Assembly: GCA_011523825.1 (NCBI GenBank)
Contig: WTFX01000009.1
Span: forward strand, 538,420-602,419
Direction of reading: 5' to 3'
DNA from: Microthrixaceae bacterium
GTDB taxonomy: Bacteria > Actinomycetota > Acidimicrobiia > Acidimicrobiales > Poriferisodalaceae
DNA length: 64,000 nt
Shown here: piece after piece, positions 1 to 64,000 of the stretch
Layout of the letters: each line of letters opens with the position of its first letter
How positions within the stretch are numbered: the stretch's first letter is position 1
Notes under the pieces: model-generated
Database searches by the model: none
Told to the model about the DNA's origin: nothing
Seen by the model: only the letters and a program-made list of their open reading frames with translations
Made by a program: the position numbers and the translations under genes

Positions 1-98
1 TGTCAGACCGGTTCGGCTACAGCTTCGAGATCGACGGCATCGGCCCGCAGGACCCTGACTGCGGATCGCCGACCCAGATGGCGATCTTCCGGCGATGA
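1..98 (+). CDS. hen1: 3' end of hen1, 3'-terminal RNA ribose 2'-O-methyltransferase (partial)
   Basis: Only the last 31 codons are inside the window, read in the frame starting at base 3 and ending at the TGA at 96-98. The tail reads DPDCGSPTQMAIFRR, which resembles the C-terminal end of bacterial Hen1 methyltransferases (a PTQMAxF-type ending). The gene lies 24 bp upstream of pnkp, its standard partner. Hen1 methylates the 2'-OH of the RNA 3' end before Pnkp seals it, so that a tRNA cut by a ribotoxin is repaired and made resistant to recutting. The call rests on a short tail plus context; the catalytic part is outside the window. Confidence 0.75.
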   Translation, partial: SDRFGYSFEIDGIGPQDPDCGSPTQMAIFRR

Positions 99-122
99 GC
101 CCGCTTCGATGAGATCAGTTCC

Positions 123-2660
123 ATGAGAACAGCACTCACCAGCATCAAGATCCCCGAACTCGGCCTCGTCGTGCTCTGTGGCGCATCGGGCTCCGGCAAG
201 TCGACATTTGCCCGTCGACACTTCGCTGAGACCGAGATCGTGTCGAGCGATCGATGCCGAGCCTTGGTCGGCGACGACGAGACGGACCAATCGGTGACGC
301 CTGCCGCCTTCGAGCTGCTCCACAAGATTGTCGACAAGCGTCTCGAGCTGGGACGCCTCACCGTCGTCGACGCCACCAGCGTCAAACCCGAGGACCGCAA
401 GTCGCTGATCGAGCTGGCGCGCCGAACCGACGTGCTTGCAACGGCGCTCGTGTTCGACCTTCCGCTGGCGCTGTGCTTGGAGCGAAACGGCGAACGCCGG
501 GATCGCACAACGCCCGAGCACGCAATCAGGCGCCAGCACGCAACGCTGCGCCGCACTGCCAAGCGCCTCCGCAAAGAGGGTTTTGCGCGGGTGTACACGA
601 TCGGGTCAGCGTCCGAGCTCGACTCGGTCGAGATCGTCCGCACCAAGCTCTGGAACGATCGTCGAGACGATGCCGGGCCGTTCGACATCATCGGCGATGT
701 CCACGGCTGTCACGCCGAGCTCGTGGAGCTGCTCGGCGAGCTGGGCTACGACACGTCGGCCGAGCCCATCGCTCATCCCGAGGGTCGCAAGGCGGTCTTT
801 CTGGGCGACCTTGTCGACCGCGGTCCCGGTGTGGCCGAGGTGCTGGAAGTGGCCATGTCGATGGTTGCCGCCGGCACCGCGCTGTGCATCCTCGGCAATC
901 ATGAGAACAAGCTGCGCCGCGCCCTCGCTGGGCGCAATGTCCAGCTGTCCCACGGGCTCGCCGAATCACTGGAACAGCTCGAAGCGCGCGGCCCCGAATT
1001 CTCTGAGCAGGTCGCCGGGTTCATCGACAGCTTGGTCAGCCACTACGTGCTCGACGGCGGCCGCCTCGTCGTGGCCCATGCAGGACTGTCCGAGCGGTAC
1101 CACGGGCGCTCATCGGGCCGCGTGCGCACGCTCGCGCTGTATGGCGATACCGACGGGGAGACCGATGAGTTCGGCCTGCCCGTGCGGTACGAGTGGGCCG
1201 CCGACTACCGGGGTGAGGCGGCTGTCGTGTATGGCCACACTCCGGTACCGGCGGCGGCCTGGGTCAACAACACCATCTGCCTGGACACGGGGGCGGTGTT
1301 CGGCGGTGAGCTGACCGCGCTGCGCTGGCCTGAACGGGAGCTGGTGTCTGTCGCCGCCGCGCGGGAGCACTATGCGCCGATCCGGCCTGCTGCGGACGAT
1401 GCGCCCCGGCACTCGACGCGTCACCTGAGCCTCGACGATGTCCTCGGCAAGCACCACGTCGACACCGGACTGATGGGGCGCGTCACCATCGACGCCGAGC
1501 GTTCGAGTGCCGCTCTGGAGGTCATGAGCCGGTTCGCCGTGGATCCTCGGTGGCTCGTGTATCTGCCGCCCACGATGGCGCCCGCTGCCGCCAGCAGGCG
1601 TGAGGATTTTCTGGAGCATCCGGATGAAGCGTTCTCGCTGTTCCGCGAGGCCGGCGTCAGCGATCTCATCTGCCAGGAGAAGCACATGGGTTCGCGGGCA
1701 GTGCTCATCGTCGCCCGCGACGCCGCCGCAGCGCAGTCGCGTTTCGGCATCACGAACGACGACGCAGGCGTCATCGTGACCCGCACGGGCAGACCGTTCT
1801 TCGGTGAGCCCGGTGCAGCCCGGATCCTCCTCGAGCGCCTGCGGGAGGCGGCCGAGGCGGCCGGCACCTGGGACCAGCTCGGCACCGACTGGCTCGTCGT
1901 GGATGCAGAGCTGCTCCCGTGGTCGGCGAAATCAGCGGGGCTAGTGCAGGACCTGTACGCCGCCGTCGGAGCAGCAGGCACCAGCGTGCTTGAGGCCGCT
2001 TCGCATCTGCTGTCCGGCGCTCGAGGCCGGGGCATCGAGCTGGATTCCCTCGCGCAGCGAACCCGCAAGCGCGCGGAACACGTCGAACAGTATGTCGATG
2101 CGTACCGGCGCTATTGCTGGCAGGTCGAAGGCGCCGAAGGGATCGAGATGGCGCCGTTCCAACTGCTTGCGGCCGAGGGCGAGGTGCTGGCTCGTCGCCC
2201 GCATAGCTGGCATCTCGAACAGATCGATGCGTGGATCTCGGCGAGTCCCGACGGATTTCGCCGGACAGATCGCCGCTCTGTCGATCTCGATTCCGATGCC
2301 TCCGTGACGCAGGCGACGGACTGGTGGCTGTCGATGACCGAGGCCGGCGGCGAAGGCATGGTCGTCAAGCCGTCGTCATCGATCGTTGGCTCCGGCGGCC
2401 ACATCGCGCTGCCAGGCGTCAAGTGCCGGGGACGCTCCTATCTCCGGATCATCTACGGGCCCGAGTATCTCGAACCGGTGAATCTCGAACGGCTTCGCGG
2501 CCGGTCGCTCGGCCGCAAGATGTCGCTGGCACGACGGGAATTCGCGCTTGGGATTGAGGCACTCGACCGGTTTGTCGCCAACGAGCACCTGTCCAGGGTT
2601 CACGAGTGCGTCTTCGGCGTGCTCGCGCTGGAGAGCGAGCCGGTCGACCCACGGCTGTAG
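123..2660 (+). CDS. pnkp: Polynucleotide kinase-phosphatase-ligase Pnkp (RNA repair)
   Basis: 845 aa, the usual length and three-part build of bacterial Pnkp. An N-terminal kinase has a P-loop GASGSGKST near residue 20. A central calcineurin-type phosphatase has DVHGCH, GDLVDRG, GNHEN and later VYGHTP, roughly residues 180-400. A C-terminal ligase-like adenylyltransferase has EKHMGSRA, with Lys520 as the predicted AMP-accepting lysine. The enzyme heals both ends of broken RNA and, with Hen1, seals them. It follows the hen1 tail by 24 bp and is probably co-transcribed. ATG 123 gives a normal N terminus; upstream GATGAGAT is a weak ribosome site. Nothing looks broken. Family assignment is secure; the RNA substrate in this organism is inferred. 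Confidence 0.95.
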   Translation: MRTALTSIKIPELGLVVLCGASGSGKSTFARRHFAETEIVSSDRCRALVGDDETDQSVTPAAFELLHKIVDKRLELGRLTVVDATSVKPEDRKSLIELARRTDVLATALVFDLPLALCLERNGERRDRTTPEHAIRRQHATLRRTAKRLRKEGFARVYTIGSASELDSVEIVRTKLWNDRRDDAGPFDIIGDVHGCHAELVELLGELGYDTSAEPIAHPEGRKAVFLGDLVDRGPGVAEVLEVAMSMVAAGTALCILGNHENKLRRALAGRNVQLSHGLAESLEQLEARGPEFSEQVAGFIDSLVSHYVLDGGRLVVAHAGLSERYHGRSSGRVRTLALYGDTDGETDEFGLPVRYEWAADYRGEAAVVYGHTPVPAAAWVNNTICLDTGAVFGGELTALRWPERELVSVAAAREHYAPIRPAADDAPRHSTRHLSLDDVLGKHHVDTGLMGRVTIDAERSSAALEVMSRFAVDPRWLVYLPPTMAPAAASRREDFLEHPDEAFSLFREAGVSDLICQEKHMGSRAVLIVARDAAAAQSRFGITNDDAGVIVTRTGRPFFGEPGAARILLERLREAAEAAGTWDQLGTDWLVVDAELLPWSAKSAGLVQDLYAAVGAAGTSVLEAASHLLSGARGRGIELDSLAQRTRKRAEHVEQYVDAYRRYCWQVEGAEGIEMAPFQLLAAEGEVLARRPHSWHLEQIDAWISASPDGFRRTDRRSVDLDSDASVTQATDWWLSMTEAGGEGMVVKPSSSIVGSGGHIALPGVKCRGRSYLRIIYGPEYLEPVNLERLRGRSLGRKMSLARREFALGIEALDRFVANEHLSRVHECVFGVLALESEPVDPRL

Positions 2661-2702
2661 CCCGGCTCAGGCGCTGCAAGCGCTGGGTGTGCCGGCCTGC
2701 GG

Positions 2703-2708
2703 TAGCGT
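2703..2708 (+). promoter_or_regulatory. Candidate -10 element (TAGCGT) for the CMD-family gene
   Basis: TAGCGT lies 35 bp upstream of ATG 2744, leaving a leader of about 28 nt that contains a strong GAGGGG ribosome site at 2733-2738. No convincing -35 element is visible, as is common in high-GC actinobacteria. Confidence 0.35.
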
Positions 2709-2743
2709 CGTTTCCAGCGAGCCACGGCCGTCGAGGGGGAGTC

Positions 2744-3340
2744 ATGGCAAACAAGCACGGCTACTTGCCGAAGGTGACCGAGCTGGACGACAAGCAGCAA
2801 CGTCGCTTGGACACGTGGTATGCGAAGGCCTACACCGACGACAACCTGTTCCGCACGCTCGCCGCCGATGAGACCACCATCGACCTGTTCCTCGGCTGGG
2901 TCGGTGCTGTGTACGGCGGCCATCCCGACGAGGACGCCGGTGCGCTCGACCGGCACATGATCGAGCTGTGCCGCATCCGGATGGCCAACCGGAACGAGTG
3001 CTTCCACTGAAGCCTCGTGCGCAGCGCATCGTTGGTGCGCACCGGACTGACCGACGAAGTCGTGGCCCAGCTCACCGACTACGAGGCATCGGACTTGCCC
3101 GAGGCGTGGAAGGCGGCGCTCGCCCTGTGCGACCGGCTCTCGGGCTACGAGCACAAGGGCGTGATCCCGCCCGAGCTGTACGAGCGGCTTGCGGATCACT
3201 TCAACGAGCAACAGATCTTGCGCCTGGGCGCATTGCTCGCGTCGGCAAGCGGGTGGCACCGGATGATCGAGGCATTCGGCATCCGGCCCGATCACTACCA
3301 GGCCGAACAATCTGCCCCTTGGGCCGCAGCAGCGGGTTGA
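2744..3340 (+). CDS. Carboxymuconolactone decarboxylase/AhpD-fold protein, candidate selenoprotein (in-frame TGA at codon 89)
   Basis: Conventional reading gives two pieces: 88 codons from ATG 2744 ending in NECFH, and a second part opening at GTG 3017. Both are in the same frame, separated only by TGA 3008-3010. Read through, the protein is 198 aa and resembles CMD/AhpD-like proteins over its whole length (ELCRIRMANRNECFH, then SLVRSASLVRTGL). In that family a CxxC pair follows the ELxRIRxA helix. Here it reads Cys86-Phe-His-TGA89, so the TGA sits at the second redox cysteine, as in known CxxU selenoproteins. A hairpin follows directly. The ribosome site GAGGGG is well placed, and the next gene starts on the true stop. 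Alternatives are a nonsense mutation or a sequencing error; recoding fits best because of the exact position. No Sec machinery is visible in the window. Confidence 0.8.
3014..3045 (+). promoter_or_regulatory. SECIS-like hairpin directly after the in-frame TGA
   Basis: Seven consecutive pairs join 3017-3023 (GTGCGCA) with 3036-3042 (TGCGCAC). Beyond one G-G mismatch (3024/3035) come C3025-G3034 and G3026-T3033, leaving the loop CATCGT at 3027-3032. Below a C-C mismatch (3016/3043), 3014-3015 can pair with 3044-3045. The apical loop opens about 16 nt after the TGA, and a G sits at its base. This matches the general description of bacterial SECIS elements (hairpin inside the coding region just downstream of UGA, loop G). 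The pairing is read directly; SelB binding is inference. Confidence 0.55.
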
Positions 3341-4179
3341 GCCTGGGCACCGAGCCACTGTCGCCGGGCGACCGGCTCGCAGATGTCGTCGAGTTCTTCG
3401 GCCTGCAGGCCACCGACGACGAGTTGCGCTGGCACCTGCCCATCTCGCCGAACGTCGCCAACTATCTCGGTGTGATGCACGGCGGCTGCGCCCTTGCCGC
3501 TGTCACAGCGGCCGCCGAGACATGGAGCGAGCGGCCACTCGCGGCAGCTTCGGCGCAGTTCATGGCCCGTGTCCCGCTCGGCGGCAGCGCTGAGATCACC
3601 TTCGATATCGGTTCGGCCGGCAAGCGAATGACGCAGGTGCTCGCACAGGTCACCGATGCAGCCGACGGCCGTGTGCTGATGCGAGCGCTGCTGGCACTTG
3701 GCGGTCGCCGGCTCGGCATCGACCAGGACTGGGGACAGCCGCCCGACGTTCCGGGGCCAGATGAATGGCAACGCCGTACTGTGCCGGACAACGCCGTTGC
3801 GTCGTTCAGCACCGACGCCGACATCCGGTTCGGTCCGCACAGCGCTGGTGATCGGCGGATCCTCTGCTGGGCGCGGCTCGCCGGCACGCTGGCCTCCACG
3901 CGCCAGGGCCTGATAGCGCTGGCAGACACGCTCGCAACGGGGATGCACCGCAGCCTTGGCCTGAAGTGGCGTGGCGGCAGCATCGACAACACCGTGCGCA
4001 TCGCTGGCGACGCCGACTGCGAGTGGGTCCTGCTTGATATCGAGACCGACGGGTTCCACAACGCTGTCGGCCACGGCGTCGTGCGGATCTACACGCCCGA
4101 CGGCGGGTTGCTGGCCACCGGGAACCAGTCGTTCGCCGTGGCGCGGGTGTCCGGGCCGGTAGAGGGCTTCCGGCCGTAG
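3337..4179 (+). CDS. Acyl-CoA thioesterase-like protein, double hotdog (copy 1)
   Basis: 280 aa. The first half carries a hotdog signature (VMHGGCALAAVTAAAE, then AAASAQFMARVPLGG); the second half repeats a related fold, as in TesB-like/4HBT_3 proteins that combine two hotdogs in one chain. Such enzymes hydrolyse acyl-CoA thioesters; the chain specificity cannot be read. The start is uncertain: TTG 3337 overlaps the stop of the preceding gene (TTGA), implying translational coupling, and the open frame continues upstream without another good start. The next gene is a close paralogue, so the pair arose by tandem duplication. Coupling to the CMD-fold gene suggests a shared acyl or peroxide-linked substrate (inference). 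Confidence 0.7.
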   Translation: MSLGTEPLSPGDRLADVVEFFGLQATDDELRWHLPISPNVANYLGVMHGGCALAAVTAAAETWSERPLAAASAQFMARVPLGGSAEITFDIGSAGKRMTQVLAQVTDAADGRVLMRALLALGGRRLGIDQDWGQPPDVPGPDEWQRRTVPDNAVASFSTDADIRFGPHSAGDRRILCWARLAGTLASTRQGLIALADTLATGMHRSLGLKWRGGSIDNTVRIAGDADCEWVLLDIETDGFHNAVGHGVVRIYTPDGGLLATGNQSFAVARVSGPVEGFRP

Positions 4180-4186
4180 TCAGCAC

Positions 4187-4192
4187 TAGCTT
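4187..4192 (+). promoter_or_regulatory. -10 element TAGCTT, leaderless start at 4201
   Basis: TAGCTT ends 8 nt before GTG 4201 and no Shine-Dalgarno fits in between. The spacing places the transcription start on or next to the start codon. No -35 element is recognisable. Confidence 0.45.
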
Positions 4193-4200
4193 TCGGCTGC

Positions 4201-5052
4201 GTGAGCGCCGAGGCTGCCACCAGCGACGCTGCGCCGCAGGATCCGCACGTCGGCGAGGTGATCGAGTTCTTCGGCCTCCAGTCGACGCCCGAAGAACTGC
4301 GCTGGCTGCTGCCGGTCACCTACGACGTGGCGGGCGCCACCGGCACGCTGCATGGCGGGTGCGCGCTCGCGTCCGCCGTGGCGGCCCTGGAGAGCGTCAC
4401 GGGCCGGCCGATGGCTGCTGCGTCGGCCCAATACTTGGCGCGGCTGCCGGTCGGGGGCTGCGCAGCCATCGCCCTCGACATCGGCGCCAGCGGCAACCGC
4501 ATGACCCAGGCATCCGCTGAGATCACCGACTCCGCCGATGGCCGCGTCATTCTGCGTGCGCTCGTCTCGCTCGGCGGCCGGCAGCTCGGAATCGACCAGA
4601 CATGGACGACCGCCCCGAACGTGCCGTCGCCGGAGTCATGCGAGCTCCGCGGCCCGACGTCGATCGAGGGTCGCTCGTTCACCGACCACGCAGACATCCG
4701 GCTCGCTGGGCAGCAGCCGGGTGAGCGCCATGTGCGGTACTGGGCGCGACTCGACGGCACGCTCGCATCGACCGGACCGGGCTTGACGGCGCTGGCCGAC
4801 CTGCTGCCGAGCGGGATGCGTGTCAGCCTCGATGCCGGATTCAGGGGGTCCAGCCTCGACAACACGGTGCGGATCTCTGGCGAGGCCGAGAGCGAGTGGG
4901 TGCTCTTGGACATCGAGTCGGACGCTGTCCACAACGCGATCGGCAACGGCATCGTTCGCATCTATGCGTCCGACGGGGGACTGCTGGCGACCGGAACCCA
5001 ATCGTTCGCGATCACCCGCATCACGGGTCCGCTGGGCTCGCCGCAGCAATGA
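4201..5052 (+). CDS. Acyl-CoA thioesterase-like protein, double hotdog (copy 2)
   Basis: 283 aa from GTG 4201. It is clearly homologous along its whole length to the gene before it: both share GEVIEFFGLQ/ADVVEFFGLQ, LHGGCALA/MHGGCALA, the stretch around SGNRMTQASAEI/AGKRMTQVLAQV, and the SLDNTVRI/SIDNTVRI block in the second half. Membership in the TesB-like/4HBT_3 acyl-CoA thioesterase group is inferred from these motifs. The gene appears to have its own promoter (TAGCTT 4187-4192) and a leaderless GTG start. Its stop overlaps the menA start by four bases (ATGA), so it leads a short operon with menA. The substrate is unknown. Confidence 0.75.
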   Translation: MSAEAATSDAAPQDPHVGEVIEFFGLQSTPEELRWLLPVTYDVAGATGTLHGGCALASAVAALESVTGRPMAAASAQYLARLPVGGCAAIALDIGASGNRMTQASAEITDSADGRVILRALVSLGGRQLGIDQTWTTAPNVPSPESCELRGPTSIEGRSFTDHADIRLAGQQPGERHVRYWARLDGTLASTGPGLTALADLLPSGMRVSLDAGFRGSSLDNTVRISGEAESEWVLLDIESDAVHNAIGNGIVRIYASDGGLLATGTQSFAITRITGPLGSPQQ

Positions 5053-5927
5053 CGGGTGTGCGCACGTGGCTGGCCGGAGCACGGCCTCGCACCTGGCCGG
5101 CGTCGCTGGTGCCGCCGTTCGTGGGCACGGCGGCGTCTGACGCCGCGGCTGACGGCGGCATCGTGTGGTGGCGTGCCGCCTTTGCGCTGATCGTGTCGTT
5201 GTGCATCCAGATTGCTGTCAACTACGCCAACGACTACAGCGACGGAGTGCGCGGCACCGACGTGGCCCGGGTGGGCCCGCAGCGCTTGGTGGCCTCGGGA
5301 GCGGCGTCCCCGACCGCAGTGCGGAATGCGGCGTTCGCAGCCTTCGGGGCGGCTGCCGCGTTCGGCCTCGTGGTGGCCGCGGCGGTGTCGTGGTGGCTCG
5401 TCGTAGCCGGCGGGGCGTCGATGCTCGCAGCGTGGTACTACACCGGCGGTCGGCGTCCATACGGCTACCGGGGTCTCGGCGAGCTGTTCGTGTTCATCTT
5501 CTTCGGTCTGGTGGCGACGGCCGGATCGGCGTTCGTGCAGGACGCCCGCCTCACCATGCTGGGCATCGCTGCGTCGGTCCCGGTGGGGCTGGGGTCAGTG
5601 GCACTGCTCATCTCGAACAATCTGCGCGACCTGCCGACCGACGCGCAGGCAGGCAAGCGCACGCTGGCGGTGCGGCTGGGTGATGGACCCACCCGCGCGA
5701 TGTACGCAGTGGTAGTGGTGCTGATGGTGTTCTCGCCGATGTATCTGTCGCTGCTGCGGCCCTGGACGATGCTGGGGCTCGCGGCCGTCGCGTTCGCCGT
5801 CGCGCCCGTGCGCATGGTGGTCAGCGGAGCCAGCGGCGCGGCGCTGGTGACCGTGCTCGCAGCGACTGGGCGTCTGCAGCTCGTCGTGGGCGCGCTGCTG
5901 ACCGTGGGCTTGGCGCTAGGGCCATGA
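5049..5927 (+). CDS. menA: 1,4-dihydroxy-2-naphthoate polyprenyltransferase MenA
   Basis: 292 aa integral membrane protein of the UbiA family. The prenyl-diphosphate-binding motif is NYANDYSDGVRGTD and the second Asp motif NNLRDLPTDAQAGK, followed by LAVRLG, which is the MenA pattern. Around eight hydrophobic segments surround them. MenA attaches the isoprenoid tail to DHNA to give demethylmenaquinone at the membrane. The methyltransferase for the next step lies 0.5 kb downstream on the other strand, so the last two menaquinone steps are neighbours. ATG 5049 overlaps the previous stop (ATGA), which supports this start over longer versions of the frame. Confidence 0.92.
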   Translation: MTGVRTWLAGARPRTWPASLVPPFVGTAASDAAADGGIVWWRAAFALIVSLCIQIAVNYANDYSDGVRGTDVARVGPQRLVASGAASPTAVRNAAFAAFGAAAAFGLVVAAAVSWWLVVAGGASMLAAWYYTGGRRPYGYRGLGELFVFIFFGLVATAGSAFVQDARLTMLGIAASVPVGLGSVALLISNNLRDLPTDAQAGKRTLAVRLGDGPTRAMYAVVVVLMVFSPMYLSLLRPWTMLGLAAVAFAVAPVRMVVSGASGAALVTVLAATGRLQLVVGALLTVGLALGP

Positions 5928-5988
5928 TGTCGGCCACATGCCTGCGGCGACCCGTGGCCTTGCCCGTGCAATGGGCAAGGATGTCGCG

Positions 5989-6492
5989 ATGAGCGCAGAA
6001 GCAAGTTCGGGGGCAGTGCTGGATCATCTCGCCGCGCTGGGCGTGGCGTACGAGGTGGTGGAGTGCGACCCCGAATTCGCCGACACGGCGCAATTCTGCG
6101 AGCGCTACGGCTTTTCGATGGATGCGTCGGCGAATGCCATCTGCGTGGTGGGCAAGTCGGCCGAGCGGCCGATGGCGTGCTGTGTGGTGCTGGCATCGAC
6201 ACGGCTCGATGTGAACGGTGTCGTGCGGCGGCGGCTGGGCACGCGCAAAGCATCCTTCGCCGATGCCGACGAGACCATTGCACGCACCGGGATGATGATC
6301 GGCGGCGTGACACCGTTCGGGCTTCCCGCAGACATCCCGGTCTGGATCGACAGCCGGGTGATGGACTGCACCGAAGTCATCGTGGGCGGCGGCTCCCGGG
6401 ACTGCAAGATCCTGTGCCCGCCGGCCTCGCTCGCCGAGCTCCCCGCAGCCGAGATCGTCACCGATCTGGCCAGGACGATCTCGTCGCCGTGA
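5989..6492 (+). CDS. YbaK/EbsC-family aminoacyl-tRNA deacylase
   Basis: 167 aa. The sequence ANAICVVGKSA, then RRRLGTRKASFADADE and IGGVTPFGLP, matches the YbaK/ProX editing fold, in which the conserved lysine near VGK and the GGVTPFG loop line the active site. Such free-standing proteins hydrolyse mischarged tRNA, for example Cys-tRNAPro. ATG 5989 is preferred because AAGGA lies just upstream; in-frame ATGs at 5938 and 5971 would only add low-complexity residues. The 3' end overlaps the convergent ubiE gene by 35 bp. The exact tRNA substrate cannot be read from sequence. Confidence 0.8.
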   Translation: MSAEASSGAVLDHLAALGVAYEVVECDPEFADTAQFCERYGFSMDASANAICVVGKSAERPMACCVVLASTRLDVNGVVRRRLGTRKASFADADETIARTGMMIGGVTPFGLPADIPVWIDSRVMDCTEVIVGGGSRDCKILCPPASLAELPAAEIVTDLARTISSP

Positions 6493-7177
6493 TGAGCTGG
6501 GCGATGCCGCCGCTCAGCAGTTTCCTATCGACGGCGCGGAATCCGGCATCTGCGAGCTGGGCCAGCAGTACCGGCGCATCCGGCAGGTACGTCACCGACT
6601 CGGGCAGGTACCGGTAGGCAGCTCTGCTGGAGAGCAGGCTGCCGACCGCCGGCACAACCTTGCCGAAGTACATCTGGTGACCGGCCCGCAGCAGCGGGTT
6701 GGCCGGCTCGGAGACCTCGAGCAGTGCGATCCGGGCACCAGGCCGGAGCACCCGGGCCAACTCCGCGAAGAACGGTTCGAGGCTCGTGAAGTTCCGCAGG
6801 GCGAAACCACATGTCGCGCCGTCGAGCGATGCGTCGCGCACGCCGAGCCTGAGCGCATCTGAACGAACCAAAGGAGCCTGGGTAGTGGCGGCCGCGAGCA
6901 TGCCTGCGGAGAAGTCGACGCCCACGGGCCGCAGGCCTGCCGATTCGAGCTCATTGCACAGGTCGCCGGTGCCGCAGGCCACGTCGATCACGGTTTCGCC
7001 GGGAGTCAGGCCGAGGGCCGCCACGGCGCGGCGACGCCAGCGAGTGTCGAGGCGGAACGTCAGCAGCCGGTTCAGCAGGTCGTAGCGAGGTGCGATCTCG
7101 TCGAACATCTCTTCGACGGCCTGGGCTTTGTCCTGCGGGTGCGGCAGCCCGGGCGCGCGCCGCCGGGGAGACTTCAC
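6458..7177 (-). CDS. ubiE: Demethylmenaquinone methyltransferase (UbiE/MenG)
   Basis: 239 aa SAM-dependent methyltransferase. VEEMFDEIAPRYDLLNRLLT near the N terminus, the SAM motif VIDVACGTGDL, GVDFSAGML and FALRNFTSLEPFFAEL are diagnostic of UbiE/MenG. It methylates demethylmenaquinone to menaquinone, the step after MenA. GTG 7177 is chosen because it overlaps the stop of the upstream membrane-protein gene (GTGA), implying coupling. The open frame extends upstream into that gene but lacks family similarity there. The 3' end overlaps the YbaK-type gene by 35 bp on the opposite strand. Confidence 0.92.
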   Translation of the reverse strand: MKSPRRRAPGLPHPQDKAQAVEEMFDEIAPRYDLLNRLLTFRLDTRWRRRAVAALGLTPGETVIDVACGTGDLCNELESAGLRPVGVDFSAGMLAAATTQAPLVRSDALRLGVRDASLDGATCGFALRNFTSLEPFFAELARVLRPGARIALLEVSEPANPLLRAGHQMYFGKVVPAVGSLLSSRAAYRYLPESVTYLPDAPVLLAQLADAGFRAVDRKLLSGGIAQLITATRSSWPDR

Positions 7178-7620
7178 GTGAACCAGACGCGGCGGTGATT
7201 GCGGCTCATCGGGTGAAACAGCAGCACCAGCAGCAGTCCACGGAACATGAGGCGCAGAATGACGCCCAGCTCGAAGCTCGCGCGGGCGCCCCACCACAGC
7301 GTCGCGATGGCCGCGTAGATCGCCGCGCCGGAGCACAGCCAATGGCCCCAGCGACGCTCATTGGCGGTGCCGGCCCCTCCCGCCACGAACGCGCCAATGA
7401 GCAGGACGGTGACGGCCGGCGGAATGATGCTGTCGCCCAGATCGGCTGCTGTGCGATCGCTGGCGAACAGCGACACGATGCCCTCGAACGTGTCGCGCGC
7501 GAGTTGCGACTCAACGCGGGTTCCGGACAGCAGCAGCAGCGCTGCGAAGAAATAGCAGAGCAGCACTGCGCTGTAGAGCGTCTGCGGCTGGCTGCGATTG
7601 AGCCACGTGATCCGGTTCAC
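7174..7620 (-). CDS. Small four-helix membrane protein, unknown function
   Basis: 148 aa from GTG 7620. Four hydrophobic segments are visible (around SAVLLCYFFAALLLLSG, AVTVLLIGAFVAGG, GAAIYAAIATLWWG and LRLMFRGLLLVLLF), joined by short charged loops. No motif ties it to a known family. It sits directly upstream of ubiE with a four-base overlap, so the two are probably translated together; a link to menaquinone or the membrane is only a guess. The start is not certain because the frame remains open for 12 more codons upstream. Confidence 0.55.
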   Translation of the reverse strand: MNRITWLNRSQPQTLYSAVLLCYFFAALLLLSGTRVESQLARDTFEGIVSLFASDRTAADLGDSIIPPAVTVLLIGAFVAGGAGTANERRWGHWLCSGAAIYAAIATLWWGARASFELGVILRLMFRGLLLVLLFHPMSRNHRRVWFT

Positions 7621-7678
7621 CGCGCAAGTGTGGCACCTGCACCTGGACGATCCCATCCAGGAGGCCGACGGGCAGCGT

Positions 7679-7684
7679 TAGCCT
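7679..7684 (+). promoter_or_regulatory. -10 element TAGCCT, leaderless start at 7692
   Basis: TAGCCT ends 7 nt before GTG 7692 with no ribosome-binding sequence between them, so the mRNA of the mshD-like gene is probably leaderless. Confidence 0.45.
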
Positions 7685-7691
7685 GCCCCCG

Positions 7692-8450
7692 GTGAGTGCC
7701 GCAGCGAGTGCCGATCCCGTGATCTCGATCGGTGCCGACCAGCATGGCGCTGTCGCGGAGGCCAATGCCGCACACTGGCCGCCCGGAGCACTGGCTGCGG
7801 CATTGCGCCTGCAGCTCCGCGACATCTCAGGACCCACGTCGGTGTGGATCGATCACCCCGACTTCGGCGAAACGGACCGGGGCGACCTTGCGCCAACCGA
7901 GACTGAACTCGGGCGAGGGCTCGCCGAGCTCGGCCTGACATTCGAGCGCGATCTCTACCGTATGGAGCGATCCCTGCCCATGGATCAGCCCAGCGGAATC
8001 GAGACCCGTTCGTTCGTGGTCGGCGAGGACGAGCAAGCCTGGGTGGAGGTCAACAACCGTGCGTTCTCCTGGCACCGCGAGCAGGGCGGCTGGACGCTGG
8101 CCCAGGTAGCCGAGCGTCAAGCCGAGCCGTGGTTCGACGCCGACGGCTTTCGTGTATACGACATCGACGGCCATATCGCCGCCTACTGCTGGACCAAGGT
8201 GCACGCCGATGAGGACCCGCCGGTCGGAGAGGTGTACGTCATCGCGGTAGATCCGCGTTACCACGGCCGCGGTCTCGGCCGGGCGCTGACGCTGGCCGGC
8301 TACGAGCATCTCGCCGATGCAGGCCTGACTCGGGCGATGCTCTACGTCGACGCCGACAACACCCCCGCCGTCACGCTGTACCTCGACCTCGGCTTGGAGG
8401 TGGCCGTCGTGCGGCGACTGTTCACCGGCACCGGTCCGCTGGCGTCGTAG
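7692..8450 (+). CDS. mshD: GNAT acetyltransferase, mycothiol synthase MshD-like
   Basis: 252 aa. The C-terminal half is a clear GNAT domain: EQGGWTLAQVAERQAEPWF, AAYCWTKVHAD, GEVYVIAVDPRYHGRGLGRA (acetyl-CoA-binding GRGLG) and MLYVDADNTPAVTLY. These blocks match mycothiol synthase, which acetylates Cys-GlcN-Ins in the last step of mycothiol synthesis. The family is usually about 300 aa with two GNAT domains; here the N-terminal one is shortened and poorly conserved, as is tolerated in a non-catalytic half. The leaderless GTG start is supported by TAGCCT at 7679. MshD is the best reading; another small-molecule acetyltransferase remains possible. Confidence 0.75.
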   Translation: MSAAASADPVISIGADQHGAVAEANAAHWPPGALAAALRLQLRDISGPTSVWIDHPDFGETDRGDLAPTETELGRGLAELGLTFERDLYRMERSLPMDQPSGIETRSFVVGEDEQAWVEVNNRAFSWHREQGGWTLAQVAERQAEPWFDADGFRVYDIDGHIAAYCWTKVHADEDPPVGEVYVIAVDPRYHGRGLGRALTLAGYEHLADAGLTRAMLYVDADNTPAVTLYLDLGLEVAVVRRLFTGTGPLAS

Positions 8451-8464
8451 CGGGCGGAACGGCC

Positions 8465-9571
8465 GTGACAGCCCCCGGCACCGATCCCTCGCTCTGCGAT
8501 CTGGGCCGGGCAGAACTGGGGGAACTGCTCGACGGCGAGCCCGCCTACCGGCTGGACCAGGTGTGGGACGGCCTGTACCGGCAACGCCGCCCGCTCGCTG
8601 AACTCACCAATGTTCCCAAGAGCCTGCGCCAGGCCATCGGCGAGTTGCTGCCGCCTGCGCTGACGCTCGTCCGCACGCAGTCGGCGGACCGGGGCACCAC
8701 CACCAAGCACCTGTGGTCGCTGCGCGACGGCCACCTGGTGGAGTCGGTGCTCATGCGCTACCGGAACCGGACGACGCTGTGCATCAGCAGCCAAGCCGGC
8801 TGCGCGATGGCGTGCAGTTTCTGTGCTACAGGCCAGGTGGGCTTCGACCGCAACCTGAGTGTGGGCGAGATTGTCGAACAAGTGCTGGGCACGCTGCGGG
8901 AGGCAGGCTCAGACGAACGAGCCATCAAGAGCGAAGCCGCCCCCGGCAGAGCCATCAATGTCGTGTTCATGGGCATGGGCGAACCGCTCGCCAACTACGA
9001 GGCAGTGTGGGCAGCGGTGGAGCGGTTTCACGGCGACATGGGCATCGGCGCCAGACACATCACCGTGTCGACCGTCGGTGTCATTCCCGGCATTGCGCGC
9101 CTTGCGGCGGAGGCACTGCCGGTCAACCTGGCGGTATCGCTGCATGCCGCCAACGACCGGCTGCGCAACCGCATCGCGCCCATCAATCGCACATACCCCT
9201 TGCGCGATCTGGCGCGCTCGTTGGCCGACTATCGCCGCGCCAAGCGGCGGCGCATCAGCTTCGAGTGGGCGATGATCGGCGGCATCAACGACACCGACCG
9301 CGATGCGGCCGAGCTTGCGGCGTATGCACGGCCGCTGGCAGCCCATGTCAACCTCATTCCGCTGAATCCCACCCCGGGATACGGCCACCAGCCCTCGCCG
9401 GCCGGGCGAATCGAGCAGTTCGCTGCCGAGCTGTCGTCGCATGGCGTGAACGCCACCGTGCGCCAGAACCGCGGCACGTCGATCGACGCCGCATGCGGTC
9501 AGCTGCGCGCCGACAAGCTCGTCTCGGTTCGCAAGGACGGTCGCGGCGCACGCTCGCGGGCAGAGCGCTAG
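8465..9571 (+). CDS. rlmN: 23S rRNA A2503/tRNA A37 methyltransferase RlmN
   Basis: 368 aa radical-SAM enzyme. The cluster-binding motif CAMACSFC sits in the block SSQAGCAMACSFCATG, followed by NVVFMGMGEPLANYE and ISTVGV-like segments. The second catalytic cysteine is in GTSIDAACGQL near the C terminus. RlmN makes 2-methyladenosine at A2503 of 23S rRNA and A37 of some tRNAs. GTG 8465 gives a normal N terminus; it lies 14 bp after mshD and so may be read from the same promoter. No anomaly seen. Confidence 0.95.
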   Translation: MTAPGTDPSLCDLGRAELGELLDGEPAYRLDQVWDGLYRQRRPLAELTNVPKSLRQAIGELLPPALTLVRTQSADRGTTTKHLWSLRDGHLVESVLMRYRNRTTLCISSQAGCAMACSFCATGQVGFDRNLSVGEIVEQVLGTLREAGSDERAIKSEAAPGRAINVVFMGMGEPLANYEAVWAAVERFHGDMGIGARHITVSTVGVIPGIARLAAEALPVNLAVSLHAANDRLRNRIAPINRTYPLRDLARSLADYRRAKRRRISFEWAMIGGINDTDRDAAELAAYARPLAAHVNLIPLNPTPGYGHQPSPAGRIEQFAAELSSHGVNATVRQNRGTSIDAACGQLRADKLVSVRKDGRGARSRAER

Positions 9572-9580
9572 ACACTCGCC

Positions 9581-10222
9581 ATGGCCAAGCCGCGATCGCC
9601 CAAGGGGCGCGCCCAGCGAACTCATGAGCGACTCAAGGACGAATACGAGGCCGTCTGCGAGTTGGAGCATCGCAACCCGTTCGAGCTGCTGGTGGCCACG
9701 ATCCTGTCTGCGCAGTGCACCGATGCCCGTGTCAATGCCACCGTTCCGGCCGTATTCGCGAAGTATCCCGACGCCGAAGCACTGGCGTCCGCCGATCTCG
9801 ACGACCTCGAAGAACTGGTGCATCCCACCGGTTTCTTCCGCAGCAAGGCGCGCAACCTGCAGGGCATGGCCCGCCGGCTGCTGGCCGACTACGGCGGCGA
9901 GGTACCGACCGGCTTGGCTGACTTGGTGAAGCTGCCAGGAGTCGGCCGCAAGACCGCCAACGTCATTCGCTCGGTGGCGTTCGACTTGCCGGGGCTGCCG
10001 GTGGACACCCATGTCGGGCGCTTGGTGCGGCGTCTCGGCATCACCGCCGAGGATGATCCGGTCAAGGTGGAGCTGGCCTTGAATCCGATGATCCCCCAGT
10101 ACGAGCGGGGCGATTTCAGCTTGCGGCTGATCTTGCACGGCAGGCGCGTCTGCTCGGCTCGCAAGCCTGCATGCGATGACTGCGTGCTCAACGACTTCTG
10201 CCCGAGTGCGTTCGCGGCCTGA
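9581..10222 (+). CDS. nth: Endonuclease III (DNA glycosylase/AP lyase)
   Basis: 213 aa, standard Nth length. The helix-hairpin-helix LPGVGRKTANVI includes the catalytic lysine, and the catalytic aspartate lies in PVDTHVGRLVRR. The C-terminal 4Fe-4S ligands have C-x6-C-x2-C-x5-C spacing (CSARKPACDDCVLNDFC). It removes oxidised pyrimidines and cleaves the abasic site in base-excision repair. It starts 9 bp after rlmN, probably in the same transcript. Confidence 0.95.
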   Translation: MAKPRSPKGRAQRTHERLKDEYEAVCELEHRNPFELLVATILSAQCTDARVNATVPAVFAKYPDAEALASADLDDLEELVHPTGFFRSKARNLQGMARRLLADYGGEVPTGLADLVKLPGVGRKTANVIRSVAFDLPGLPVDTHVGRLVRRLGITAEDDPVKVELALNPMIPQYERGDFSLRLILHGRRVCSARKPACDDCVLNDFCPSAFAA

Positions 10223-10276
10223 AACGGCACTGACGCCGGCTGCGATGCGAACTCGAGACCGAGGAGATTGGACCGA

Positions 10277-11194
10277 ATGACTGAGTCTGCGAATCCCGGC
10301 AACGGCACCGTGCGCAGGTCATCGCACTTCGTGCCCGGTGCGAATGAACGCATGCTGAAGAAGTCGATCGCGACTGATGCCGACAGCCTCGTGCTGGATC
10401 TCGAGGACGCCGTCACTCCCGACAACAAGGACAGTGCCCGCGCCACGGTTGCGGGCTGGCTCGCCGATGTCGACTTCGGCGCCAAGGAGCGGGTGGTGCG
10501 GATCAATCCGCTCGACAGCCCGTGGTGCGCCGCCGACATCGCCGAGACGATGGTCTCGCCGCCCGACGCCTACCTGGTGCCGAAGGTGAACAACGCTGCA
10601 GAGGTCGTCGAGCTGGACAGCATGATCGCCCGCTGGGAGACCGAGCACGGCCACCCACCCGGCGGCGTGATGCTGCTGGTGCTGGGAACCGAGACTCCGC
10701 AGGGATTACTGAACATCGGCGAACTGGCCCGCCACGACCGGGTGGATGCGCTGAGCTGGGGCGCCGAGGATCTCTCCGCAGCCATGGGTTCGAAGGCCAA
10801 TCGGGACGCTGCCGGCGCTTACCTGCCGGTGTTCGAGTATGCCCGGGTGATGTGCCTGGTGGGGGCCACGGCGTGGGGCAAGCAGCCGCTCGACACAGTG
10901 TTCGTGGACTTCCGAGACGACGAGGGGCTGGCCGCCGAGTGCGCGACGTCAGCCGCTATGGGCTTCACCGGCAAGATCACCATCCATCCCGCCCAGATCG
11001 ACATCGTCAACGCCGCATTCACGCCGAGCGACGCCGAAGTGGCCGACGCTCGCGAGTTGCTCGAAGCGTTTGCCGAGGCCGAAGCCGCCGGTCTCATGGC
11101 ATTCGCCCACAAGGGTCAGATGGTGGACGTGCCGCACCTGACCCGCGCCCGCAAGATCGTGGCGACCGCCGAGGCCATCGCCGGTCGTTCCTGA
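10277..11194 (+). CDS. HpcH/HpaI-family CitE-like lyase (CoA ester lyase)
   Basis: 305 aa TIM-barrel protein of the citrate lyase beta/malyl-CoA lyase group: RSSHFVPGANERML at the N terminus, DSLVLDLEDAV with the metal-binding acidic residues, LLVLGTETPQGLLN, and the C-terminal block GFTGKITIHPAQIDIVN. These enzymes cleave or form 3-hydroxyacyl-CoA thioesters such as malyl-, beta-methylmalyl- or citramalyl-CoA. ATG 10277 has GAGGAG 10 nt upstream. It stands alone after nth. The family is sure; the substrate is not. Confidence 0.85.
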   Translation: MTESANPGNGTVRRSSHFVPGANERMLKKSIATDADSLVLDLEDAVTPDNKDSARATVAGWLADVDFGAKERVVRINPLDSPWCAADIAETMVSPPDAYLVPKVNNAAEVVELDSMIARWETEHGHPPGGVMLLVLGTETPQGLLNIGELARHDRVDALSWGAEDLSAAMGSKANRDAAGAYLPVFEYARVMCLVGATAWGKQPLDTVFVDFRDDEGLAAECATSAAMGFTGKITIHPAQIDIVNAAFTPSDAEVADARELLEAFAEAEAAGLMAFAHKGQMVDVPHLTRARKIVATAEAIAGRS

Positions 11195-11228
11195 GCGCAA
11201 GGGTTGCGGCGACCTGTCCGACCGCGCC

Positions 11229-11250
11229 GCGCGCTGTCAGCGCAGCGCGT
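11229..11250. terminator. GC hairpin between convergent genes
   Basis: CGCGCTG (11230-11236) pairs with CAGCGCG (11243-11249) around a six-base loop, with a possible G-T pair below. It lies between the CitE-like gene and the convergent small gene, whose stop codon falls in the loop. There is no T-run, so termination is only possible. Confidence 0.35.
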
Positions 11251-11434
11251 CAGTGGCCTGCGCCAAGCGGCGGCGAGCCATGCGCAGCGAGCGTTCCACC
11301 TCGTAGAGCTCCACGCCGACGTCCTCGTGCGGCGTGCCCATCAGCTCATCGGCAGCCTGCGAGACGCGGTTGCCCAGTTCGCCCACAGCCGTCTCGATCG
11401 ACGCCAGCTCAGCCGCGCTGATCACCCGCGGCAC
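11237..11434 (-). CDS. Small helical protein, unknown function
   Basis: 65 aa from GTG 11434 (GTG 11425 would give 62). The sequence, ending in ELYEVERSLRMARRRLAQATDALR written in parts as ELYEVERSL and RMARRRLAQATDAL, is charged and amphipathic and probably forms a short helical hairpin or coiled coil. It has no recognised motif. It is transcribed after the secreted CWB2 genes on the same strand, 25 bp downstream. Codon choice looks actinobacterial (GC third positions) and no other frame covers this gap, so a real gene is likely but not certain. Confidence 0.5.
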   Translation of the reverse strand: MPRVISAAELASIETAVGELGNRVSQAADELMGTPHEDVGVELYEVERSLRMARRRLAQATDALR

Positions 11435-11459
11435 GGTAGCCCTGGCGCAACTGTGAGGA

Positions 11460-13523
11460 TCACGCTGGGGGCACCTGGGCAACGTAGATGGGCCGTTTCG
11501 GCCTGACTTTGCCATCGCTGAGGTAGAACGCAATGCTGCGACCGTCTGGCGACCACTGCGGCGCGACAATCTCAAACGCCTCGAATACGCCGCCTGTGTA
11601 GCGCACCACCGTCCTGACCTCATCGTCGTCGAGGTCAAGCACTTTGATGTAGCTCTCGTACTCGCCGTTGCCGATCGGACCCCTGGCGACGAGTGCGATC
11701 CGGCAGCCATCGGGCGACCACGCGTACTCCGAAAACTTGATGTCGCTCAGCACGACAGGCCACACGGGCTTCCAGTCGGAGCCGTCATCTTGCACGGTGG
11801 CGACACCCCCACCGTCGCGTATGGAGATGCGTTCGCCGTCATGGGTCCAGTAATGGGACCGCTCAAAAAACGCCTCGGTTTCCAGGTTGGTTTCGTTGCT
11901 CCCATCGGCATCGATGATCGCGAGGTGTCGTTTGGCAAAGAACTCTTCGGGTGGCTCCCAGAGATCGATGCGGCGGAACAGGATGCGCCGGCCGTCAGGC
12001 GACCATCTCGGGGCATAGTCCTGCGAGATCGAATCGGTCAATTGGACCTCACCGGTTCCGTCAGCGTTGATGACGTGGAGGTGGGCGACAACGGTGGCGT
12101 ACAACTCCTGACCGGTGAAACGGGAGAACGCAATGCGCTTGCCGTCAGGCGACCACGCGGGAAACGAGCCTCGCGCCAGCTTGACTCGATTGCGGCCGTC
12201 GACGTCTGCGGTCCAGATCTCCCGGTTGCTCTGATAGGCGATGCGGCGGCAGTCCGGTGACCAAGCAGGCAAGATCGCATCGACATCGTCGATGATCGCC
12301 CGGGGCTCGCGGCCGAGCTCAAGGTCGCAGTCGACGCCGGCCATGGTGCCGCGGGCAACATAATCCTCGACTGCGGAGCCGGAGACCGCTGCGTGGCCGC
12401 CGAAGATGTGTACGTCCAGGGCGACGTTGCCGCTCGGCGCGATCACCGAGCGCATCGAGTTGAGATAGGCGGCCGTCGCGGCCGGGATCGAGTCGGGATC
12501 GGCGAGCAGCAGTGGGGTGCACAGACGAGCCAGCAATGGCGCAGCACTGAATGCGTCGAACGGAACATGCCCGCGTGCCAAACCGGCCCGGCGCTCGGTG
12601 AAGCAGGTGAGGCTGAACCGCCGGACGGCGAACTTGGCGGCTTCTGCTGCGGTTTCGTACCGGGTCGCACCGGCGAGTCGGGTGACCTTGATGCCGAGTG
12701 CGGTGATGTCGTCCTCGATCACTTGGTGCAGAGCTGCCACGCCGCCCATCAGCACAACATGCTCGACGTCGTTCTCGGTCAGGAAGCGGGCCACATCGCG
12801 TCGGAAGATCTCCGGTTTGGTCAGCAGAATCGGGTGCGAACCACGCGCCGCGATAGTGCCGGCGACGAGCGCGTCAGCAAAGACTCTGCCGTTGGCGACG
12901 ATTGCAGTACGCCCCAAGCCCCGCATGTCTCCGGGTGTGCCGAGCCGGCGCGCAGTAGCGACCGAGGTTGCGTACTGGTCGGGCCGGGTAATCCGCTCGA
13001 CCGAGATGCCGAGCTCTTCGAGCCCGGCCACCACGCTGGGCCCGACGCCGTCGGTGTCGCTGTCGGCGCCGATAACCACCGCATTCGACACGCCCGTGCG
13101 TCGCAGGAACGCAGCGGCATCAGGACGCAGCTCACCTGGGGGCGTCGACAGCACGGGAGCCCCGAGCGAGCCGGCGAGCGGCGCCGCAACCACCGCATCG
13201 GTCCAGTTGCGGCCCGAGACCATGACGACCCAGTCCAGGCTGCCGCCCGCCTCGGCGGCTACTGCCTCCGCGACGAGCAGGGAAGTGCCATAACGATCTG
13301 CGCCTCCGTAGCGCTGCACGTCGATGTCGGCGAGCTGCGGCACTGCCCCGGCGGCGCCCGCCGGCAGCAGCACAATCGCAGCCGAAACGGTGATCGCCAT
13401 GAGCATCGCTCCGACGGCGCGCACCACGCTCGGGCGTGCGCTCCCACAGCGTTGACCAAGGGCGCGGCGACAGATGAACCGGTCTTCGTCGGGAGGTTGC
13501 TGGCGGTGACGAACGACGATCAT
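11460..13523 (-). CDS. Secreted CWB2-repeat protein with TolB-like beta-propeller (copy 2)
   Basis: 687 aa from ATG 13523, two bases after the stop of its paralogue. A hydrophobic segment (MLMAITVSAAIVLLPAG, ending AGA) after a basic region acts as signal peptide; a GTG at 13427 would give a tighter signal. Residues about 65-360 hold three cell-wall-binding repeat 2 units (RYGGADRYGTSL, then VVMVSGRNWTDAVVA and VVLMGGVAALHQVIEDD). The C-terminal half holds WSPDG/WSPDC repeats (AWSPDCRRIAYQS, AWSPDGKRIAFSR, RWSPDGRRILFRR, QWSPDGRSIAFYL) typical of a PD40/TolB propeller. Likely a surface protein anchored by the CWB2 part; ligand unknown. The tandem order suggests co-transcription with the upstream copy. 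Confidence 0.8.
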   Translation of the reverse strand: MIVVRHRQQPPDEDRFICRRALGQRCGSARPSVVRAVGAMLMAITVSAAIVLLPAGAAGAVPQLADIDVQRYGGADRYGTSLLVAEAVAAEAGGSLDWVVMVSGRNWTDAVVAAPLAGSLGAPVLSTPPGELRPDAAAFLRRTGVSNAVVIGADSDTDGVGPSVVAGLEELGISVERITRPDQYATSVATARRLGTPGDMRGLGRTAIVANGRVFADALVAGTIAARGSHPILLTKPEIFRRDVARFLTENDVEHVVLMGGVAALHQVIEDDITALGIKVTRLAGATRYETAAEAAKFAVRRFSLTCFTERRAGLARGHVPFDAFSAAPLLARLCTPLLLADPDSIPAATAAYLNSMRSVIAPSGNVALDVHIFGGHAAVSGSAVEDYVARGTMAGVDCDLELGREPRAIIDDVDAILPAWSPDCRRIAYQSNREIWTADVDGRNRVKLARGSFPAWSPDGKRIAFSRFTGQELYATVVAHLHVINADGTGEVQLTDSISQDYAPRWSPDGRRILFRRIDLWEPPEEFFAKRHLAIIDADGSNETNLETEAFFERSHYWTHDGERISIRDGGGVATVQDDGSDWKPVWPVVLSDIKFSEYAWSPDGCRIALVARGPIGNGEYESYIKVLDLDDDEVRTVVRYTGGVFEAFEIVAPQWSPDGRSIAFYLSDGKVRPKRPIYVAQVPPA

Positions 13524-13525
13524 CG

Positions 13526-15556
13526 CTAGAAATCCGGCGCCGGCGCGACGTAGGTCCGCGCGGCGTCGCCCATATGGGTGTTGCGTTCGTACATGATGCT
13601 GCGGCCGTCGGGTGCCCACTGAGGCCTGCGGATGATCGTGAACGTGCCCCGGAACGTGTTGCTCACGGGGTGGCTCACGTACCTGACCACTTCGATGATC
13701 TGGTCGCTGTCGAGCGAGGCGACGAACAGAGTGCGGTCATGCCGGACGCCGTCAGCGTAGGTGTCGTCCTCCACAAAAGCGAACGCCGTGTATGCGATCG
13801 CCCTGCCGTCAGGCGACCACGAGTGGCCGTTCGGCGAGTACTCCTCGGCGATTCTGCGAACGTTTCGTCCTTCGGTGTCCATCAGCCACAGGTCTTGGCC
13901 CCGGTCGTACGCAATCCACCGTCCATCCGGTGACCACGCGGGAAAACGATCGGACAAGTCGCCCCGGGTGAGCGGTGTCACGTCGCTTCCGTCTGCGTTC
14001 ATCACCGCTATGAAGACATCGTCGTAGAACTCGTAGAAGCCCTCGCGGTTGTGCAGGTCTTGCCGCGCGAAGGCGATTCGCTTGCCGTCGGGCGACCAGC
14101 TTGGAGTCCTGTCGCCGAAGTCGCCCGACGTGAGTTGCACGAGGTTCGAGCCATCAGCGTCGACTACGTAGATGTGGCTGACGGGGTCCCCCTTCACCCA
14201 CTTGCCTGAGCTCAGGCTGAAGGCAATGCGGGTGCCGTCGGGGGACCAAGCGGGCGAACCGGCTCCGTGGTCGAACACCATGACGGCATCGGAGCCGTCG
14301 ACATTCGCGGTGTAGAACGCCCCGATGTAGCGCGAGGTCCAACCTGTGTACGCAATCTTGGTGCAGTCCGGCGACCACGCTGCGTGGTGCGAGAACTCAT
14401 CGCTGAGAATCCGAACGGGCTCGTCGCTGAGGCCCCGAACGCAAGGTCCTTGAGGTCGGAGCCTGCCTCCTTCGGTTCCCAACGGATCAGCGAGATAGTT
14501 GTCGATGGCTTTCCCCGAGACGGCAGCGTTGCCGCCGAACACGTGCAGGTCGGCACTGCGAGGTGCGCTCGCTCGGACCCTGAGAGCATCGTTGAGGAAC
14601 TCGGCGGTCGAACGGGGAACTGCCTTCGGATCGGCCAGCAGCAGCGGGGCGCACAATCGGGCGAGCAGCGGCGCTGCGCTGAACGAGTCGAACGGAACGT
14701 GAGCACGCGCCAACCCGATGCTCCGGGTGCTGAAGCACCCACTCCCGTAGCGGCCGTCGACGAGCTTGGCGGCCTTGATGGCGGTCTCGTAGCGGGTGGC
14801 ACCCTCGAGTCGAGTCACCTCGATGCCGAGTGCGGTGATGTCGTCCTCGATCACTTGGTGCAGCGCCGCCTTGCCTCCCATCAGCACCACGTGCTCGACT
14901 TCCCAGTCGGTCAAGTAGCGGGCGACATCGCGTCGGAAGATCTCCGGTTTGGTCAGCAGGACGGGGTGTCCACCCCGCGCGGCGAAGGTGCTGGCAACGA
15001 GAGCGTCAGCGAAGACTCTGCCGCTGGCCACCACGGCGGTTCGGCCGAGGCTGCCCATCTTGCCGGGAGTGCCGAGTCTGCGGGCGACAGCGACGGAGTT
15101 CGCGTACTGGTCGGGGCGGGTGACTCGCTCGGTGGTGATGCCCAGCGCATCGAGTCCGGCTACCACGGTGGGTCCGACGCCGTCGATGTCGCTGTCGGCA
15201 CCGATCAGCATCGCCTGCGAGACGCCGGTGCGCTGCAGGAACCGCGCGGCATCGGCTCGCAGCTCGCCGGGCGGCGTCGCCAGCACCGGGGCGCCCAGCG
15301 ATCCTGCGAGCGGCGCCGCGACGACGGCGTCGGTCCAGTTGCGCCCCGACACCATCACCACCCAGTCCAGGCTGCCGCCTGCATCGTCAGCGACGGCTTC
15401 GGCGACGCGCAGCGACGTGGCGTAGCGGTCGGCGCCTCCATAGCGCGTTACGTCGACCTCGTCGAGCTGATCGACCGCTCCCGCTGTCGAAACGTGCATG
15501 ACCGCGCCGCTTGCAGCCATGACCAAGGCGATCAGTGCCAGCCGTGCCCTGCGCAT
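13526..15556 (-). CDS. Secreted CWB2-repeat protein with TolB-like beta-propeller (copy 1)
   Basis: 676 aa from ATG 15556. The N terminus MRRARLALIALVMAASGAVM is a textbook signal peptide. Three CWB2 repeats follow (RYGGADRYATSLRVAEAV, then DWVVMVSGRNWTDAVVAAP as in the paralogue). The C-terminal part is a propeller with WSPDC/WSPDG units and embedded IYVVDADGSN and IAVMNADGSD strands. It is homologous to the next gene over its full length, so the pair is a tandem duplication whose propeller halves have diverged more than the CWB2 halves. ATG 15556 is favoured over 15580 because TACGTT ends 6 nt before it. CWB2 repeats bind wall polymers in other Gram-positives; a role here is inference. Confidence 0.82.
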   Translation of the reverse strand: MRRARLALIALVMAASGAVMHVSTAGAVDQLDEVDVTRYGGADRYATSLRVAEAVADDAGGSLDWVVMVSGRNWTDAVVAAPLAGSLGAPVLATPPGELRADAARFLQRTGVSQAMLIGADSDIDGVGPTVVAGLDALGITTERVTRPDQYANSVAVARRLGTPGKMGSLGRTAVVASGRVFADALVASTFAARGGHPVLLTKPEIFRRDVARYLTDWEVEHVVLMGGKAALHQVIEDDITALGIEVTRLEGATRYETAIKAAKLVDGRYGSGCFSTRSIGLARAHVPFDSFSAAPLLARLCAPLLLADPKAVPRSTAEFLNDALRVRASAPRSADLHVFGGNAAVSGKAIDNYLADPLGTEGGRLRPQGPCVRGLSDEPVRILSDEFSHHAAWSPDCTKIAYTGWTSRYIGAFYTANVDGSDAVMVFDHGAGSPAWSPDGTRIAFSLSSGKWVKGDPVSHIYVVDADGSNLVQLTSGDFGDRTPSWSPDGKRIAFARQDLHNREGFYEFYDDVFIAVMNADGSDVTPLTRGDLSDRFPAWSPDGRWIAYDRGQDLWLMDTEGRNVRRIAEEYSPNGHSWSPDGRAIAYTAFAFVEDDTYADGVRHDRTLFVASLDSDQIIEVVRYVSHPVSNTFRGTFTIIRRPQWAPDGRSIMYERNTHMGDAARTYVAPAPDF

Positions 15557-15562
15557 GCACTC

Positions 15563-15568
15563 AACGTA
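15563..15568 (-). promoter_or_regulatory. -10 element TACGTT, leaderless start at 15556
   Basis: On the minus strand TACGTT ends 6 nt before ATG 15556, without a ribosome site between. It supports this start and places the element inside the longer alternative frame from 15580. Confidence 0.45.
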
Positions 15569-15644
15569 GGCGCTGAGCATCGTGCGGACGGCAGCAGGTC
15601 TGGCGTGGGCAGGAAATCACAGCAGTGGCGAACTAGGGCGCAGG

Positions 15645-15650
15645 TACCCT
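15645..15650 (+). promoter_or_regulatory. -10 element TACCCT of the his operon, leaderless start at 15658
   Basis: TACCCT ends 7 nt before GTG 15658 of hisD and no Shine-Dalgarno is present. If the transcript starts at or next to the GTG, there is no room for a classical his leader-peptide attenuator. Confidence 0.45.
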
Positions 15651-15657
15651 CAGCGCG

Positions 15658-16974
15658 GTGCTGAAGCGGCTGGACCTGCGGGGTCACGGCAGTGATTCGG
15701 GTGATGACCTGGCCGACCTGCTGCCGCGCCCGCAGATGGGTGACGCAGTGCCTGTTGAGACGGTTCGCGAGCTGATCGCCGAGGTCCGCGACGGCGGTGA
15801 TGCTGCCGTCCGGGCGCTCACGGCTCGCTTCGATGGCGTCGACCTGGCGTCGTCCGTGGTCCCGCCGGAAGAACTCGCCGCAGCGTGGGCGGGTCTGCCG
15901 GCCGGCCTGCGTTCGGCGATGGAGACCGCCCACCGGCGGATCTTGGAGTTCCATCGCGCCGAGGCCGCCGATGGGCATGCCTATGAGAGCGACGGGGTGA
16001 TGGTTCGCTCGATCAACCAGCCGGTCGACCGGGCAGGCGTGTATGTGCCCGGCGGCTTGGCCGCGTACCCCTCCACGGTGCTCATGACGGTGCCGGTGGC
16101 CCGTGCTGCGGGCGTGGACGACATCGTGCTGTGCTCGCCGCCCGGACCCGACGGCAGTCTCCCGGCGACGGTGCTTGCCGCGGCGCATCTGTGCGGCGTG
16201 TCCGAGGTGCACAAGGTGGGTGGCGTGCAGGCTGTCGCAGCGCTCGCGTACGGCACTGAGACAATCCGGCCAGCCGACATCGTCGCTGGGCCAGGCAATG
16301 CCTGGGTCGCCACCGCCAAGCAGCTTGTGGCCGGTGACGTCGGCGTCGCCTCGGCGTTCGCCGGGCCGTCAGAGATCGTGGTGATCGCCGATGCGACGTG
16401 CCCGCCGGCAGCGGCCGCAACCGATGTGGTGCTGCAGGCTGAGCACGGCCCCGGCGGGAGAGCTTGGCTGGTCACCTGGGACCCCGGCTGCGCAGAGGCA
16501 GTCTGCGAGGCCATCAGCCAGATCGTCGACCTGTCGCCTCGCCGGGAGGAAACGCTGGCCACGCTGGAGGCCGACGGGTTCGTGTGCCTCGTGGACGATC
16601 CGACACAGGCTGCCCGCGTCGCCAACTTGGTTGCGCCCGAGCACCTCCAGCTCATGTGTGAGGGCGCCGAAGAGTTCGTGGGCAGCATCCGCCATGCGGG
16701 CGCTGTGTTCATCGGGCCGTGGGCACCCGCATCAGTCGGCGACTATGTCGCGGGGCCCTCGCATGTGCTTCCCACTGCCGGCACGGCACGCTTCGCCGGA
16801 GCACTCACCACCGACGACTTCACCAAACGCATGCACATTGTCGACGTGAGCGAATCCGGCTTCGACCAGCTTGCGCCAGCGGTGGCCGAGCTGGCCGAGG
16901 CCGAAGGACTCTGGGCGCACGCTGCATCGGTGTCGCGCCGCAAGGAGTGGGCCGCATCGGGAGTGCGGCCATGA
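15658..16974 (+). CDS. hisD: Histidinol dehydrogenase HisD
   Basis: 438 aa, normal length. Visible family blocks are GVYVPGGLAAYPSTVLM, IVAGPGNAWVATAKQLV, AGPSEIVVIAD, the zinc-binding LQAEHGPGG and the C-terminal TAGTARFAGALTTDDF. It oxidises histidinol to histidine with two NAD, the last two steps of histidine synthesis. First gene of hisDCBHAF; GTG 15658 is set by the leaderless promoter at 15645. Its stop overlaps the hisC start (ATGA). Confidence 0.96.
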   Translation: MLKRLDLRGHGSDSGDDLADLLPRPQMGDAVPVETVRELIAEVRDGGDAAVRALTARFDGVDLASSVVPPEELAAAWAGLPAGLRSAMETAHRRILEFHRAEAADGHAYESDGVMVRSINQPVDRAGVYVPGGLAAYPSTVLMTVPVARAAGVDDIVLCSPPGPDGSLPATVLAAAHLCGVSEVHKVGGVQAVAALAYGTETIRPADIVAGPGNAWVATAKQLVAGDVGVASAFAGPSEIVVIADATCPPAAAATDVVLQAEHGPGGRAWLVTWDPGCAEAVCEAISQIVDLSPRREETLATLEADGFVCLVDDPTQAARVANLVAPEHLQLMCEGAEEFVGSIRHAGAVFIGPWAPASVGDYVAGPSHVLPTAGTARFAGALTTDDFTKRMHIVDVSESGFDQLAPAVAELAEAEGLWAHAASVSRRKEWAASGVRP

Positions 16975-18047
16975 AGCCCGCAGTGCGGGACGACCTGCGC
17001 CTGCTGGACGGCTACCACTCGCCCCAGATCGACGTGGAGGTGCGCCTCAACACCAACGAGGCGCCGGTCGGTCCGCCGCCCGAATTCGCCGAGGCGCTCG
17101 CCGCCGAGCTGCGCAGCGTCGAATGGCACCGCTATCCCGACCGCACGGCCAGCAAGCTGCGAGCCGACTTGGCAGCGCTGCACCACACCGATCCTGAGCG
17201 GGTCTTCATGGCCAACGGCTCGAATGAGGTGCTGCAGACGTTGTGCCTGACCTACGGCGGAGCGGGCCGCAGCGTCGCCACCTTCGAGCCCACCTACGCG
17301 ATGTACGGCCAGATCGCACGCAGCACCCAATGCGCCGTCGTAGAAGGCGAGCGCCACGCAGATGGCAGCGTCAGCGTGTACGAGCTGGAGCGGATCATCG
17401 AGCGGCACCAACCGTCGATCGTGTTCCTGTGCTCGCCGAACAATCCCACCGGCACGCCTGAGCGGCTCGAGGTGCTCGAACGGGCTTTGGAGATCGCACC
17501 CGGTCTGGTGGTAGTCGACGAGGCTTACGGGCAGTTCGCCGACTGGAGCGCTGTCGACCTGTGCGACGACGCCGGCGGCCCCGCGAACCTCGTCGTCACA
17601 CGCACTTACTCCAAGACATGGGCGATGGCCGGGGCACGCCTGGGCTACGCCGTCGTTCCCGCTGGCATGGCCGCCGAGTTCGAGAAGGTCGTGTTGCCGT
17701 ACCACGTCGACACGTTCAAGCAGATTGCCGGACGGGTGGCATTGCAGTTCGCCGACCAGATGGAACAGCGCGTGGCGGCCATCGTCTCGGAACGTCAGCG
17801 AATCGAGCACTCGCTGACGCAGCTGGGCCTCGACGTCTGGCCCTCGCAATCCAATTTCATCCTCTTTCGCACCACGTCCAGCGGACATGGCGGCGATGAC
17901 GTGTGGCAGGCGCTCGTCGATCGCTCGGTGCTGGTCCGGAACTGCTCGAGCTGGCCCCGGCTGGCCGACTGCCTGCGGGTCACGGTGGGCACTCCGCCTG
18001 AGAACGACCGCTTTCTCGAGGCGCTGTCGGAAGTTGTCTCGCGATAA
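16971..18047 (+). CDS. hisC: Histidinol-phosphate aminotransferase HisC
   Basis: 358 aa class I/II PLP aminotransferase. NTNEAPVGPP near the N terminus binds substrate, SPNNPTGTP and VVDEAYGQF are class motifs, and the Schiff-base lysine is in TYSKTWAMAGARLGYA. It converts imidazole-acetol phosphate to histidinol phosphate with glutamate as donor. ATG 16971 overlaps the hisD stop by four bases, fixing the start and showing coupling; a longer frame upstream is only the shadow of hisD. Confidence 0.95.
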   Translation: MKPAVRDDLRLLDGYHSPQIDVEVRLNTNEAPVGPPPEFAEALAAELRSVEWHRYPDRTASKLRADLAALHHTDPERVFMANGSNEVLQTLCLTYGGAGRSVATFEPTYAMYGQIARSTQCAVVEGERHADGSVSVYELERIIERHQPSIVFLCSPNNPTGTPERLEVLERALEIAPGLVVVDEAYGQFADWSAVDLCDDAGGPANLVVTRTYSKTWAMAGARLGYAVVPAGMAAEFEKVVLPYHVDTFKQIAGRVALQFADQMEQRVAAIVSERQRIEHSLTQLGLDVWPSQSNFILFRTTSSGHGGDDVWQALVDRSVLVRNCSSWPRLADCLRVTVGTPPENDRFLEALSEVVSR

Positions 18048-18057
18048 TGAGGTTCCC

Positions 18058-18651
18058 ATGACTGCTCGTACTGCCGTTGTGCAGCGCAACACCAAAGAAA
18101 CGCAGATCGATCTCACGCTGGACCTAGACGGCAGTGGGCAGAATGACGTCGCCACGGGCCTGCCCTTCTTCGACCACATGCTCGCCCAGCTCGCCAAGCA
18201 CGCTCGCTTCGACCTGCAGCTGCGCACGGTCGGAGATCTGGAGATCGACGCCCATCACACCGTGGAGGACACCGGTATCGCGCTCGGCGAGGCGATGCGG
18301 CAGGCGTGGGGCGACAAGGCCGGCGTGCGCCGCTTCGCCTCCTATGTGGTGCCGCTCGACGAAGCCGCTGTTGAGGTGGTGCTGGACCTGTCAGGCCGGC
18401 CGTTCCTGCACTACGACATCGAACCGCCCGGTGAGAAGATCCTGGGCGACCCGCCATTCGACCCACAGCTGTGCGAGGAGTTCTGGCGTGGCTTGGTCAT
18501 GTCGGCCGGCATCACCCTGCACCTGGTGATGCTGCGGGGCCGCAACACGCACCACATCATCGAGGCCAGCTTCAAGGGCGCAGCGCGGGCCTTCTACGAC
18601 GCCATCCGCGTCGCCGACGATGTGCTGCCCTCCACCAAGGGCGTCCTGTGA
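18058..18651 (+). CDS. hisB: Imidazoleglycerol-phosphate dehydratase HisB
   Basis: 197 aa single-domain dehydratase (no phosphatase fusion, the usual form outside enterics). The manganese-binding histidine clusters are seen in DHMLAQLAKHARFDL, DAHHTVEDTGIALG and RNTHHIIEASFKG. It removes water from IGP. ATG 18058 has GAGG a few bases upstream. A GATAAT ending 7 nt before the ATG overlaps the hisC stop and could be a weak internal promoter, but may be chance. Confidence 0.95.
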   Translation: MTARTAVVQRNTKETQIDLTLDLDGSGQNDVATGLPFFDHMLAQLAKHARFDLQLRTVGDLEIDAHHTVEDTGIALGEAMRQAWGDKAGVRRFASYVVPLDEAAVEVVLDLSGRPFLHYDIEPPGEKILGDPPFDPQLCEEFWRGLVMSAGITLHLVMLRGRNTHHIIEASFKGAARAFYDAIRVADDVLPSTKGVL

Positions 18652-18661
18652 AGGACGTCAG

Positions 18662-19303
18662 GTGAATGGCGATCGCCCTCTCGTTGCGGTCCTCGACTAC
18701 GGCATCGGCAACCTGCGCTCGGCCCAGAAGGCACTCGAACGGGTCGGTGCCGACGCCCGACTGACCGCGGACGCCGCACTGATCCGCGACGCCGCTGGCG
18801 TCGTGCTGCCGGGAGTGGGGCACTTCGGCACCTGCATGGACCAACTGCGGCTGACAGGCCTGGAGCAACCCGCGCTCGAAGCCATCGAGAGGGGGCGGCC
18901 GTTCCTGGGCATCTGCGTCGGCATGCAGATGCTGTTCGAGGCGTCCGAGGAGGCGCCGGGCGTTCCAGGCATGGGCGTCATGCCCGGGACTGTGCGGCTG
19001 CTGCCGGACGGCGTGGTGCGACCGCAGATGCAGTGGAACCGCCTCGATGTCCGCCGACCCGGCTGCCCGCTGCTGTCCGGATTGACTGACGGCGCCTGGA
19101 TGTACTTCGTCCACAGCTATGTGCCCGACACCGATCCCAGCTTCGTGGCGGCGACATGCGACTATCCCACGTCGATCACCGCCGTCACCGAGCGCGGCCA
19201 GCTGTGGGCCACCCAGTTTCACCCGGAGAAGTCCGGCGATGCCGGAAAGCGGCTGGCGCAGAACTTCCTCGCGGCAGTGAGGGCCGGGGAGTGCGGCCGG
19301 TGA
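18662..19303 (+). CDS. hisH: Imidazole glycerol phosphate synthase glutaminase subunit HisH
   Basis: 213 aa class I glutamine amidotransferase: LDYGIGNLRS at the N terminus, nucleophile in FLGICVGMQMLFE, PQMQWN, and the His/Glu pair in ATQFHPEKSGD. It supplies ammonia to HisF, encoded two genes downstream. GTG 18662 begins 10 bp after hisB. Its stop overlaps the hisA start (GTGA). Confidence 0.95.
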   Translation: MNGDRPLVAVLDYGIGNLRSAQKALERVGADARLTADAALIRDAAGVVLPGVGHFGTCMDQLRLTGLEQPALEAIERGRPFLGICVGMQMLFEASEEAPGVPGMGVMPGTVRLLPDGVVRPQMQWNRLDVRRPGCPLLSGLTDGAWMYFVHSYVPDTDPSFVAATCDYPTSITAVTERGQLWATQFHPEKSGDAGKRLAQNFLAAVRAGECGR

Positions 19304-20103
19304 GCTTCGATCTGTTCCCCGCAATCGATCTGCGAGGCGGGCGCTGCGTGCGCCTCGTGCAGGGCGACTACGACCGCGAGGTGCGCTACGACGCCAACCC
19401 GGTCGAGGTGGCGCACGAATTCGCCGAGGCGGGCACTCGCTGGATCCACATGGTCGATCTCGACGCTGCCCGCACCGGTGAGCCACAGCCGCAGAACCGG
19501 GCGGTGATCCGATCTGTCGTGGCTGCAGTGGGAGACGTCGGTGTGCGGGTGCAGGTCGGGGGCGGCGTGCGCAGCCGCGAGAACGCCGAAGCGCTGTACG
19601 ACGCAGGAGTCGCTCGATGCGTGGTGGGCACCGCCGCCATCGAGAATCCCGACCTCGTCGGAGAATTGACCTCCGCAGGGCACAGCACCGCAGTCGGTCT
19701 CGATGTGCGGGGCACCGAGGTGGCCACCCGTGGCTGGGAACACCAGAGCGGGGTCAGCCTCGGCGATGCCCTCGCCCGGCTGGCCGGCAGCGGCGCGGAG
19801 GCGGTGATCGTGACGCAAATCGCCCACGACGGCATGGGCGGCGGGAGCGATCTGGCCGGGCTGCGCGATGTACTGGATGCGCCCCAGCGGCCCCCGGCGA
19901 TGTCGGTGATCGCCAGCGGCGGGGTGGGCTGTCTCGCCGACATCGCCGACCTGCGCGACCTTCGCTCGTCGCATGGGCACACGCTCGCGGGGGCCATCGT
20001 GGGCAAGGCCCTCCATGACGGCGTGATTTCGCCTGTCGCTGCGGTAGTGGTGGCCCGCGGCAGTGCCGCGGCGGACGAGCCGGACCCGGGGTCAGCCCGA
20101 TGA
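19300..20103 (+). CDS. hisA: ProFAR isomerase HisA
   Basis: 267 aa TIM barrel: FPAIDLRGGRCVRLVQGDY holds the first catalytic Asp, VQVGGGVRS the phosphate loop, and the second half has GLDVRGTEVATRGW and QIAHDGMGGGSD. It isomerises ProFAR to PRFAR. Many actinobacteria use one bifunctional PriA for both this and the TrpF reaction; a separate trpF exists at 27342, so this is probably a dedicated HisA. GTG 19300 overlaps the hisH stop; an in-frame GTG at 19291 is an alternative. The C-terminal 20 residues are extra and low in complexity. Confidence 0.92.
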   Translation: MSFDLFPAIDLRGGRCVRLVQGDYDREVRYDANPVEVAHEFAEAGTRWIHMVDLDAARTGEPQPQNRAVIRSVVAAVGDVGVRVQVGGGVRSRENAEALYDAGVARCVVGTAAIENPDLVGELTSAGHSTAVGLDVRGTEVATRGWEHQSGVSLGDALARLAGSGAEAVIVTQIAHDGMGGGSDLAGLRDVLDAPQRPPAMSVIASGGVGCLADIADLRDLRSSHGHTLAGAIVGKALHDGVISPVAAVVVARGSAAADEPDPGSAR

Positions 20104-20130
20104 CTGGGGCGCCCCGATGAGGTCGTCAGC

Positions 20131-20913
20131 ATGAAGACCGTACGGGTCATCCCGTGCCTCGACGTCGACGACGGACGGGTCGTCAAGGGTGTCAGCTTCG
20201 TCGGGCTGCGCGACGCCGGTGATCCCGTCGAGCTGGCGGCTGCGTACGACCGCCAAGGCGCAGATGAGATCGTCTTCCTCGACATCACGGCCTCCGCGCA
20301 TAACCGCGACACGATCATCGAGCTTGCCCGTCACACCGCCGAAGAGGTCTTCATCCCGTTCACGATCGGCGGGGGAATCCGCTCGGTCGACGACGCCCGG
20401 GCACTGCTGCGCGCAGGGGCCGACAAAGTGTCGGTGAACTCGGCGGCAGTCGTGCGGCCCGAGCTGGTGCGTGAGATCGCCGATGAATTCGGCAGCCAGT
20501 GCGTGGTCGTGTCGGTGGACGCGAAATCCAACGGCACCGGTGCCGACGGCAGCACAAGCTGGAACGTCTATGTCAAGGGCGGCCGGGAAGACACCGGCAT
20601 CGACGCGCTCGACTGGGTGCAGCAGGTGGTCGAGCTGGGTGCCGGCGAGATCCTGCTGACGTCGATGGATGCCGACGGCACCAAGGCAGGCTTCGACCTC
20701 GAGCTCACACGGGCAGTCACCGATGCCGTCGGCATACCTGTCGTGGCCAGCGGCGGCGTGGGCACGCTGCAGCACCTGGTGGACGGCGCCCTCGTCGCCA
20801 ACGCCGACGCCGTGCTCGCGGCCTCGATCTTCCACTTCGGAGAGCACACGATTGCCGATGCCAAGCGTGCACTGTTGGACGCAGGCGTCGCTGTCCGCCC
20901 ACCCACTGCCTGA
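20131..20913 (+). CDS. hisF: Imidazole glycerol phosphate synthase cyclase subunit HisF
   Basis: 260 aa TIM barrel: [18 protein letters not shown] with the catalytic Asp, [24 protein letters not shown], and a second catalytic Asp in [14 protein letters not shown]. It uses ammonia from HisH to make IGP and AICAR. ATG 20131 has GATGAGG 8 nt upstream. Last gene of the his operon; hisG, hisE and hisI are not in the window. Confidence 0.96.
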
Positions 20914-20924
20914 CTGCGCCGAAG

Positions 20925-20930
20925 TAGCTT
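20925..20930 (+). promoter_or_regulatory. -10 element TAGCTT, leaderless start at 20938
   Basis: TAGCTT ends 7 nt before ATG 20938, just after hisF. No ribosome site between, so the acyl-CoA synthetase probably has its own leaderless transcript. Confidence 0.45.
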
Positions 20931-20937
20931 CCCCGCC

Positions 20938-22509
20938 ATGAGCTACCCCGGCACGTACTCGGCGACCGATCCCGACCGTCCAGCGGTGATCATGGCCCGC
21001 GACGGCCAGACCCGGACCTTCGGCGAGCTCGAAGCTCGCAGCTGCCAATTCGCGCAGCTCATGTGGGCCGCCGGGCTGCGCCCCGGCGACCACGTGGCGA
21101 TCTTCGCCGACAACAACATCGGCTACTTCGACGCCTACTGGGCTGCGATGCGCAGCGGCCTGTACTTCACGACGGTCAACCGGTACCTGACTGCCGAAGA
21201 AGGCGCCTACATCGTGAACGACTGCGGCGCCCGGGTGCTCGTGGCATCGCCCGCCGTCATCGATGCTGCAACGGAGATGCTGCCGCTCATCGGCGACTGC
21301 GATGTTCGGCTCATGCTGGATGAAGCCACTGACCGTCATGATGTTGCCGGGTTCGACTCGTTCGAAGACGCCATCGCAGCCCATCCCGCTGAACCGCTGG
21401 CCGAACAGCCGCGCGGGTCGGCGATGCTGTACAGCTCCGGCACTACGGGCCGCCCCAAGGGCATCAAGCGGCCGCTCGACGGAACGTCGATCACCGACCC
21501 GGACCTGCTCGGCGTCGGACTGCTGGGCGGCGTCTTCGGATTCGGCGAAGGCACCCGCTATCTGTCGCCGGCGCCGCTGTACCACTCCGCGCCCCTGTCA
21601 TTCACGACCGGCACGCAGTCGGTCGGCGGCACGGCGGTGGTCATGGACCGCTTCGATGCCGCCGAGGCCCTGTCGTACATCGAGCGCTACCGCATCACGC
21701 ACAGCCAGTGGGTGCCCACGATGTTCAGCCGGATGCTGAAGCTGCCCGAGACCGAGCGCACCCGCCACGATCTGTCCAGCCACCAGGTCGCCGTGCACGC
21801 AGCAGCACCGTGCCCCGTCGAGGTGAAGCACCAGATGATCTCCTGGTGGGGCCCGATCCTGCACGAGTACTACGCCGGCACCGAGCTGAACGGCTTCTGC
21901 TACGTGAACTCGGACGAGTGGCTCGAGCGGCCGGGCACGGTGGGCAAGCCGCTCATCGGGGTGATCCACATCTGCGACGACGAGGGCAGCGAGCTGCCGG
22001 TCGGCGAGGCAGGCACCATCTACTTCGAGCGCGAGATCCCGGCCTTCGAGTATCACAACGACCCTGCGAAGACCGCCGAGTCGCGCCACGACGATCACGA
22101 GCTCTGGTCGACGCTGGGCGATGTCGGGCGTGTCGACGACGACGGCTACCTCTACCTGACCGACCGCAAGGCGTTCATGATCATCTCGGGCGGCGTCAAC
22201 ATCTATCCCCAAGAGATCGAGGACTGCCTGGTGCTGCACCCCAAAGTGGCCGATGCGGCGGTGTTCGGCGTGCCCAACGACGACTTCGGCGAGGAGGTCA
22301 AGGCCGTGGTGCAGCCGCTCGCCGGTGTGGAAGCCGGCGACGCATTGGCGACCGAGCTGCTGGGGTACTGCCGGGAGCATCTCGCGGGTTACAAGGTGCC
22401 GCGCTCGGTTGATTTTCGCGACGAACTGCCCCGCCATCCCACCGGCAAGCTCTACAAGCGAATCCTGCGAGATGAGTACTGGGGAGACCGGTCGTCCCGG
22501 ATCGTGTAG
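20938..22509 (+). CDS. Acyl-CoA synthetase (AMP-forming, FadD-like)
   Basis: 523 aa ANL-superfamily enzyme. The AMP/ATP motif is [16 protein letters not shown], then [28 protein letters not shown] and the catalytic lysine near the C terminus in [13 protein letters not shown]. It activates a carboxylic acid to its CoA thioester through an acyl-adenylate. Chain length or aromatic preference cannot be read. Its own leaderless promoter separates it from the his operon. The next gene faces it, converging with a 12 bp gap. Confidence 0.88.
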
Positions 22510-22521
22510 GAGGCTGAGCCG

Positions 22522-23268
22522 CTACGGCAAGCCGTTGACAAACGAAGCGATCTTCTCGCCGACGACTCGTGCGTGACCCATCAGGAAGTGATCGCCGCCC
22601 GAGATCACGTCGAGCTGGGTGTTGGTCCAGCGTTCGGTGATCTCGGCCGCTTCGGCGGGGGAGCGGAACTGGTCGTGCTCGGGCACCAGGACCAGCTTGG
22701 GCCGGGGATCGGCAGCGGCGCCCATCGATGCCGGATCGACGATCCGCAACGGTGCAGCAATCCCGATCCATGCCGACAAGCTGTCGTGGCTGGCCGCCAG
22801 CGAGACGTCGCCGCCGAATGACCAGCCGGCAGAGACGACCCGCGACGCGGCAGCAGCGGGCGATCGTTCTGCTGCGAGGCGCACGGCTGCGTCGAACGCC
22901 GCCGCGGCGTCGAGCTGTTCGGCCTTCCCGTCGTCGTGGCGGCCGCCCGAACGTCCGGTGCCCCGAAAGTTGTAGCGAAGCGTCGCGATGCCGCTCGCTG
23001 GCAGGGCCCTGAAGAGGTGATCGACGAGCGGGTTCCACATGTCGCCGCCATAGAGCGGGTGCGGATGGGACAGCACCGCCACCGCTGCGGCTGTGCCGAC
23101 GGAACTGCCGCCATCGACGCCTGATCCTTCAGGCCCGGTCGCAGCGGGCCAGGCAGCTTCGGCCTCGAGCTCGATGCCATCGGAGGACACTGCCTCCACC
23201 GCGAACGCCTCGACCTGAAACGGCGGGCCAGGAGCAGGCGGGCGCCGCGAATTCTCTGCGTCATTCAC
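22522..23268 (-). CDS. Alpha/beta hydrolase (dienelactone-hydrolase-like)
   Basis: 248 aa from GTG 23268. VLSHPHPLYGGDMWNPLVDH, TLRYNFRGTGRSGG, the nucleophile elbow SAGWSFGGDVSL and the catalytic pair region PEHDQF and GGDHFLMGH match the group of small bacterial alpha/beta hydrolases annotated as predicted KANL3-like or dienelactone-type hydrolases. Substrate unknown. The start is supported by a minus-strand TACCGT that ends 8 nt upstream and is part of a palindrome shared with the divergent GroES-like gene. Confidence 0.75.
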   Translation of the reverse strand: MNDAENSRRPPAPGPPFQVEAFAVEAVSSDGIELEAEAAWPAATGPEGSGVDGGSSVGTAAAVAVLSHPHPLYGGDMWNPLVDHLFRALPASGIATLRYNFRGTGRSGGRHDDGKAEQLDAAAAFDAAVRLAAERSPAAAASRVVSAGWSFGGDVSLAASHDSLSAWIGIAAPLRIVDPASMGAAADPRPKLVLVPEHDQFRSPAEAAEITERWTNTQLDVISGGDHFLMGHARVVGEKIASFVNGLP

Positions 23269-23276
23269 GCCGGTGA

Positions 23277-23286
23277 ACGGTACCGT
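23277..23286. promoter_or_regulatory. Palindromic bidirectional -10 element (ACGGTACCGT)
   Basis: The ten bases ACGGTACCGT are a perfect inverted repeat. Read rightward, TACCGT (23281-23286) ends 7 nt before GTG 23294 of the GroES-like gene. Read leftward, TACCGT (23282-23277) ends 8 nt before GTG 23268 of the hydrolase. The two start codons are only 25 bp apart, so one small element appears to serve two divergent leaderless transcripts. Confidence 0.5.
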
Positions 23287-23293
23287 GCGGGCG

Positions 23294-23752
23294 GTGAGCG
23301 CTCCTGAGACCAACAACGAGCACGGCGCCGCTTCGGCGACCAAACCCGCTCGTCCCTCGAAGAGCTCGAAGTCCAGCGGCCGCCCGAAGCCCGCCGCCAG
23401 CAAGCCGAAGCCGTCCGCCCCGCCCGACTCCGACGGTGAGCGCCGGCCCATCAAGATGCTCCACGACCGCTTGCTCGTGCGGCTGCCCAACGACGGCTCG
23501 GAGCGGCGCACCAGCGGCGGCATCCTGATCCCGGCAACCGCCCAGCAGAACAAGCGGCTCGTGTGGGGCGAGGTGATCGGTGCAGGGCCGAACGTCCGGA
23601 CCGCCCAGGAAGGCGACCGGGTGCTGTTCAGCCCCGAGGATCGCCACGAAGTCGAGGTGCACGGCGACGATTTCCTGATCTTGCGCGAGCGTGACGTGCA
23701 CGCCATCGCTGCACCCCGCATCGAGCCCGGCAGCACTGGCCTGTACCTGTGA
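23294..23752 (+). CDS. GroES-like co-chaperonin with N-terminal extension
   Basis: 152 aa from GTG 23294. Residues about 55-145 form a Cpn10 domain: IKMLHDRLLVRLPNDGSERR, TSGGILIPATAQQ, GEVIGAGPN, and DFLILRERDVHAI. The mobile-loop sequence SGGILIP matches GroES. Ahead of it are about 50 residues rich in Lys, Pro, Ser and Ala, absent from ordinary 95-100 aa GroES. No groEL is adjacent, so this is probably a second, specialised copy. Two in-frame GTGs upstream (23273, 23285) are less likely because the shared -10 element overlaps them. trpEG follows 28 bp downstream. Confidence 0.78.
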   Translation: MSAPETNNEHGAASATKPARPSKSSKSSGRPKPAASKPKPSAPPDSDGERRPIKMLHDRLLVRLPNDGSERRTSGGILIPATAQQNKRLVWGEVIGAGPNVRTAQEGDRVLFSPEDRHEVEVHGDDFLILRERDVHAIAAPRIEPGSTGLYL

Positions 23753-23780
23753 TCGTGCGGCCCTGAGCCAGCTTGGACCC

Positions 23781-25985
23781 ATGAGCCCTGAACAGACGAT
23801 TACGGGCGAGACGCAGTTTCAGACCGGCGGCGGCATCACCGTGTCGCTTGCTGCGTCAACGGTCGACGGCAACGCCGAGATCGAAGACCTCGTCGACCGG
23901 CTGGACGAAGCGCGGGGCGTGCTGCTGTCGTCAAGCTACGAATACCCGGGCCGCTACACCCGCTGGGACATGGGCTTCGCCGACCCGCCCCTGGCCATCA
24001 CCAGCCGGGCGCAGGACATCTGGGTGAGCGCCCTGAACGAGCGGGGCACGGTGCTGCTCGAGCCGGTGCACGAGGCGCTGGCAGCGCTGGGCAGCGCTGC
24101 GGGCATTGTGGATCTTCGTCACGAGCCCGGCGACGGTTCAGGCGCAGTGATCTGCCGCGTGGAGCGGGCCGATCGGCGTTTCGAAGAAGAAGAGCGCAGC
24201 CGTCAGCCGTCCACGTTCACGGTCGTGCGCGCCCTGGTGAACCTCTTCTCCTGCGACGATCCGCATTTGGGTCTGTACGGGGCGTTCGGCTACGACCTCG
24301 CGTTCCAGTTCGAGCCCATAGCGCTGACGCTGCCGCGCCCGGCCGAACAGCGCGATCTCGTGCTCTACCTGCCCGACGACCTGCTCATCGTGGACCACGA
24401 GGGCGGCATCGCGCAGCGCTTCCGGTACGAGTTCGCCGTGAACGGTCACAGCACCGCCGGACTGGCAGGCGGCGGCGCACGCGTGCCCTACGAGCCCGAC
24501 TTCGAGCTGGAGGCGAGCTGCGACCATGAGCCCGGCGGCTATGCGGCGGGTGTGCGCGCGGCTCACGAATACTTCGCCCGGGGCGACCTCTTCGAAGTGG
24601 TCACGAGCCAGATGTTCTCCGAGCCCTGCATCGAGTCTCCCGCTGAGCTGTTCCGCAGGCTCAAAGAGCAGAACCCCGCGCCGTACGGGTTCCTGATCAA
24701 CTTGGGCAGTGCGGGCGATTCGGGCGAGTGGCTGATCGGGGCCTCACCTGAGATGTATGTGCGGGTCGAGGGCGAGCGGGTCGAGACCTGCCCGATCTCG
24801 GGAACCATCGCCCGAGGTCAAGACCCCATCGACGACGCCTCGCAGATCCTGGCGCTGCTCAACTCGGCCAAGGACGAGTCCGAGTTGACGATGTGCACCG
24901 ATGTCGACCGCAACGACAAGAGCCGCATCTGCATCCCCGGGTCCGTCAAGGTGATCGGCCGCCGCCAGATCGAGATGTACTCGCGCCTCATCCACACTGT
25001 CGACCATGTCGAGGGACGCCTTCGGCCTGGCTTCGATGCGCTCGATGCGTTCCTGTCGCACACCTGGGCGGTCACGGTGACCGGCGCACCCAAGACGGCG
25101 GCGATGATGTTCTTGGAGCAGCACGAACGCACTGCCCGAGCCTGGTACGGGGGCGCAGTCGGCAAGGTCGGCTTCGACGGCAGCCTGAACACCGGGCTCA
25201 CGCTGCGCACGATCCGCGTCGCCGACGGGCACGCAGAGGTGCGTGTGGGTGCCACGCTGCTGTGGGACTCCGAGCCCGACGAGGAGGAATCGGAGACCGA
25301 GCTCAAGGCATCGGCGTTCCTCGATGCGATCCGGCGGCCGCGCTCGGCGGCGGCCACAGGGGTTGTCGCTTCGGCCCCCAGCGATCGGCGGGTGCTGCTG
25401 GTGGATCATCTCGATTCGTTCGTGCACACGCTCGCGAACTACCTGCGCCAGACCGGTGCCGCGGTGGTGACTCGCCGGGCCGGCTTTCCGATCGAAGAGA
25501 TCAGCGCCGACGACTTCGACCTCATCGTGCTGTCGCCGGGCCCCGGCCGGCCCGATGACTTCAGCATCGGACCGGTGGTGCGAGCCACGCTCGATGCCGG
25601 ACTGCCGCTGTTCGGGGTGTGCCTGGGGCTGCAGGGCATCGTGGAGTACTTCGGTGGCGAGCTGGGCCAGCTCACCACGCCGATGCACGGCAAGCCGTCT
25701 GCCATCCGCATCCTCGGCGGCCAGTTGCTCGATGGCCTGCCGAAGGAATTCCGAGCGGGCCGCTACCACTCGCTGTTCGCCCGCCGCTCCGAGGTGCCCG
25801 ATTCGCTCGAGGTGACGGCGGTCAGCCTCGACGACGACATCGTCATGGCAGTGGAGCACCGCGAGCTGCCCGTTGCGGCCGTGCAGTTCCATCCGGAGTC
25901 GATCATGTCGCTCGACGATGGGGTCGGGCTAGCGCTGATTCGCAACGCCGTTGACCGCCTGGTGTCCGGATGGAGGGCCGGGTGA
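23781..25985 (+). CDS. trpEG: Fused anthranilate synthase TrpE-TrpG
   Basis: 734 aa. Residues about 1-520 are the chorismate-binding component I: GASPEMYVRVEG, CPISGTIARGQD, TMCTDVDRNDKSRI, VTVTGAPKTAAMMF and AWYGGAVGKVGFDG. Residues about 535-734 are the glutaminase component II: LVDHLDSFVHTLANYL, SPGPGRPDDF, nucleophile Cys614 in GVCLGLQG, and VQFHPESIMS. It makes anthranilate from chorismate and glutamine. Fusion in one chain is typical of alphaproteobacteria and some others and less usual in actinobacteria, where trpE and trpG are mostly separate. ATG 23781 is the first sensible start. Its stop overlaps the next gene (GTGA). Confidence 0.92.
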   Translation: MSPEQTITGETQFQTGGGITVSLAASTVDGNAEIEDLVDRLDEARGVLLSSSYEYPGRYTRWDMGFADPPLAITSRAQDIWVSALNERGTVLLEPVHEALAALGSAAGIVDLRHEPGDGSGAVICRVERADRRFEEEERSRQPSTFTVVRALVNLFSCDDPHLGLYGAFGYDLAFQFEPIALTLPRPAEQRDLVLYLPDDLLIVDHEGGIAQRFRYEFAVNGHSTAGLAGGGARVPYEPDFELEASCDHEPGGYAAGVRAAHEYFARGDLFEVVTSQMFSEPCIESPAELFRRLKEQNPAPYGFLINLGSAGDSGEWLIGASPEMYVRVEGERVETCPISGTIARGQDPIDDASQILALLNSAKDESELTMCTDVDRNDKSRICIPGSVKVIGRRQIEMYSRLIHTVDHVEGRLRPGFDALDAFLSHTWAVTVTGAPKTAAMMFLEQHERTARAWYGGAVGKVGFDGSLNTGLTLRTIRVADGHAEVRVGATLLWDSEPDEEESETELKASAFLDAIRRPRSAAATGVVASAPSDRRVLLVDHLDSFVHTLANYLRQTGAAVVTRRAGFPIEEISADDFDLIVLSPGPGRPDDFSIGPVVRATLDAGLPLFGVCLGLQGIVEYFGGELGQLTTPMHGKPSAIRILGGQLLDGLPKEFRAGRYHSLFARRSEVPDSLEVTAVSLDDDIVMAVEHRELPVAAVQFHPESIMSLDDGVGLALIRNAVDRLVSGWRAG

Positions 25986-26866
25986 ACGTCGCGCCCGCGC
26001 TCGATCGGCTGGTGGCGGCAACAGTCCCGCGTGACGTGCTCGTGGTGACCGGGCCCGAGGCCGCCGTGTACCTGCAAGGCCAGATCTCCGCCGATGTGGA
26101 GGCCATGGAAGTCGGCCACAGCACGCTGTCGTTCCTGCTGGAGCCACGAGGCCGCATCGAGGCGTACTTCGCTATCAGCCGCACCGGCCTCGAGACGTAT
26201 GTCGCCGACATCGAACCTGGCTTCGGCGAGGCAATGTCGGCATCGCTCGAGCGCTTCAAGCTGCGGACCCGTGCCGACTTCTCCCTGCATGAATGGCAGA
26301 TGCACGCGGCGCGCGGGCCCCGTGTGGAAGGCGAACCGGGGGCCGACGCTTCAAGCACCGGCCCGGCCGAGGCCCCACAGCACGTGGTGCGTCCCACGCA
26401 CTGGCCGTTGGCCAGCGGCCACGACCTGCTGATCGGCCCCGACAGCACGGCTGCTGTGTTGGCAGACGGCGCCCAGCAGATCTCCGCGGACGAGTTCGAG
26501 GCGCTGCGCATGGCCTACGGCCTGCCCGCCATGGGCAGCGAGATCCAACCGGGCGACATCCCCAACGAAACCGGTCTCGTCGAGCGAGCTGCGTCGTTCA
26601 CCAAGGGCTGCTACCGCGGCCAGGAGCTGGTGGAGCGAATCGACTCGCGGACCGGCGGGCGCCGGACGGTGTGCCGGCTCCGCTCCGCCGTGCCGCTCGC
26701 TGCCGGCGACGAGTTGGGAGACGGCAGTGGTGCAGCGGTGGCCACAGTGCTGAGCACAGCGGCGCTGAATGACTCGACCGTGGGATTCGCACGCTCCCGC
26801 AGTGACGCCGGCGAGATGGCCTTCACTGCCTCGGGCGACCAAGTCCAGCTTGCAGGTCTCTTCTGA
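25982..26866 (+). CDS. ygfZ: Folate-binding YgfZ/GcvT-like protein
   Basis: 294 aa. It carries the YgfZ signature KGCYRGQELVER within FTKGCYRGQELVERIDSRTG, plus YLQGQISADV near the N terminus and LEPRGRIEAYF. YgfZ/CAF17-type proteins bind tetrahydrofolate and help assemble or repair some Fe-S enzymes. GTG 25982 overlaps the trpEG stop; ATG 25970 would add four residues. Coupling to trpEG is positional rather than a known pathway link. Confidence 0.85.
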   Translation: MNVAPALDRLVAATVPRDVLVVTGPEAAVYLQGQISADVEAMEVGHSTLSFLLEPRGRIEAYFAISRTGLETYVADIEPGFGEAMSASLERFKLRTRADFSLHEWQMHAARGPRVEGEPGADASSTGPAEAPQHVVRPTHWPLASGHDLLIGPDSTAAVLADGAQQISADEFEALRMAYGLPAMGSEIQPGDIPNETGLVERAASFTKGCYRGQELVERIDSRTGGRRTVCRLRSAVPLAAGDELGDGSGAAVATVLSTAALNDSTVGFARSRSDAGEMAFTASGDQVQLAGLF

Positions 26867-26966
26867 GAGGCGTGCAACCGGCCGAGGCGAGCAAGCCTGC
26901 TCCCGGGCCCTCACGGGTACGCTCGCAGGCTGTTGTCGAGTCCAACGGATCGCAGGGAGCAACGAC

Positions 26967-27281
26967 ATGGCAAAGACGGCACTCCTGGCCAAGCTGACCG
27001 CCAAAGAAGGCATGCGTGACGAGTTGCTCGCGGTGATTGCCGACATCGGCATGAGCAATGTCGCGGGCGAGCCGGGCACCGAGGTGTACGCCGCTCATAA
27101 GGATCAGAACGATGCCGACGTGGTGTGGTTCTACGAGCTGTACAGCGACCAGGCGGCGCTCGCGGCCCATGGCGGCTCGGAGCAGATGAAGGTCTTCGGC
27201 AGGGCGACGCGTGAGTTCATGGCGGCCCGTCCTGAGCTCATCTTCCTAGACCCAGCCGTGGCCAAAGGTCTCGATTTCTGA
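26967..27281 (+). CDS. Antibiotic-biosynthesis-monooxygenase (ABM) fold protein
   Basis: 104 aa ferredoxin-like fold, YgiN type: AKLTAKEGMRDELLAVI, EPGTEVYAAHKDQNDADVVWFYELYSD (split here as EPGTEVYAAHKD and VVWFYELYSD), then a C-terminal helix. Members are cofactor-free monooxygenases or simple dimeric binding proteins. ATG 26967 has AGGGAG 7 nt upstream, and TACGCT at 26918-26923 is a plausible -10 for a short leader. Sits between ygfZ and trpF; function unknown. Confidence 0.75.
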   Translation: MAKTALLAKLTAKEGMRDELLAVIADIGMSNVAGEPGTEVYAAHKDQNDADVVWFYELYSDQAALAAHGGSEQMKVFGRATREFMAARPELIFLDPAVAKGLDF

Positions 27282-27327
27282 CGCTGACGCCGCGACCTCG
27301 TATCTGAGAGGCGAGGGGTCACCTGAC

Positions 27328-27351
27328 ATGCCGGTAGTGACATGTTCGTAA
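27328..27351 (+). CDS. Possible seven-codon upstream ORF overlapping the trpF start
   Basis: ATG 27328 followed by CCG GTA GTG ACA TGT TCG TAA encodes MPVVTCS. The only good ribosome site, GAGGGG at 27313-27318, is 9 nt before this ATG but 23 nt before the trpF ATG at 27342. The uORF stop lies 7 nt inside trpF, so terminating ribosomes could restart on trpF. It contains no tryptophan codon. It may equally be chance. Confidence 0.3.
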   Translation: MPVVTCS

Positions 27352-28016
27352 AGATCTGTGGCGTCACGAACGAAGAGGATGCGCTGGTCGCCGTGGGCAT
27401 GGGTGCCGACGCAGTCGGCTTCAACTTCGTGCCCGGATCGCCACGGCAGATCTCCCCAAGGCTGGCGCGGGACATCGTTCGCCGGCTGCCGGGCGGAATC
27501 GTCACGGTTGGAGTGTTCCGCAACGAGCTGCCCGAGCGGGTGGTGCAGATCATGGACGGAGCCGGTTTGCGCCTGGCCCAGCTGCACGGCAACGAGACCA
27601 CGGCCGACAGCCGTTGGATTGCCGATCGAGTGCCGGGGCTCATCAAGGCGTTCGTTGCCGGCGATCCCAATGTGGAACGGGTGCGCGACTACGGCGCCTC
27701 GGTGCTCATGCTGGACGGCTCCGAGCCCGGCAGCGGCCGTGTGTTCGACTGGCGCCAGCTCGAAGGCAGGGATCGCGGCATGAGATTGCTGCTTGCAGGC
27801 GGGTTGCGCGCTTCGAACGTGGCGCAGGCCATCGAGGTGGTGCGGCCGTGGGGCGTCGATGTGGCGTCGGGCGTCGAATCCGAACCGGGCCGCAAGGACG
27901 TGCTCGCCATGCGTGAGTTCGTCGCCGCAGCCAAGGAGGCCGGTGCCCTCTACGAGGACTCCGACGAGCCGACCGAGTCGGGGCCCGAGGCGCCGTACGA
28001 CTGGCGCGACGACTGA
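27342..28016 (+). CDS. trpF: Phosphoribosylanthranilate isomerase TrpF
   Basis: 224 aa TIM barrel: MFVKICGVTNEEDAL with the catalytic cysteine at residue 6 region, VGVFRNELPE, LAQLHGNET with the QLHG motif, the catalytic Asp in MLDGSEPGSGRVFDW, and LAGGLRASNV with phosphate binding, then DVASGVES. It isomerises PRA to CdRP. The start is fixed by the conserved MxVKICG opening. Initiation may depend on a short upstream reading frame. trpB follows 12 bp later. Confidence 0.94.
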   Translation: MFVKICGVTNEEDALVAVGMGADAVGFNFVPGSPRQISPRLARDIVRRLPGGIVTVGVFRNELPERVVQIMDGAGLRLAQLHGNETTADSRWIADRVPGLIKAFVAGDPNVERVRDYGASVLMLDGSEPGSGRVFDWRQLEGRDRGMRLLLAGGLRASNVAQAIEVVRPWGVDVASGVESEPGRKDVLAMREFVAAAKEAGALYEDSDEPTESGPEAPYDWRDD

Positions 28017-28028
28017 GCGAAGGACGAC

Positions 28029-29273
28029 ATGGCAGCAGAGATGGACGGGCCCGCGTCGACCACCCGGTCGGCTATGGGCGAGCCCACGGCGATTTCCCGG
28101 TCGGTCATGGGCGAGCCCACGACTGATGGCCGTTTTGGCGACTTCGGCGGCCGGTTCGTTCCCGAAACGCTCGTGGCAGCCTGCGAGGAGCTTGAAGCGG
28201 CGTTCCGCGAGGCGTGGGCCGATCCGACCTTTGTGGCTGAATTCGAGACCACGCTGCATGATTACGGGGGCCGACCCTCGCCGTTGACCGAGTGCCGCAA
28301 CCTGTCGCGCCAGCTCGGCATACGCCTGCTGGTCAAGCGCGAAGATCTCAACCACACCGGCTCGCACAAGATCAACAACGTGATCGGCCAGGCGCTGCTG
28401 GCCCAGCGCATGGGCAAGACGCGGCTCGTGGCCGAGACGGGCGCCGGCCAGCACGGCGTCGCCACGGCCACCGCAGCGGCGCTGCTGGGAATGGAGTGCA
28501 AGGTCTACATGGGCGCCGTTGACGTCGACCGTCAGGCCCTGAATGTGTTCCGCATGCGCCTGCTGGGATCTGAGGTGGAATCGGTGCAGTCGGGCAGCCG
28601 CACGCTCAAGGACGCCGTCAACGAGGCACTGCGCGACTGGGTGGCAACCGTCGAGAACACGCACTACTGCCTCGGCTCGGTGATGGGCCCCCATCCCTAC
28701 CCGTGGATGGTGCGCACGTTCCACCACATCCTTGGCGACGAGGCCGCTGCGCAGTGCAAGGACCTGACCGGCGGCGACCCCGACGTGGTGGTGGCGTGCG
28801 TCGGCGGGGGCAGCAACGCCGCGGGCATCTTCTCGGGATTCGCCGACGGCGACGCACGGCTCGTGGGCGTCGAGCCTGCGGGCGGCGCCGCAGTCGGGCG
28901 CGGTGTGCCCGGCGTGGTGCACGGCATGAACAGCTACCTCATGCAGGACGAAGTGGGCCAGGTGATGGAAGCCGAGTCGATCTCGGCCGGGCTGGATTAC
29001 CCCGGCGTCGGGCCCGAGCACGCCTATCTCGCGGCGATCGGCCGTGCCGAATACCCGAGCGTGACCGACGACGAGGTGGTGGAGGCGTTCACGCTGATGA
29101 GCAGGGCCGAGGGCATCATCCCGGCGCTGGAGTGCGCTCACGCGCTCGCATGGATCGTGCGCGCCGCCCCGGAGATCCAGGGCCAGACGGTGCTGATGAA
29201 CCTCTCGGGACGGGGCGACAAGGACGTCGACCAGATGATGGACGTGCTCGGCATGCATGGGTTGAGCGAGTGA
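28029..29273 (+). CDS. trpB: Tryptophan synthase beta chain TrpB
   Basis: 414 aa. The canonical start of the fold, [16 protein letters not shown], begins around residue 34. The PLP lysine is Lys114 in [10 protein letters not shown], and [10 protein letters not shown] plus the phosphate loop [10 protein letters not shown] are intact. It condenses indole with serine. The extra N-terminal 33 residues include an 11-aa tandem duplication ([11 protein letters not shown], then [11 protein letters not shown]). Each copy offers an in-frame ATG (28074, 28107), but the ribosome site AAGGA favours ATG 28029. Confidence 0.95.
28063..28121 (+). repeat. 26-bp direct repeat in the 5' end of trpB
   Basis: 28063-28088 and 28096-28121 are the same 26-mer with two mismatches, at a 33-bp period, adding exactly eleven codons. 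It creates the duplicated MGEPT peptide. Confidence 0.8.
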
Positions 29274-29283
29274 GGTCAGACTC

Positions 29284-30090
29284 GTGACCGACGTATCCAG
29301 ACCCGCCGGGACCGACGGGTTCGGTGCGATCGAGACGCATTTGCGAGCTCGGCGTCAGGCTGGCGCGAAGCTGCTCATCCCCTACGTCACGGGCGGCTAC
29401 CGGGGTTGGCAACGCGCCGTGGAGGCAGCCGCCGCGGCAGGCGCGGATGCCATCGAGATCGGCATCCCCTTCTCCGACCCGGTGATCGACGGTCCGGTCA
29501 TCCAGCAGGCGTCAACCGCTGCCCTGGCCGAGGGGGCGACCCCGGCTTCGGTGTTGGAAGAGGCGCGTGCCCTCGACACCGGCATTCCCCACGCAGTCAT
29601 GACCTACTACAACCTCTGTCACCACCAGGGTCACGAGCGATTCGCCTCTGCGCTCGTCGAAGCGGGTGTGTCGGGGGCGATTCTTCCTGACCTTCCTTAC
29701 GTCGAGGCAGGGTCGTGGCTTGCAGATTCCGCTGAGATCGGCATCGAGGCGATCCTGCTGGCGGCCCCCACCACGCCCGACCACCGTCTTGCGGACTTGT
29801 GCGGCGCGTCTCGCGGTTTCGTCTATGCCGTCGGGCTGCTCGGCGTTACTGGCGAGCGGGCGGCACTCGCCAGCACTGCCACCCAGATCGCGGCGCGGTG
29901 CCAGGCCGTCACTGATCGGCCGGTCCTCACCGGCGTCGGCATCGGCTCGCCCGCCCAGGCCGTGGAGGCCTGCCAGGTGTCCGATGGGGCGGTCATCGGC
30001 TCGGCCGTCGTCCGCACGCTGATGTCCGACGGACCCGAAGCAGTCGGCGAACTGGTGGCGACCTACCGGGCAGCACTTGATCGCGGCTAG
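29284..30090 (+). CDS. trpA: Tryptophan synthase alpha chain TrpA
   Basis: 268 aa TIM barrel: LLIPYVTGGY, the catalytic Glu in IEIGIPFSDPVIDGP, the catalytic Asp in GAILPDLPYVEAG, FVYAVGLLGVTGER and the phosphate loop GVGIGSPAQA. It cleaves indole-glycerol phosphate and passes indole to TrpB. GTG 29284 has GAGG 8 nt upstream. Last recognised trp gene; trpC and trpD are not in the window. Confidence 0.95.
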   Translation: MTDVSRPAGTDGFGAIETHLRARRQAGAKLLIPYVTGGYRGWQRAVEAAAAAGADAIEIGIPFSDPVIDGPVIQQASTAALAEGATPASVLEEARALDTGIPHAVMTYYNLCHHQGHERFASALVEAGVSGAILPDLPYVEAGSWLADSAEIGIEAILLAAPTTPDHRLADLCGASRGFVYAVGLLGVTGERAALASTATQIAARCQAVTDRPVLTGVGIGSPAQAVEACQVSDGAVIGSAVVRTLMSDGPEAVGELVATYRAALDRG

Positions 30091-30106
30091 TGGACGCGGT
30101 GAGACG

Positions 30107-30505
30107 GTGAGTCACGCCAATCTGGAACCTGCCGCATCGCCCCCGGCAGATCCTGGGGCGCACGACCCCGATTGCGAGTTGTGCGAGGCGGCCCGCTTCA
30201 CGCACTGGTACTACGAGGACGAGCTGTGCTGGGTGGCCGACTGCGAAGTGTGCGCCACGCCAATGGTTGTCTGGAAGCAACACGGCACCGAGCCGCCCCA
30301 CGATGAGTTGGCCGCGATGCTGGCACGACTCGTCGAAGCCGGTGAACAGAGATTCGGACCCGCAGGTGGGACAGTGGACCAGGTGATGCGCCAGATCCCC
30401 GACCACTTTCACGCTCACTACCGCGATGCCGACTGGATGGCCCGCCGCTGGCACGAGCCGCCAAGCCGCTACACCGGCGTCGGCACGCCACGGGTGACGC
30501 GATGA
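30107..30505 (+). CDS. HIT-like small protein, function unknown
   Basis: 132 aa from GTG 30107 (a TTG at 30077 inside trpA is less likely). It opens with PDCELCEAARFTHWYYED, a Cys-x2-Cys pair, and has VWKQHGTEPPHDELAAM and PDHFHAHYRDADW. The CxxC, the PPHDEL segment and the HFHAHY triad recall HIT-family nucleotide hydrolases (zinc finger plus HxHxH), but spacing differs from the canonical motif, so this is a weak similarity. Its stop overlaps the start of the cytochrome gene (ATGA), implying coupled translation. Confidence 0.55.
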   Translation: MSHANLEPAASPPADPGAHDPDCELCEAARFTHWYYEDELCWVADCEVCATPMVVWKQHGTEPPHDELAAMLARLVEAGEQRFGPAGGTVDQVMRQIPDHFHAHYRDADWMARRWHEPPSRYTGVGTPRVTR

Positions 30506-30897
30506 GGCCAGCGGTCCCGCGCCGGCCCGCCAGTGCGCGACGTGCCCGCTGGCTGACGGCCGCGGCGGCGCTGGTGGCTGCACTCAGCCTCGCCGGCTGC
30601 GGCGGCGCAGATGCGAGCGAAGCCGACCTCGACCGGTTGGAACTGGCATTCGCCAGCGCTGACGTGGCCCTCGGGAGCGAGGTCTTCGACGACAGCTGCT
30701 CGGTCTGTCACGGCAGCGACGGCAGTGGCGGCGTCGGCGCCGCACTCGGCGGTGTCGACGAGCGCTTGAGTGTTCGCAACCACCTATCGGTGGTGTGGAC
30801 CGGTCGAGGCTCGATGCCCCCGTTCGGCGGCATTCTCACCGACGCCGAGATCGCCGCAGTAGTCGCCTACCAGCGCAGCACCTTCGGCGCCGAGTGA
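30502..30897 (+). CDS. Lipid-anchored c-type cytochrome
   Basis: 131 aa. A signal peptide ends in the lipobox SLAGC (Cys about residue 33), so it is probably a lipoprotein on the outer face of the membrane. The haem site is CSVCH in DDSCSVCHGSDGSGG, and the distal ligand is probably Met in GSMPPFGG. The fold is that of a small class I cytochrome c (cbb3-type subunit-like domain). It likely carries electrons in the respiratory chain; the partner is not in the window. Confidence 0.82.
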   Translation: MRPAVPRRPASARRARWLTAAAALVAALSLAGCGGADASEADLDRLELAFASADVALGSEVFDDSCSVCHGSDGSGGVGAALGGVDERLSVRNHLSVVWTGRGSMPPFGGILTDAEIAAVVAYQRSTFGAE

Positions 30898-30969
30898 TCC
30901 CTGCGCTGGCCCTCGTCTGGCGCCGTCATTCGCACACGGCCCGCTCAGCTCCTCGATGCGCGGGAGCGG

Positions 30970-30975
30970 TAGCTT
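30970..30975 (+). promoter_or_regulatory. -10 element TAGCTT, leaderless start at 30983
   Basis: TAGCTT ends 7 nt before GTG 30983 with no ribosome site, the same layout as at 20925. Confidence 0.45.
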
Positions 30976-30982
30976 CGCCGCA

Positions 30983-31447
30983 GTGAGTGACCCAGCGCAT
31001 GACGCCGCAAGCGAGCCAGGCTTCCCGCGACCCGACGAGCTGCTGCCGCACCGGGCGCCGTTCCTGCTCGTCGACGAGATCGTCGAACTCCAGCCCGGCG
31101 AGCGCTGCGTCGCGCTGTGGCACCTGACCGGTGACGAAGACTTCTTCGCCGGCCACTTCCCGGGCCGTCCGACGCTGCCCGGCGTGTTGATGGTCGAAGC
31201 CCTGGCACAGACAGCGGGTCTCGCGGCGGCCTCGGCGTCGTCGCTCGAAGGCAAGCTGGCACTGTTCGGCGGCATCGACCGAGCCCGCTTTCGCCGCCAG
31301 GTGATCCCAGGCGACACGCTGCGCCTCGAAGCCAGCATCGACCGCCTGTCAGCCCGAGCCGGCAAAGCCTCTGGAACAGCCAGCGTCGACGGTCAGGCTG
31401 CCTGCGAAGCCTCGATGATGTTCCTCATCGCCGACGCCGCCGATTGA
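30983..31447 (+). CDS. FabZ-like 3-hydroxyacyl-ACP dehydratase
   Basis: 154 aa hotdog protein: LLPHRAPFLLVDEIVEL, catalytic His in FFAGHFPGRPTLPGVLMVEA with the active-site Glu, then ALFGGIDRARFRRQV. This is the FabZ motif set. It dehydrates 3-hydroxyacyl-ACP in fatty-acid synthesis. It lies 22 kb away from the fab cluster. The leaderless promoter at 30970 favours GTG 30983 over ATG 30956. The 3' end overlaps the convergent SDR frame. Confidence 0.82.
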   Translation: MSDPAHDAASEPGFPRPDELLPHRAPFLLVDEIVELQPGERCVALWHLTGDEDFFAGHFPGRPTLPGVLMVEALAQTAGLAAASASSLEGKLALFGGIDRARFRRQVIPGDTLRLEASIDRLSARAGKASGTASVDGQAACEASMMFLIADAAD

Positions 31448-32260
31448 GCGGCGAGCCCGTCGCTGGCTAGCGGAGGTGGGGGGGCGGGGGTCGGCGAGGC
31501 GGCCGAGGGGTGACTGGGCTCGCAGGCCGCCGTCCACCACGATGGCTTCGCCGGTGACGAACGACGACTCATCACTGGCCAGCCATGCGGCGACGCTGGC
31601 GATCTCTTCGGGATGGCCGAGACGGCGCAGCGCGTGAGCGGCCATGTTGCGTTCGAGCGCAGCAGGATCCTGCATCATCCGCTGCACGGGCGGTGTCTGG
31701 ATGGTGCCGGGGCAGATGGCGTTGACGCGAACTCCGTCAGGGGCGTGATCGGTCGACAGCGCCCGCGTCAGGTTGATGACAGCGGCCTTGGAAGCGGCGT
31801 ACACCACTGAGCCCCCGTCGCCGTGCAGCCCGCTGATTGAAGCCGTGTTGACGATGGAGCCGCCTCCGCGAGCCTCCATCGCCGGCACCGCGTACTTGGC
31901 GCCGAGATACACCGACCGGACGTTCACGTTCATCACCAGATCCCAGTCGCGGGGTTCCAATTCCACCGCGGTGCCGGGCCGGATCGTGCCGGCGTTGCTG
32001 TACAGAACGTCGAGACCTCCCCAGCGATCCACCGCTGCGGCCACCATCGCCTCCACGTCGTCGGGCTCGGCCACGTTGGCGCCGAATCCGTGGGCTTCGC
32101 CTCCGGACTGCACGATGGACTCGGCGACGCTGTCAGCGCGTTCCCGGCGGATGTCCACGACGAGCACCGAAGCGCCCTCGGCAGCGAAGCGCTTCGCGCT
32201 GGCCTCGCCGATGCCCGACGCGCCGCCGGTCACTATCGCGATCTTGTTCTCGAGCAGCAT
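31349..32260 (-). CDS. Short-chain dehydrogenase/reductase, C-terminal tail probably artefactual or shifted
   Basis: 303 aa from ATG 32260, with GGAGGG 6 nt upstream. The core is a classical SDR: NAD(P) motif TGGASGIGEASA, acidic VVDIRRER (NAD preference), NAGTIRPG, catalytic Ser in NTASISG, YAASK with Tyr-x3-Lys, and VDGGLRAQ near residue 260, where the family normally ends. A further 40 residues run antisense through the end of the FabZ-like gene. A G7 run at 31478-31484 lies exactly where the extension begins; one added base would end the protein at 31467. The substrate is unknown. Confidence 0.8.
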   Translation of the reverse strand: MLLENKIAIVTGGASGIGEASAKRFAAEGASVLVVDIRRERADSVAESIVQSGGEAHGFGANVAEPDDVEAMVAAAVDRWGGLDVLYSNAGTIRPGTAVELEPRDWDLVMNVNVRSVYLGAKYAVPAMEARGGGSIVNTASISGLHGDGGSVVYAASKAAVINLTRALSTDHAPDGVRVNAICPGTIQTPPVQRMMQDPAALERNMAAHALRRLGHPEEIASVAAWLASDESSFVTGEAIVVDGGLRAQSPLGRLADPRPPTSASQRRARRSIGGVGDEEHHRGFAGSLTVDAGCSRGFAGSG

Positions 32261-32390
32261 CCGATTCCCTCCGCGAGTCGCGCCGGTCCCTGCGGACACT
32301 AGGACTCTCCGTCGGGCCTCGTCTTGCCACGGTGGCTACGTTGTGGCGGCTGGGCGGGACGGCCCCGATCAGTGGCGCGAGGAGGCCCCG

Positions 32391-33275
32391 ATGGCGAGCG
32401 AAGCGTTCTACCGGATCCGCGAGATCATCGCGTCGCAGCAGATGCCTGCCGACATCGATGCCATGCGCAAGGGCATCGAACTCACCGCGCGCCCGCTGCC
32501 GGCCGGTGTGAGCGGCGAGATGGTGGACGCCAACGGCGTTCCCTGCGAGCTGCAGACGCCCGACACGACCACGGGCGACGCCATCGTGCAGTACGTGCAC
32601 GGCGGCGGCTACGTCGCCGGCTCCATCGGCTCTCATCGCAACCTGACCGGTCACCTGGCCCTCAAGCTGGGCTGCCCGGTGCTCTCGGTGGACTACCGGC
32701 TCGCACCCGAGCATCCCCATCCGGCGCCGGTGGAGGATTCCGTCGCGGTGTATCGCTGGCTGCTCGACCGCGGCCACTCCGCCGACAAGATCGCCATCGC
32801 TGGCGATTCCGCTGGCGGCGGGCTCACGATGTCGACGCTCATGAAGCTGCGAGATGTGGGGCTGCCGCTGCCGGCCGCGGCCGTGCCCATCTCGCCCTGG
32901 GTCGACATGTCCGGCACGGGGGAGAGCGCCGTCACTCGCTCGGACCGCGACCCCATGGTGACCGCTGACGATCTCACCCGGATCGCCGGGGTATTCCTCG
33001 GCCCCGACGGCGACGCCGCCGATCCGTACGCGTCACCGCTCGAGGGCGACCTCGCAGGTCTGCCGCCGCTGCTGATCCACTGCGGCGACGACGAGGTGCT
33101 GCTGAGTGACAGCGAGCGGCTTGCTCACAAGGCTCGCACCTCCGGCGTCGACGTCACGCTGGAGGTCTGGCCCGAGATGATCCACGTCTGGCATTCGATG
33201 GCGGGTCTCTTCCCCGAAGCCGACGACGGCATCGCGCGGGTAGCCGAGTATCTGAGCGAGCGCCTCGCCATCTGA
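32391..33275 (+). CDS. HSL-family alpha/beta hydrolase (esterase/lipase)
   Basis: 294 aa. HGGGYVAGS is the oxyanion-hole motif of the hormone-sensitive-lipase group, the nucleophile is in GDSAGGGL, LAPEHPHPAPVED follows, and the acid and base fall in HCGDDEVLLSDS and MIHVWHSM. It hydrolyses short-chain esters. ATG 32391 has an excellent GAGGAGG 5 nt upstream, and TACGTT at 32337-32342 is a plausible -10. It diverges from the SDR gene. Confidence 0.88.
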   Translation: MASEAFYRIREIIASQQMPADIDAMRKGIELTARPLPAGVSGEMVDANGVPCELQTPDTTTGDAIVQYVHGGGYVAGSIGSHRNLTGHLALKLGCPVLSVDYRLAPEHPHPAPVEDSVAVYRWLLDRGHSADKIAIAGDSAGGGLTMSTLMKLRDVGLPLPAAAVPISPWVDMSGTGESAVTRSDRDPMVTADDLTRIAGVFLGPDGDAADPYASPLEGDLAGLPPLLIHCGDDEVLLSDSERLAHKARTSGVDVTLEVWPEMIHVWHSMAGLFPEADDGIARVAEYLSERLAI

Positions 33276-33331
33276 CCCAGGCCGTCTGGGCCCGTCGGCC
33301 ATGTGACAGCGGCCCGGCGACTGCGGCCGGT

Positions 33332-34030
33332 CTACGACTTGGCCACGTCGTCGAGGAACCAGTCCACCAAGTCGAAGCAGTTGCGACGGTTGGCGGCCTC
33401 GTTGCGCGCTATGGCTGCCAGCATCTCCTCGCGCACGACGCCGACCGATGCCAGGTAGTCGTCGCTGGCTGCAGAGAGCCACTCGCTGGCCAGTTCCACG
33501 CTGATCTCGGGATGGAACTGGGTGCCCACGCTGCGGCCCATCCGGAACAGCTGCGGGCAGATCTCGGTGCTGGCGAGCAGCTCGGCGCCCTCGGGCAGGT
33601 GGAAGCGATCGTGATGCCACTCCATCCACGGGCCCGCCGATATGGGCAGGTCGACACCGTTCGGCGCTGAGATCCGGTACCAGCCGATCTCGGTCTCGGG
33701 GGAGCGATCCACTGACCCGCCCAGCGCCGCCGCCAGCGCCTGACCGCCGAAGCAGATGCCCAGCACCGGGGTGCCGCTGTCATGCGAACGCCGGATGAGA
33801 TCCAGCTCGGCACCGATCCACGGCTTGATCGCGTCCTCATACACCGAGAAGTACGAGCCCGTGACGACGAGCACATCGAAGTCATCACCCGGCAGCGAAC
33901 GGAATTCGGCCGGCTGCGAGGTGTCGGGCACCATCACGTGGACGTGCAGCTCGATACCCCGCTCGACGAAGCGATCGCCGACGAAACCGGGCCGCGACGT
34001 TTCCTCGTGTGTGACGACCAGCGCCTTCAT
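33332..34030 (-). CDS. Class I glutamine amidotransferase-like protein
   Basis: 232 aa. The nucleophile motif is GICFGGQALAAALGG and the His/Glu pair is in GTQFHPEISVELASEWL, so the hydrolase triad looks complete. The N terminus KALVVTHEE and the middle block TEIGWYRI resemble free-standing GMP-synthase-like amidotransferases, a group that includes gamma-glutamyl hydrolases of amine catabolism. ATG 34030 overlaps the stop of the upstream P450 (ATGA), so it is the last gene of a P450-P450-GATase operon. A role in splitting a gamma-glutamyl amide is inferred from the two neighbouring glutamine-synthetase-like genes. Confidence 0.8.
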   Translation of the reverse strand: MKALVVTHEETSRPGFVGDRFVERGIELHVHVMVPDTSQPAEFRSLPGDDFDVLVVTGSYFSVYEDAIKPWIGAELDLIRRSHDSGTPVLGICFGGQALAAALGGSVDRSPETEIGWYRISAPNGVDLPISAGPWMEWHHDRFHLPEGAELLASTEICPQLFRMGRSVGTQFHPEISVELASEWLSAASDDYLASVGVVREEMLAAIARNEAANRRNCFDLVDWFLDDVAKS

Positions 34031-35319
34031 GCAGCCAGCTCGACCACGCGTACGGGCAGTTGCTTGATGCCGGAGATGAAGTTGGACCGCAGCCGCTCGA
34101 CGGGTCCGTCCTGTTCGATGCGCACCACCCGCCGCAGCAGCTCCTCGAACACCACCTTGATCTCCATTCGGGCCAGCCACGCTCCCAGGCACAAGTGCGG
34201 ACCGTTGCGGCCGAAGGCCATGTGCTCATTGTCGGCACGCGCCAGATCAAACCTGTATGGGTGCGGGAAGCGATCCTCGTCGTGGTCCGCGCTGATGTAA
34301 TACAGCACCACCTTGTCGCCCGCTCGCACCTTGGTCCCGCGGATCTCGGTGTCGCACGTCGCCGTGCGGCGGAAATGCGTCGTGACCGAGCTGGCGCGCA
34401 GCACCTCTTCGACCGCAGCAGCGGTCAGGGCTTCGTCACCGGCCAGCACCGCAGCGCGCCATGTGTCGAACAGGTGCGGGTGCGCCATCAGCACCCACAA
34501 CCCGTGGGTCATCGTGTAGCGGGTGGTGTCGTTGCCCGCGGCGATGATGAGCGTGAAGAAGTTCTTGAACTCCTGATCGGTGAGCGGTGCGCCGTCGGTG
34601 GTCGGTGCCAGGAGCTGGCTGATGACGTCGTCTGTCGGGTGCGCCCGGCGCTTGGCCGCCTGCTCTGCTGCGTAGTTGAAGATGTCGATGGTAACCGGGC
34701 TGCGGAACGGCATCAGCCGGAACTCGTCGGTGTCCACCAATCCCACGGGATAGTCGGTGAAATCGGGATCGGTGTTGCCGAGCAGCGCATCGCCCCACTC
34801 CACGAGCTGGTGGCCATCGGCGTCGCTGGTTCCCAGCATGCGTCCCAGCATCCGCATGGGCAGCTCGGTGGCGACCTCAGTCACGAAGTCGAAGCGCTCG
34901 TCGCGCAGCGCCCGGTCCAGCACTTCGCAGGCCAGGGCGCGGATCGCAGCCTCGTAGGTGCTCACCACGCGCGGCGTGAACCCCCGGCTCACCAGCCGCC
35001 GGTAGCGGGTGTGCTCGGGCGGGTCCTGCTCCATCATCGTCTTGCGGGCTTCGAGCTCGTCGGGAGCCATGTCCTCCAGGCGGATGCCCTTCGACGAGGT
35101 GAAGGTCTGCACGTCGCGGCTGATGCGGAAGGCGTCGTCGTACTTGGTGATCGCCCAGTAGCCGCGGCCGTCGACCTCGTCGATCCACGCCACGGGCTCC
35201 TCCCGGCGCAGCCGGGCGAACGTGGCATGCGGCACGCCGTGGGTCCACACGTCGTGGTCGGAGATGTTGGCGTCGTCAGGCCCCAGATCGTCCAAGTAGG
35301 GCTCGGCCCAGGTGCTCAC
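34027..35319 (-). CDS. Cytochrome P450 (first of a tandem pair by position)
   Basis: 430 aa soluble bacterial P450. I-helix IAAGNDTTRYTM, K-helix ExxR in VEEVLRAS, and the haem loop FGRNGPHLCLG with Cys377 as the iron ligand are all present. It needs ferredoxin and reductase partners, not found nearby. GTG 35319 lies 4 bp after the stop of the second P450, so the two share a transcript. The sequence resembles actinobacterial terpene, sterol or ring hydroxylases in general form; the substrate is unknown. Confidence 0.92.
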   Translation of the reverse strand: MSTWAEPYLDDLGPDDANISDHDVWTHGVPHATFARLRREEPVAWIDEVDGRGYWAITKYDDAFRISRDVQTFTSSKGIRLEDMAPDELEARKTMMEQDPPEHTRYRRLVSRGFTPRVVSTYEAAIRALACEVLDRALRDERFDFVTEVATELPMRMLGRMLGTSDADGHQLVEWGDALLGNTDPDFTDYPVGLVDTDEFRLMPFRSPVTIDIFNYAAEQAAKRRAHPTDDVISQLLAPTTDGAPLTDQEFKNFFTLIIAAGNDTTRYTMTHGLWVLMAHPHLFDTWRAAVLAGDEALTAAAVEEVLRASSVTTHFRRTATCDTEIRGTKVRAGDKVVLYYISADHDEDRFPHPYRFDLARADNEHMAFGRNGPHLCLGAWLARMEIKVVFEELLRRVVRIEQDGPVERLRSNFISGIKQLPVRVVELAA

Positions 35320-35323
35320 GGCG

Positions 35324-36655
35324 TCAGGCTCCCACAGCGGGTGCCGACACGTCGACGGTGACGTCCACAGAAGCGACGCCGTGCACGAAGTTGGACGGGA
35401 TCCGCACCAGGTTCTCAGCGCTTGCCGGGCGGATGCCTCGGTCCAGCATCGCTTCGAGCAGCACGGTCAGCTCCATGCGGGCCAGGTAGGCGCCGAGACA
35501 GAAGTGCGGTCCGCCGCCGCCGAAGGCGATCTGCGCGTTGTCGGCCCTGCCGATGTCGAACTCGCCGGGCCGCTCGAACTCCGCCTCGTCCCGGTTGGCT
35601 GACGGGTACCACATCACCACCTTGTCGCCTGCCGAGATCTGGGTGCCGGAAAGCTCGGTGTCCATCGCGGCGGTGCGCCGCATGTGCAGGATCGGCGACG
35701 CCCAGCGGATGACCTCTTCGACGGCGCTCGGGAGCAGGTCACGGTCTGCCACCAGCCGGTCCCACTGCTCCGGATGCTCCGCGAATGCCATTGTCCCGTG
35801 GGTGATGGCGGTGCGCGTTGTCTCGTTGCCGCCGAATACCAGCACCTGGAAGAAGTTCCGGAACTCAGTGGCCGTCAAGCGGTCGCCGCCCACCTCGGCG
35901 TGCACCAGGTGGCTCACGACATCGTCCGTGGGGTGCTCCAGACGCTCGTCGCCCAGCTTCGCCCCGTACTCATACAGCCCCCACGCCGCCGGGCTGCCGA
36001 AGGGAAGCAAGCGCAGCGGCGTGGTGTTGCCGTAGGCGTCCGGCGGCAGCGACTGGCTCTCGGTGGTTCCCTCCACCAAGTGGTTCGACAGCTCCACCAT
36101 GTAGTCGGCATCTTCGGGCGGCACACCCAAGATCGCGATGATCACCCGGATCGGCAGCGGCGCAGCGACGAGATCCACCCAGTCGCCGCCGCCCTGCCGA
36201 ACGACAGCGTCGAGCAGCTCGTCGGCGATCTCACGGGTGCGCTCGTTGTACCGGCGCATCTGGCGCGGCGTGAATGCCTTGCTGACCACCCGACGCAGCC
36301 GGGTGTGCGCCGGCGGGTCGTGCTCGAGGATGGATCGGCGTGCCTCCAGCGCGTCGGCCTCGAGGTCCCACAGGTTGACGTGCCCGATCGCGGACGAGAA
36401 GCGTTCGGGATGTCGCGACACCTCGCAGACATCGGCATGCCGGGTCACCGCCCAGAAGCCCCCGTCCGCATTCGGCTCAGCCTCGTAGCGATTCCAGTGC
36501 AGGCCCGGACGCTGACGCAGCGTCCCGAAGTCGTCCCAGGGAATGCCGCTTGCATAGCGGCGGGCATCGGCGATGTCGATGCCCGCGGTCTCATCGGTCG
36601 GGGCCGAGTTGCCCGTCAGGGTGTCTGTCGCGGCCGCTGAGGTTTCGGGAGGCAC
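35324..36655 (-). CDS. Cytochrome P450 (operon leader)
   Basis: 443 aa. The I-helix reads FGGNETTRTAITHG (Asn-Glu in place of the usual acid-Thr pair, as in several actinobacterial P450s), ExxR is in VEEVIRWAS, and the haem loop is FGGGGPHFCLG with Cys386. It differs enough from the adjacent P450 to be a paralogue with its own specificity. GTG 36655 is chosen because TACCAT ends 6 nt upstream; an ATG at 36721 would overlap the divergent promoter region. It heads the minus-strand operon P450-P450-GATase. Confidence 0.9.
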   Translation of the reverse strand: MPPETSAAATDTLTGNSAPTDETAGIDIADARRYASGIPWDDFGTLRQRPGLHWNRYEAEPNADGGFWAVTRHADVCEVSRHPERFSSAIGHVNLWDLEADALEARRSILEHDPPAHTRLRRVVSKAFTPRQMRRYNERTREIADELLDAVVRQGGGDWVDLVAAPLPIRVIIAILGVPPEDADYMVELSNHLVEGTTESQSLPPDAYGNTTPLRLLPFGSPAAWGLYEYGAKLGDERLEHPTDDVVSHLVHAEVGGDRLTATEFRNFFQVLVFGGNETTRTAITHGTMAFAEHPEQWDRLVADRDLLPSAVEEVIRWASPILHMRRTAAMDTELSGTQISAGDKVVMWYPSANRDEAEFERPGEFDIGRADNAQIAFGGGGPHFCLGAYLARMELTVLLEAMLDRGIRPASAENLVRIPSNFVHGVASVDVTVDVSAPAVGA

Positions 36656-36661
36656 AGCCGA

Positions 36662-36667
36662 ATGGTA
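36662..36667 (-). promoter_or_regulatory. -10 element TACCAT, leaderless start at 36655
   Basis: On the minus strand TACCAT ends 6 nt before GTG 36655, with no ribosome site between. It drives the P450-P450-GATase operon away from the glutamine-synthetase-like gene at 36736. Confidence 0.4.
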
Positions 36668-36735
36668 AGTCTGTGCCCGCCCGAAAGCCGACCAGCCGCG
36701 TTCAACGCACCCCGACACCACCGAGGAATGAACCC

Positions 36736-38073
36736 ATGACCGACCTTGCCGAGATCGAGAGCACCCTGCGTTCCGCCCAGACGCACACCGTGGAGGTCGC
36801 CATCGTCGACACCTACGGACACCTGCGCGGCAAGCGGTTTCCCGTCGATCACTTCTTGCGGTCTGTTGCCGAGGGCGGCTGCCACATCGCAGACGCCATC
36901 TACATCTTCGACCTGCACAACGACCTCGTGGACAGCCCCTACATCAATATGGGACTGGGCTTCCTGGACACGCACCTGGTTCCCGATCTCGGCACGCTGC
37001 GCACTTTCGGTCACCGGCCCGGCTATGCGCTGGTGTTCTCAGACAGTCTGGATCCGTCGCATCAACTCCACCCGATTGCACCGCGCACCGTTCTGGCCCG
37101 CCAGATCGCGCGCTGCGAGGGCCTGGGCTACAGCCCGATAGTCGCCACCGAGATGGAGTTCTACCTGTGCGAGGCCGACTGGTCGCATGTGCAGAGCCAC
37201 ATCCAGTATTCCTCGCTGACCGACCGGGGCGACCTCGAGGATGTGCTGTGGGAGATGCGCACCGCCATGGTCGAGGCCGGCATCCCGGTGGAGTCCTCCA
37301 ATCCCGAGTACGGACCGGGGCAGATCGAGATCAACGTGGCCTACAGCGACGCCATGACGGCTGCGGACAACACCGCCCTCTACAAGAGCATCGTCAAGGA
37401 GATCGCCGCTGCATCCGGGTTCAGGGCCACCTTCATGCCCAAGCCGTGGACCGAGCCGTCGGGCAGCGGCATGCACGTGCACACCAGCCTGTCCGCCGGT
37501 GGCGAGAACGTGTTCGCGTCCTCGCATGACGGGCCGAACGAGGTCATGTCGCAGTGGCTCGGCGGCCAGCTCGACAATGCCGGCGCGCTGTCGCTGCTGG
37601 GCAGCCCGGTGCCGAATGGCTACAAGCGCGTGCGCCCGTACACGTTTGCGCCCACCCATGTGCACTGGGGGCTCGACAACCGATCGGTGATGTGCCGCCT
37701 GACCGTTGGCGCCGGCAGCGCGAACCGGGTGGAGTACCGGGCGCCTGGTTCCGATGCGAACCCGTACCTAATGATCGCCGGCCTCCTGGCAGCAGGCGCC
37801 GACGGCCTCGAGCGGGGCGCCGATCCGGGCCCGATGAGCATTGGCGACAAGTACGACGACCCCGGCGATGCCGCGCCGCTGCCCGCCAACGCCCACGATG
37901 GCATCGCGGCCTACGAGGGCAGTGCGCTCGCCGCCGCACTGGGCGAGGAGTTCTCGACCAACTTCATGCTGATGGCCAAAGCCGAGCTGGAGAAGTTCGC
38001 CGACGCCGGGTGCGATGCGGTGGGTGACGACGTCAGCGACTGGGAGCGCGATCGCTACATCGAGTTCACCTGA
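36736..38073 (+). CDS. Glutamine synthetase-family ligase (gamma-glutamylamide type) 1
   Basis: 445 aa. Core GS blocks are present: ATEMEFYL (metal-binding Glu), MPKPWTEPSGSGMHVHTSL with the conserved His, NGYKRVRPYTFAP, DNRSVMCRL, and RVEYRAPGSDANPYLMIAG. Compared with GlnA the N-terminal part is short and the tail lacks a visible adenylylation Tyr. Such GS-like enzymes join glutamate to an amine (putrescine, isopropylamine, anilines) rather than to ammonia. ATG 36736 has GAGGAA 7 nt upstream. It diverges from the P450 operon and converges on a second GS-like gene. The amine is unknown. Confidence 0.85.
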   Translation: MTDLAEIESTLRSAQTHTVEVAIVDTYGHLRGKRFPVDHFLRSVAEGGCHIADAIYIFDLHNDLVDSPYINMGLGFLDTHLVPDLGTLRTFGHRPGYALVFSDSLDPSHQLHPIAPRTVLARQIARCEGLGYSPIVATEMEFYLCEADWSHVQSHIQYSSLTDRGDLEDVLWEMRTAMVEAGIPVESSNPEYGPGQIEINVAYSDAMTAADNTALYKSIVKEIAAASGFRATFMPKPWTEPSGSGMHVHTSLSAGGENVFASSHDGPNEVMSQWLGGQLDNAGALSLLGSPVPNGYKRVRPYTFAPTHVHWGLDNRSVMCRLTVGAGSANRVEYRAPGSDANPYLMIAGLLAAGADGLERGADPGPMSIGDKYDDPGDAAPLPANAHDGIAAYEGSALAAALGEEFSTNFMLMAKAELEKFADAGCDAVGDDVSDWERDRYIEFT

Positions 38074-38090
38074 TCAGCCTGTGGTGCCCG

Positions 38091-39395
38091 TCAGTGGTAG
38101 GGCAGGTATTCGCTGATCTCCCACTCGCTGATCTCGTCGGAGGGCTCGCCGACAGTGGCGACGTAGCGCTCCCACTCGGCGTCCTTGATGGCGAGGAAGT
38201 TGTCGACGAGGTCGCTGCTCACGGCTTCGGCGAGCGCAGTGTCGGCACGCAGATGATCCAAGGCGTCGGTCAAGTTGAGTGCCGACGTCACCTCGGTGTT
38301 CCAGGCCTCCATGCCGTCGTTGGTCTCGGGCTCAGGGCAGGGCAGCTCGTCGACCACGCCGAGGCGTGCCGCTTGCAGCACCGCGGCGATGGCGGCGTGG
38401 ACGTTGCATGCGCCGTCGGCCAATCGTGACTCGATGCGTGTGCGCCCCCCGCGCTCAGGCGGCACGCGAGTGCCCACCACCCGGTGGTCGTAGCCCCAGT
38501 TCGCCCGCCGGCCGCTGAAGGTGAACGGTCGCAAGCGCCGGTAGGCGTTGACGGTGGGGCAGCACAGGGGGGTGAGGCCTTGGTGATGGGCGCACAGCCC
38601 TGCCAGGCAGCTCTTCGCCAGCGCCGACAGGCCGTCACCGGCACTGGGGTCGGCGAGCGCATTGTTGCCCTCGTCATCGAGCAGCGAGAAGTTCACATGG
38701 ACACCGTTGCCCTCCAGCTCCGCATACGGCTTGCCGAGGAATGTGAGCCGGCGGCCATGATCCATGGCGCATTCACGGGCCAGCACCTTGAACAGGAAGG
38801 CGTCGTCGGCAGCGCGCAGCGCATCGGCGTAGCGAAGCGTCAGCTCGAACTGGCCTGAGTCGAACTCGGCATTGACCGACTCCAGCACGATCTCGCTGCT
38901 GGCCGCGAGATCGGTGATGTCGTCGATCAGACCGACCGGGTCCACGAAACGCCCGGTTCCGTACACGTACGACTCGGGTGTGTCCCACCGCTGCCAGCCG
39001 TGCTCGTCGGTGTATTCGAGCACGTAGGCCTCGAACTCGATGCCCACCATCGGGCGGTAGCCCAGCGCCTCCCAGTCGGCGATGGCCTTGCGCAGCGCGT
39101 ACCTGGCCGAGAAGCGGAACGGCTCACCTCGCTGCGACAGGTCGCAGACAGCCACTTGGGTCCGACCGTCATCCCAGCCGGGGCGCAGGTCGGCCTCGTC
39201 GAAGGTGGCGTGCATGTCGGGAAAGCCGTCCAGCACACCCGAGCCCGGCGCAGCGATGAACGAGCGGTCGTAGGCCAGACTGAACACGGCGGCTGCATGG
39301 CCGGTGCCGCCTTGGGCGAAAGCGGTCGGCACGTACTTGCCTCGCGCCAGACCGAGATGATCCGGCCACAGCATGCGGACGCGTTCATTGGCCAT
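38091..39395 (-). CDS. Glutamine synthetase-family ligase (gamma-glutamylamide type) 2
   Basis: 434 aa. GS blocks: GIEFEAYVLEY, ESVNAEFDSGQFELTL, FLGKPYAELEGNGVHVNFSL, NAYRRLRPFTFSG, and RTRIESRLADGACNVH in place of the usual RxExRxPxxxANPY, so its active site has drifted further than that of the first copy. It is distinct from its convergent neighbour (17 bp apart) and is not a recent duplicate. ATG 39395 has GAGGAA upstream on the minus strand. Likely acts on another glutamyl acceptor or a later intermediate; inference only. Confidence 0.82.
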   Translation of the reverse strand: MANERVRMLWPDHLGLARGKYVPTAFAQGGTGHAAAVFSLAYDRSFIAAPGSGVLDGFPDMHATFDEADLRPGWDDGRTQVAVCDLSQRGEPFRFSARYALRKAIADWEALGYRPMVGIEFEAYVLEYTDEHGWQRWDTPESYVYGTGRFVDPVGLIDDITDLAASSEIVLESVNAEFDSGQFELTLRYADALRAADDAFLFKVLARECAMDHGRRLTFLGKPYAELEGNGVHVNFSLLDDEGNNALADPSAGDGLSALAKSCLAGLCAHHQGLTPLCCPTVNAYRRLRPFTFSGRRANWGYDHRVVGTRVPPERGGRTRIESRLADGACNVHAAIAAVLQAARLGVVDELPCPEPETNDGMEAWNTEVTSALNLTDALDHLRADTALAEAVSSDLVDNFLAIKDAEWERYVATVGEPSDEISEWEISEYLPYH

Positions 39396-39465
39396 GGCTG
39401 TTCCTCATCGCTGTCTGGGCTGGGACGATCAGCAGAAGCTATACGAGCCTTTCCCGGCGGAGGGC

Positions 39466-39471
39466 TAGCAT
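39466..39471 (+). promoter_or_regulatory. Candidate -10 element (TAGCAT) of the ABC transporter operon
   Basis: TAGCAT lies 27 bp before ATG 39499, giving a short leader with the ribosome site GGGAGGGG (39485-39492). No clear -35. Confidence 0.35.
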
Positions 39472-39498
39472 CGGCTCGATCCACGGGAGGGGCCCATC

Positions 39499-40782
39499 AT
39501 GAAACGACGCGTCTTGGCCTTGCTGGCCGTAGTTGCGCTGCTCGGTGCCGCATGCGGCAGTGACGACGACACCACGGAGAGCGAGCCGGCTGCCACCGAG
39601 GCACCCGCCGCTACCGAGGCGCCTGCTGCTACGGAAGCACCCGCAGCGGCCGTCACGATGACCAGCATCGACATCGACCACATCCTGAGCGCCGATCTCG
39701 GCAACTGCGAAGAGGCGCCGACCGGCGACCCGATCCGCGTCGGCATGGCGATGGACTTCAGCGACGTGGTTGGCTTCGTCGACATCCCGGGCTCGAAGCT
39801 CGTGCCGTACATTGCCGATCTCGCTAACTGCCGCGGCGGCTTCAATGGCCGCCCAGTGGAAGTGCGGGTCGCCGAAGTCGGCGACGATGCTGCGCTCGCC
39901 ACCGAGGACCTCCTGGACTGGGGCGCGCACTTCCTGATCGGCCCGCCGTTCGCAGACTTCGCGCTGCCGATCCTGCAGACCACCGGCGGCAACGTCCCGC
40001 TGTTCGTGGCGGCATCCACCGAACCGACGCTGGCAGACGCTGCCATCAACTCGTACTTGGTCACCTTCGACGATCACCAGATGTCGGGTGCGGCCGCCCA
40101 GTGGGCGCTCGACCAGGGCATCACCCGGGCCATCGTGTTCACCGAGGGTGAGGGCATCCCCTACACCGGCGTTAACCCCGATGCGTTCATCGCCGCATTC
40201 GAAGCCGGCGGCGGCGAGGTGGTGAGCGTTCAGACCTATGTCTGGTTCGTGGACACCGACTTCTCCTCGCAGGTCAACGAGATCGCTCAGATCTCCGAGA
40301 ACAACGAGGTCGTCTTCTCGGCGGCATTGGGCTTCCAGGTCACCGCGCTGCGGGGCCAGCTCGAAGGCCAGGGTCTCGACAGTCTCACCTACGTCGGCAC
40401 CGACGCACTCGACGCCACCGGCATCCAGGTGGAGGCGAACAACGAGGGAATCGCCCACACACCGCACACCAGCATCACCGCGGGTGACCGGATCGACTCG
40501 ATGCTCGCTGCGTTCGAGGCCGAGAAGGGTGAGGCGCTCGAGAGCCGTGGCTTCATGGCGCTGTATGTCGACTCAATGTTCATCGGCATCCAGGGCATGC
40601 TCGACTGCGGCTGCGACGACACCGCCCAGATCGGCGAGGCCGTCCAGCAGCTCTCTGGTTTCCAAGGGCTGTCGGGCGAGATCACCTACGAAGGCACCAA
40701 CGGCATCCCGCCGAAGGCGGTGCCGATCAATCGCATCGTGAACGGCGAGGACGTGCTCGTCGACACCATCACGATCAAGTAA
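39499..40782 (+). CDS. Branched-chain-amino-acid-type ABC substrate-binding lipoprotein
   Basis: 427 aa. The signal peptide MKRRVLALLAVVALLGAAC ends in a lipobox, so the mature protein is anchored at Cys19. A linker with three AATEAP repeats follows, then a type I periplasmic-binding fold (DPIRVGMAMDFSD, FFVAAS-like PLFVAASTEPTLADA, GITRAIVFTEGEG). It delivers the substrate to the LivFHMG-like transporter downstream. The ligand need not be an amino acid: this family also binds amides, urea and aromatic acids. The start and strong ribosome site are clear. Confidence 0.9.
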   Translation: MKRRVLALLAVVALLGAACGSDDDTTESEPAATEAPAATEAPAATEAPAAAVTMTSIDIDHILSADLGNCEEAPTGDPIRVGMAMDFSDVVGFVDIPGSKLVPYIADLANCRGGFNGRPVEVRVAEVGDDAALATEDLLDWGAHFLIGPPFADFALPILQTTGGNVPLFVAASTEPTLADAAINSYLVTFDDHQMSGAAAQWALDQGITRAIVFTEGEGIPYTGVNPDAFIAAFEAGGGEVVSVQTYVWFVDTDFSSQVNEIAQISENNEVVFSAALGFQVTALRGQLEGQGLDSLTYVGTDALDATGIQVEANNEGIAHTPHTSITAGDRIDSMLAAFEAEKGEALESRGFMALYVDSMFIGIQGMLDCGCDDTAQIGEAVQQLSGFQGLSGEITYEGTNGIPPKAVPINRIVNGEDVLVDTITIK

Positions 40783-40865
40783 GCGCACCATCAAGCAGGT
40801 CCGTTCCGGCACTGCCGCAGCGGGCCCGAGCGCCCAGCGGACATGGGCAGCAGATTGCGAGTTCG

Positions 40866-41639
40866 ATGCTCGAAGTCGAAGGCCTCACCGCCCGGTACGG
40901 CTCCATAGCCGCACTGCGCGGCGCGGCCCTCAGCGTCGGGTCCGGTGAGGTGGTCGGCCTCATCGGGCCCAACGGCGCGGGCAAGACCACCTTGCTGTCG
41001 TCCATCGCCGGGCTGCTGTCGCCGGCCGAGGGCCGCATCACCTTCGAGGGCCACGACATCACCGGCCGCTCGCCGGAGCAGCTGCTGCGCTCGGGCGTCG
41101 CGCTCGTGCCCGAGCACCGTCGCATCTTTGCCGACCTCACGGTGGAAGAGAACCTGCGGATCGGCGGCGTGACCGTGCCGGCCGCGAAGCGCGCCGAGCT
41201 GCTCGACGAGATGGCCGAGCGCTTCGTGGTGCTCAAGGAGAAGTGGGACGTCCCGGCCGGCTACCTGTCGGGCGGCGAGGCGCAGCAGCTCGCTATCGGG
41301 CGCGCGCTGATGTCGGCGCCCCGCCTGCTGATGATGGACGAGCCCTCGCTGGGCCTCGCACCGGTGCTCGTGGACCTGGTGTTCGAGCTGATCGACACGC
41401 TGCGCGATCAGGGCCGTACGTTGCTCGTCGTAGAGCAGAACGCCGCGCGGATGCTCGAAGTGTCCGACCGTGCCTACGTGCTGCGCAGCGGCGAGGTGGT
41501 GGCCTCGGGCACGGGCCGAGAACTGAGCCAGCGGGACGACCTATTCGACACCTTCGTCGGATCAGTCGTAGCGCCCGACGAAGGTATGCCCGCCGCGGGC
41601 ACGCCCGCAGCGAACGGTGCGGGAGGCGGAACGGCGTGA
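40866..41639 (+). CDS. livF: ABC transporter ATP-binding protein LivF-like
   Basis: 257 aa ABC ATPase. Walker A GPNGAGKTTLL, signature YLSGGEAQQLAIGRAL, Walker B LLMMDEPSLGLAPVLV, and H-loop region LLVVEQN are typical of LivF. It energises uptake through LivH and LivM. Its C-terminal 25 residues are an Ala/Gly-rich tail. Its stop overlaps the livH start (GTGA). The order SBP-livF-livH-livMG differs from the common livKHMGF. Confidence 0.92.
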   Translation: MLEVEGLTARYGSIAALRGAALSVGSGEVVGLIGPNGAGKTTLLSSIAGLLSPAEGRITFEGHDITGRSPEQLLRSGVALVPEHRRIFADLTVEENLRIGGVTVPAAKRAELLDEMAERFVVLKEKWDVPAGYLSGGEAQQLAIGRALMSAPRLLMMDEPSLGLAPVLVDLVFELIDTLRDQGRTLLVVEQNAARMLEVSDRAYVLRSGEVVASGTGRELSQRDDLFDTFVGSVVAPDEGMPAAGTPAANGAGGGTA

Positions 41640-42523
41640 CTGAGCTCGCGCAGAACCTCATCGACGGCCTCGGCCGGGGCAGCATCTATGCCCTGCTGGC
41701 GCTGGGCGTAGCGGTCGTCTTCGGCGTCATGCACCTGCTGAACTTCGCCCACGGCGAGCTCATCACCGTCGGCGGCTACGTCGCGCTGTGGACTCTCGGC
41801 GCCGGCTGGTCGTGGTACATCGTCACGCCGCTCATCGTGCTCAGCGCCGTGCTGACCTCGCTGGCGATCGAGCGAGTCGCCTTCTCGCGGGTGCGGGGCA
41901 GCTCCGACTTCACGCTGCTGCTGACGTCGTTCGGCGTCCACTTCGTGATCTCCGCGATCTTCCTGCTGTACGTGTCAGCCTCGGTCAAGCCGTTCGACCG
42001 GCCGTCGTGGGTCACCAACACCTACTCGGTCGGTCCGCTCAACATCGAGGTGTACGACACCGTCGTCATCGCCGTGACGGTGCTGACGCTGATCGGCACG
42101 ACGCTGCTGCTGCAGCGGACCATGTTCGGGCTGTCGCTGCGGGCGGCAGCTGCGGATTTCGACACCGCCCGGCTGATGGGCGTGCGCTCCGACACCGTGA
42201 TCCGGGGGGCTTTCGCCCTGTCGGGGCTGCTGGCGGGCATTGCCGGGGTGTTCTGGCTGATGCGAGCCGGCAGCATCAGCCCCAGCGCCGGCATCACGCC
42301 CATGCTGAAGGGCGTGCTGGCCGCGCTGATCGGCGGTCTCGGCAGTCTCCGGGGGGCGGTGATCGGCGGGCTGGTGCTGGGGCTGGCCGAAGTGCTGCTG
42401 CGATCACGCCTGCCCGACAGCGTCGCCAGCCTCACCGAGGGCGTGGTGTTCCTGCTGATCGCCCTGCTGTTCATCTTCAGGCCGCAAGGCCTGGTCACGG
42501 TCAAGCACGCCGTGCGGGTGTGA
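41636..42523 (+). CDS. livH: ABC transporter permease LivH-like
   Basis: 295 aa membrane protein, about eight helices. GRGSIYALLALGVAVVFGVM and LNFAHGELITVGGY are the LivH N-terminal signature, and the cytoplasmic loop RAAAADFDTARLMG contacts the ATPase. GTG 41636 overlaps the livF stop; the longer upstream frame is the shadow of livF. Confidence 0.92.
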   Translation: MTELAQNLIDGLGRGSIYALLALGVAVVFGVMHLLNFAHGELITVGGYVALWTLGAGWSWYIVTPLIVLSAVLTSLAIERVAFSRVRGSSDFTLLLTSFGVHFVISAIFLLYVSASVKPFDRPSWVTNTYSVGPLNIEVYDTVVIAVTVLTLIGTTLLLQRTMFGLSLRAAAADFDTARLMGVRSDTVIRGAFALSGLLAGIAGVFWLMRAGSISPSAGITPMLKGVLAALIGGLGSLRGAVIGGLVLGLAEVLLRSRLPDSVASLTEGVVFLLIALLFIFRPQGLVTVKHAVRV

Positions 42524-42536
42524 TCGAGCCGGTCTG

Positions 42537-44429
42537 ATGTTCCCGCGCCCAGGACGTGACATCGGCTTCCCCATCGCGGGGTGCGCGCTGCTCTTCGCCG
42601 TCTTCCTGGCCGGCGGCCTCATCTACGAGAGCTTCCAGGGCCGGGCCGCCGAGCGCCTGGTGACGGTGATGCTGATCGACGCCATCATCGTGCTCGGCAT
42701 CCAGATCTACGTCGGCAACACCGGTGTGCTGTCGTTCGGCCACATCGGCTTCGGGGCGATCGCCGGCTACGCCTTCGCTGTCTTCGCCATCAGCCCCGAA
42801 GAGAAGCTCAAGCGGATCCCCGATGCGCCGTTCGGCTTGAACGACGTGCTGCTGAACCCGGCGCTGGCCGTTGCGGTGGCCATCGGGGTGACCGTGCTGG
42901 TCGCGCTCGTGGTGGGCATCGGCTTGGCGCGTTCAGGTGCGGAATCGGGTGCCGTCGCGGCCACCGTCATCACTCTGGCGCTGCTGTTCGTCACCCATGA
43001 GGTGGCGCGGAACTGGCCCGACCTGACCGGCGGCAACCGTGCAGGTCTCACCTTCAAGGTGGGGGCCGCGCTCGACAGCAGGCTCCCCATCTACCTGTGC
43101 CTGCTCGGGGCGTTGATCGTGGCGCGGCTGTTCGCGCAGAGCCGCAGCGGCAAGCTCGCCGTTGCGGCCCGTGAGGACAATTTGGCTGCTCGCGCCATGG
43201 GCGTGAGCCCGCTGGTGCAGCAGACCGCGGCGCTGCTCATCTCCGTCGTCGTCGTGAGCGTCGGGTCGTCGCTGCGGGTGTACGAGAACGGCTCGATCCT
43301 GCCCGACGACTTCTTCTTCAACTACACGCTGCTGACGCTGGCGATGCTGATCGTCGGCGGCCGCAACAGCGTCACCGGAGCGCTCGTCGGCGTGGCGGTG
43401 ATGACCGTCGGGCGCGAGTTGGCCCGCCGCCTCGGCCAGGACGGCTTCGAGGTATTCGGGCTCGGTCTCGATGCGGCGCCGCTCGACTGGATCTTCCGCG
43501 AGAACCTGCAGACGGTCTTCCTGGGCCTGGCGATGCTCGGCTTCATGATCTTCCGCTCCGACGGACTGCTGGGGGACTGGGAGCTGGACGCTTGGCTGTG
43601 GCGACGGTGGCATCGCCGAAAGCCCGAAGAGCGACCCGAGCCGCTGGCGGAAGTCGCGCCCGTGGGCTTGCACGCCGAAGTGTCCCATGAGGGGGCAGCC
43701 CTGGATGTGGGCGACATCGTCGTCGACTTCGGCGGCTTCCGGGCGCTCGACGGTGCCGGCCTCAGCGTGGCGCCCGATGAGGTCGTCGGGCTGATCGGTC
43801 CGAATGGTGCCGGCAAGACGACGCTGGTGAATGTCATCACGGGGATGGTGGAACCCGCCGAGGGCTGGTTCAGGCTGGGCGAGCGCGAGCTCACGGCAGC
43901 GCCGAGCCACGAGATCGCCCGCGCCGGCCTGCTGCGCACGTTCCAGAACCTGCGGCTGTTCGACGCATTGACCGTGCGCCAGAACGTGGAGCTGGCCAGC
44001 CGGGTTGCAGCTCGCCACCGGCCGGGGAACCACCCCCCGGTCGATGCGCTCATCGCCGAGGCCGGGTTGTGGGACGTGCGTGACCGCCGCGCCCGCGAGC
44101 TCGACTACGGCAGCGCACGACGGCTGGAACTGGCCCGAGCGGCAGCCATGGCGCCGGCCTACCTGCTGCTGGACGAACCCACCAGCGGCATGAGCGACGC
44201 TGAATCGGCGGAGATGATCCGGCGCATCCGGCATATGGCTGCCGCCGTCGACGCGGGCGTGCTGGTGATCGATCACGATCTCAACTTCATCACCGGCATC
44301 AGCGACCGCATCTACGTGCTCGATCAGGGCCAGGTGATCAGCGTGGGCACGCCCGACGAGGTGCAGGCCGACCCGGCTGTGCGTGCCGCCTACCTGGGCA
44401 CCGACACCGGTGGGCAACCTGGAGCCTGA
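42537..44429 (+). CDS. livMG: Fused ABC permease-ATPase (LivM-LivG)
   Basis: 630 aa. Residues 1 to about 345 are a LivM permease (IYVGNTGVLSFGHIGFGAIA; loop RAMGVSPLVQQ). After a charged linker, residues about 390-630 are a LivG ATPase: Walker A GPNGAGKTT at residue 421, RTFQNLRLF, signature LDYGSARRLELARA, Walker B LLLDEPTSGM and H-loop VIDHDLNFI. Fusion of the two subunits occurs in scattered lineages and keeps a fixed stoichiometry. The Asp in the signature (LDYG, commonly L[SP]YG) is a mild variant. It completes the importer. Confidence 0.9.
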   Translation: MFPRPGRDIGFPIAGCALLFAVFLAGGLIYESFQGRAAERLVTVMLIDAIIVLGIQIYVGNTGVLSFGHIGFGAIAGYAFAVFAISPEEKLKRIPDAPFGLNDVLLNPALAVAVAIGVTVLVALVVGIGLARSGAESGAVAATVITLALLFVTHEVARNWPDLTGGNRAGLTFKVGAALDSRLPIYLCLLGALIVARLFAQSRSGKLAVAAREDNLAARAMGVSPLVQQTAALLISVVVVSVGSSLRVYENGSILPDDFFFNYTLLTLAMLIVGGRNSVTGALVGVAVMTVGRELARRLGQDGFEVFGLGLDAAPLDWIFRENLQTVFLGLAMLGFMIFRSDGLLGDWELDAWLWRRWHRRKPEERPEPLAEVAPVGLHAEVSHEGAALDVGDIVVDFGGFRALDGAGLSVAPDEVVGLIGPNGAGKTTLVNVITGMVEPAEGWFRLGERELTAAPSHEIARAGLLRTFQNLRLFDALTVRQNVELASRVAARHRPGNHPPVDALIAEAGLWDVRDRRARELDYGSARRLELARAAAMAPAYLLLDEPTSGMSDAESAEMIRRIRHMAAAVDAGVLVIDHDLNFITGISDRIYVLDQGQVISVGTPDEVQADPAVRAAYLGTDTGGQPGA

Positions 44430-44446
44430 GTACGCTCGGGAGCACT

Positions 44447-45184
44447 ATGAGCACCGCAACGCTCGAGCGGACATCGGAGCCGCAGAGAATCTGGGACGAG
44501 GGCGACGCCGACATTCCCGCCGAGTTCCATGAGCTGCTCGTACGGATGCTGAGCTACCACGTCGAGAACAGTGCCAATCCTCACTACACCGATTTGCTCA
44601 CCAAGCTGTGGGATCGCTGCCTGCGGTTCGCGCCCGACGAAGCCACCAAGGGGCTGCTGGTCAAGCTGATGCAGCAGGAGGTGGAGCACGGGATCATCAA
44701 TGCCCAGATCCTGGCCGGCCTCGGTGTCGACCATGTCGACCGCCCGATCGAGCAGTACGCGTTCCGGCATTCGATGGAGACGTTCTGCGATCTGTCGTAC
44801 TTCCATGCGCTCATCGACCGGGTGGGTGTCTATATCGGCGAAACCTGGGACGGCGTGCCCTACAAGCCCCTGCTCGATATCGCCACGCGGGTGCACAAGG
44901 AAGAGCTATTCCACTGCACGCTCGGTCTGCGGAATCTGCGGCTCATCTGCAAGACGCCCGAGGGGCTCGCGGAGGCGAACGAGAAGATTCACTTCTGGTG
45001 GCCGGCGGCGCTGGACATGTTCGGCCGGTCCGATTCCGACTTCGGCGACGCGTACGTGCGGTGGGGCTTGCGGAAGAAGAACAACGCCGACCTCCGCCGG
45101 CAGTACATCGCCGACACGAGGCCGTTGCTCGACGAGCTGGGGATCGAGGTGCCGCCGAACCGGTTGAACCGCCGGTTCCTCTAG
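44447..45184 (+). CDS. PaaA/PaaC-like ferritin-fold diiron protein
   Basis: 245 aa helical protein. Two Glu-x2-His sites, MQQEVEHGIINAQIL and HKEELFHCTLGLRNL, with further Glu residues in the first helices, match the carboxylate-bridged diiron centre of the phenylacetyl-CoA epoxidase family (PF05138-type). No other paa subunit (PaaB, D, E) is adjacent, so a stand-alone oxygenase or a non-catalytic relative is possible. It starts 17 bp after livMG with GGAG upstream; TACGCT at 44431-44436 could add a local promoter. Position suggests oxidation of the imported substrate (inference). Confidence 0.7.
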   Translation: MSTATLERTSEPQRIWDEGDADIPAEFHELLVRMLSYHVENSANPHYTDLLTKLWDRCLRFAPDEATKGLLVKLMQQEVEHGIINAQILAGLGVDHVDRPIEQYAFRHSMETFCDLSYFHALIDRVGVYIGETWDGVPYKPLLDIATRVHKEELFHCTLGLRNLRLICKTPEGLAEANEKIHFWWPAALDMFGRSDSDFGDAYVRWGLRKKNNADLRRQYIADTRPLLDELGIEVPPNRLNRRFL

Positions 45185-45190
45185 CCGGCC

Positions 45191-45478
45191 ATGGATCCTG
45201 CAGCCGCGGGCGGACTTGCTGTCCGGGTGACGCGGCCCGCGCCGGAGGTGGCATTCATCGAGACGTCCTCGTCTGCGCACTGGGAGTGCTTCTGGGTGGC
45301 TGAGGGAGAGCACACGCTCGTCATCGGCGCGTTCGACCGGGGCGACAAGTCGACGCCGGAGCCGCGCATCTACGTGATCAACAAGCCCTACGGCTGGAAT
45401 ATGCGACCGGCTTCTGATCCGCCGTCAGCCGGCGACGACCAAGACCTGCTCGTGGCGGTCTGGCAGCTGCTGAGCTAG
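45191..45478 (+). CDS. Small protein of unknown function
   Basis: 95 aa, starting 6 bp after the PaaA-like gene, so probably co-transcribed. Visible features are a central block HWECFWVAEGEHTLVIGAF and YVINKPYGWNMRPA, suggesting a small beta-rich domain with several Trp. No signal peptide or membrane helix. It might be a partner of the diiron protein, in the place PaaB takes in paa operons, but the sequence does not look like PaaB. Not recognised. Confidence 0.6.
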   Translation: MDPAAAGGLAVRVTRPAPEVAFIETSSSAHWECFWVAEGEHTLVIGAFDRGDKSTPEPRIYVINKPYGWNMRPASDPPSAGDDQDLLVAVWQLLS

Positions 45479-45586
45479 AGGCTGAGCCGAATGGCGAAGC
45501 CGTGGCCCGAGCGGCCCGTGAGCGAAGCGAACAAGAGCGGGAAATAATGTGCGCGGTCGCGGCGCAACCGGGAGCGGGGCAGCAAG

Positions 45587-46039
45587 GTGAACCTGGAGAC
45601 ACTGGGCCAAGTGCTGGTCGAGACCGAGGTGGTGGTGGAACCCGAGTCGGTGGCACTGCTGGTCGATGCGCTGGGCACGCCGCACGCCACCGAAGTGGCG
45701 CTGCGGCTGCCGTTCTTCGGGCCGACGGTGGGCGGCGGCGATTCGGTGGTCGGGCCCATCGATCTCAGCCTCGAGCGGGGTCTGGCCGGTGGTCAGTCGT
45801 TCGAATGGCACCGCTCGTTCCGTCTCGGCGAACGGGTCTCGGTGGTGGTGTCGGTGGAGGACATCATCGACAAGGGCACGCTGCATCTGGCCACGGTGCT
45901 GTCCGAGTACCGAGGCGCCGACGGCGATCTGATCCAGCGGCAGCGGACGGTGTTCGTGGAGCGAAAGCCGCCCGGAGAGCCGGCGCCGACTGTCGCTGCC
46001 GCAGACGGCGGCGACGGGGCAGGGGAGTCTGCGCGATGA
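45587..46039 (+). CDS. MaoC N-terminal-type hotdog protein (HadA/FAS1-dehydratase-like)
   Basis: 150 aa from GTG 45587. A single hotdog: FGPTVGGGDSVVGPIDLSLERG, then HRSFRLGERVSVVVSVEDI and VFVERKP, the usual pattern of the substrate-binding partner in two-subunit MaoC dehydratases. It pairs with the next gene, which overlaps it by four bases (ATGA) and carries the catalytic residues. The C terminus is Ala/Gly-rich. The 108 bp before it have no gene; GGGGCAGC sits just upstream. Confidence 0.72.
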   Translation: MNLETLGQVLVETEVVVEPESVALLVDALGTPHATEVALRLPFFGPTVGGGDSVVGPIDLSLERGLAGGQSFEWHRSFRLGERVSVVVSVEDIIDKGTLHLATVLSEYRGADGDLIQRQRTVFVERKPPGEPAPTVAAADGGDGAGESAR

Positions 46040-46413
46040 GCGAGCTGGACTTGACACCGGCGACCGCGCCCGCCATGACGAGGGAAGCCATGCGCAGCTT
46101 CGTCGACGGCGTGGGCGACCCCAACCCGGTGCACACCGACCCCGAATTCGCGGCCAAGGCCGGGCTGCCCGACGTGGTGGTGCAGGCCTCGCACACGACC
46201 GCGATCGCGCTCAACGCCCTCATCGCGCAGTTCGGTGCCGATGCGATCCTGAATCTCGACGTCCGGCTGCGCGGACCGGTCTTCCCCGGCGACGAGGTGA
46301 CGGTGTCGCCGGTGAGTTTCGGAGAGCTGGATCGGGGCGTGGAATTGCGCAACCAGCGCGGCGACGTGGTCGCCACCGGCATCGTGGTGATGCGCGGCGA
46401 CCCCGACGAGTGA
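46036..46413 (+). CDS. MaoC-like dehydratase, catalytic subunit (HadB-like)
   Basis: 125 aa hotdog. The hydratase-2 motif is GDPNPVHTDPEFAAKAGLPD, with catalytic Asp/His, followed by VVQASHTTAIAL and VRLRGPVFPGDEV. With its partner upstream it would hydrate or dehydrate an acyl-CoA or acyl-ACP with R stereochemistry. The enoyl-CoA hydratase next door has S specificity, so the two could act on different intermediates. ATG 46036 overlaps the previous stop. Confidence 0.82.
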   Translation: MSELDLTPATAPAMTREAMRSFVDGVGDPNPVHTDPEFAAKAGLPDVVVQASHTTAIALNALIAQFGADAILNLDVRLRGPVFPGDEVTVSPVSFGELDRGVELRNQRGDVVATGIVVMRGDPDE

Positions 46414-46448
46414 CCCCCCCGAGCGACGCCGACCACAAGGGAGAGCCC

Positions 46449-47237
46449 ATGAGCTACGAGCACCTGCTGACCGAAGACCGCGACGGCGTGCGCATCCTGA
46501 CGCTGAACCGGCCCCAGAAGTTCAACGCCTGGAATGCCGCCATGCGGACTGAGATGCGCGACGCCGTCGAGGACACGGCGATGGCCACCGGCATCCGGGT
46601 GCTCGTCATCACCGGTGCGGGCCGGGCGTTCTCGGCTGGCGAAGATGTCTCCGAGATGGGCGACCTGACCGAGATGGGGACCCGGGGCTTCCGTGCGGTG
46701 GCCCGTGGCATCCACTCGGTGTTCGATCTGGTCGAGGCGCTCGAAATGCCGGTCATTGCCGCGGTGAATGGCGTTGCAGCGGGCGGCGGCTTCGAGCTGG
46801 CGCTGTCGTGTGACTTCCGGGTGATCGCCGAAAACGCCCGCTTTGTGATGCCCGAGGCCAAGGTGGGGCTCATTCCCGGTTCGGGTGGCTGTTCACGGCT
46901 GGTGCACTACGTGGGGCTGGGACGGGCCAAGGAACTCGTCATGCTGTCCCGCAACGTCGGTGCCGACGATGCCAAGGCCATGGGCCTTGCCACCGAGGTG
47001 GCTCCCGAGGGCAAGGCGGTCGATGTCGCGTTGGAGCTCGCTTCGGAGATGGAGGCTTTTGCGCCGCTGGCACTCGGCATGGCTAAGACGGTGCTGAACA
47101 CCTGCACCGACGTCGACCACGAGACCGGTCGGCGCCTCGAGCGTCTGGGCCAGAGCGTCCTCAAGACCACCGCCGACCACGCCGAGGGCGCCAGCGCCTT
47201 TCTCGAACGCCGCACGCCCGACTGGCAAGCCCGCTGA
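46449..47237 (+). CDS. Enoyl-CoA hydratase/isomerase (crotonase family)
   Basis: 262 aa. VITGAGRAFSAGEDVSEMG forms the oxyanion region, VNGVAAGGGFELALSCDFRV is the CoA-binding core, and PEAKVGLIPGSGGCSRL carries one catalytic Glu; the C terminus ends in FLERRTPDWQAR. It probably hydrates an enoyl-CoA. AAGGGAGA lies 5 nt before ATG 46449. Ends the catabolic-looking block that begins with the ABC transporter. Confidence 0.88.
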   Translation: MSYEHLLTEDRDGVRILTLNRPQKFNAWNAAMRTEMRDAVEDTAMATGIRVLVITGAGRAFSAGEDVSEMGDLTEMGTRGFRAVARGIHSVFDLVEALEMPVIAAVNGVAAGGGFELALSCDFRVIAENARFVMPEAKVGLIPGSGGCSRLVHYVGLGRAKELVMLSRNVGADDAKAMGLATEVAPEGKAVDVALELASEMEAFAPLALGMAKTVLNTCTDVDHETGRRLERLGQSVLKTTADHAEGASAFLERRTPDWQAR

Positions 47238-47252
47238 GGCGGACGCGCACCG

Positions 47253-47621
47253 ATGGCGACGTTCGACGACGTACGCAGGCTCGGGATGGAGCTGCCCGAG
47301 GTCGTCGAGTCGACCTCGTATGGGACTCCGGCGCTCAAGGTCCGCAAGAAGGGCTTCTGCCGGATGTGGGGCGAGCGAGAGCATCGCCGCGATCAGGTTT
47401 TCGACACCGAGGTGCTGGTGCTGTTCTGCGACCTCGAGATGAAGGCAGTGCTGCTCGAGAACCATCCCGATGTGCTGTTCACGGTGCCGCACTACGACGG
47501 CTACGGCAGCGTGCTCGTCCGACTCGCGGACGTGAATCTCGACGATCTTGCCGAGTGGCTGGAGGAGAGTTACCGCACGAAAGCTCCGGACACGCTCCTG
47601 CGTCGACTCGACGCCGGGTAA
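47253..47621 (+). CDS. MmcQ/YjbR-like DNA-binding-fold protein
   Basis: 122 aa. The family pattern is visible as ELPEVVESTSYGTPALKVRKKGF at the start (ELPEV then STSYGTPALKV), the central CDLEMKAVLLENHPDVLF, and VRLADVNLDDLAEWLEESY at the end. These small proteins have a CyaY-like fold and unknown function. It lies 15 bp after the crotonase gene. No ribosome site is obvious. Confidence 0.78.
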   Translation: MATFDDVRRLGMELPEVVESTSYGTPALKVRKKGFCRMWGEREHRRDQVFDTEVLVLFCDLEMKAVLLENHPDVLFTVPHYDGYGSVLVRLADVNLDDLAEWLEESYRTKAPDTLLRRLDAG

Positions 47622-47646
47622 GGCGACGGGCGTCTGGGGAGGACTG

Positions 47647-48114
47647 CTACTCGCTGGCGAGGCGGGCGGGGAAGCCGCCCTTGGAGATCGGGCCCCAGCT
47701 CTCGATGTGCAGGCGCAGCAGCACCTTGTCCTGCTTCCTCATTGCTTCGCGGTACTCGTCCCAATCGGAATGCTCGCCGCTGATTACCCGGAAGTACTCG
47801 ACGAGGCCGTCCATTGCCTCGGGCAGGTCCTCGACCTCTCCGCGGCACTCGAGCTGGACCCACTCGCCGTTCCACGCGTCTGACATGACGACCACCCATG
47901 CTTGGGCGTTGCGTCGCAGGTTGAGCGACTTGGCCCGGTCGGGGTAGCTGCTGACGAGTACCGCATCGCCGGCCTCATCGAGACCCATGGTGACCAGCGA
48001 TGCCTGCGGGCGGCCGTCCCGCCGCAGCGTCAGCAGCACGCCGTGATGCCGTTCTCGCACGAAGTCCCGCAGCTCGTCGCGTTCCACGATCCGGTCGGTC
48101 GCTATCGACACCAT
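47647..48114 (-). CDS. PPOX-class flavin/F420-dependent oxidoreductase-like protein
   Basis: 155 aa split beta-barrel: FVRERHHGVLLTLRRDGRPQ, then SLVTMGLDEAGDAVLVSSY and RNAQAWVVVMS. This pattern fits pyridoxamine-phosphate-oxidase-like proteins, which in actinobacteria often bind F420. ATG 48114 has GGGAGG 5 nt upstream on the minus strand; the frame upstream is longer but without family similarity. Stands alone, facing the MmcQ-like gene. Confidence 0.8.
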   Translation of the reverse strand: MVSIATDRIVERDELRDFVRERHHGVLLTLRRDGRPQASLVTMGLDEAGDAVLVSSYPDRAKSLNLRRNAQAWVVVMSDAWNGEWVQLECRGEVEDLPEAMDGLVEYFRVISGEHSDWDEYREAMRKQDKVLLRLHIESWGPISKGGFPARLASE

Positions 48115-48285
48115 CTGGTCCTCCCTGGCTCGGCCCAACAGCTCCGGCAGTCTCGCCGAAGTCCTGACGTTCGGCACTGCGACGCACGCTCTCAGAGCGC
48201 GCCGGTTCGCATGGCATGCGCGTACAGGGAAGAATCAGCCCCACGCCGTGCGCCGAGCCGGCGCAGATGAGGGGTGACATTCGAG

Positions 48286-50727
48286 ATGTTGGAGCACTAC
48301 CGGGTCTTGGATCTCTGCGAAGGCATCAGCCAATTCGCCGGCTACCTGCTGGCAAGCCTGGGTGCAGAGGTGATTGCTGTTGAGCCGCCCGGGGGCGTGC
48401 GCAGCCGTCACGACGGGCCCTTCGTCGATGACCAGCCGGATCCGGAGCGCTCGCTGAGCCATTGGGCCTACAACCAGGGCAAGCAGAGTGTCACGGCCGA
48501 TCTCACCACCGCCGAGGGCCGCGAGCGGTTGCTCGAGCTGGCGGCCAGCGCTGACACGCTCATCGAGGACTCGCCGGTCGGCCACCTGGGCACGCTGGGA
48601 TTGGGCTACGACGACTTGGCCGCCGCCAATCCGGCCATCGTGCACACCTCGATCACGCCGTACGGCTCGACCGGGCCTCGCAGCACGTGGGCCGGCTCGG
48701 ATCTGACAGCGGTGGCCGGCAGCGGCTTCCTGCACGCCAGCGGCGACAAGGACCGCGCCCCGGTGCGTGTTGCGGGCGTGCCCCAGAGCTTCTTGCAGGC
48801 TGCGGCTGATGCGGCAGCTGCCACGCTCATCGCGCTGCGGGAGGCACAGCGCAGCGGGCTCGGCCAGCACGTGGACATCTCGGCGATGGAATCCATGACG
48901 CACGGTCAGCCTGCGAACCTGTCGAGCCGTGTCAACGCCAACGCGGTGAATCGACTCGCCGGCGGCCTCAGCCTCGGCGGGGTCGACGTGCCGATGCTGT
49001 TCCCGTGCGCAGACGGCAACACGATCTGCGTGGCGCTGATGGGGGCTGCTTTTGCGCCCTTCACCGAGCGGCTCGTGGCCTGGGAGACCGAGGAGGGCTT
49101 CGCCGATGAAGAGCTGCAGGCCGTCGACTGGGAGACCGTGGCCACCGAGGTGCTCAGCGGCCAGCGCTCTCCGGACATCATCGCCAAGTCGTTCATGACC
49201 ATCGCCCGCTTCATGGCAACCAAGACCACCGAGGAGCTGTGGGCCGCCGCCTTTGAACGAAACCTCCTGATCACGCCTTCAGCGTTGGTCAGCGATCTGC
49301 TCACCAATCCCCACTTCGCCGAGCGTGATTTCTGGCGTGACGTCGATCTCGACGGCGGGCGCAGCGCTCGCTTCTGCGGTCCTCTGGTGCACTTCAGCGC
49401 CGACGCTCCGCAGCGGTCGCTGGTGGTGCCCACGCTGGGCAGCGGCAATGGCAACATCGACACCGACCGGCAGCCGTACGCGGCAACCGCGGTGACTGCA
49501 GGCGGCGGTCCCACCCCGGACGGCGCCGCCCTGCCGCTCGCGGGCCTGAAGGTGGTGGAATTCTCGTGGGTCATCGCCACGCCATCAGCGGTGCGCATCC
49601 TGGCCGACTACGGCGCCACCGTCGTCAAGGTCGAGACCGAGAGCCGGCCCGACACCATGCGCACGGTCAACCCGTTCGTCGACGAGGAAGCCCATCCTGA
49701 CAACAGCGTCGGCTACGGCGTCTACAACGCGGGCAAGCGCAGCCTCAGCCTGGACCTCAGCAAGCTCGAGTCCCGCCCGGTGGTCGAGGATCTGATCCGC
49801 TGGGCCGACATCACCACCGAGTCGTGGGCGCCGGGCGCTGCAGCGCGCATGGGCTTCGGCTACGAGGATTTCTCGGCGATCAACCCGCAGATCATCATGC
49901 TGTCGAGCTCGCTGCTGGGCCAGAGCGGGCCGTACTCGAGCCTTGCCGGCTACGGGTTCATGGCTGCTGCCATCGCCGGTTTCTACGAGATCACCGGATG
50001 GCCGGACCGCGGCCCCGCCGGCCCGTACGGCCCGTACACCGATTTCTTGGCGCCCCGGGTGATCGTGGCGTCATTGATGGCGGCTCTGGAACGGCGCGAC
50101 CGCACCGGCGCCGGCTGCTATATCGACATCTCCCAGACCGAGGCGGCGCTGCACTACCTGGCGCCGGCCATCCTGGACGCCTCGATCAACGGCCGTGATC
50201 CGCAGCGGTGCGGCAACGAGGACCCCCACATGAGCCCCCACGGCGTGTACCCGAGCGCTGGCGAGGATCAGTGGGTGGCGATTGCCTGCACCGACGACTG
50301 CTGGCCGGCTCTCGCCGGTGCCGTGGGGCTCAGCGGCAGCGGCGCGGCCGCCTGGAATCAGGCAGCCCGGCGGGAGTGGTCCGGCGAGATCGACGAGGCC
50401 ATCTCGGCGTGGACATCGCAACGCTCCAACGTCGAGGCCGCCGAAGCGCTACAGACGCACGGCATCGACGCCTACCCGGTGAACAACTCGCAGGGTTGCT
50501 GCGACGACGTGCAATTGACCGCCCGGGAGCACCACATCAACGTTCCCCAGAGCCACCGCGGCACCATGTGGACACAGAACTGCCGGACACGCATGTCACG
50601 CACACCTCCCGTCGTGCGGCGGGGCGGCCCGTGCCTCGGCGAGGACAACTTCGAGGTGCTCACTGAGTTTCTCGGCTACGACGCCGATCGCATCGCGGAC
50701 CTGGCCGCCGCCGAAGTGCTCGGCTGA
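48286..50727 (+). CDS. Two-domain family III CoA-transferase (CaiB/BaiF)
   Basis: 813 aa, twice the normal 400. The first half (about 1-400) starts with YRVLDLCEGISQFAGYLLA and has GQHVDISAMES with the active-site Asp. The second half (from about 414) repeats the fold: LAGLKVVEFSWVIATPSAVR, ADYGATVVKVETE, GYGVYNAGKRSLSLDL and CYIDISQTEAALHYL, again with Asp. Family III enzymes move CoA between acids. Joined tandem copies act as a built-in dimer in some actinobacteria. ATG 48286 is favoured (GGGGTGA 8 nt upstream); GTG 48274 adds four residues. The 3' end overlaps the convergent CapA-like gene by 52 bp. Confidence 0.85.
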   Translation: MLEHYRVLDLCEGISQFAGYLLASLGAEVIAVEPPGGVRSRHDGPFVDDQPDPERSLSHWAYNQGKQSVTADLTTAEGRERLLELAASADTLIEDSPVGHLGTLGLGYDDLAAANPAIVHTSITPYGSTGPRSTWAGSDLTAVAGSGFLHASGDKDRAPVRVAGVPQSFLQAAADAAAATLIALREAQRSGLGQHVDISAMESMTHGQPANLSSRVNANAVNRLAGGLSLGGVDVPMLFPCADGNTICVALMGAAFAPFTERLVAWETEEGFADEELQAVDWETVATEVLSGQRSPDIIAKSFMTIARFMATKTTEELWAAAFERNLLITPSALVSDLLTNPHFAERDFWRDVDLDGGRSARFCGPLVHFSADAPQRSLVVPTLGSGNGNIDTDRQPYAATAVTAGGGPTPDGAALPLAGLKVVEFSWVIATPSAVRILADYGATVVKVETESRPDTMRTVNPFVDEEAHPDNSVGYGVYNAGKRSLSLDLSKLESRPVVEDLIRWADITTESWAPGAAARMGFGYEDFSAINPQIIMLSSSLLGQSGPYSSLAGYGFMAAAIAGFYEITGWPDRGPAGPYGPYTDFLAPRVIVASLMAALERRDRTGAGCYIDISQTEAALHYLAPAILDASINGRDPQRCGNEDPHMSPHGVYPSAGEDQWVAIACTDDCWPALAGAVGLSGSGAAAWNQAARREWSGEIDEAISAWTSQRSNVEAAEALQTHGIDAYPVNNSQGCCDDVQLTAREHHINVPQSHRGTMWTQNCRTRMSRTPPVVRRGGPCLGEDNFEVLTEFLGYDADRIADLAAAEVLG

Positions 50728-51914
50728 GGTGCGGCGGTGGTCGGGGGCGGTTGGTGCCGGGCACAGTCGCCCGAGATGATGTCGTTGATCCGGTCGACCC
50801 TGGCGCCTTCAGACGCGGGCACCGGCGCGCCGTTGAGGTCGAGCAGGTGGGGATGGAACGACCAGCCCAGCATTTCGTCGCCGTCGAAGTCGATCTGCAG
50901 GACGCCAGTGTCACCGGTGATGCCTGACCGGTAGTGCCAGACGAAATTGCCCAGCGAGTAGGCCACGAGCTTCCCGTCGTCGAACACGACCGGCTGCAGC
51001 ACATGCGGGTGGTGGCCGATGACAGCATCGGCACCGTTGCGCAGCAGCTCGAAAGCGAAGTCGCGCTGGCGGCCCTCCGGGCAGGTCATGCGCTCGATGC
51101 CCCAATGGATCACGGCGATCACCACATCGGCCTCGCTCGCAGCCACCCGCACGTTGGCGAGCACCCGGTCGCGCTGGTACGCCGACGCGATCCCCGGACG
51201 CGTCTGGGTGGCCGCAAACGAGAGCGGCACCACCATCGAGGCGCCCACGAACGCGACGCGCACACCGGGTCTCACCTTGATCACCCGGTGCCGGTACGCA
51301 TCGCCGCTGGTCGCGCCCGCACCGAGCGCGATCACGCCGTTGGCCTCCAGCAGGTCGACGGTGTCGACCAGCGCTTCAGGGCCGTAGTCCATGGCGTGGT
51401 TGTTGGCCAGGTTGGCCACATCCACGCCGGCCGCAGCGATCCGCTCGGCTGCTGACGGCGGCGCCCTGAACACGTACTGCTTGTCCGCGGGCTCACCGCG
51501 CTCGCTGATGACCATCTCCACATTCACGACGGCGATGTCTGCTGATCCAAGCGCGGGCTGAATGCCGGCGAACGGGTCGACGCCGGCTGCTTCGCTGCGA
51601 TCCATCAGCACGTCGCCGCCGGCCAGCAGCGTCCACGTCAGATCCGGCTGTGTCGTCGCGGGAATGACAGTCGTCGTGGAGCTCGCTGCAGATCTCGATG
51701 CCGCAGCCGAAGTGACCGGTGCCGTCAGGGGAGCGGCGGTGCTTTCGGTCACACGTGGCTCAGCGTCGGCCACTGCCGGCTGAGCGACTGCCGGCGCTTC
51801 CGTTGACGTGGGAGGGGGAGGCACGACTCGCACAGGGCTGGTGCTGCACGCCACCGCCAGCAGGGCAGCGCAGACCGAGGTGAGCGCGGCGGCATGCCGC
51901 GGCCGAGACAGCAT
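50676..51914 (-). CDS. CapA-like metallophosphatase lipoprotein
   Basis: 412 aa. The signal peptide ends in the lipobox LLAVAC, followed by about 70 residues rich in Thr, Pro, Ala and Ser, a wall-spanning linker. The catalytic domain is of the PGA_cap/CapA type: LLAGGDVLMDRSE, VVNVEMVISERGE, NLANNHAMDYGPE, IHWGIERMTCPEGRQ and GHHPHVLQPV, the metal-binding set of calcineurin-like proteins. Members take part in poly-gamma-glutamate or other envelope polymers; here the role is unknown. ATG 51914 is backed by TACGCT ending 7 nt upstream. The tail, rich in Pro/Thr/Ser, overlaps the CoA-transferase end. Confidence 0.85.
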   Translation of the reverse strand: MLSRPRHAAALTSVCAALLAVACSTSPVRVVPPPPTSTEAPAVAQPAVADAEPRVTESTAAPLTAPVTSAAASRSAASSTTTVIPATTQPDLTWTLLAGGDVLMDRSEAAGVDPFAGIQPALGSADIAVVNVEMVISERGEPADKQYVFRAPPSAAERIAAAGVDVANLANNHAMDYGPEALVDTVDLLEANGVIALGAGATSGDAYRHRVIKVRPGVRVAFVGASMVVPLSFAATQTRPGIASAYQRDRVLANVRVAASEADVVIAVIHWGIERMTCPEGRQRDFAFELLRNGADAVIGHHPHVLQPVVFDDGKLVAYSLGNFVWHYRSGITGDTGVLQIDFDGDEMLGWSFHPHLLDLNGAPVPASEGARVDRINDIISGDCARHQPPPTTAAPQPSTSAAARSAMRSAS

Positions 51915-51921
51915 GGCGTGG

Positions 51922-51927
51922 AGCGTA
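51922..51927 (-). promoter_or_regulatory. -10 element TACGCT, leaderless start at 51914
   Basis: On the minus strand TACGCT ends 7 nt before ATG 51914, with no ribosome site between. Confidence 0.42.
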
Positions 51928-52028
51928 TGGCAGGCGTCCTGCGTCTTCGGGCTGCCAACTAGCGTCGCGCTCGCGGGGCTGAAGCACGCCCTGCGCAGTG
52001 ATGCGTCCAGCCGAACAGGAGGCCTGAT

Positions 52029-53195
52029 ATGTCGCTCGGAGACACAGTTCAAGGAATTCTCGACCGGGGCGTCGCCGACGGCGATGTCGTGGGCGCAGTG
52101 GCCAAGGTCATCAGTGCCGACGGGGAGATTTGCTCGGCGACGGCCGGCACCCGTGGCGCCGACAGCGACGTTCCGATGTCGAATGACACCGTGTGCTGGA
52201 TCGCCTCGATGACCAAGGCCGTCACCGGCACGGCGGCGATGCAACTCGTGGAGCAGGGCAAGCTCTCGCTCGACAGTCCGGGCGCAGAGGTACTGCCGCT
52301 GCTCGGCGAGCTCGACGTGCTGACCGGATTCGACGATGACGGCAACCCGGTCACCCGGGCCCGCAACGGCGACATCACGCTGCGTCACCTGCTGACGCAC
52401 ACCGCGGGCATGGGGTACGACATCTGGAGCGCCGAGCTCGGCCAGTACATGGAGGCCACGGGCACGCCGGGTGTCATCGAGTGCCAGAAGGCCACGCTCT
52501 CCATTCCGCTGCTGTCTGATCCCGGCGACCGCTGGTTCTACGGCACCGGCATCGACTACGCCGGCCAGATGGTGGAAGCGGCCTCGGGCATGACGTTGGG
52601 CGAGTACATGACGGCGAATATCTTCGAGCCGCTGGGCATGTCTGACACGGCATTCAAGATCACCGACGGCATGCGCGCCCGCCAGTCGGCGATGCACACC
52701 CGCGACGAGAACGGCTCGCTGTTCGAAATGCCGTTCGAGATCCCCCAGGAGCCGGAGTTCGAGATGGGCGGCGGCGGGCTGTACTCCACCGCCGACGATT
52801 ACTGCCGCTTCCTGGCCATGATGCTGAACGGCGGCAGCTTCGACGGCAGCCAGATCGTGTCAGCCGACACCCATGCGCAGATGGTCACCAATTCGATGGG
52901 CGACCTGCGAGTCACGATGCTCCCGACGGCCGCCCCGCCGTTCTCCTTCGATGCCGAGTTCTTCCCCGGCGTCGAGAAGTCGTGGGGGCTTACCTTCCAG
53001 ATCAACGAGGAGCCGGCCCCGACGGGACGCCCTGCCGGAGGGCTCATGTGGGCCGGGCTGGCCAACTCGTACTTCTGGGTCGATCTCCAGAACCAGGTGG
53101 CCGGCTGTTACATCAGCCAGCAGGTGCCGTTTGCAGATCCCCGTTCCTACGGGCTGTACGAAGCCATCGAGACCGCCACCTACGACAGCCTCTAG
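52029..53195 (+). CDS. Beta-lactamase-fold serine hydrolase (class C/EstB-like esterase)
   Basis: 388 aa. The nucleophile is in WIASMTKAVTGTA (Ser-x2-Lys); Tyr of YGTGIDYAGQM fits the second motif; HTAGMGYDI and GGGGLYSTADDY are typical of class C-like esterases and penicillin-binding relatives. There is no signal peptide, which argues for a cytoplasmic esterase, not an antibiotic-degrading enzyme. A perfect AGGAGG is 6 nt before ATG 52029, and TAGCGT at 51960-51965 is a plausible -10. The gene converges on fabF with 14 bp between. Confidence 0.85.
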   Translation: MSLGDTVQGILDRGVADGDVVGAVAKVISADGEICSATAGTRGADSDVPMSNDTVCWIASMTKAVTGTAAMQLVEQGKLSLDSPGAEVLPLLGELDVLTGFDDDGNPVTRARNGDITLRHLLTHTAGMGYDIWSAELGQYMEATGTPGVIECQKATLSIPLLSDPGDRWFYGTGIDYAGQMVEAASGMTLGEYMTANIFEPLGMSDTAFKITDGMRARQSAMHTRDENGSLFEMPFEIPQEPEFEMGGGGLYSTADDYCRFLAMMLNGGSFDGSQIVSADTHAQMVTNSMGDLRVTMLPTAAPPFSFDAEFFPGVEKSWGLTFQINEEPAPTGRPAGGLMWAGLANSYFWVDLQNQVAGCYISQQVPFADPRSYGLYEAIETATYDSL

Positions 53196-53209
53196 GGCTG
53201 TTCACGGCC

Positions 53210-54385
53210 TCAGGCGGGGCCGAGCACGATGCAGCCGTTGTGGCCGCCGAAACCGAACGAGTTGCTGATCGAGGGGCCCGGCTCCCAATCGGCCGCCTGA
53301 CCGGTCACCAAGCGGAACTCCGCGAGCTCGGGATCGGGAGTTGTCCAGCCGGCCGTTGCCGGGATCTTGCGGTGGTGCATCGACAGCAGCACGGCAATGG
53401 CCTCCAGCGCGCCTGCTGCTCCGAGGGCATGCCCGGTGACGCCCTTCGTGGAAGTCACGAGCGGACCGTTGGGCCCGAACAGCTTGTTGAGCGCTTCGGC
53501 TTCGGCTGCGTCGTTCAGCGGGGTCGACGTGCCGTGTGCATTCACATGGACGATGTCGTCGGGCGTGAGGCCGGCGTCGTCGATGGCGAGTTGCATGCAG
53601 CGCAGCGCGCCAGCACCGCCGGGAGCTGGCGCAGTGATGTGGTGGGCATCGGCGTTCGAGGCGGTGCCGAGCACTTCGCCCCAGATCGTTGCCCCTCGCG
53701 CTACCGCCGAGCCCCATTCCTCGAGCACCAGGGTGGCGGCGCCCTCAGTCATCATGAAGCCGTCGCGGTTCTTGTCGAACGGCATCGAGATGCCACTGGT
53801 CGACAGGGCGGTCATGTTGACGAAACCAGCGGTACCCACCGGCGTCATCACCGATTCGCAGCCGCCGGCGACGATCACGTCGGCGACGCCGAGGCGGATC
53901 AGCCGCGCTGCGTACCCGATCGAGTGCGTCCCCGCCGCACAGGCCGTCGTGAGCACCTCGCACGGCCCGGCCAGGCCGTACCGCATCGAGATGGCGGCTC
54001 CGGGGGCGTTGGGCATCATCATCGGGACCATGAAGGGTGAGACCCGGCGTGCGCCCTTGCGATCGAGCACGAGCACCTGGTCTTCGAACGTCTGCAGGCC
54101 GCCCACGCCGGTGCCGTAGATCACGCCGCAGCGATCCGGGTCTGACGCGAGCTCGCCTGCGCTGGCCATGGCCTCAGCGGCCGATGCCATGCCGAGCTGC
54201 GTTGATCGATCGGCCCGGCGAGCCTCTTTGGGATTGTCGTAGAACGGCGCCGGATCAAAATCGTTGACGCGGCGTTCGCCCCCAGGCGGCTCCGAGTTCA
54301 GCCCCTGCCAGAAGTCGTCGATGCCGGTTCCGGCGCACGAGACGACGCCGAGGCCGACGACGGCGACGCGACGCCCGTCAGTCAT
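53210..54385 (-). CDS. fabF: Beta-ketoacyl-ACP synthase II FabF
   Basis: 391 aa condensing enzyme. The catalytic Cys is in TTACAAGTHSIGYA, the two His in NAHGTSTPLND and TGHALGAAGALEA, with Lys in TSTKGVTGH; NSFGFGGHNG closes the active site. It elongates acyl-ACP with malonyl-ACP. Slightly shorter than the usual 410. Last gene of the minus-strand fab cluster, 40 bp after acpP. No strong ribosome site. Confidence 0.95.
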   Translation of the reverse strand: MTDGRRVAVVGLGVVSCAGTGIDDFWQGLNSEPPGGERRVNDFDPAPFYDNPKEARRADRSTQLGMASAAEAMASAGELASDPDRCGVIYGTGVGGLQTFEDQVLVLDRKGARRVSPFMVPMMMPNAPGAAISMRYGLAGPCEVLTTACAAGTHSIGYAARLIRLGVADVIVAGGCESVMTPVGTAGFVNMTALSTSGISMPFDKNRDGFMMTEGAATLVLEEWGSAVARGATIWGEVLGTASNADAHHITAPAPGGAGALRCMQLAIDDAGLTPDDIVHVNAHGTSTPLNDAAEAEALNKLFGPNGPLVTSTKGVTGHALGAAGALEAIAVLLSMHHRKIPATAGWTTPDPELAEFRLVTGQAADWEPGPSISNSFGFGGHNGCIVLGPA

Positions 54386-54425
54386 TGGTTTGACGCTCGC
54401 TGTCCATGACTCAGCAGGACAGTGC

Positions 54426-54659
54426 TCACAGTTTCGATTCGACCAGCTGGATCGCGTGAGCGACGGTGGTGACGTCTTCCAGTTCTTCCTCGTCCACGCT
54501 GATGTCGAACTCCTCTTCCAATGCCATCACCAGCTCGACGAGGTCCAAGCTGTCGGCGTCGAGGTCATCGGCGAAGCTGGCCTCGGGTGTGACTTGCTCG
54601 GGATCCACGGCCAGCACCTCGACGGCGCAGTCACGGAATCGATCCAACGTGTCACTCAT
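54426..54659 (-). CDS. acpP: Acyl carrier protein
   Basis: 77 aa acidic protein. The phosphopantetheine serine is in DDLDADSLDLVELVMALEEE (motif DSL). It carries growing acyl chains for all Fab enzymes. ATG 54659 has GAGGGG upstream on the minus strand. About 122 bp separate it from fabG; that leader shows no clear hairpin and may include a promoter for acpP-fabF, as acpP is usually highly expressed. Confidence 0.95.
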   Translation of the reverse strand: MSDTLDRFRDCAVEVLAVDPEQVTPEASFADDLDADSLDLVELVMALEEEFDISVDEEELEDVTTVAHAIQLVESKL

Positions 54660-54781
54660 GCTGATCCCCTCATGTGTGGGCGGTCTCCGCACGAGCCCCC
54701 GACGGCCGTGCGAACGCGAAGTGTAGGTGCCGCAGCGCTACAGCCCTGCACCGGTTTGCCCTGCGTCACTTTGGACGGCAC

Positions 54782-55516
54782 TCAATGGCCCATTCCCAGG
54801 CCGCCGTCGACGGGTACCACGGCGCCGGTGATGTATGCGCCCTCGTCGGACGCGAGAAACGCCACTGCAGCGGCGATCTCGGACGGTTCGGCCACCCGGC
54901 CCAGCGGCACTGCGTCGGTGATGGCGGCTTGCTGCTCGTCGTTCAATGCCGCGAACATCTCGGTCGCGACCGGCCCGGGTGCCACGACATTCGCCGTGAT
55001 GCCGCGCGAGCCGAGTTCTCGAGCCAGTGATCGGGCCATGCCCACCAGGCCCGCCTTGGATGCCGCGTAGTTGACCTGTCCGGCCGAGCCCAGCAATCCG
55101 ACCACCGAGGACACGAAGATCAGCCGCCCCCAGCGTGCGCGCAGCATCGGCCGAGCCGCCCGCTTGGCCATCCTGTACGCGCCGGTCAAGTTTGTGTCGA
55201 CGACAGCCGCGAAGTCGTCGTCGGCCATGCGCAGCACGAGCTGGTCGCGGGTGATCCCGGCATTCGCCACCAGGATCTCTACCGAGCCGAGTTCTGCCTC
55301 GATGGATTCGTAGGCGGCGTCGACCGCGCCGCTGTCGGCTTGGTCGCACGCCACCCACAGCAGACGGCTGTCGTCAGGGCCCTCCGTGCGGCTGGTGACG
55401 GCCACCCGGTGGCCTGCGTCGGCAAACAACTGGGCCGTGGCCAAGCCGATGCCGCGGCTGCCGCCGGTGACGAGGACGGTGCGTGCTGTCGCGGGGCGCG
55501 CTTCGGGCTGATTCAT
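54782..55516 (-). CDS. fabG: 3-oxoacyl-ACP reductase FabG
   Basis: 244 aa SDR. NADPH motif VTGGSRGIGLATA, NAGITRDQLVLRM (FabG type), catalytic Ser in VSSVVGLLGSAGQ, Tyr-x3-Lys in NYAASKAGLVG, and VDGGLGMGH at the end. It reduces 3-ketoacyl-ACP. Context between fabH and acpP supports the FabG role over other SDRs. ATG 55516 lies 31 bp after the fabH stop. Confidence 0.93.
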   Translation of the reverse strand: MNQPEARPATARTVLVTGGSRGIGLATAQLFADAGHRVAVTSRTEGPDDSRLLWVACDQADSGAVDAAYESIEAELGSVEILVANAGITRDQLVLRMADDDFAAVVDTNLTGAYRMAKRAARPMLRARWGRLIFVSSVVGLLGSAGQVNYAASKAGLVGMARSLARELGSRGITANVVAPGPVATEMFAALNDEQQAAITDAVPLGRVAEPSEIAAAVAFLASDEGAYITGAVVPVDGGLGMGH

Positions 55517-55547
55517 GGTGAGCCGTGTATGTGACGCTGGGACGCGA

Positions 55548-56513
55548 TCAGCAGGCTCGGGCGGGAGCGCCCGACCAGCGCAGCAGTGCCGATGCCGAGG
55601 TCATGCCGGCGCCGAAGCCGACGAGCAGCACATTGTCGCCCTCGTTGATCCGGCCGCCGCGCACGGCGTCGTCGAGTGCGAGAGGAATCGAGGCCGACGA
55701 CGTATTGCCGGTGCGCTCGATCACCATGGCCGCTTTCTCATAGGGGATTCGCAGCCGCTTGCAGGCCGTCTCGACGATGCGCACGTTGGCCTGATGGGGC
55801 ACCACTACATCGATGTCGTCGGCGGTCAGCCCTGCCTGCTTCATCGACTGGCGCGCCGATTCCTCCATCACCAGCACGGCCTTCTTGAACACCGCCTGGC
55901 CCGCCATCTGGATGTAACCGTCGTGCTCGCAGTACAGCTGCTCCTCCATGGAGCCGTCGCTCGCGACATGCCAGCCGAGCAGGTCCGAGCCCTGCTCGCT
56001 GCGCTCGAGCACGGCGGCGCCTGAGCCGTCGGCGAACAGGATGCAGGTGGCCCGATCCGTCCAGTCGGTGATCCGCGAGAGCACTTCGGCGCCGATGACC
56101 AGCACCCGCTCGTGACCCATCGCGATCATGCCGTGACCGGCCACCAGCGAGTAGACGAATCCCGAGCAGGCGGCGTTCACGTCCATGGCGCCGCAGTCGA
56201 GGCCGAGCGCCTCCTGCACCCGTGACGACGACGCCGGAACGCAGCGGTCGGGCGTGGTGGTGGCCAGGATGAGCATGTCGATGCTCGACGGATCGACGCC
56301 GGCGACCTCCATGGCAGCCGTTCCGGCCCGTGCGGCGAGCCCGGCGGTGGTGCCGCCGATGTTCCGCTGCCTGATGCCGGTGCGCTCGATGATCCACTCA
56401 TCGGAAGTGTCGACCATCTCGGCCAGTTCATCGTTGGTGAGAACGCGCTCGCCGAGCGCCGTCCCGATGCCGACAATGCGCGCGCTTGATGCGTTTCCCA
56501 CGCTGAGCGTCAT
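55548..56513 (-). CDS. fabH: Beta-ketoacyl-ACP synthase III FabH
   Basis: 321 aa. Catalytic Cys in NAACSGFVYSL, His in PHQANVRIVE, Asn in ERTGNTSSASIPLAL, and the FabH opening IVGIGTALGERVLTNDEL. It starts fatty-acid synthesis from acyl-CoA and malonyl-ACP; preference for branched starters cannot be read. ATG 56513 has AAGGGGAAG upstream and lies 30 bp after fabD. Confidence 0.95.
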   Translation of the reverse strand: MTLSVGNASSARIVGIGTALGERVLTNDELAEMVDTSDEWIIERTGIRQRNIGGTTAGLAARAGTAAMEVAGVDPSSIDMLILATTTPDRCVPASSSRVQEALGLDCGAMDVNAACSGFVYSLVAGHGMIAMGHERVLVIGAEVLSRITDWTDRATCILFADGSGAAVLERSEQGSDLLGWHVASDGSMEEQLYCEHDGYIQMAGQAVFKKAVLVMEESARQSMKQAGLTADDIDVVVPHQANVRIVETACKRLRIPYEKAAMVIERTGNTSSASIPLALDDAVRGGRINEGDNVLLVGFGAGMTSASALLRWSGAPARAC

Positions 56514-56543
56514 CTGTGGCTTCCCCTTGCTGGCGCCGGCTGT

Positions 56544-57728
56544 TCAGCTGCCGGCTGGCGTCCGCAGCCACGCGACGGGCTGCCGTGCGGTGACCCGTTC
56601 GCCTTCTACGGCCATGATCCCCATGACAGTACCCGCGAACGCAGAGCGCACTTCCTCCCCGGCCACGTGGCCGATGACATCGCCCACCGCGACCTGCTGG
56701 CCGTCGCCGACGCCGGCGCCGAGCGTGAAGATGCCGGCGCACGGGCTCACGATGAGGCGTTCGGTGACGTACAGGTTCTCACCGCCGAGCACGGTCGGTG
56801 CCGACGGCGCGTCGGTAGCCAGCGTCTCCATCAGCGTGTCGATCTCGGCCGGCGTGCTGACGGACATCGATGTGGCGCCTCGATGCGTTCGCTTGGTCAT
56901 GCCGGTCAGCACCTTGCCCGGGCCGAGCTCCGTGAAAGTGGTGACGCCGGCGTCGGCCAGCGCATGAAGGCTGGCGCGCCACAGCACCGGGCTGGTGAGC
57001 TGCTGGGCCAGCAGCGTGCGCCACTCGTCGGCATCGGCACGCGGCCGGGCATCGACATTGGCCACCACCGGCACGCTCGGGGCCCGGATCTCGACTTCGG
57101 CCAGCGCCTTGCGCAGCCGATCCCTGGCGGGCTGCATGAACGGCGTGTGGAATGCGCCGCCCACAGGCAACTGCATGAGCCGTTTGGCGCCCGCCGCCTT
57201 CGCTTCGTCACCGGCAACGGCGACGGCATCCGGTGCGCCTGCAATCACGACTTGGCCGGGCGCGTTGTAGTTGGCAACCCAGACATCACCGGGCGTGGCC
57301 TCGCACGCCTCTGCGACGAGGTTGTCATCGAGGCCCAAGACGGCCGCCATGGTCCCTTCCTGCTCGTCAGCAGCCACCTGCATGGCCTCGCCGCGTTCGG
57401 CAACGAGCCGCACAGCGTCGTCGTAGGCCAGGGCTCCGGTCGCGGTCAGCGCGCTGTATTCGCCCAGTGAATGCCCGGCGGCACACGAGAACGTCGCGCC
57501 GGTGCGCTCGACCGCATCGAGCACCACCATCGACAGCACGAACGTCGACAGCTGCGAATTTCGCGTGTGCCGCAGCTCGTCGGCATCGGCCTCCAGCAGC
57601 AGCGCGGCAACATCACGCCCGCAGGCGTCGGAGGCCTCGGTGACCAGCTCCCACGAGTCGTGCGCCGTCCATGGCCCGCCCATGCCTTGCTGCTGCGAGC
57701 CCTGGCCCGGGAATGTGAATGCGAGCAC
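56544..57728 (-). CDS. fabD: Malonyl-CoA:ACP transacylase FabD with C-terminal biotinyl/lipoyl-like domain
   Basis: 394 aa. Residues 1 to about 305 are FabD: FTFPGQGSQQQGMG, the nucleophile in GHSLGEYSALTA, the Arg in RGEAMQ and the His in GGAFHTPFM. Then comes an extra domain of about 70 residues: LIVSPCAGIFTLGAG, VAVGDVIGHVAGEEV, RSAFAGTVMGIM and QPVAWLRTP. This is the barrel-sandwich pattern of BCCP/lipoyl domains, but the AMKM-type lysine turn is replaced by VAGEEV, so it cannot be biotinylated or lipoylated there. FabD is normally about 310 aa. GTG 57728 has AGGAGG 4 nt upstream. It leads the fab operon. Confidence 0.93.
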   Translation of the reverse strand: MLAFTFPGQGSQQQGMGGPWTAHDSWELVTEASDACGRDVAALLLEADADELRHTRNSQLSTFVLSMVVLDAVERTGATFSCAAGHSLGEYSALTATGALAYDDAVRLVAERGEAMQVAADEQEGTMAAVLGLDDNLVAEACEATPGDVWVANYNAPGQVVIAGAPDAVAVAGDEAKAAGAKRLMQLPVGGAFHTPFMQPARDRLRKALAEVEIRAPSVPVVANVDARPRADADEWRTLLAQQLTSPVLWRASLHALADAGVTTFTELGPGKVLTGMTKRTHRGATSMSVSTPAEIDTLMETLATDAPSAPTVLGGENLYVTERLIVSPCAGIFTLGAGVGDGQQVAVGDVIGHVAGEEVRSAFAGTVMGIMAVEGERVTARQPVAWLRTPAGS

Positions 57729-57902
57729 TCGGCCTCCTACGCAGCGCCTAGGCGGGAGACCGGGTCGGTGCTCGAACCGCAGCGCAGTGAACGCACAAAT
57801 GGGGATTAGGGCAAAAGGGTAGGTGGCGGCCCAGGCCGAGAGCGACCTTTCTGGCGACAACCTTCGCATCGTGGACGGTCACCTCTTGGCGCCGCCCCTA
57901 GG

Positions 57903-57908
57903 TACGCT
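57903..57908 (+). promoter_or_regulatory. Candidate -10 element (TACGCT) of tRNA-Leu
   Basis: TACGCT ends 13 bp before the first base of the tRNA, which puts the transcript start about 6 nt upstream of the mature end. No convincing -35 at 17 bp. The rest of 57729-57921 holds no gene, only the fabD leader on the other strand. Confidence 0.4.
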
Positions 57909-57921
57909 GAGCCGCTCCAAG

Positions 57922-58004
57922 GCCCGGGTGGTGAAACGGCAGACACGGGGGACTCAAAATCCTCTGCCCTCACGGGCGTGCGGGTTCAACTCCCGCCCCG
58001 GGCA
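57922..58004 (+). tRNA. tRNA-Leu (anticodon CAA)
   Basis: 83 nt class II tRNA. Acceptor GCCCGGG (57922-57928) pairs with CCCGGGC (57997-58003), with discriminator A58004. The anticodon loop CTCAAAA at 57953-57959 gives CAA at 57955-57957, reading UUG. The long variable arm has GCCC/GGGC, typical of Leu. The T arm is GCGGG-TTCAACT-CCCGC. The 3' CCA is not encoded (ACCC follows). It lies between the divergent fabD and the ANTAR gene. Confidence 0.95.
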
Positions 58005-58073
58005 CCCGAAGCCTGCATGAATTGCTGAGAGGCACGACAACCCGACCGGTAGGCTGACCGATCCGCACCAGCC

Positions 58074-58092
58074 CGGCAGGAGCTGCCTGCCG
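58074..58092 (+). promoter_or_regulatory. Hairpin in the leader of the ANTAR regulator gene
   Basis: CGGCAGG (58074-58080) pairs with CCTGCCG (58086-58092) around AGCTG. It lies downstream of a candidate -10 (TAGGCT, 58050-58055) and 16 bp before the ribosome site. ANTAR proteins bind paired hairpins with six-base loops; here only one hairpin with a five-base loop is seen, so autoregulation is speculative. Confidence 0.3.
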
Positions 58093-58121
58093 AGCGATCC
58101 TGTCCCGCGAGGGGAGCGCGT

Positions 58122-58697
58122 GTGTCCAAGCGAGTCGTGATCGCAGAGGACGAGGCCATCATCCGCCTCGATCTGCGCGAGATGCTCGAAGACGAGGGCT
58201 ACGTCGTGGTGGCGGAGACGGGTCGCGGCGATGAAGCCGTGGAGCTGGCACGCCAGCATCAGCCCGAGGTATGCATCTTCGATATCCAGATGCCCGGCCG
58301 CGACGGCCTCGATGCGGCACGTGAGGTCGCCGGCGACCGCACTTCTGCAGTGCTCATCCTCACCGCGTTCAGCAAGCGCCATCTCATCGCCGAAGCCCGC
58401 GACGCCGGCGTGCTCTCCTATCTGGTGAAGCCGTTCCAGCGCGAAGAACTGGTTTCGGCCATCGAGGTGGCGTGGGGCCGATTCACGGAGATGCGAGAGC
58501 TCGAGGACACGGTGGAGAGCCTCGAGGAGAAGCTGGAGACGCGCAAGGCGGTGGAGCGCGCGAAGGGCCTGCTCATGGACGATTTCCAGCTCTCCGAGCG
58601 GGACGCATTCGAGTTCATCCGGAGTACGGCGATGGCCAACCGTGCGAGAATGCGAGACATTGCCCAGCAGATCGTCGATGGACTGCTGACCCCCTGA
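58122..58697 (+). CDS. pdtaR: ANTAR-domain response regulator (PdtaR-like)
   Basis: 191 aa. The receiver domain (1-120) has the acidic pocket VVIAEDEAIIRLD, the phospho-acceptor Asp54 in IFDIQMPGRDG, Thr in LILTAF and Lys in YLVKPF. A coiled coil with LEEKLETRKAVERAKGLL leads into the C-terminal ANTAR domain (ERDAFEFIRSTAM), which binds RNA and blocks terminators. The order with polA, rpsA and coaE downstream is the one of mycobacterial Rv1626 (PdtaR), hence the name. The sensor kinase is not in the window. GTG 58122 has GAGGGGAG upstream. Confidence 0.9.
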   Translation: MSKRVVIAEDEAIIRLDLREMLEDEGYVVVAETGRGDEAVELARQHQPEVCIFDIQMPGRDGLDAAREVAGDRTSAVLILTAFSKRHLIAEARDAGVLSYLVKPFQREELVSAIEVAWGRFTEMRELEDTVESLEEKLETRKAVERAKGLLMDDFQLSERDAFEFIRSTAMANRARMRDIAQQIVDGLLTP

Positions 58698-58766
58698 GCC
58701 CGTCCTTCTACATCTGCGGTCGGCAGGCTTCCGCAACCGTCGCCCGGCACCGTTGGGAGAGTGCCC

Positions 58767-61502
58767 ATGTCGAAGCTCCTCCTGCTCGACGGGAACTCGC
58801 TCACGTACCGGGCCTTCTTTGCCGTGCCCGAAGACATGGCCACTCGCTCGGGACAGCCCACCGGCGCCGTCTTCGGGTTCACGTCCATGCTCATCAATCT
58901 GGTGCGCGACCACCGGCCTGACGCGATTGCGGTCTGCTTCGATCGCCGGGAGCCGACGTTCCGCCACACTGCAGCACCGGAATACAAGGCTCATCGCGAC
59001 GAAACGCCGGCAACGCTCATCGATCAGCTCGGCCTCGTGCGCCAGGTGCTTGAGTCGCTGAGCATCCCGGCGATCGACTGTGCCGGCTTCGAGGCCGACG
59101 ACCTGCTCGCGACGCTGGCCTCGGGAGCGGAGCAGCGCGGCGACGATGTGCTCATCGTCAGCGGCGATCGCGATGTGTACCAACTCGTGCACGACCCCAA
59201 GATCCGGGTGCTCTACAACCGCCGGGGGGTCACCGACTACGCGCTCTACGACGAGGCGGGCATCGCCGAGCGCACCGGCGTCACGCCGGACCTGTACGTG
59301 CAATACGCCGCACTTCGCGGCGACCCGTCCGACAACCTGCCAGGGGTGCCCGGCGTCGGGGAGAAGACGGCCGCCAAGCTCCTCAACAAGTACGGCAGCG
59401 TCGAGGCGCTGCTGGAAGCGGCCGCCGAGCAGACCCCGAAGCTGGCCGAGAACCTTGCGGCCCATGGCGACAACGTGCGACGCAACGTCGACTTGATGAC
59501 CCTGCGGACCGACGCGCCGATCGACGCCACGGTTGACGACCTCCAATGGAACAGCTTCGACACCGACCTCGTGACCCGCACGTTCGAGTTCCTGGAGTTC
59601 GGCACTCTGCATGCTCGGTTGCGCGACGCCTTGGCGGGCACATCGCTCGACGGCCTGCTGGTGTCGAGCGCGAGTTCCCCCGAGACGGCCCAGCTCGCAG
59701 AGGTGCAGCTGCTGCCGGTGGAGGCTGAGGGGGGCGCCCGTGGCGCCCATGCCGCAGCGCTGCTGAGCGAGCTGTCGCACCGCGACGATCCGATCGCGCT
59801 CGGGTTCACCGTGGAGGCCGACGGCACCCTGGGTGTGCTGGCGGTCGCTGAGGATCCCTCGCACGGCACGGTGCTCGCGCTCGGTCCCGATGATCTCGCT
59901 GTGCCCGCGATCGCAGCGGAATGCGCCCGCCTGTTGGGAGCTGACGGGCCGGGCGTCCAGGTCCACCAAGCCAAGGAGCTGATGCGTGCGCTTGGCCGCC
60001 TGCCGGGTGAACTGGATGTCGGCGCGGCGCTGGCCGGGCTGGCCATCGACACCTCGATCGCCGCCTATCTCATCCATCCGTCGGAGGGCCGCGACGAGCT
60101 GAGCGCGCTGTTCGCACGGCATTGCAGCACGGAGCTTGCCGGTGGCGACACCGAGGGCCAGCTGGGATTCGACGACCTCGACGCCGATAGGCCGACGGAG
60201 GGTGTCGTGGCCGGCCGCGATGCCCTTGCAGTGGCGATGCTGGCGCCGATGCTCGATCAGCAGCTCGACAGCCTGGGCATGTCCGGCCTGTACCGGGATG
60301 TGGAGCGTCCGCTCATCAGCGTTCTGGCTCGCATGGAAACGGCCGGCATCGGTGTCGACCGCGGTGAGCTGGAATCGTTGCGTGACCATCTCACCGGCGA
60401 GGTGTTCGCGCTGGAAGCCGAGGTGCGCGAGTTGGCCGGTCGTGACGATCTCAACGTCAACTCGCCCAAGCAGCTTGCCGAGGTGCTCTTCGAGGACCTG
60501 GGGCTGACCCCCCAGCGCAAGACAAAGACTGGCTACTCCACGAGCGCAGCGGCGCTGGAGTCGCTGCGAGGCGAGCATCGCATCGTGGAGCGGTTGCTGG
60601 CGTTCCGGGAAGTGGAGAAGCTGCGCTCCACCTACGGCGTCAGCCTGCTCGAATGCGTCGAGCCCGACGGCCGCATTCACGCCACGTTCAACCAGACGGT
60701 GGCACGCACCGGCAGGCTCAGCTCAGAGGACCCGAACCTGCACAACATCCCGGTGCGGACCGAACAGGGCCGGCTGTTCCGGCGTGCGTTCGTGCCGGCC
60801 GAGGGCTTCGAGCTGCTGATTGCCGACTACAACCAGATCGAGCTGCGGGTGATCGCCCACCTGTCCGGCGATCCGGGTCTTGTGGGCGCCTTCGAGGCGG
60901 GCCACGACATCCACAGCGCCACTGCCGCATCTCTGTTCGGCATCAGACCCACCGAGGTCGACCCGCAGCAGCGGTCGGTGGCGAAGATGGTGAGCTACGG
61001 CTTGGCCTACGGGATGGAGGCGTATGGCCTCGGCCAGCGCCTCGGAGTGCCCACCGGCGAGGCCGCGGAGATCCTGGACGCCTACTTCGAAGCGTTTCCC
61101 AAGGTGCGCTCGTTCATGGACGGCGTAGTGGAGCAGAGCCGCGAGCGTGGCTACACCGAGACGGCGTTCGGCCGGCGCCGCCCGCTGCCCGAGTTGACGT
61201 CGCGCAACTTCCGGGTGCGCCAGGCCGCCGAGCGGCAGGCCATGAATGCCCCCATCCAGGGGCTCGCGGCCGACATCTTCAAGGTGGCGCTCATCCGGCT
61301 GGACGAGGCTCTGCAGGCTCGGTCGGCGGCCAGCCGGCTGGTGTTGCAGGTACACGACGAGGTGATCCTGGAAGTGCCGCCTGATGAGGCCGCCGAGGTG
61401 ACCGAGTTGACGGTTGACGTGATGCGCAATGCCGCCGATCTGGCGGTGCCGCTGGAAGTCCATGTCGCTGCCGGCGCCACTTGGGCAGACGCCAAGAGCT
61501 GA
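58767..61502 (+). CDS. polA: DNA polymerase I
   Basis: 911 aa. N-terminal 5'-3' exonuclease (LLLDGNSLTYRAFFAVP, IPAIDCAGFEADDLLAT, GVPGVGEKTAAKLL). The central 3'-5' exonuclease-like part reads LGFTVEADG where the active enzyme has FDTET, so a metal-binding Asp is missing and proofreading is probably lost, as in other actinobacteria. The polymerase has motif A IADYNQIELRVIAH, the O helix RSVAKMVSYGLAYGM (Tyr at the nucleotide-selecting position) and motif C QVHDEVILEV. It fills gaps in repair and lagging-strand processing. ATG 58767 is preceded by GGGAGAG. Confidence 0.96.
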   Translation: MSKLLLLDGNSLTYRAFFAVPEDMATRSGQPTGAVFGFTSMLINLVRDHRPDAIAVCFDRREPTFRHTAAPEYKAHRDETPATLIDQLGLVRQVLESLSIPAIDCAGFEADDLLATLASGAEQRGDDVLIVSGDRDVYQLVHDPKIRVLYNRRGVTDYALYDEAGIAERTGVTPDLYVQYAALRGDPSDNLPGVPGVGEKTAAKLLNKYGSVEALLEAAAEQTPKLAENLAAHGDNVRRNVDLMTLRTDAPIDATVDDLQWNSFDTDLVTRTFEFLEFGTLHARLRDALAGTSLDGLLVSSASSPETAQLAEVQLLPVEAEGGARGAHAAALLSELSHRDDPIALGFTVEADGTLGVLAVAEDPSHGTVLALGPDDLAVPAIAAECARLLGADGPGVQVHQAKELMRALGRLPGELDVGAALAGLAIDTSIAAYLIHPSEGRDELSALFARHCSTELAGGDTEGQLGFDDLDADRPTEGVVAGRDALAVAMLAPMLDQQLDSLGMSGLYRDVERPLISVLARMETAGIGVDRGELESLRDHLTGEVFALEAEVRELAGRDDLNVNSPKQLAEVLFEDLGLTPQRKTKTGYSTSAAALESLRGEHRIVERLLAFREVEKLRSTYGVSLLECVEPDGRIHATFNQTVARTGRLSSEDPNLHNIPVRTEQGRLFRRAFVPAEGFELLIADYNQIELRVIAHLSGDPGLVGAFEAGHDIHSATAASLFGIRPTEVDPQQRSVAKMVSYGLAYGMEAYGLGQRLGVPTGEAAEILDAYFEAFPKVRSFMDGVVEQSRERGYTETAFGRRRPLPELTSRNFRVRQAAERQAMNAPIQGLAADIFKVALIRLDEALQARSAASRLVLQVHDEVILEVPPDEAAEVTELTVDVMRNAADLAVPLEVHVAAGATWADAKS

Positions 61503-61580
61503 CAAGTCGGTAGCCTTTCCGTGCGCTGTGTGCGGCATGCTCAGCCGCCTGCGCCCGTGTTCCCGACCCGAGCATTCCCC

Positions 61581-63086
61581 GTGACCGACGCAATCGCCCC
61601 CGCTCCAGACCTAGAAAACCCAGCACTCGCCGAGTCCCCGCCACCCGATGACTCCCCGGCCACTGCGCCCGAGGCGCCAGGCAGCGAGAGCGCAAGCGAC
61701 GAGAGCGGCAACGGAGCTTCGACGGGCGACTTCGGCACGTTCACCGATGCGGGTGACTACGTGCCACGGACCGTCACGATGGACGATCTCGGGGATACGT
61801 CATTCGAAGACGCCATCGCGCAGACCATTGTCGAATTCGACGACGGCGACATCGTGGCCGGCACCATCGTGCGGGTCGATCGCGATGAGGTGCTGCTAGA
61901 CATCGGCTTCAAGTCCGAGGGTGTCATCCCGTCTCGTGAGCTCTCCATCCGCCACGACATCGACCCGTCTGACGTCGTGGAGGTCGGTGATCAGATCGAG
62001 GCGCTCGTCCTCCAGAAGGAGGACCCCGATGGCCGCCTGGTCCTGTCCAAGAAGCGGGCGCAGTACGAGCGTGCATGGGGCCGCATCGAGGAGATCCGTG
62101 AGTCCAACGGGATCGTCAAGGGCCCGGTCATCGAGGTCGTCAAGGGTGGGCTGATTGTCGACATCGGCTTGCGTGGCTTCCTGCCGGCGTCGCTGGTGGA
62201 GCTCCGGCGGGTCCGAGATCTTGCCCCGTATGTCGGCCGTGAGCTTGAAGCGAAGATCATCGAACTCGACAAGAACCGCAACAACGTCGTGCTCAGCCGG
62301 CGTGCCTGGCTGGAAGAGAGCCTCAAGGAGGAGCGGGAAGGCTTTTTGCGGGATCTCCAGCGTGGCGAGCGGCGGACCGGCCGGGTCTCGTCGGTGGTCA
62401 GCTTCGGTGCCTTCGTCGACCTTGGGGGCATGGACGGCCTCATCCATGTGTCGGAGCTGTCCTGGAAGCACGTCGATCACCCCAGCTCGGTCGTCAGCAT
62501 CGGCGATGAGGTGACGGTGGAGGTGCTTGAGATCGACCGGGAGCGCGAGCGCATCTCGCTCTCGCTCAAGGCGACGCAGCAGGACCCGTGGGAGGCGTTC
62601 GCGAACTCCCACCGGGTCGAGGAGCTGGTGTACGGCCGGGTCACCAAGCTCGTGCCATTCGGTGCCTTCGTGCAGGTCGGCGACGGCATCGAGGGCCTGG
62701 TGCATATCTCGGAGATGTCCGCCCACCACGTCGAGCTGCCCGAGCAGGTGGTGACGCCCGGCGAGGAGCTCTGGGTGAAGATCATCGATCTCGACCTGCA
62801 GCGCCGGCGCATCAGCCTGTCGATCAAGCAGGCAGCCGAAGGCGGGGTGGTCGCGGAGGAATACCGCGAGGCGTTCGGCGATCATGCCTACGACGAGGAA
62901 GGCAACTTCATCGGCGAGTTCAGCTACGAGACACCTGCCGACGGCGAGGAATCGGAAGCCGAGCGGGCGTGGCGTGAGTACTACGAGGAGCACGGCGAGG
63001 AGGCCTACCGCCAGGCCCTCGCGCACTATGAGAACCAAGGGGCCGACGGCGAGCCCGCCTCGGCCGCCCCGGAAGGCGACGGCTAG
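61581..63086 (+). CDS. rpsA: 30S ribosomal protein S1
   Basis: 501 aa with four S1 (OB-fold) repeats, visible as GDIVAGTIVRVDRDEVLLDI, GPVIEVVKGGLIVDIGLRG, GERRTGRVSSVVSFGAFVDL and VYGRVTKLVPFGAFVQVGDG, after an acidic Ser/Pro/Ala-rich N terminus. Actinobacterial S1 commonly has four repeats rather than the six of E. coli. The start is uncertain: GTG 61581 is used, but a TAGCCT at 61511-61516 would place a near-leaderless start at GTG 61530 (17 more residues). It follows polA by 78 bp. Confidence 0.94.
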   Translation: MTDAIAPAPDLENPALAESPPPDDSPATAPEAPGSESASDESGNGASTGDFGTFTDAGDYVPRTVTMDDLGDTSFEDAIAQTIVEFDDGDIVAGTIVRVDRDEVLLDIGFKSEGVIPSRELSIRHDIDPSDVVEVGDQIEALVLQKEDPDGRLVLSKKRAQYERAWGRIEEIRESNGIVKGPVIEVVKGGLIVDIGLRGFLPASLVELRRVRDLAPYVGRELEAKIIELDKNRNNVVLSRRAWLEESLKEEREGFLRDLQRGERRTGRVSSVVSFGAFVDLGGMDGLIHVSELSWKHVDHPSSVVSIGDEVTVEVLEIDRERERISLSLKATQQDPWEAFANSHRVEELVYGRVTKLVPFGAFVQVGDGIEGLVHISEMSAHHVELPEQVVTPGEELWVKIIDLDLQRRRISLSIKQAAEGGVVAEEYREAFGDHAYDEEGNFIGEFSYETPADGEESEAERAWREYYEEHGEEAYRQALAHYENQGADGEPASAAPEGDG

Positions 63087-63151
63087 CCCGTCAGCTCCCT
63101 GCCGAGCCTGAACCTGCCGCCATCGAGCCCCATTCGGTTGACTGCGGCCTG

Positions 63152-63775
63152 ATGATCACGGTCGGGCTCACCGGTGGCATCGGCAGCGGCAAGAGCACGG
63201 TTGCCTCGGGCTTTGCCCGCCGTGGAGCGGCACTGATCGACGCCGACGCCATCGTCCGCGAGCAGCAAGCACCGGGCAGTCCCGTCTTCACGGAGATGGT
63301 GGAGCGTTTCGGGGATCACATCGTGGCTCCCGACGGCACGCTCGACCGTGGTTCGGTGGCGGCCATCGTGTTCAACGATCCCGACGCCCTCGCCGATCTA
63401 AACGCGATCACCCATCCGCCGGTCGGTCAGGAGATCCGTCGCCGGCTGGGCGAGCTGGAAGGCACGGATCGTCTGGTGGTGCTCGACATCCCGCTGCTCG
63501 GCGAGGGGTTGGCCAAGGGTCGGCGGCCGCGCTACCAGACCAGCGGGATCCTGGTGGTGGACGCGCCGGCTGAGGTGGCGGTGGAGCGCCTTGTGACCTC
63601 GCGGGGGTTCTCCGCCGATGACGCACGTGCGCGCATCGCCGCGCAGTTGTCGCGCAACGAGCGACTGGCCATCGCCGACCGGGTCATCGACAACTCCGGC
63701 GGCCTCGAGGAACTCGAAGCTGCGATCGAAGCAGCCTTCAACTGGGCCAGCGCCCTGCCGCACCTTCGGGCCTGA
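63152..63775 (+). CDS. coaE: Dephospho-CoA kinase
   Basis: 207 aa P-loop kinase: ITVGLTGGIGSGKSTVASGF, then LIDADAIVREQQAPG with the catalytic Asp, DPDALADLNAITHPPVGQEI, and LDIPLLGE. It phosphorylates dephospho-CoA, the last step of CoA synthesis. This is the single-domain form; mycobacterial CoaE carries a long C-terminal extension that is absent here. ATG 63152 lies 65 bp after rpsA. Confidence 0.94.
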   Translation: MITVGLTGGIGSGKSTVASGFARRGAALIDADAIVREQQAPGSPVFTEMVERFGDHIVAPDGTLDRGSVAAIVFNDPDALADLNAITHPPVGQEIRRRLGELEGTDRLVVLDIPLLGEGLAKGRRPRYQTSGILVVDAPAEVAVERLVTSRGFSADDARARIAAQLSRNERLAIADRVIDNSGGLEELEAAIEAAFNWASALPHLRA

Positions 63776-63779
63776 GCGG

Positions 63780-64000
63780 TCAGTAGGCGATCGGGGTACC
63801 GCAGTGAGGGCAGCTCGGTTCTGGTGAGCGGGTGTCGAACTGGGATGGCTTGACCAGCAAGAAGCACCCTTCGCAAAGGATCTCGTCTTCCTGCTTGGAC
63901 GCTGAACGTGAACCGCTGACGATCCCGATCTCGTCGTCTTCGTCGTCCTCGTCCTCGTCCTCAGACGCCAACCGCTCCTTGAGGATCTCGCCGAGATCCG
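63780..64000 (-). CDS. Zinc-ribbon protein, C-terminal part (5' end outside the window)
   Basis: The frame is open from the window edge down to the stop at 63780: DLGEILKERLASEDEDEDD, a strongly acidic stretch, then a tail with two Cys-x2-Cys pairs, CEGCFLLVKPSQF and CPHCGTPIAY. The paired CxxC motifs suggest a small zinc ribbon, and the acidic linker plus CxxCF pattern recalls the actinobacterial DUF4193 group, a weak resemblance. It converges on coaE with a 4 bp gap. An internal TTG at 63971 is probably not the start because coding sequence continues upstream. Confidence 0.7.
   Translation of the reverse strand, partial: DLGEILKERLASEDEDEDDEDDEIGIVSGSRSASKQEDEILCEGCFLLVKPSQFDTRSPEPSCPHCGTPIAY

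Follow-up and report, generated by a model that had tools for sequence, protein, structure and literature searches.

A model of bacterial SECIS (bSECIS) elements given in a 2026 review comprises a stem of 4-16 bp, an apical loop of 3-9 nt with a G in its first two positions and the pattern N1-G-[G/U]-N-N2, a distance of 16-37 nt from UGA to the apical loop and a minimum free energy (MFE) of -7.5 kcal/mol or lower (PMC13188914). The element of Escherichia coli is a 17-nt hairpin located 11 nt after UGA, in which the loop nucleotides G23 and U24 as well as a bulged U17 matter (PMC8659212). With regard to the proteins, AhpD-like and CMD-like selenoproteins with a CxxU motif are already known, including families from the Sargasso Sea (PMC1088965, PMC9312934, PMC13188914).

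The gene described here lies in a stretch of 64,000 nt, termed the window, from a Microthrixaceae bacterium (GCA_011523825.1, contig WTFX01000009.1, positions 538,420-602,419 of the forward strand). It starts with ATG at position 2744, ends with its own terminator TGA (3338-3340) and contains a further TGA in frame (Table 1). This internal TGA is almost certainly read as selenocysteine (Sec), as judged from sequence comparison, with predicted insertion at residue 89. As the gene itself terminates in TGA, UGA is not a sense codon throughout the genome, and context decides on its reading.

Table 1. Features of the selenoprotein gene and of further candidate selenoprotein genes from the same genome.
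Feature	Position	Strand	Details and basis
AhpD/CMD-fold selenoprotein gene, TGA read through	2744..3340	+	198 residues, Sec at 89
Probable ribosome-binding site of the selenoprotein gene, GAGGGGGAG	2733..2741	+	Sequence; proposed from its position 2 nt before ATG 2744
In-frame TGA, almost certainly read as Sec (C86-F-H-U89)	3008..3010	+	TGA in 29/29 high-scoring homologues
Serine codon AGC immediately 3' of TGA	3011..3013	+	Codon usage, 29 genes
Very probable SECIS hairpin GCGCAUC-GUU-GGUGCGC, 17 nt, 7 pairs	3024..3040	+	Folding, alignment; starts 13 nt after UGA
Apical loop GUU	3031..3033	+	20 nt after UGA; invariant in 27 aligned genes
Originally predicted hairpin (3017-3023 paired with 3036-3042), alternative fold sharing its 3' arm with the SECIS hairpin, unconserved	3017..3042	+	Folding, alignment
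SelD gene (L074), in-frame TGA (GAGUACKLGP) and SECIS-like hairpin	G000:C28:31140-32090	minus	Same genome
FdhA-like gene (L075:1732), in-frame TGA (SCNRTUHAPS) and SECIS-like hairpin	G000:C15		Same genome

A divergent AhpD/CMD-fold selenoprotein and its distribution

The encoded protein is a divergent CxxU selenoprotein of the AhpD/CMD fold. An AlphaFold2 model of the read-through product (pLDDT 80, pTM 0.78) matches the structures 2prr, 3c1l and 2pfx, and the protein profile matches 2prr at 7.6e-15. The fold extends to either side of residue 89, with U89 aligned to the second cysteine of the CxxC pair. For PF02627 the window protein scores below the gathering threshold (17.8 of 23 bits), while the model matches 26 of 26 members tested at E <= 0.01, with a best value of 3.5e-11. 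With the AhpD-/CMD-like CxxU selenoproteins represented by NF041238, NF053654 and TIGR01926 the protein shares the CMD/AhpD fold and the location of Sec as the second residue of CxxU; unlike these, it scores far under the curated NCBIfam cut-offs (24.4 of 175, 35.6 of 310 and 20.7 of 81.8 bits, respectively). A role as thiol/selenol peroxidase or reductase may be proposed. In other genomes, two distant AhpD/CMD relatives (L039:1669 and, on the minus strand, L049) carry TGA at the second CxxC position as well (motifs CGYU and CHTU) with hairpins behind it, and they may represent additional Sec forms of the superfamily.

Conservation of the TGA was surveyed at several levels of relatedness. In a genome scan, all 14 relatives, 65-96% identical, had TGA at the Sec codon. 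Within the order, 298 genomes were searched and 21 (own genome included) were retrieved with E <= 1e-25 and identities down to 43%, each gene containing exactly one TGA. Among 397 genomes searched with a profile, 29 sequences reached 266-328 bits and all of them contained TGA, whereas the next three proteins, at 78-87 bits, were devoid of it; a cysteine version was not found among the close homologues in this search. In every close homologue a cysteine precedes the in-frame TGA with two residues in between (C-F-H-U or C-V-H-U). For comparison, 29 distinct coding sequences were aligned, some species having been reached by two routes. In the samples searched, close homologues were confined to one order within the Acidimicrobiia: a profile search of the wider class yielded no further close relatives outside this order, and no relatives were found on viral contigs. 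The subfamily, seen here in a single order, is new and apparently restricted to the Sec form.

The genome is equipped for Sec decoding, as it encodes SelA and SelD, a tRNA-Sec with the anticodon UCA (66.3 bits) and a SelB protein of 574 residues containing the SelB-wing_3 winged-helix domain. All 21 genomes that carry the gene also have SelA, compared with 13 of the 25 sampled ones in which a close homologue is lacking (p = 0.00014). Other selenoproteins of the genome were sought by family only. Since the genes for SelD and an FdhA-like protein also combine an in-frame TGA with a hairpin, the genome has at least three candidate selenoproteins. The hairpin of the SelD gene reads UGGCGCAG-GUC-CUGCGCCA, that of the FdhA-like gene GUCGUC-GGUCU-GGCGAC; the latter has an energy of -6.8 kcal/mol in isolation, slightly above the limit of -7.5. 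The apical five bases are CGUUG (CMD gene), GGUCC and GGUCU, from which a consensus N-G-U-Y-N may be derived for the three elements of this one genome.

Two overlapping hairpins downstream of the TGA codon

The hairpin at 3024-3040 is very probably the SECIS element of the selenoprotein gene. Across 27 aligned genes (22 distinct sequences) its positions are paired in 100% of cases, controls being far lower, and RNAalifold recovers the helix unprompted. Compensatory changes, which the original prediction had proposed to look for, are present: in two pairs both bases are altered, in one or two sequences per pair, namely pair 3026-3038 (GC to UA in homologue L066, GC to UG in L068) and pair 3025-3039 (CG to UA in L068). 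In addition, pair 3029-3035 changes from U-G to U-A in three sequences, while three pairs never vary. Three sequences, two of them left out of this alignment and one found later, are divergent: L070, L100 and L071. L070 and L100 possess equivalents at nearly the same place in a shifted register (GUCAUCA-AGUU-UGAUGAC and GCUCAUCG-GUCU-UGGUGAGC, respectively); in L071 an equivalent hairpin is doubtful.

Measured against the published model, the hairpin agrees in stem length (7 bp) and loop size (3 nt), in the loop sequence, where GUU with its C-G closing pair fits N1-G-[G/U]-N-N2, in the spacing between UGA and loop (20 nt) and in energy (-8.8 kcal/mol alone, -10.3 kcal/mol with flanks); it is furthermore conserved together with the TGA. 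Like the SECIS of E. coli fdhF, it is a 17-nt hairpin near UGA within the coding region whose small loop has G followed by U (PMC13188914, PMC8659212). It differs from the E. coli element in beginning 13 instead of 11 nt after UGA, in its loop of 3 nt (GUU vs. GGUC(U)), in a sequence almost frozen across genera and in the absence of a bulge corresponding to U17, the seven pairs between 3024-3030 and 3034-3040 being uninterrupted.

The original prediction had placed the SECIS element in a different helix, formed by 3017-3023 and 3036-3042. The seven pairs proposed for it, followed by one mismatch and two inner pairs, all exist, and when 3008-3060 is folded this helix is indeed the minimum-energy structure, at -16.9 kcal/mol for the stretch (-14.3 kcal/mol for the hairpin by itself). 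The G assigned to the base of its loop is not there in this fold, the 6-nt loop being CAUCGU (3027-3032), in conflict with the published bSECIS loop rule. Nor does its stability exceed chance: z-scores range from -0.07 to -0.87 for stretches of 35-53 nt, 37-89 of 200 dinucleotide shuffles of these stretches fold as stably or better, and a bSECIS-like hairpin lies behind 11.5% of the 1524 TGA triplets that the GC-rich window has on its two strands. Taken by itself, the fold is thus weak evidence, and the claim that it lends independent support to recoding was unjustified; such support comes from the near-invariant codons and the compensatory pairs at 3024-3040. TGA-containing homologues without the named hairpin, which had been put forward as grounds for refutation, are the rule: the helix forms only in the window gene and one close relative, with 48% of cells paired across homologues and no compensated pair. 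In nearly all relatives it is disrupted in 3017-3023 (e.g., GTCAAGA vs. GTGCGCA in the window gene); most relatives in the genus carry GTC AAG (Val-Lys) here, as against GTG CGC (Val-Arg) beside a repeated GCGCA in the lineage of the window. What was said about a bacterial SECIS directly behind the Sec TGA is hence strongly supported by the comparative data and the complete Sec machinery, while conservation lies in another helix than the one named: the element is real and its location was right, but its register was wrong. Hairpin 3017-3042 is most likely incidental.

A ribosome poised at UGA covers roughly the next ten nucleotides. At 3008-3010 it would melt structures within this distance including the 5' arm 3017-3023, while the 17-nt hairpin, 13 nt downstream, would remain outside. 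The C-terminal winged-helix domain of SelB, in complex with GTP and Sec-tRNA-Sec, would then bind the GUU loop, and SelB would deliver Sec to the A site, such that Sec89 becomes the second residue of an AhpD/CMD-type CxxC pair (C86-F-H-U89). Hairpin 3024-3040 is a candidate SelB binding site directing Sec insertion.

In the free RNA of the window gene, the fold 3017-3042 is about 4 kcal/mol more stable than hairpin 3024-3040, which competes with it for the 3' arm. In the lineage of the window, the former could act as an RNA switch, a stronger resting hairpin that keeps the SECIS 3' arm sequestered until a ribosome reaches UGA; if so, the SECIS would form only on arrival of the ribosome and SelB would be recruited just in time. 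We consider this unlikely, a designed switch being unsupported because the resting hairpin is limited to the window gene and one close relative. The same energy difference would favor the reading that helix 3017-3023/3036-3042 is itself the SECIS and the shorter hairpin incidental. This is very improbable: relatives keep the TGA without the helix, its 5' arm sits 6-12 nt after UGA, where the ribosome is expected, and folding begun 9 nt after UGA yields hairpin 3024-3040 instead.

Codon constraint and remaining alternatives

Codon entropy was evaluated for residues conserved in >= 85% of the 29 genes and having four or more codons each; it amounts to 0.21 bits in codons +5 to +10 after the TGA vs. 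1.66 bits elsewhere (Mann-Whitney p = 6e-5, a value that ignores relatedness among the sequences), and among 45 columns these six codons rank 1-5 and 7. When the window's codons are recoded synonymously, a 7-bp bSECIS-like hairpin survives in only 3% of cases. The serine codon following TGA is AGC in 86% of the 29 genes and AGT in the remainder, despite the existence of six serine codons. Low codon diversity across homologues was also observed at about 2825-2843, 55-61 codons or so before the TGA, where K-A-Y-x-D-D-N is encoded with AAG and one GAC at 100%; this is possibly ordinary codon bias.

That positions 3023-3040 are near-invariant on account of the peptide, or of a DNA or RNA site unrelated to recoding, is scarcely credible. 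The peptide SASLVR is well conserved in homologues, but codon choice is frozen at the hairpin only, uncommon codons such as TTG are retained in GC-rich and AT-richer relatives alike, and pairing is kept where the peptide changes (L066, L068, L070 and L100). As to an unrelated site, the exact pattern of TGA plus hairpin is present a single time in its own genome, and the 395 other genomes of the phylum sample do not have it, so that a mobile or widely shared motif is not apparent. An Rfam scan of the window returned one tRNA and no other match.

Equally hard to believe is that the TGA is a real stop after which a second protein is reinitiated at codon +9 (TTG GTG or TTG ATG), resulting in two half-proteins. 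The aligned homologues that bear the standard hairpin use GTG or ATG as codon +9, a constraint already accounted for by the pairing. Reinitiation would leave codons +1 to +4, between TGA and hairpin, untranslated, yet they vary in a largely synonymous or conservative manner (LVK, MVK and LVR among homologues) and the stretch therefore appears to be translated. Such a split would moreover run through both the CxxC-type active site and the AhpD fold, and SelA accompanies the gene in every genome. A recent nonsense mutation, a sequencing error or a reassignment of TGA across the genome, for which nothing speaks beyond a bare in-frame TGA, is refuted by the conserved TGA and has a negligible probability, given the same TGA in independent assemblies from many genera, downstream substitutions that fall mainly on third codon positions in close relatives, and the gene's own TGA terminator.

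Genomic neighborhood and significance

Directly upstream of the selenoprotein gene, 123-2660 encodes a bacterial polynucleotide kinase-phosphatase with a ligase domain (TIGR04075, 1288.9 bits), and two genes for acyl-CoA-thioesterase-like proteins (4HBT_3) lie behind it at 3340-5052. In the window's family, almost every locus has one or both of the latter behind the selenoprotein gene; in loci of more distant families, where the flanks are short, they were not seen. An acetyltransferase resembling the mycothiol synthase MshD is encoded at 7692-8450 (TIGR03448, 186 of 163 bits, with the match extending over roughly the C-terminal half of the model); one candidate for reducing the CxxU protein would be mycothiol.

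In the open-access full texts searched, the name of the class and the term selenoprotein co-occur in a single paper, on an unrelated topic. With this gene the lineage gains a selenoprotein subfamily that apparently lacks a close cysteine form, and TGA-containing genes of this kind run the risk of annotation as truncated proteins. The locus also illustrates that the minimum-energy fold of a free mRNA can indicate the wrong SECIS register, and the near-invariant SECIS with its compensatory exceptions constitutes a clean set for the loop rule of actinobacterial SelB.

What the first reader, a model, noticed from the sequence alone, without database searches (positions are those of the whole stretch)
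23268..23296. One palindromic -10 element serving two divergent leaderless genes
ACGGTACCGT gives TACCGT on both strands, 8 nt and 7 nt from divergent GTG starts only 25 bp apart. Polymerase could load in either direction but not both at once, so the hydrolase and the GroES-like gene would be mutually exclusive or balanced.
Basis: partly seen in the sequence, partly recalled or inferred. Interest (0 to 1): 0.6.

Follow-up and report, generated by a model that had tools for sequence, protein, structure and literature searches.

The report
Conserved two-way promoter without leaders
A ten-letter DNA palindrome appears to act as one shared start switch for two genes that point away from each other, and it has mostly been kept in related bacteria wherever both genes sit side by side.

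Summary
In detail: ACGGTACCGT lies at 23277-23286, and TACCGT on each strand ends 7 and 8 nt before divergent GTG starts. It is not chance. TANNNT is the most depleted three-base gapped motif in coding DNA of this genome (41 seen, 267 expected). Where it does occur, it clusters 6-8 nt before in-frame starts (87, against 8 in two control frames), the leaderless-promoter signature. The palindrome occurs once in the 3.3 Mb genome. Among 112 distinct homologous loci, mostly Acidimicrobiia, 62 have the hydrolase divergent and adjacent. All 62 carry TANNNT before both starts, and 55 share the central TA. Elsewhere the base completing the reverse -10 is kept in 11 of 47. Spacing, start codons and absence of Shine-Dalgarno motifs fit two leaderless transcripts from overlapping CGNTANNNT elements. 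Best reading: a genuine, old bidirectional promoter of the kind described by Warman, Grainger and colleagues. 'Mutually exclusive' expression is not supported: tested E. coli examples show no competition at basal activity (PMC12825309), and 7 of 62 loci have separate -10s. No transcript data were available.

The parts
23277..23286 (.). Palindrome ACGGTACCGT: two back-to-back -10 elements sharing TA at 23281-23282
   Evidence: 10 of 10 bases kept in 41 of 62 loci with the adjacent divergent hydrolase
23281..23286 (+). -10 hexamer TACCGT for the GroES-like gene, preceded by CGG 23278-23280
23277..23282 (-). -10 hexamer TACCGT for the hydrolase gene, preceded on its strand by CGG (23285-23283)
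23287..23293 (+). 7-nt discriminator up to the GTG start; no Shine-Dalgarno-like tetramer (0 of 55 shared-TA loci)
23269..23276 (-). 8-nt discriminator up to the GTG start; no Shine-Dalgarno-like tetramer (0 of 55 shared-TA loci)
23294..23752 (+). GroES-like (Cpn10 domain) protein, 152 aa, start GTG
22522..23268 (-). Alpha/beta hydrolase (serine aminopeptidase S33 / Hydrolase_4), 248 aa, start GTG

Best explanation
The palindrome is a bidirectional promoter. A housekeeping sigma factor reads CGG-TACCGT on either strand; the two hexamers share the central TA. Polymerase bound one way starts at or next to GTG 23294 (GroES-like); bound the other way it starts at or next to GTG 23268 (hydrolase). 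Both mRNAs are leaderless or nearly so. Only one polymerase can occupy the site at a time, but at ordinary strength this should give low, parallel expression and not a switch. Shown by sequence: both -10 motifs, their spacing, their conservation and their association with the divergent gene. Inferred: exact transcript starts, the sigma factor, and the lack of competition.
For: Genome-wide leaderless signature: 87 in-frame against 8 out-of-frame at gaps 6-8. TANNNT purged from genes on both strands, 41 vs 265 and 35 vs 252, with TANNT and TANNNNT unaffected. 62 of 62 loci with the adjacent divergent hydrolase have TANNNT before both starts, 55 with shared TA. The reverse A is present in 55 of 62 with the hydrolase and 11 of 47 others. 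The conserved columns match two overlapping CGN-TANNNT elements, a form common in M. tuberculosis (PMC3898074 passages). Start spacing 24-29 bp in all 55, near the 23-bp class of PMC12825309. No Shine-Dalgarno-like tetramers.
Against: No transcript data. On supported branches only 4 independent contrasts exist and the link between reverse A and hydrolase is not significant; on all branches the median p is 0.008 on a weakly supported tree. 11 loci keep the A without the adjacent hydrolase. My search chose starts that have a TANNNT at gaps 4-10, which favours finding one. TACCGT is not the commonest leaderless -10 of this genome (TAGCGT 14 of 87, TACCGT 5 of 87), so its dominance at this site is not fully explained.
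Confidence: 0.88

Rival explanations
1. The palindrome is chiefly an operator bound by a dimeric regulator that controls both genes; the -10 resemblance is secondary.
For: Exact two-fold symmetry, including bases a bare TANNNT leaves free; 41 of 62 loci keep all ten bases. In M. tuberculosis lysG/lysE a palindrome between divergent genes is bound by LysG (PMC5648196 passages).
Against: 13 of 62 loci break the symmetry on one side yet keep TANNNT on both strands; 7 of 62 have two separate -10s and no palindrome at this place. One copy in the genome and no regulator gene beside it. Loci without the hydrolase lose the left half while keeping the right. The free bases are explained by the reciprocal CGN.
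Confidence: 0.06
2. The overlap is under selection because competition for the single site balances or alternates the two genes.
For: Simultaneous binding is sterically blocked at such sites (stated in PMC12825309). The overlap is kept in 55 of 62 loci.
Against: Five of five tested E. coli cases show no competition at basal activity (PMC12825309). 7 of 62 loci do without overlap. Tight packing alone would keep the overlap.
Confidence: 0.17
3. The motif is a chance palindrome and transcripts start elsewhere.
For: No transcript mapping is available; in-frame GTGs also exist at 23285 and 23273.
Against: Strong depletion of TANNNT outside promoters, conservation in 62 of 62 loci, no ribosome-binding motifs.
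Confidence: 0.03

Closest known systems
Bacterial bidirectional promoters (Warman et al. 2021, not held, known here through citing papers; PMC10268837; PMC12825309)
   Same: One pseudo-symmetrical -10 region serves divergent starts. A 2-bp overlap with 7-bp spacing gives 23 bp between starts (my arithmetic), a common class in PMC12825309.
   Different: Those are defined from mapped starts, mostly 18 bp apart; the two papers read do not mention leaderless pairs in the parts I saw. Here the starts are predicted, 24-29 bp apart (26 in the window, just beyond the 7-25 bp definition of PMC10268837), both appear leaderless, and the site is conserved over many genera.
Leaderless TANNNT promoters of Actinobacteria (PMC3160421, PMC3898074)
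   Same: TANNNT about 12 bp upstream of the start, often preceded by CGN, no -35 consensus.
   Different: Here two such elements overlap on opposite strands.
Divergent lysG/lysE of M. tuberculosis (PMC5648196) and juxtaposed divergent promoters in M. tuberculosis (PMC3898074, figure legend)
   Same: Divergent actinobacterial genes with close or overlapping promoters; some starts leaderless (a second lysE start; prpD and its divergent neighbour).
   Different: lysG/lysE has a 108-bp intergenic region and a palindrome bound by the regulator LysG; here the space is 25 bp and neither gene is a regulator.

Membership tests
Bidirectional promoter | -10 elements on opposite strands overlap or share bases | tested here: met
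   TA 23281-23282 belongs to both hexamers; shared in 55 of 62 loci with the adjacent hydrolase
Bidirectional promoter | Divergent transcription starts 7-25 bp apart (PMC10268837) | not testable with these tools
   Starts are not mapped. Predicted spacing is 26 in the window; 24-29 in the 55 loci, most often 25 (25 loci) and 26 (19 loci)
Bidirectional promoter | Both RNAs are made in vivo | not testable with these tools
   No transcript data available
Leaderless promoter of Actinobacteria | TANNNT 6-8 nt before the start codon | tested here: met
   7 and 8 nt; genome-wide excess at gaps 6-8
Leaderless promoter of Actinobacteria | No Shine-Dalgarno site | tested here: met
   No GGAG, AGGA or GAGG upstream on either side in 55 of 55 loci
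Operator of a dimeric regulator | Two-fold symmetry conserved as such | tested here: not met
   13 of the 55 shared-TA loci break the symmetry but keep both TANNNT; 7 of 62 lack the palindrome

The most novel reading that the evidence does not exclude
Selection keeps the overlap itself: across Acidimicrobiia a GroES-like protein and a hydrolase are tied to one polymerase-loading site whose conserved bases serve both directions, so that the ratio or noise of the pair is set by competition and not by a regulator. Some loci have separate -10s and would be natural controls.
Probability: 0.17. Interest if true: 0.7.

Novelty: new member of a known kind. Interest (0 to 1): 0.5.

Why it matters
[quoted passage not shown] This one is kept over many genera of one bacterial class. 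The reverse half is mostly absent where the reverse gene is absent, and some loci have the two elements apart. That is a ready-made series for asking whether sharing a -10 is a regulatory device or a result of tight packing. The same genome purges TANNNT from genes six- to sevenfold, so many promoters can be read almost directly from its DNA.

Tried and rejected
Operator reading: rejected as main explanation because non-palindromic variants keep both -10s and the site is unique in the genome. Chance: rejected. A first expectation for TANNNT from a plain codon shuffle overstates the depletion (530 expected), so I used a shuffle that keeps codon-boundary dinucleotides (265). Other shared-TA pairs: none of the 7 further ANNNTANNNT in the 400-kb sample lies between two leaderless starts of long genes. 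A pattern search with one mismatch gave mostly matches that break the TA. Tree of the GroES-like protein: too few columns, 6 starred of 88 inner branches. Structure prediction, RNA-family, plasmid and phage searches were not used, as they do not bear on a 10-bp promoter.

Rows left out before counts: of 137 loci, L001 and L057 (copies of the window; L002 stands for it), L056 (no GroES-like profile hit) and 22 loci identical over the 90 bases before the conserved core were dropped, leaving 112. Three of these 112 (L008, cut by its contig, L035 and L115) had no forward TANNNT at the tested gaps. The named-genome search kept the best 80 of 572 loci.

Full report
What is there. Window 23277-23286 reads ACGGTACCGT, a perfect palindrome. 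Read on either strand it gives CGG-TACCGT. The plus hexamer ends 7 nt before GTG 23294, the start of a 152-aa Cpn10/GroES-domain protein; the minus hexamer ends 8 nt before GTG 23268, the start of a 248-aa alpha/beta hydrolase.

Where it comes from. The window is a 64-kb part of a 3.3-Mb, 31-contig genome. The closest named records are uncultured 'Acidimicrobiia bacterium' MAGs (L058-L064).

Is the motif meaningful in this genome? In the 400-kb sample plus the window, TANNNT lies 6, 7 or 8 nt before an in-frame start of a called gene 87 times, against 8 times in the two other frames together; at most other gaps there is no such excess (gap 9: 8 against 2). GTG and ATG starts are equal there (43 and 43, and 1 TTG). 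In coding DNA, TANNNT is seen 41 times where a synonymous shuffle that keeps codon-boundary dinucleotides expects 265, and its complement 35 times where 252 are expected. TANNT (593, 580) and TANNNNT (359, 363) are at expectation. Among the three-base gapped motifs tried, these two are the most depleted by far. So a bare TANNNT behaves as a promoter here, and leaderless starts are common (inference). This agrees with published work on Actinobacteria: TANNNT signals at around 12 bp upstream of the start (PMC3160421, passages), and TANNNT in 73% of primary starts without a -35 consensus in M. tuberculosis, often preceded by CGN (PMC3898074, passages).

Is this site special? ACGGTACCGT occurs once in the genome. 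It is the only ANNNTANNNT in the window; seven more lie in the 400-kb sample, none between two leaderless starts of long genes. Of 10 divergent leaderless pairs found (2 in the window, 8 in the sample), it is the only one sharing its TA.

Conservation. One search found matches to the GroES-like protein in 61 of 61 genomes searched (some only to a paralogue). With loci taken by region and from named genomes, 137 loci were read and 112 distinct ones counted. Sixty-two have the hydrolase divergent and adjacent. All 62 have TANNNT before both starts. In 55 the two hexamers share the TA (41 ACGGTACCGT, 5 ACGGTAGCGT, 4 ACGGTACCCT, 2 ACGGTACCTT, 1 each of ACGCTACCGT, ACGGTAGCTT and ACGCTAGCGT). In 7 (L040, L077, L086, L101, L104, L105, L124) the -10s are separate. 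Of the 50 others, 46 lack the adjacent hydrolase but have a forward -10, 1 (L084) has the hydrolase about 1 kb away, and 3 have no forward TANNNT. The reverse A is present in 55 of 62 and in 11 of 47 (Fisher p 2e-12, not corrected for kinship). With kinship, supported branches give only 4 contrasts and no significance; all branches give 17 contrasts, about 8 for, 0.3 against, 8.6 ties, median p 0.008.

Fine structure. Among the 55, the columns are A100 C100 G100 G96 T100 A100 C87 C100 G87 T100 percent, while flanking columns outside the family are 35-69 percent. The A, T and central TA columns are fixed by the way the loci were chosen; the C and G columns are not. These are what two overlapping CGN-TANNNT elements would need: the CG of each extended -10 lies in the free NNN of the other. 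That accounts for the palindrome without an operator (inference). Start codons (GroES-like/hydrolase) are GTG/ATG 26, GTG/GTG 23, ATG/ATG 6, and lie 24-29 bp apart. The GroES-like start is the first in its frame in 28 of 55 and the hydrolase start in 15 of 55. No Shine-Dalgarno-like tetramer is present on either side in 55 of 55.

A natural deletion. In G002 (L006, same genus) the hydrolase gene is gone: the stop of the upstream AMP-ligase gene is followed by about 100 bp and then the intact palindrome and GroES-like gene. It is one of the 11 loci with the A but no hydrolase, and looks recent. Another of the 11, L048, has a 78-codon open frame starting 9 nt from the reverse hexamer.

How it works. 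Best reading: RNA polymerase with the housekeeping sigma loads on the same 10 bp in either direction and makes a leaderless mRNA each way (inferred). Competition is possible but not expected at basal strength: PMC12825309 (abstract, introduction, discussion read) reports that five of five tested E. coli bidirectional promoters are too weak for it, and that repression of the partner can appear when one direction is activated. The seven separate-element loci show that sharing is not essential.

Novelty. Bidirectional promoters and leaderless TANNNT promoters are both known. Searches for 'bidirectional promoters' with 'leaderless' (4 papers, none on such a pair by title and abstract) and for related terms turned up no described shared -10 between two leaderless genes in the held library; only listings and the named passages were read, so this is weak evidence. 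I file it as a new member of a known kind, unusual for its depth of conservation.

Side finding. The TANNNT depletion was compared in ten samples (sense/antisense ratio of seen to expected): this genome 0.17/0.14; G042 0.21/0.35; G038 0.48/1.33; G047 0.40/0.38; G028 0.46/0.52; Klenkia (G061) 0.21/0.62; G073 0.79/0.90; G070 0.58/0.61; G071 0.38/0.38; E. coli K-12 0.84/0.88. Selection against spurious -10 motifs is a known effect (PMC1939733, search listing only); the size here is striking. Samples other than this genome are 100 kb, so their ratios are rough, and G038 antisense shows no depletion.

Noticed in passing
L138-L157 (400 kb of the same genome): TANNNT is depleted six- to sevenfold in coding DNA on both strands while TANNT and TANNNNT are not. 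The effect is weaker in most relatives and slight in E. coli K-12.
   Followed up: partly
L006 (G002), about 100 bp left of the palindrome: A species of the same genus has lost the hydrolase gene but keeps the intact palindrome and GroES-like gene: a natural one-sided deletion.
   Followed up: partly
15567 and 15645 in the window: A second divergent pair of predicted leaderless genes (676-aa minus, 438-aa plus) with separate -10s whose TAs are 78 bp apart.
   Followed up: no
G000:C31:325427-325780: A second Cpn10-family match about 39% identical to this protein, perhaps the ordinary GroES; the GroES-like protein of the window scores below the NCBIfam GroES cut-offs listed, and its family ends in a conserved TGLYL.
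   Followed up: no
L138-L157, eight places listed: Eight further divergent pairs of predicted leaderless genes with TA offsets of 15-139 bp, candidates for separate close promoters.
   Followed up: no
L048, left of ACGGTAGCGT: No hydrolase found, yet the reverse -10 is complete and a 78-codon open frame starts 9 nt from it; perhaps another small divergent gene.
   Followed up: no
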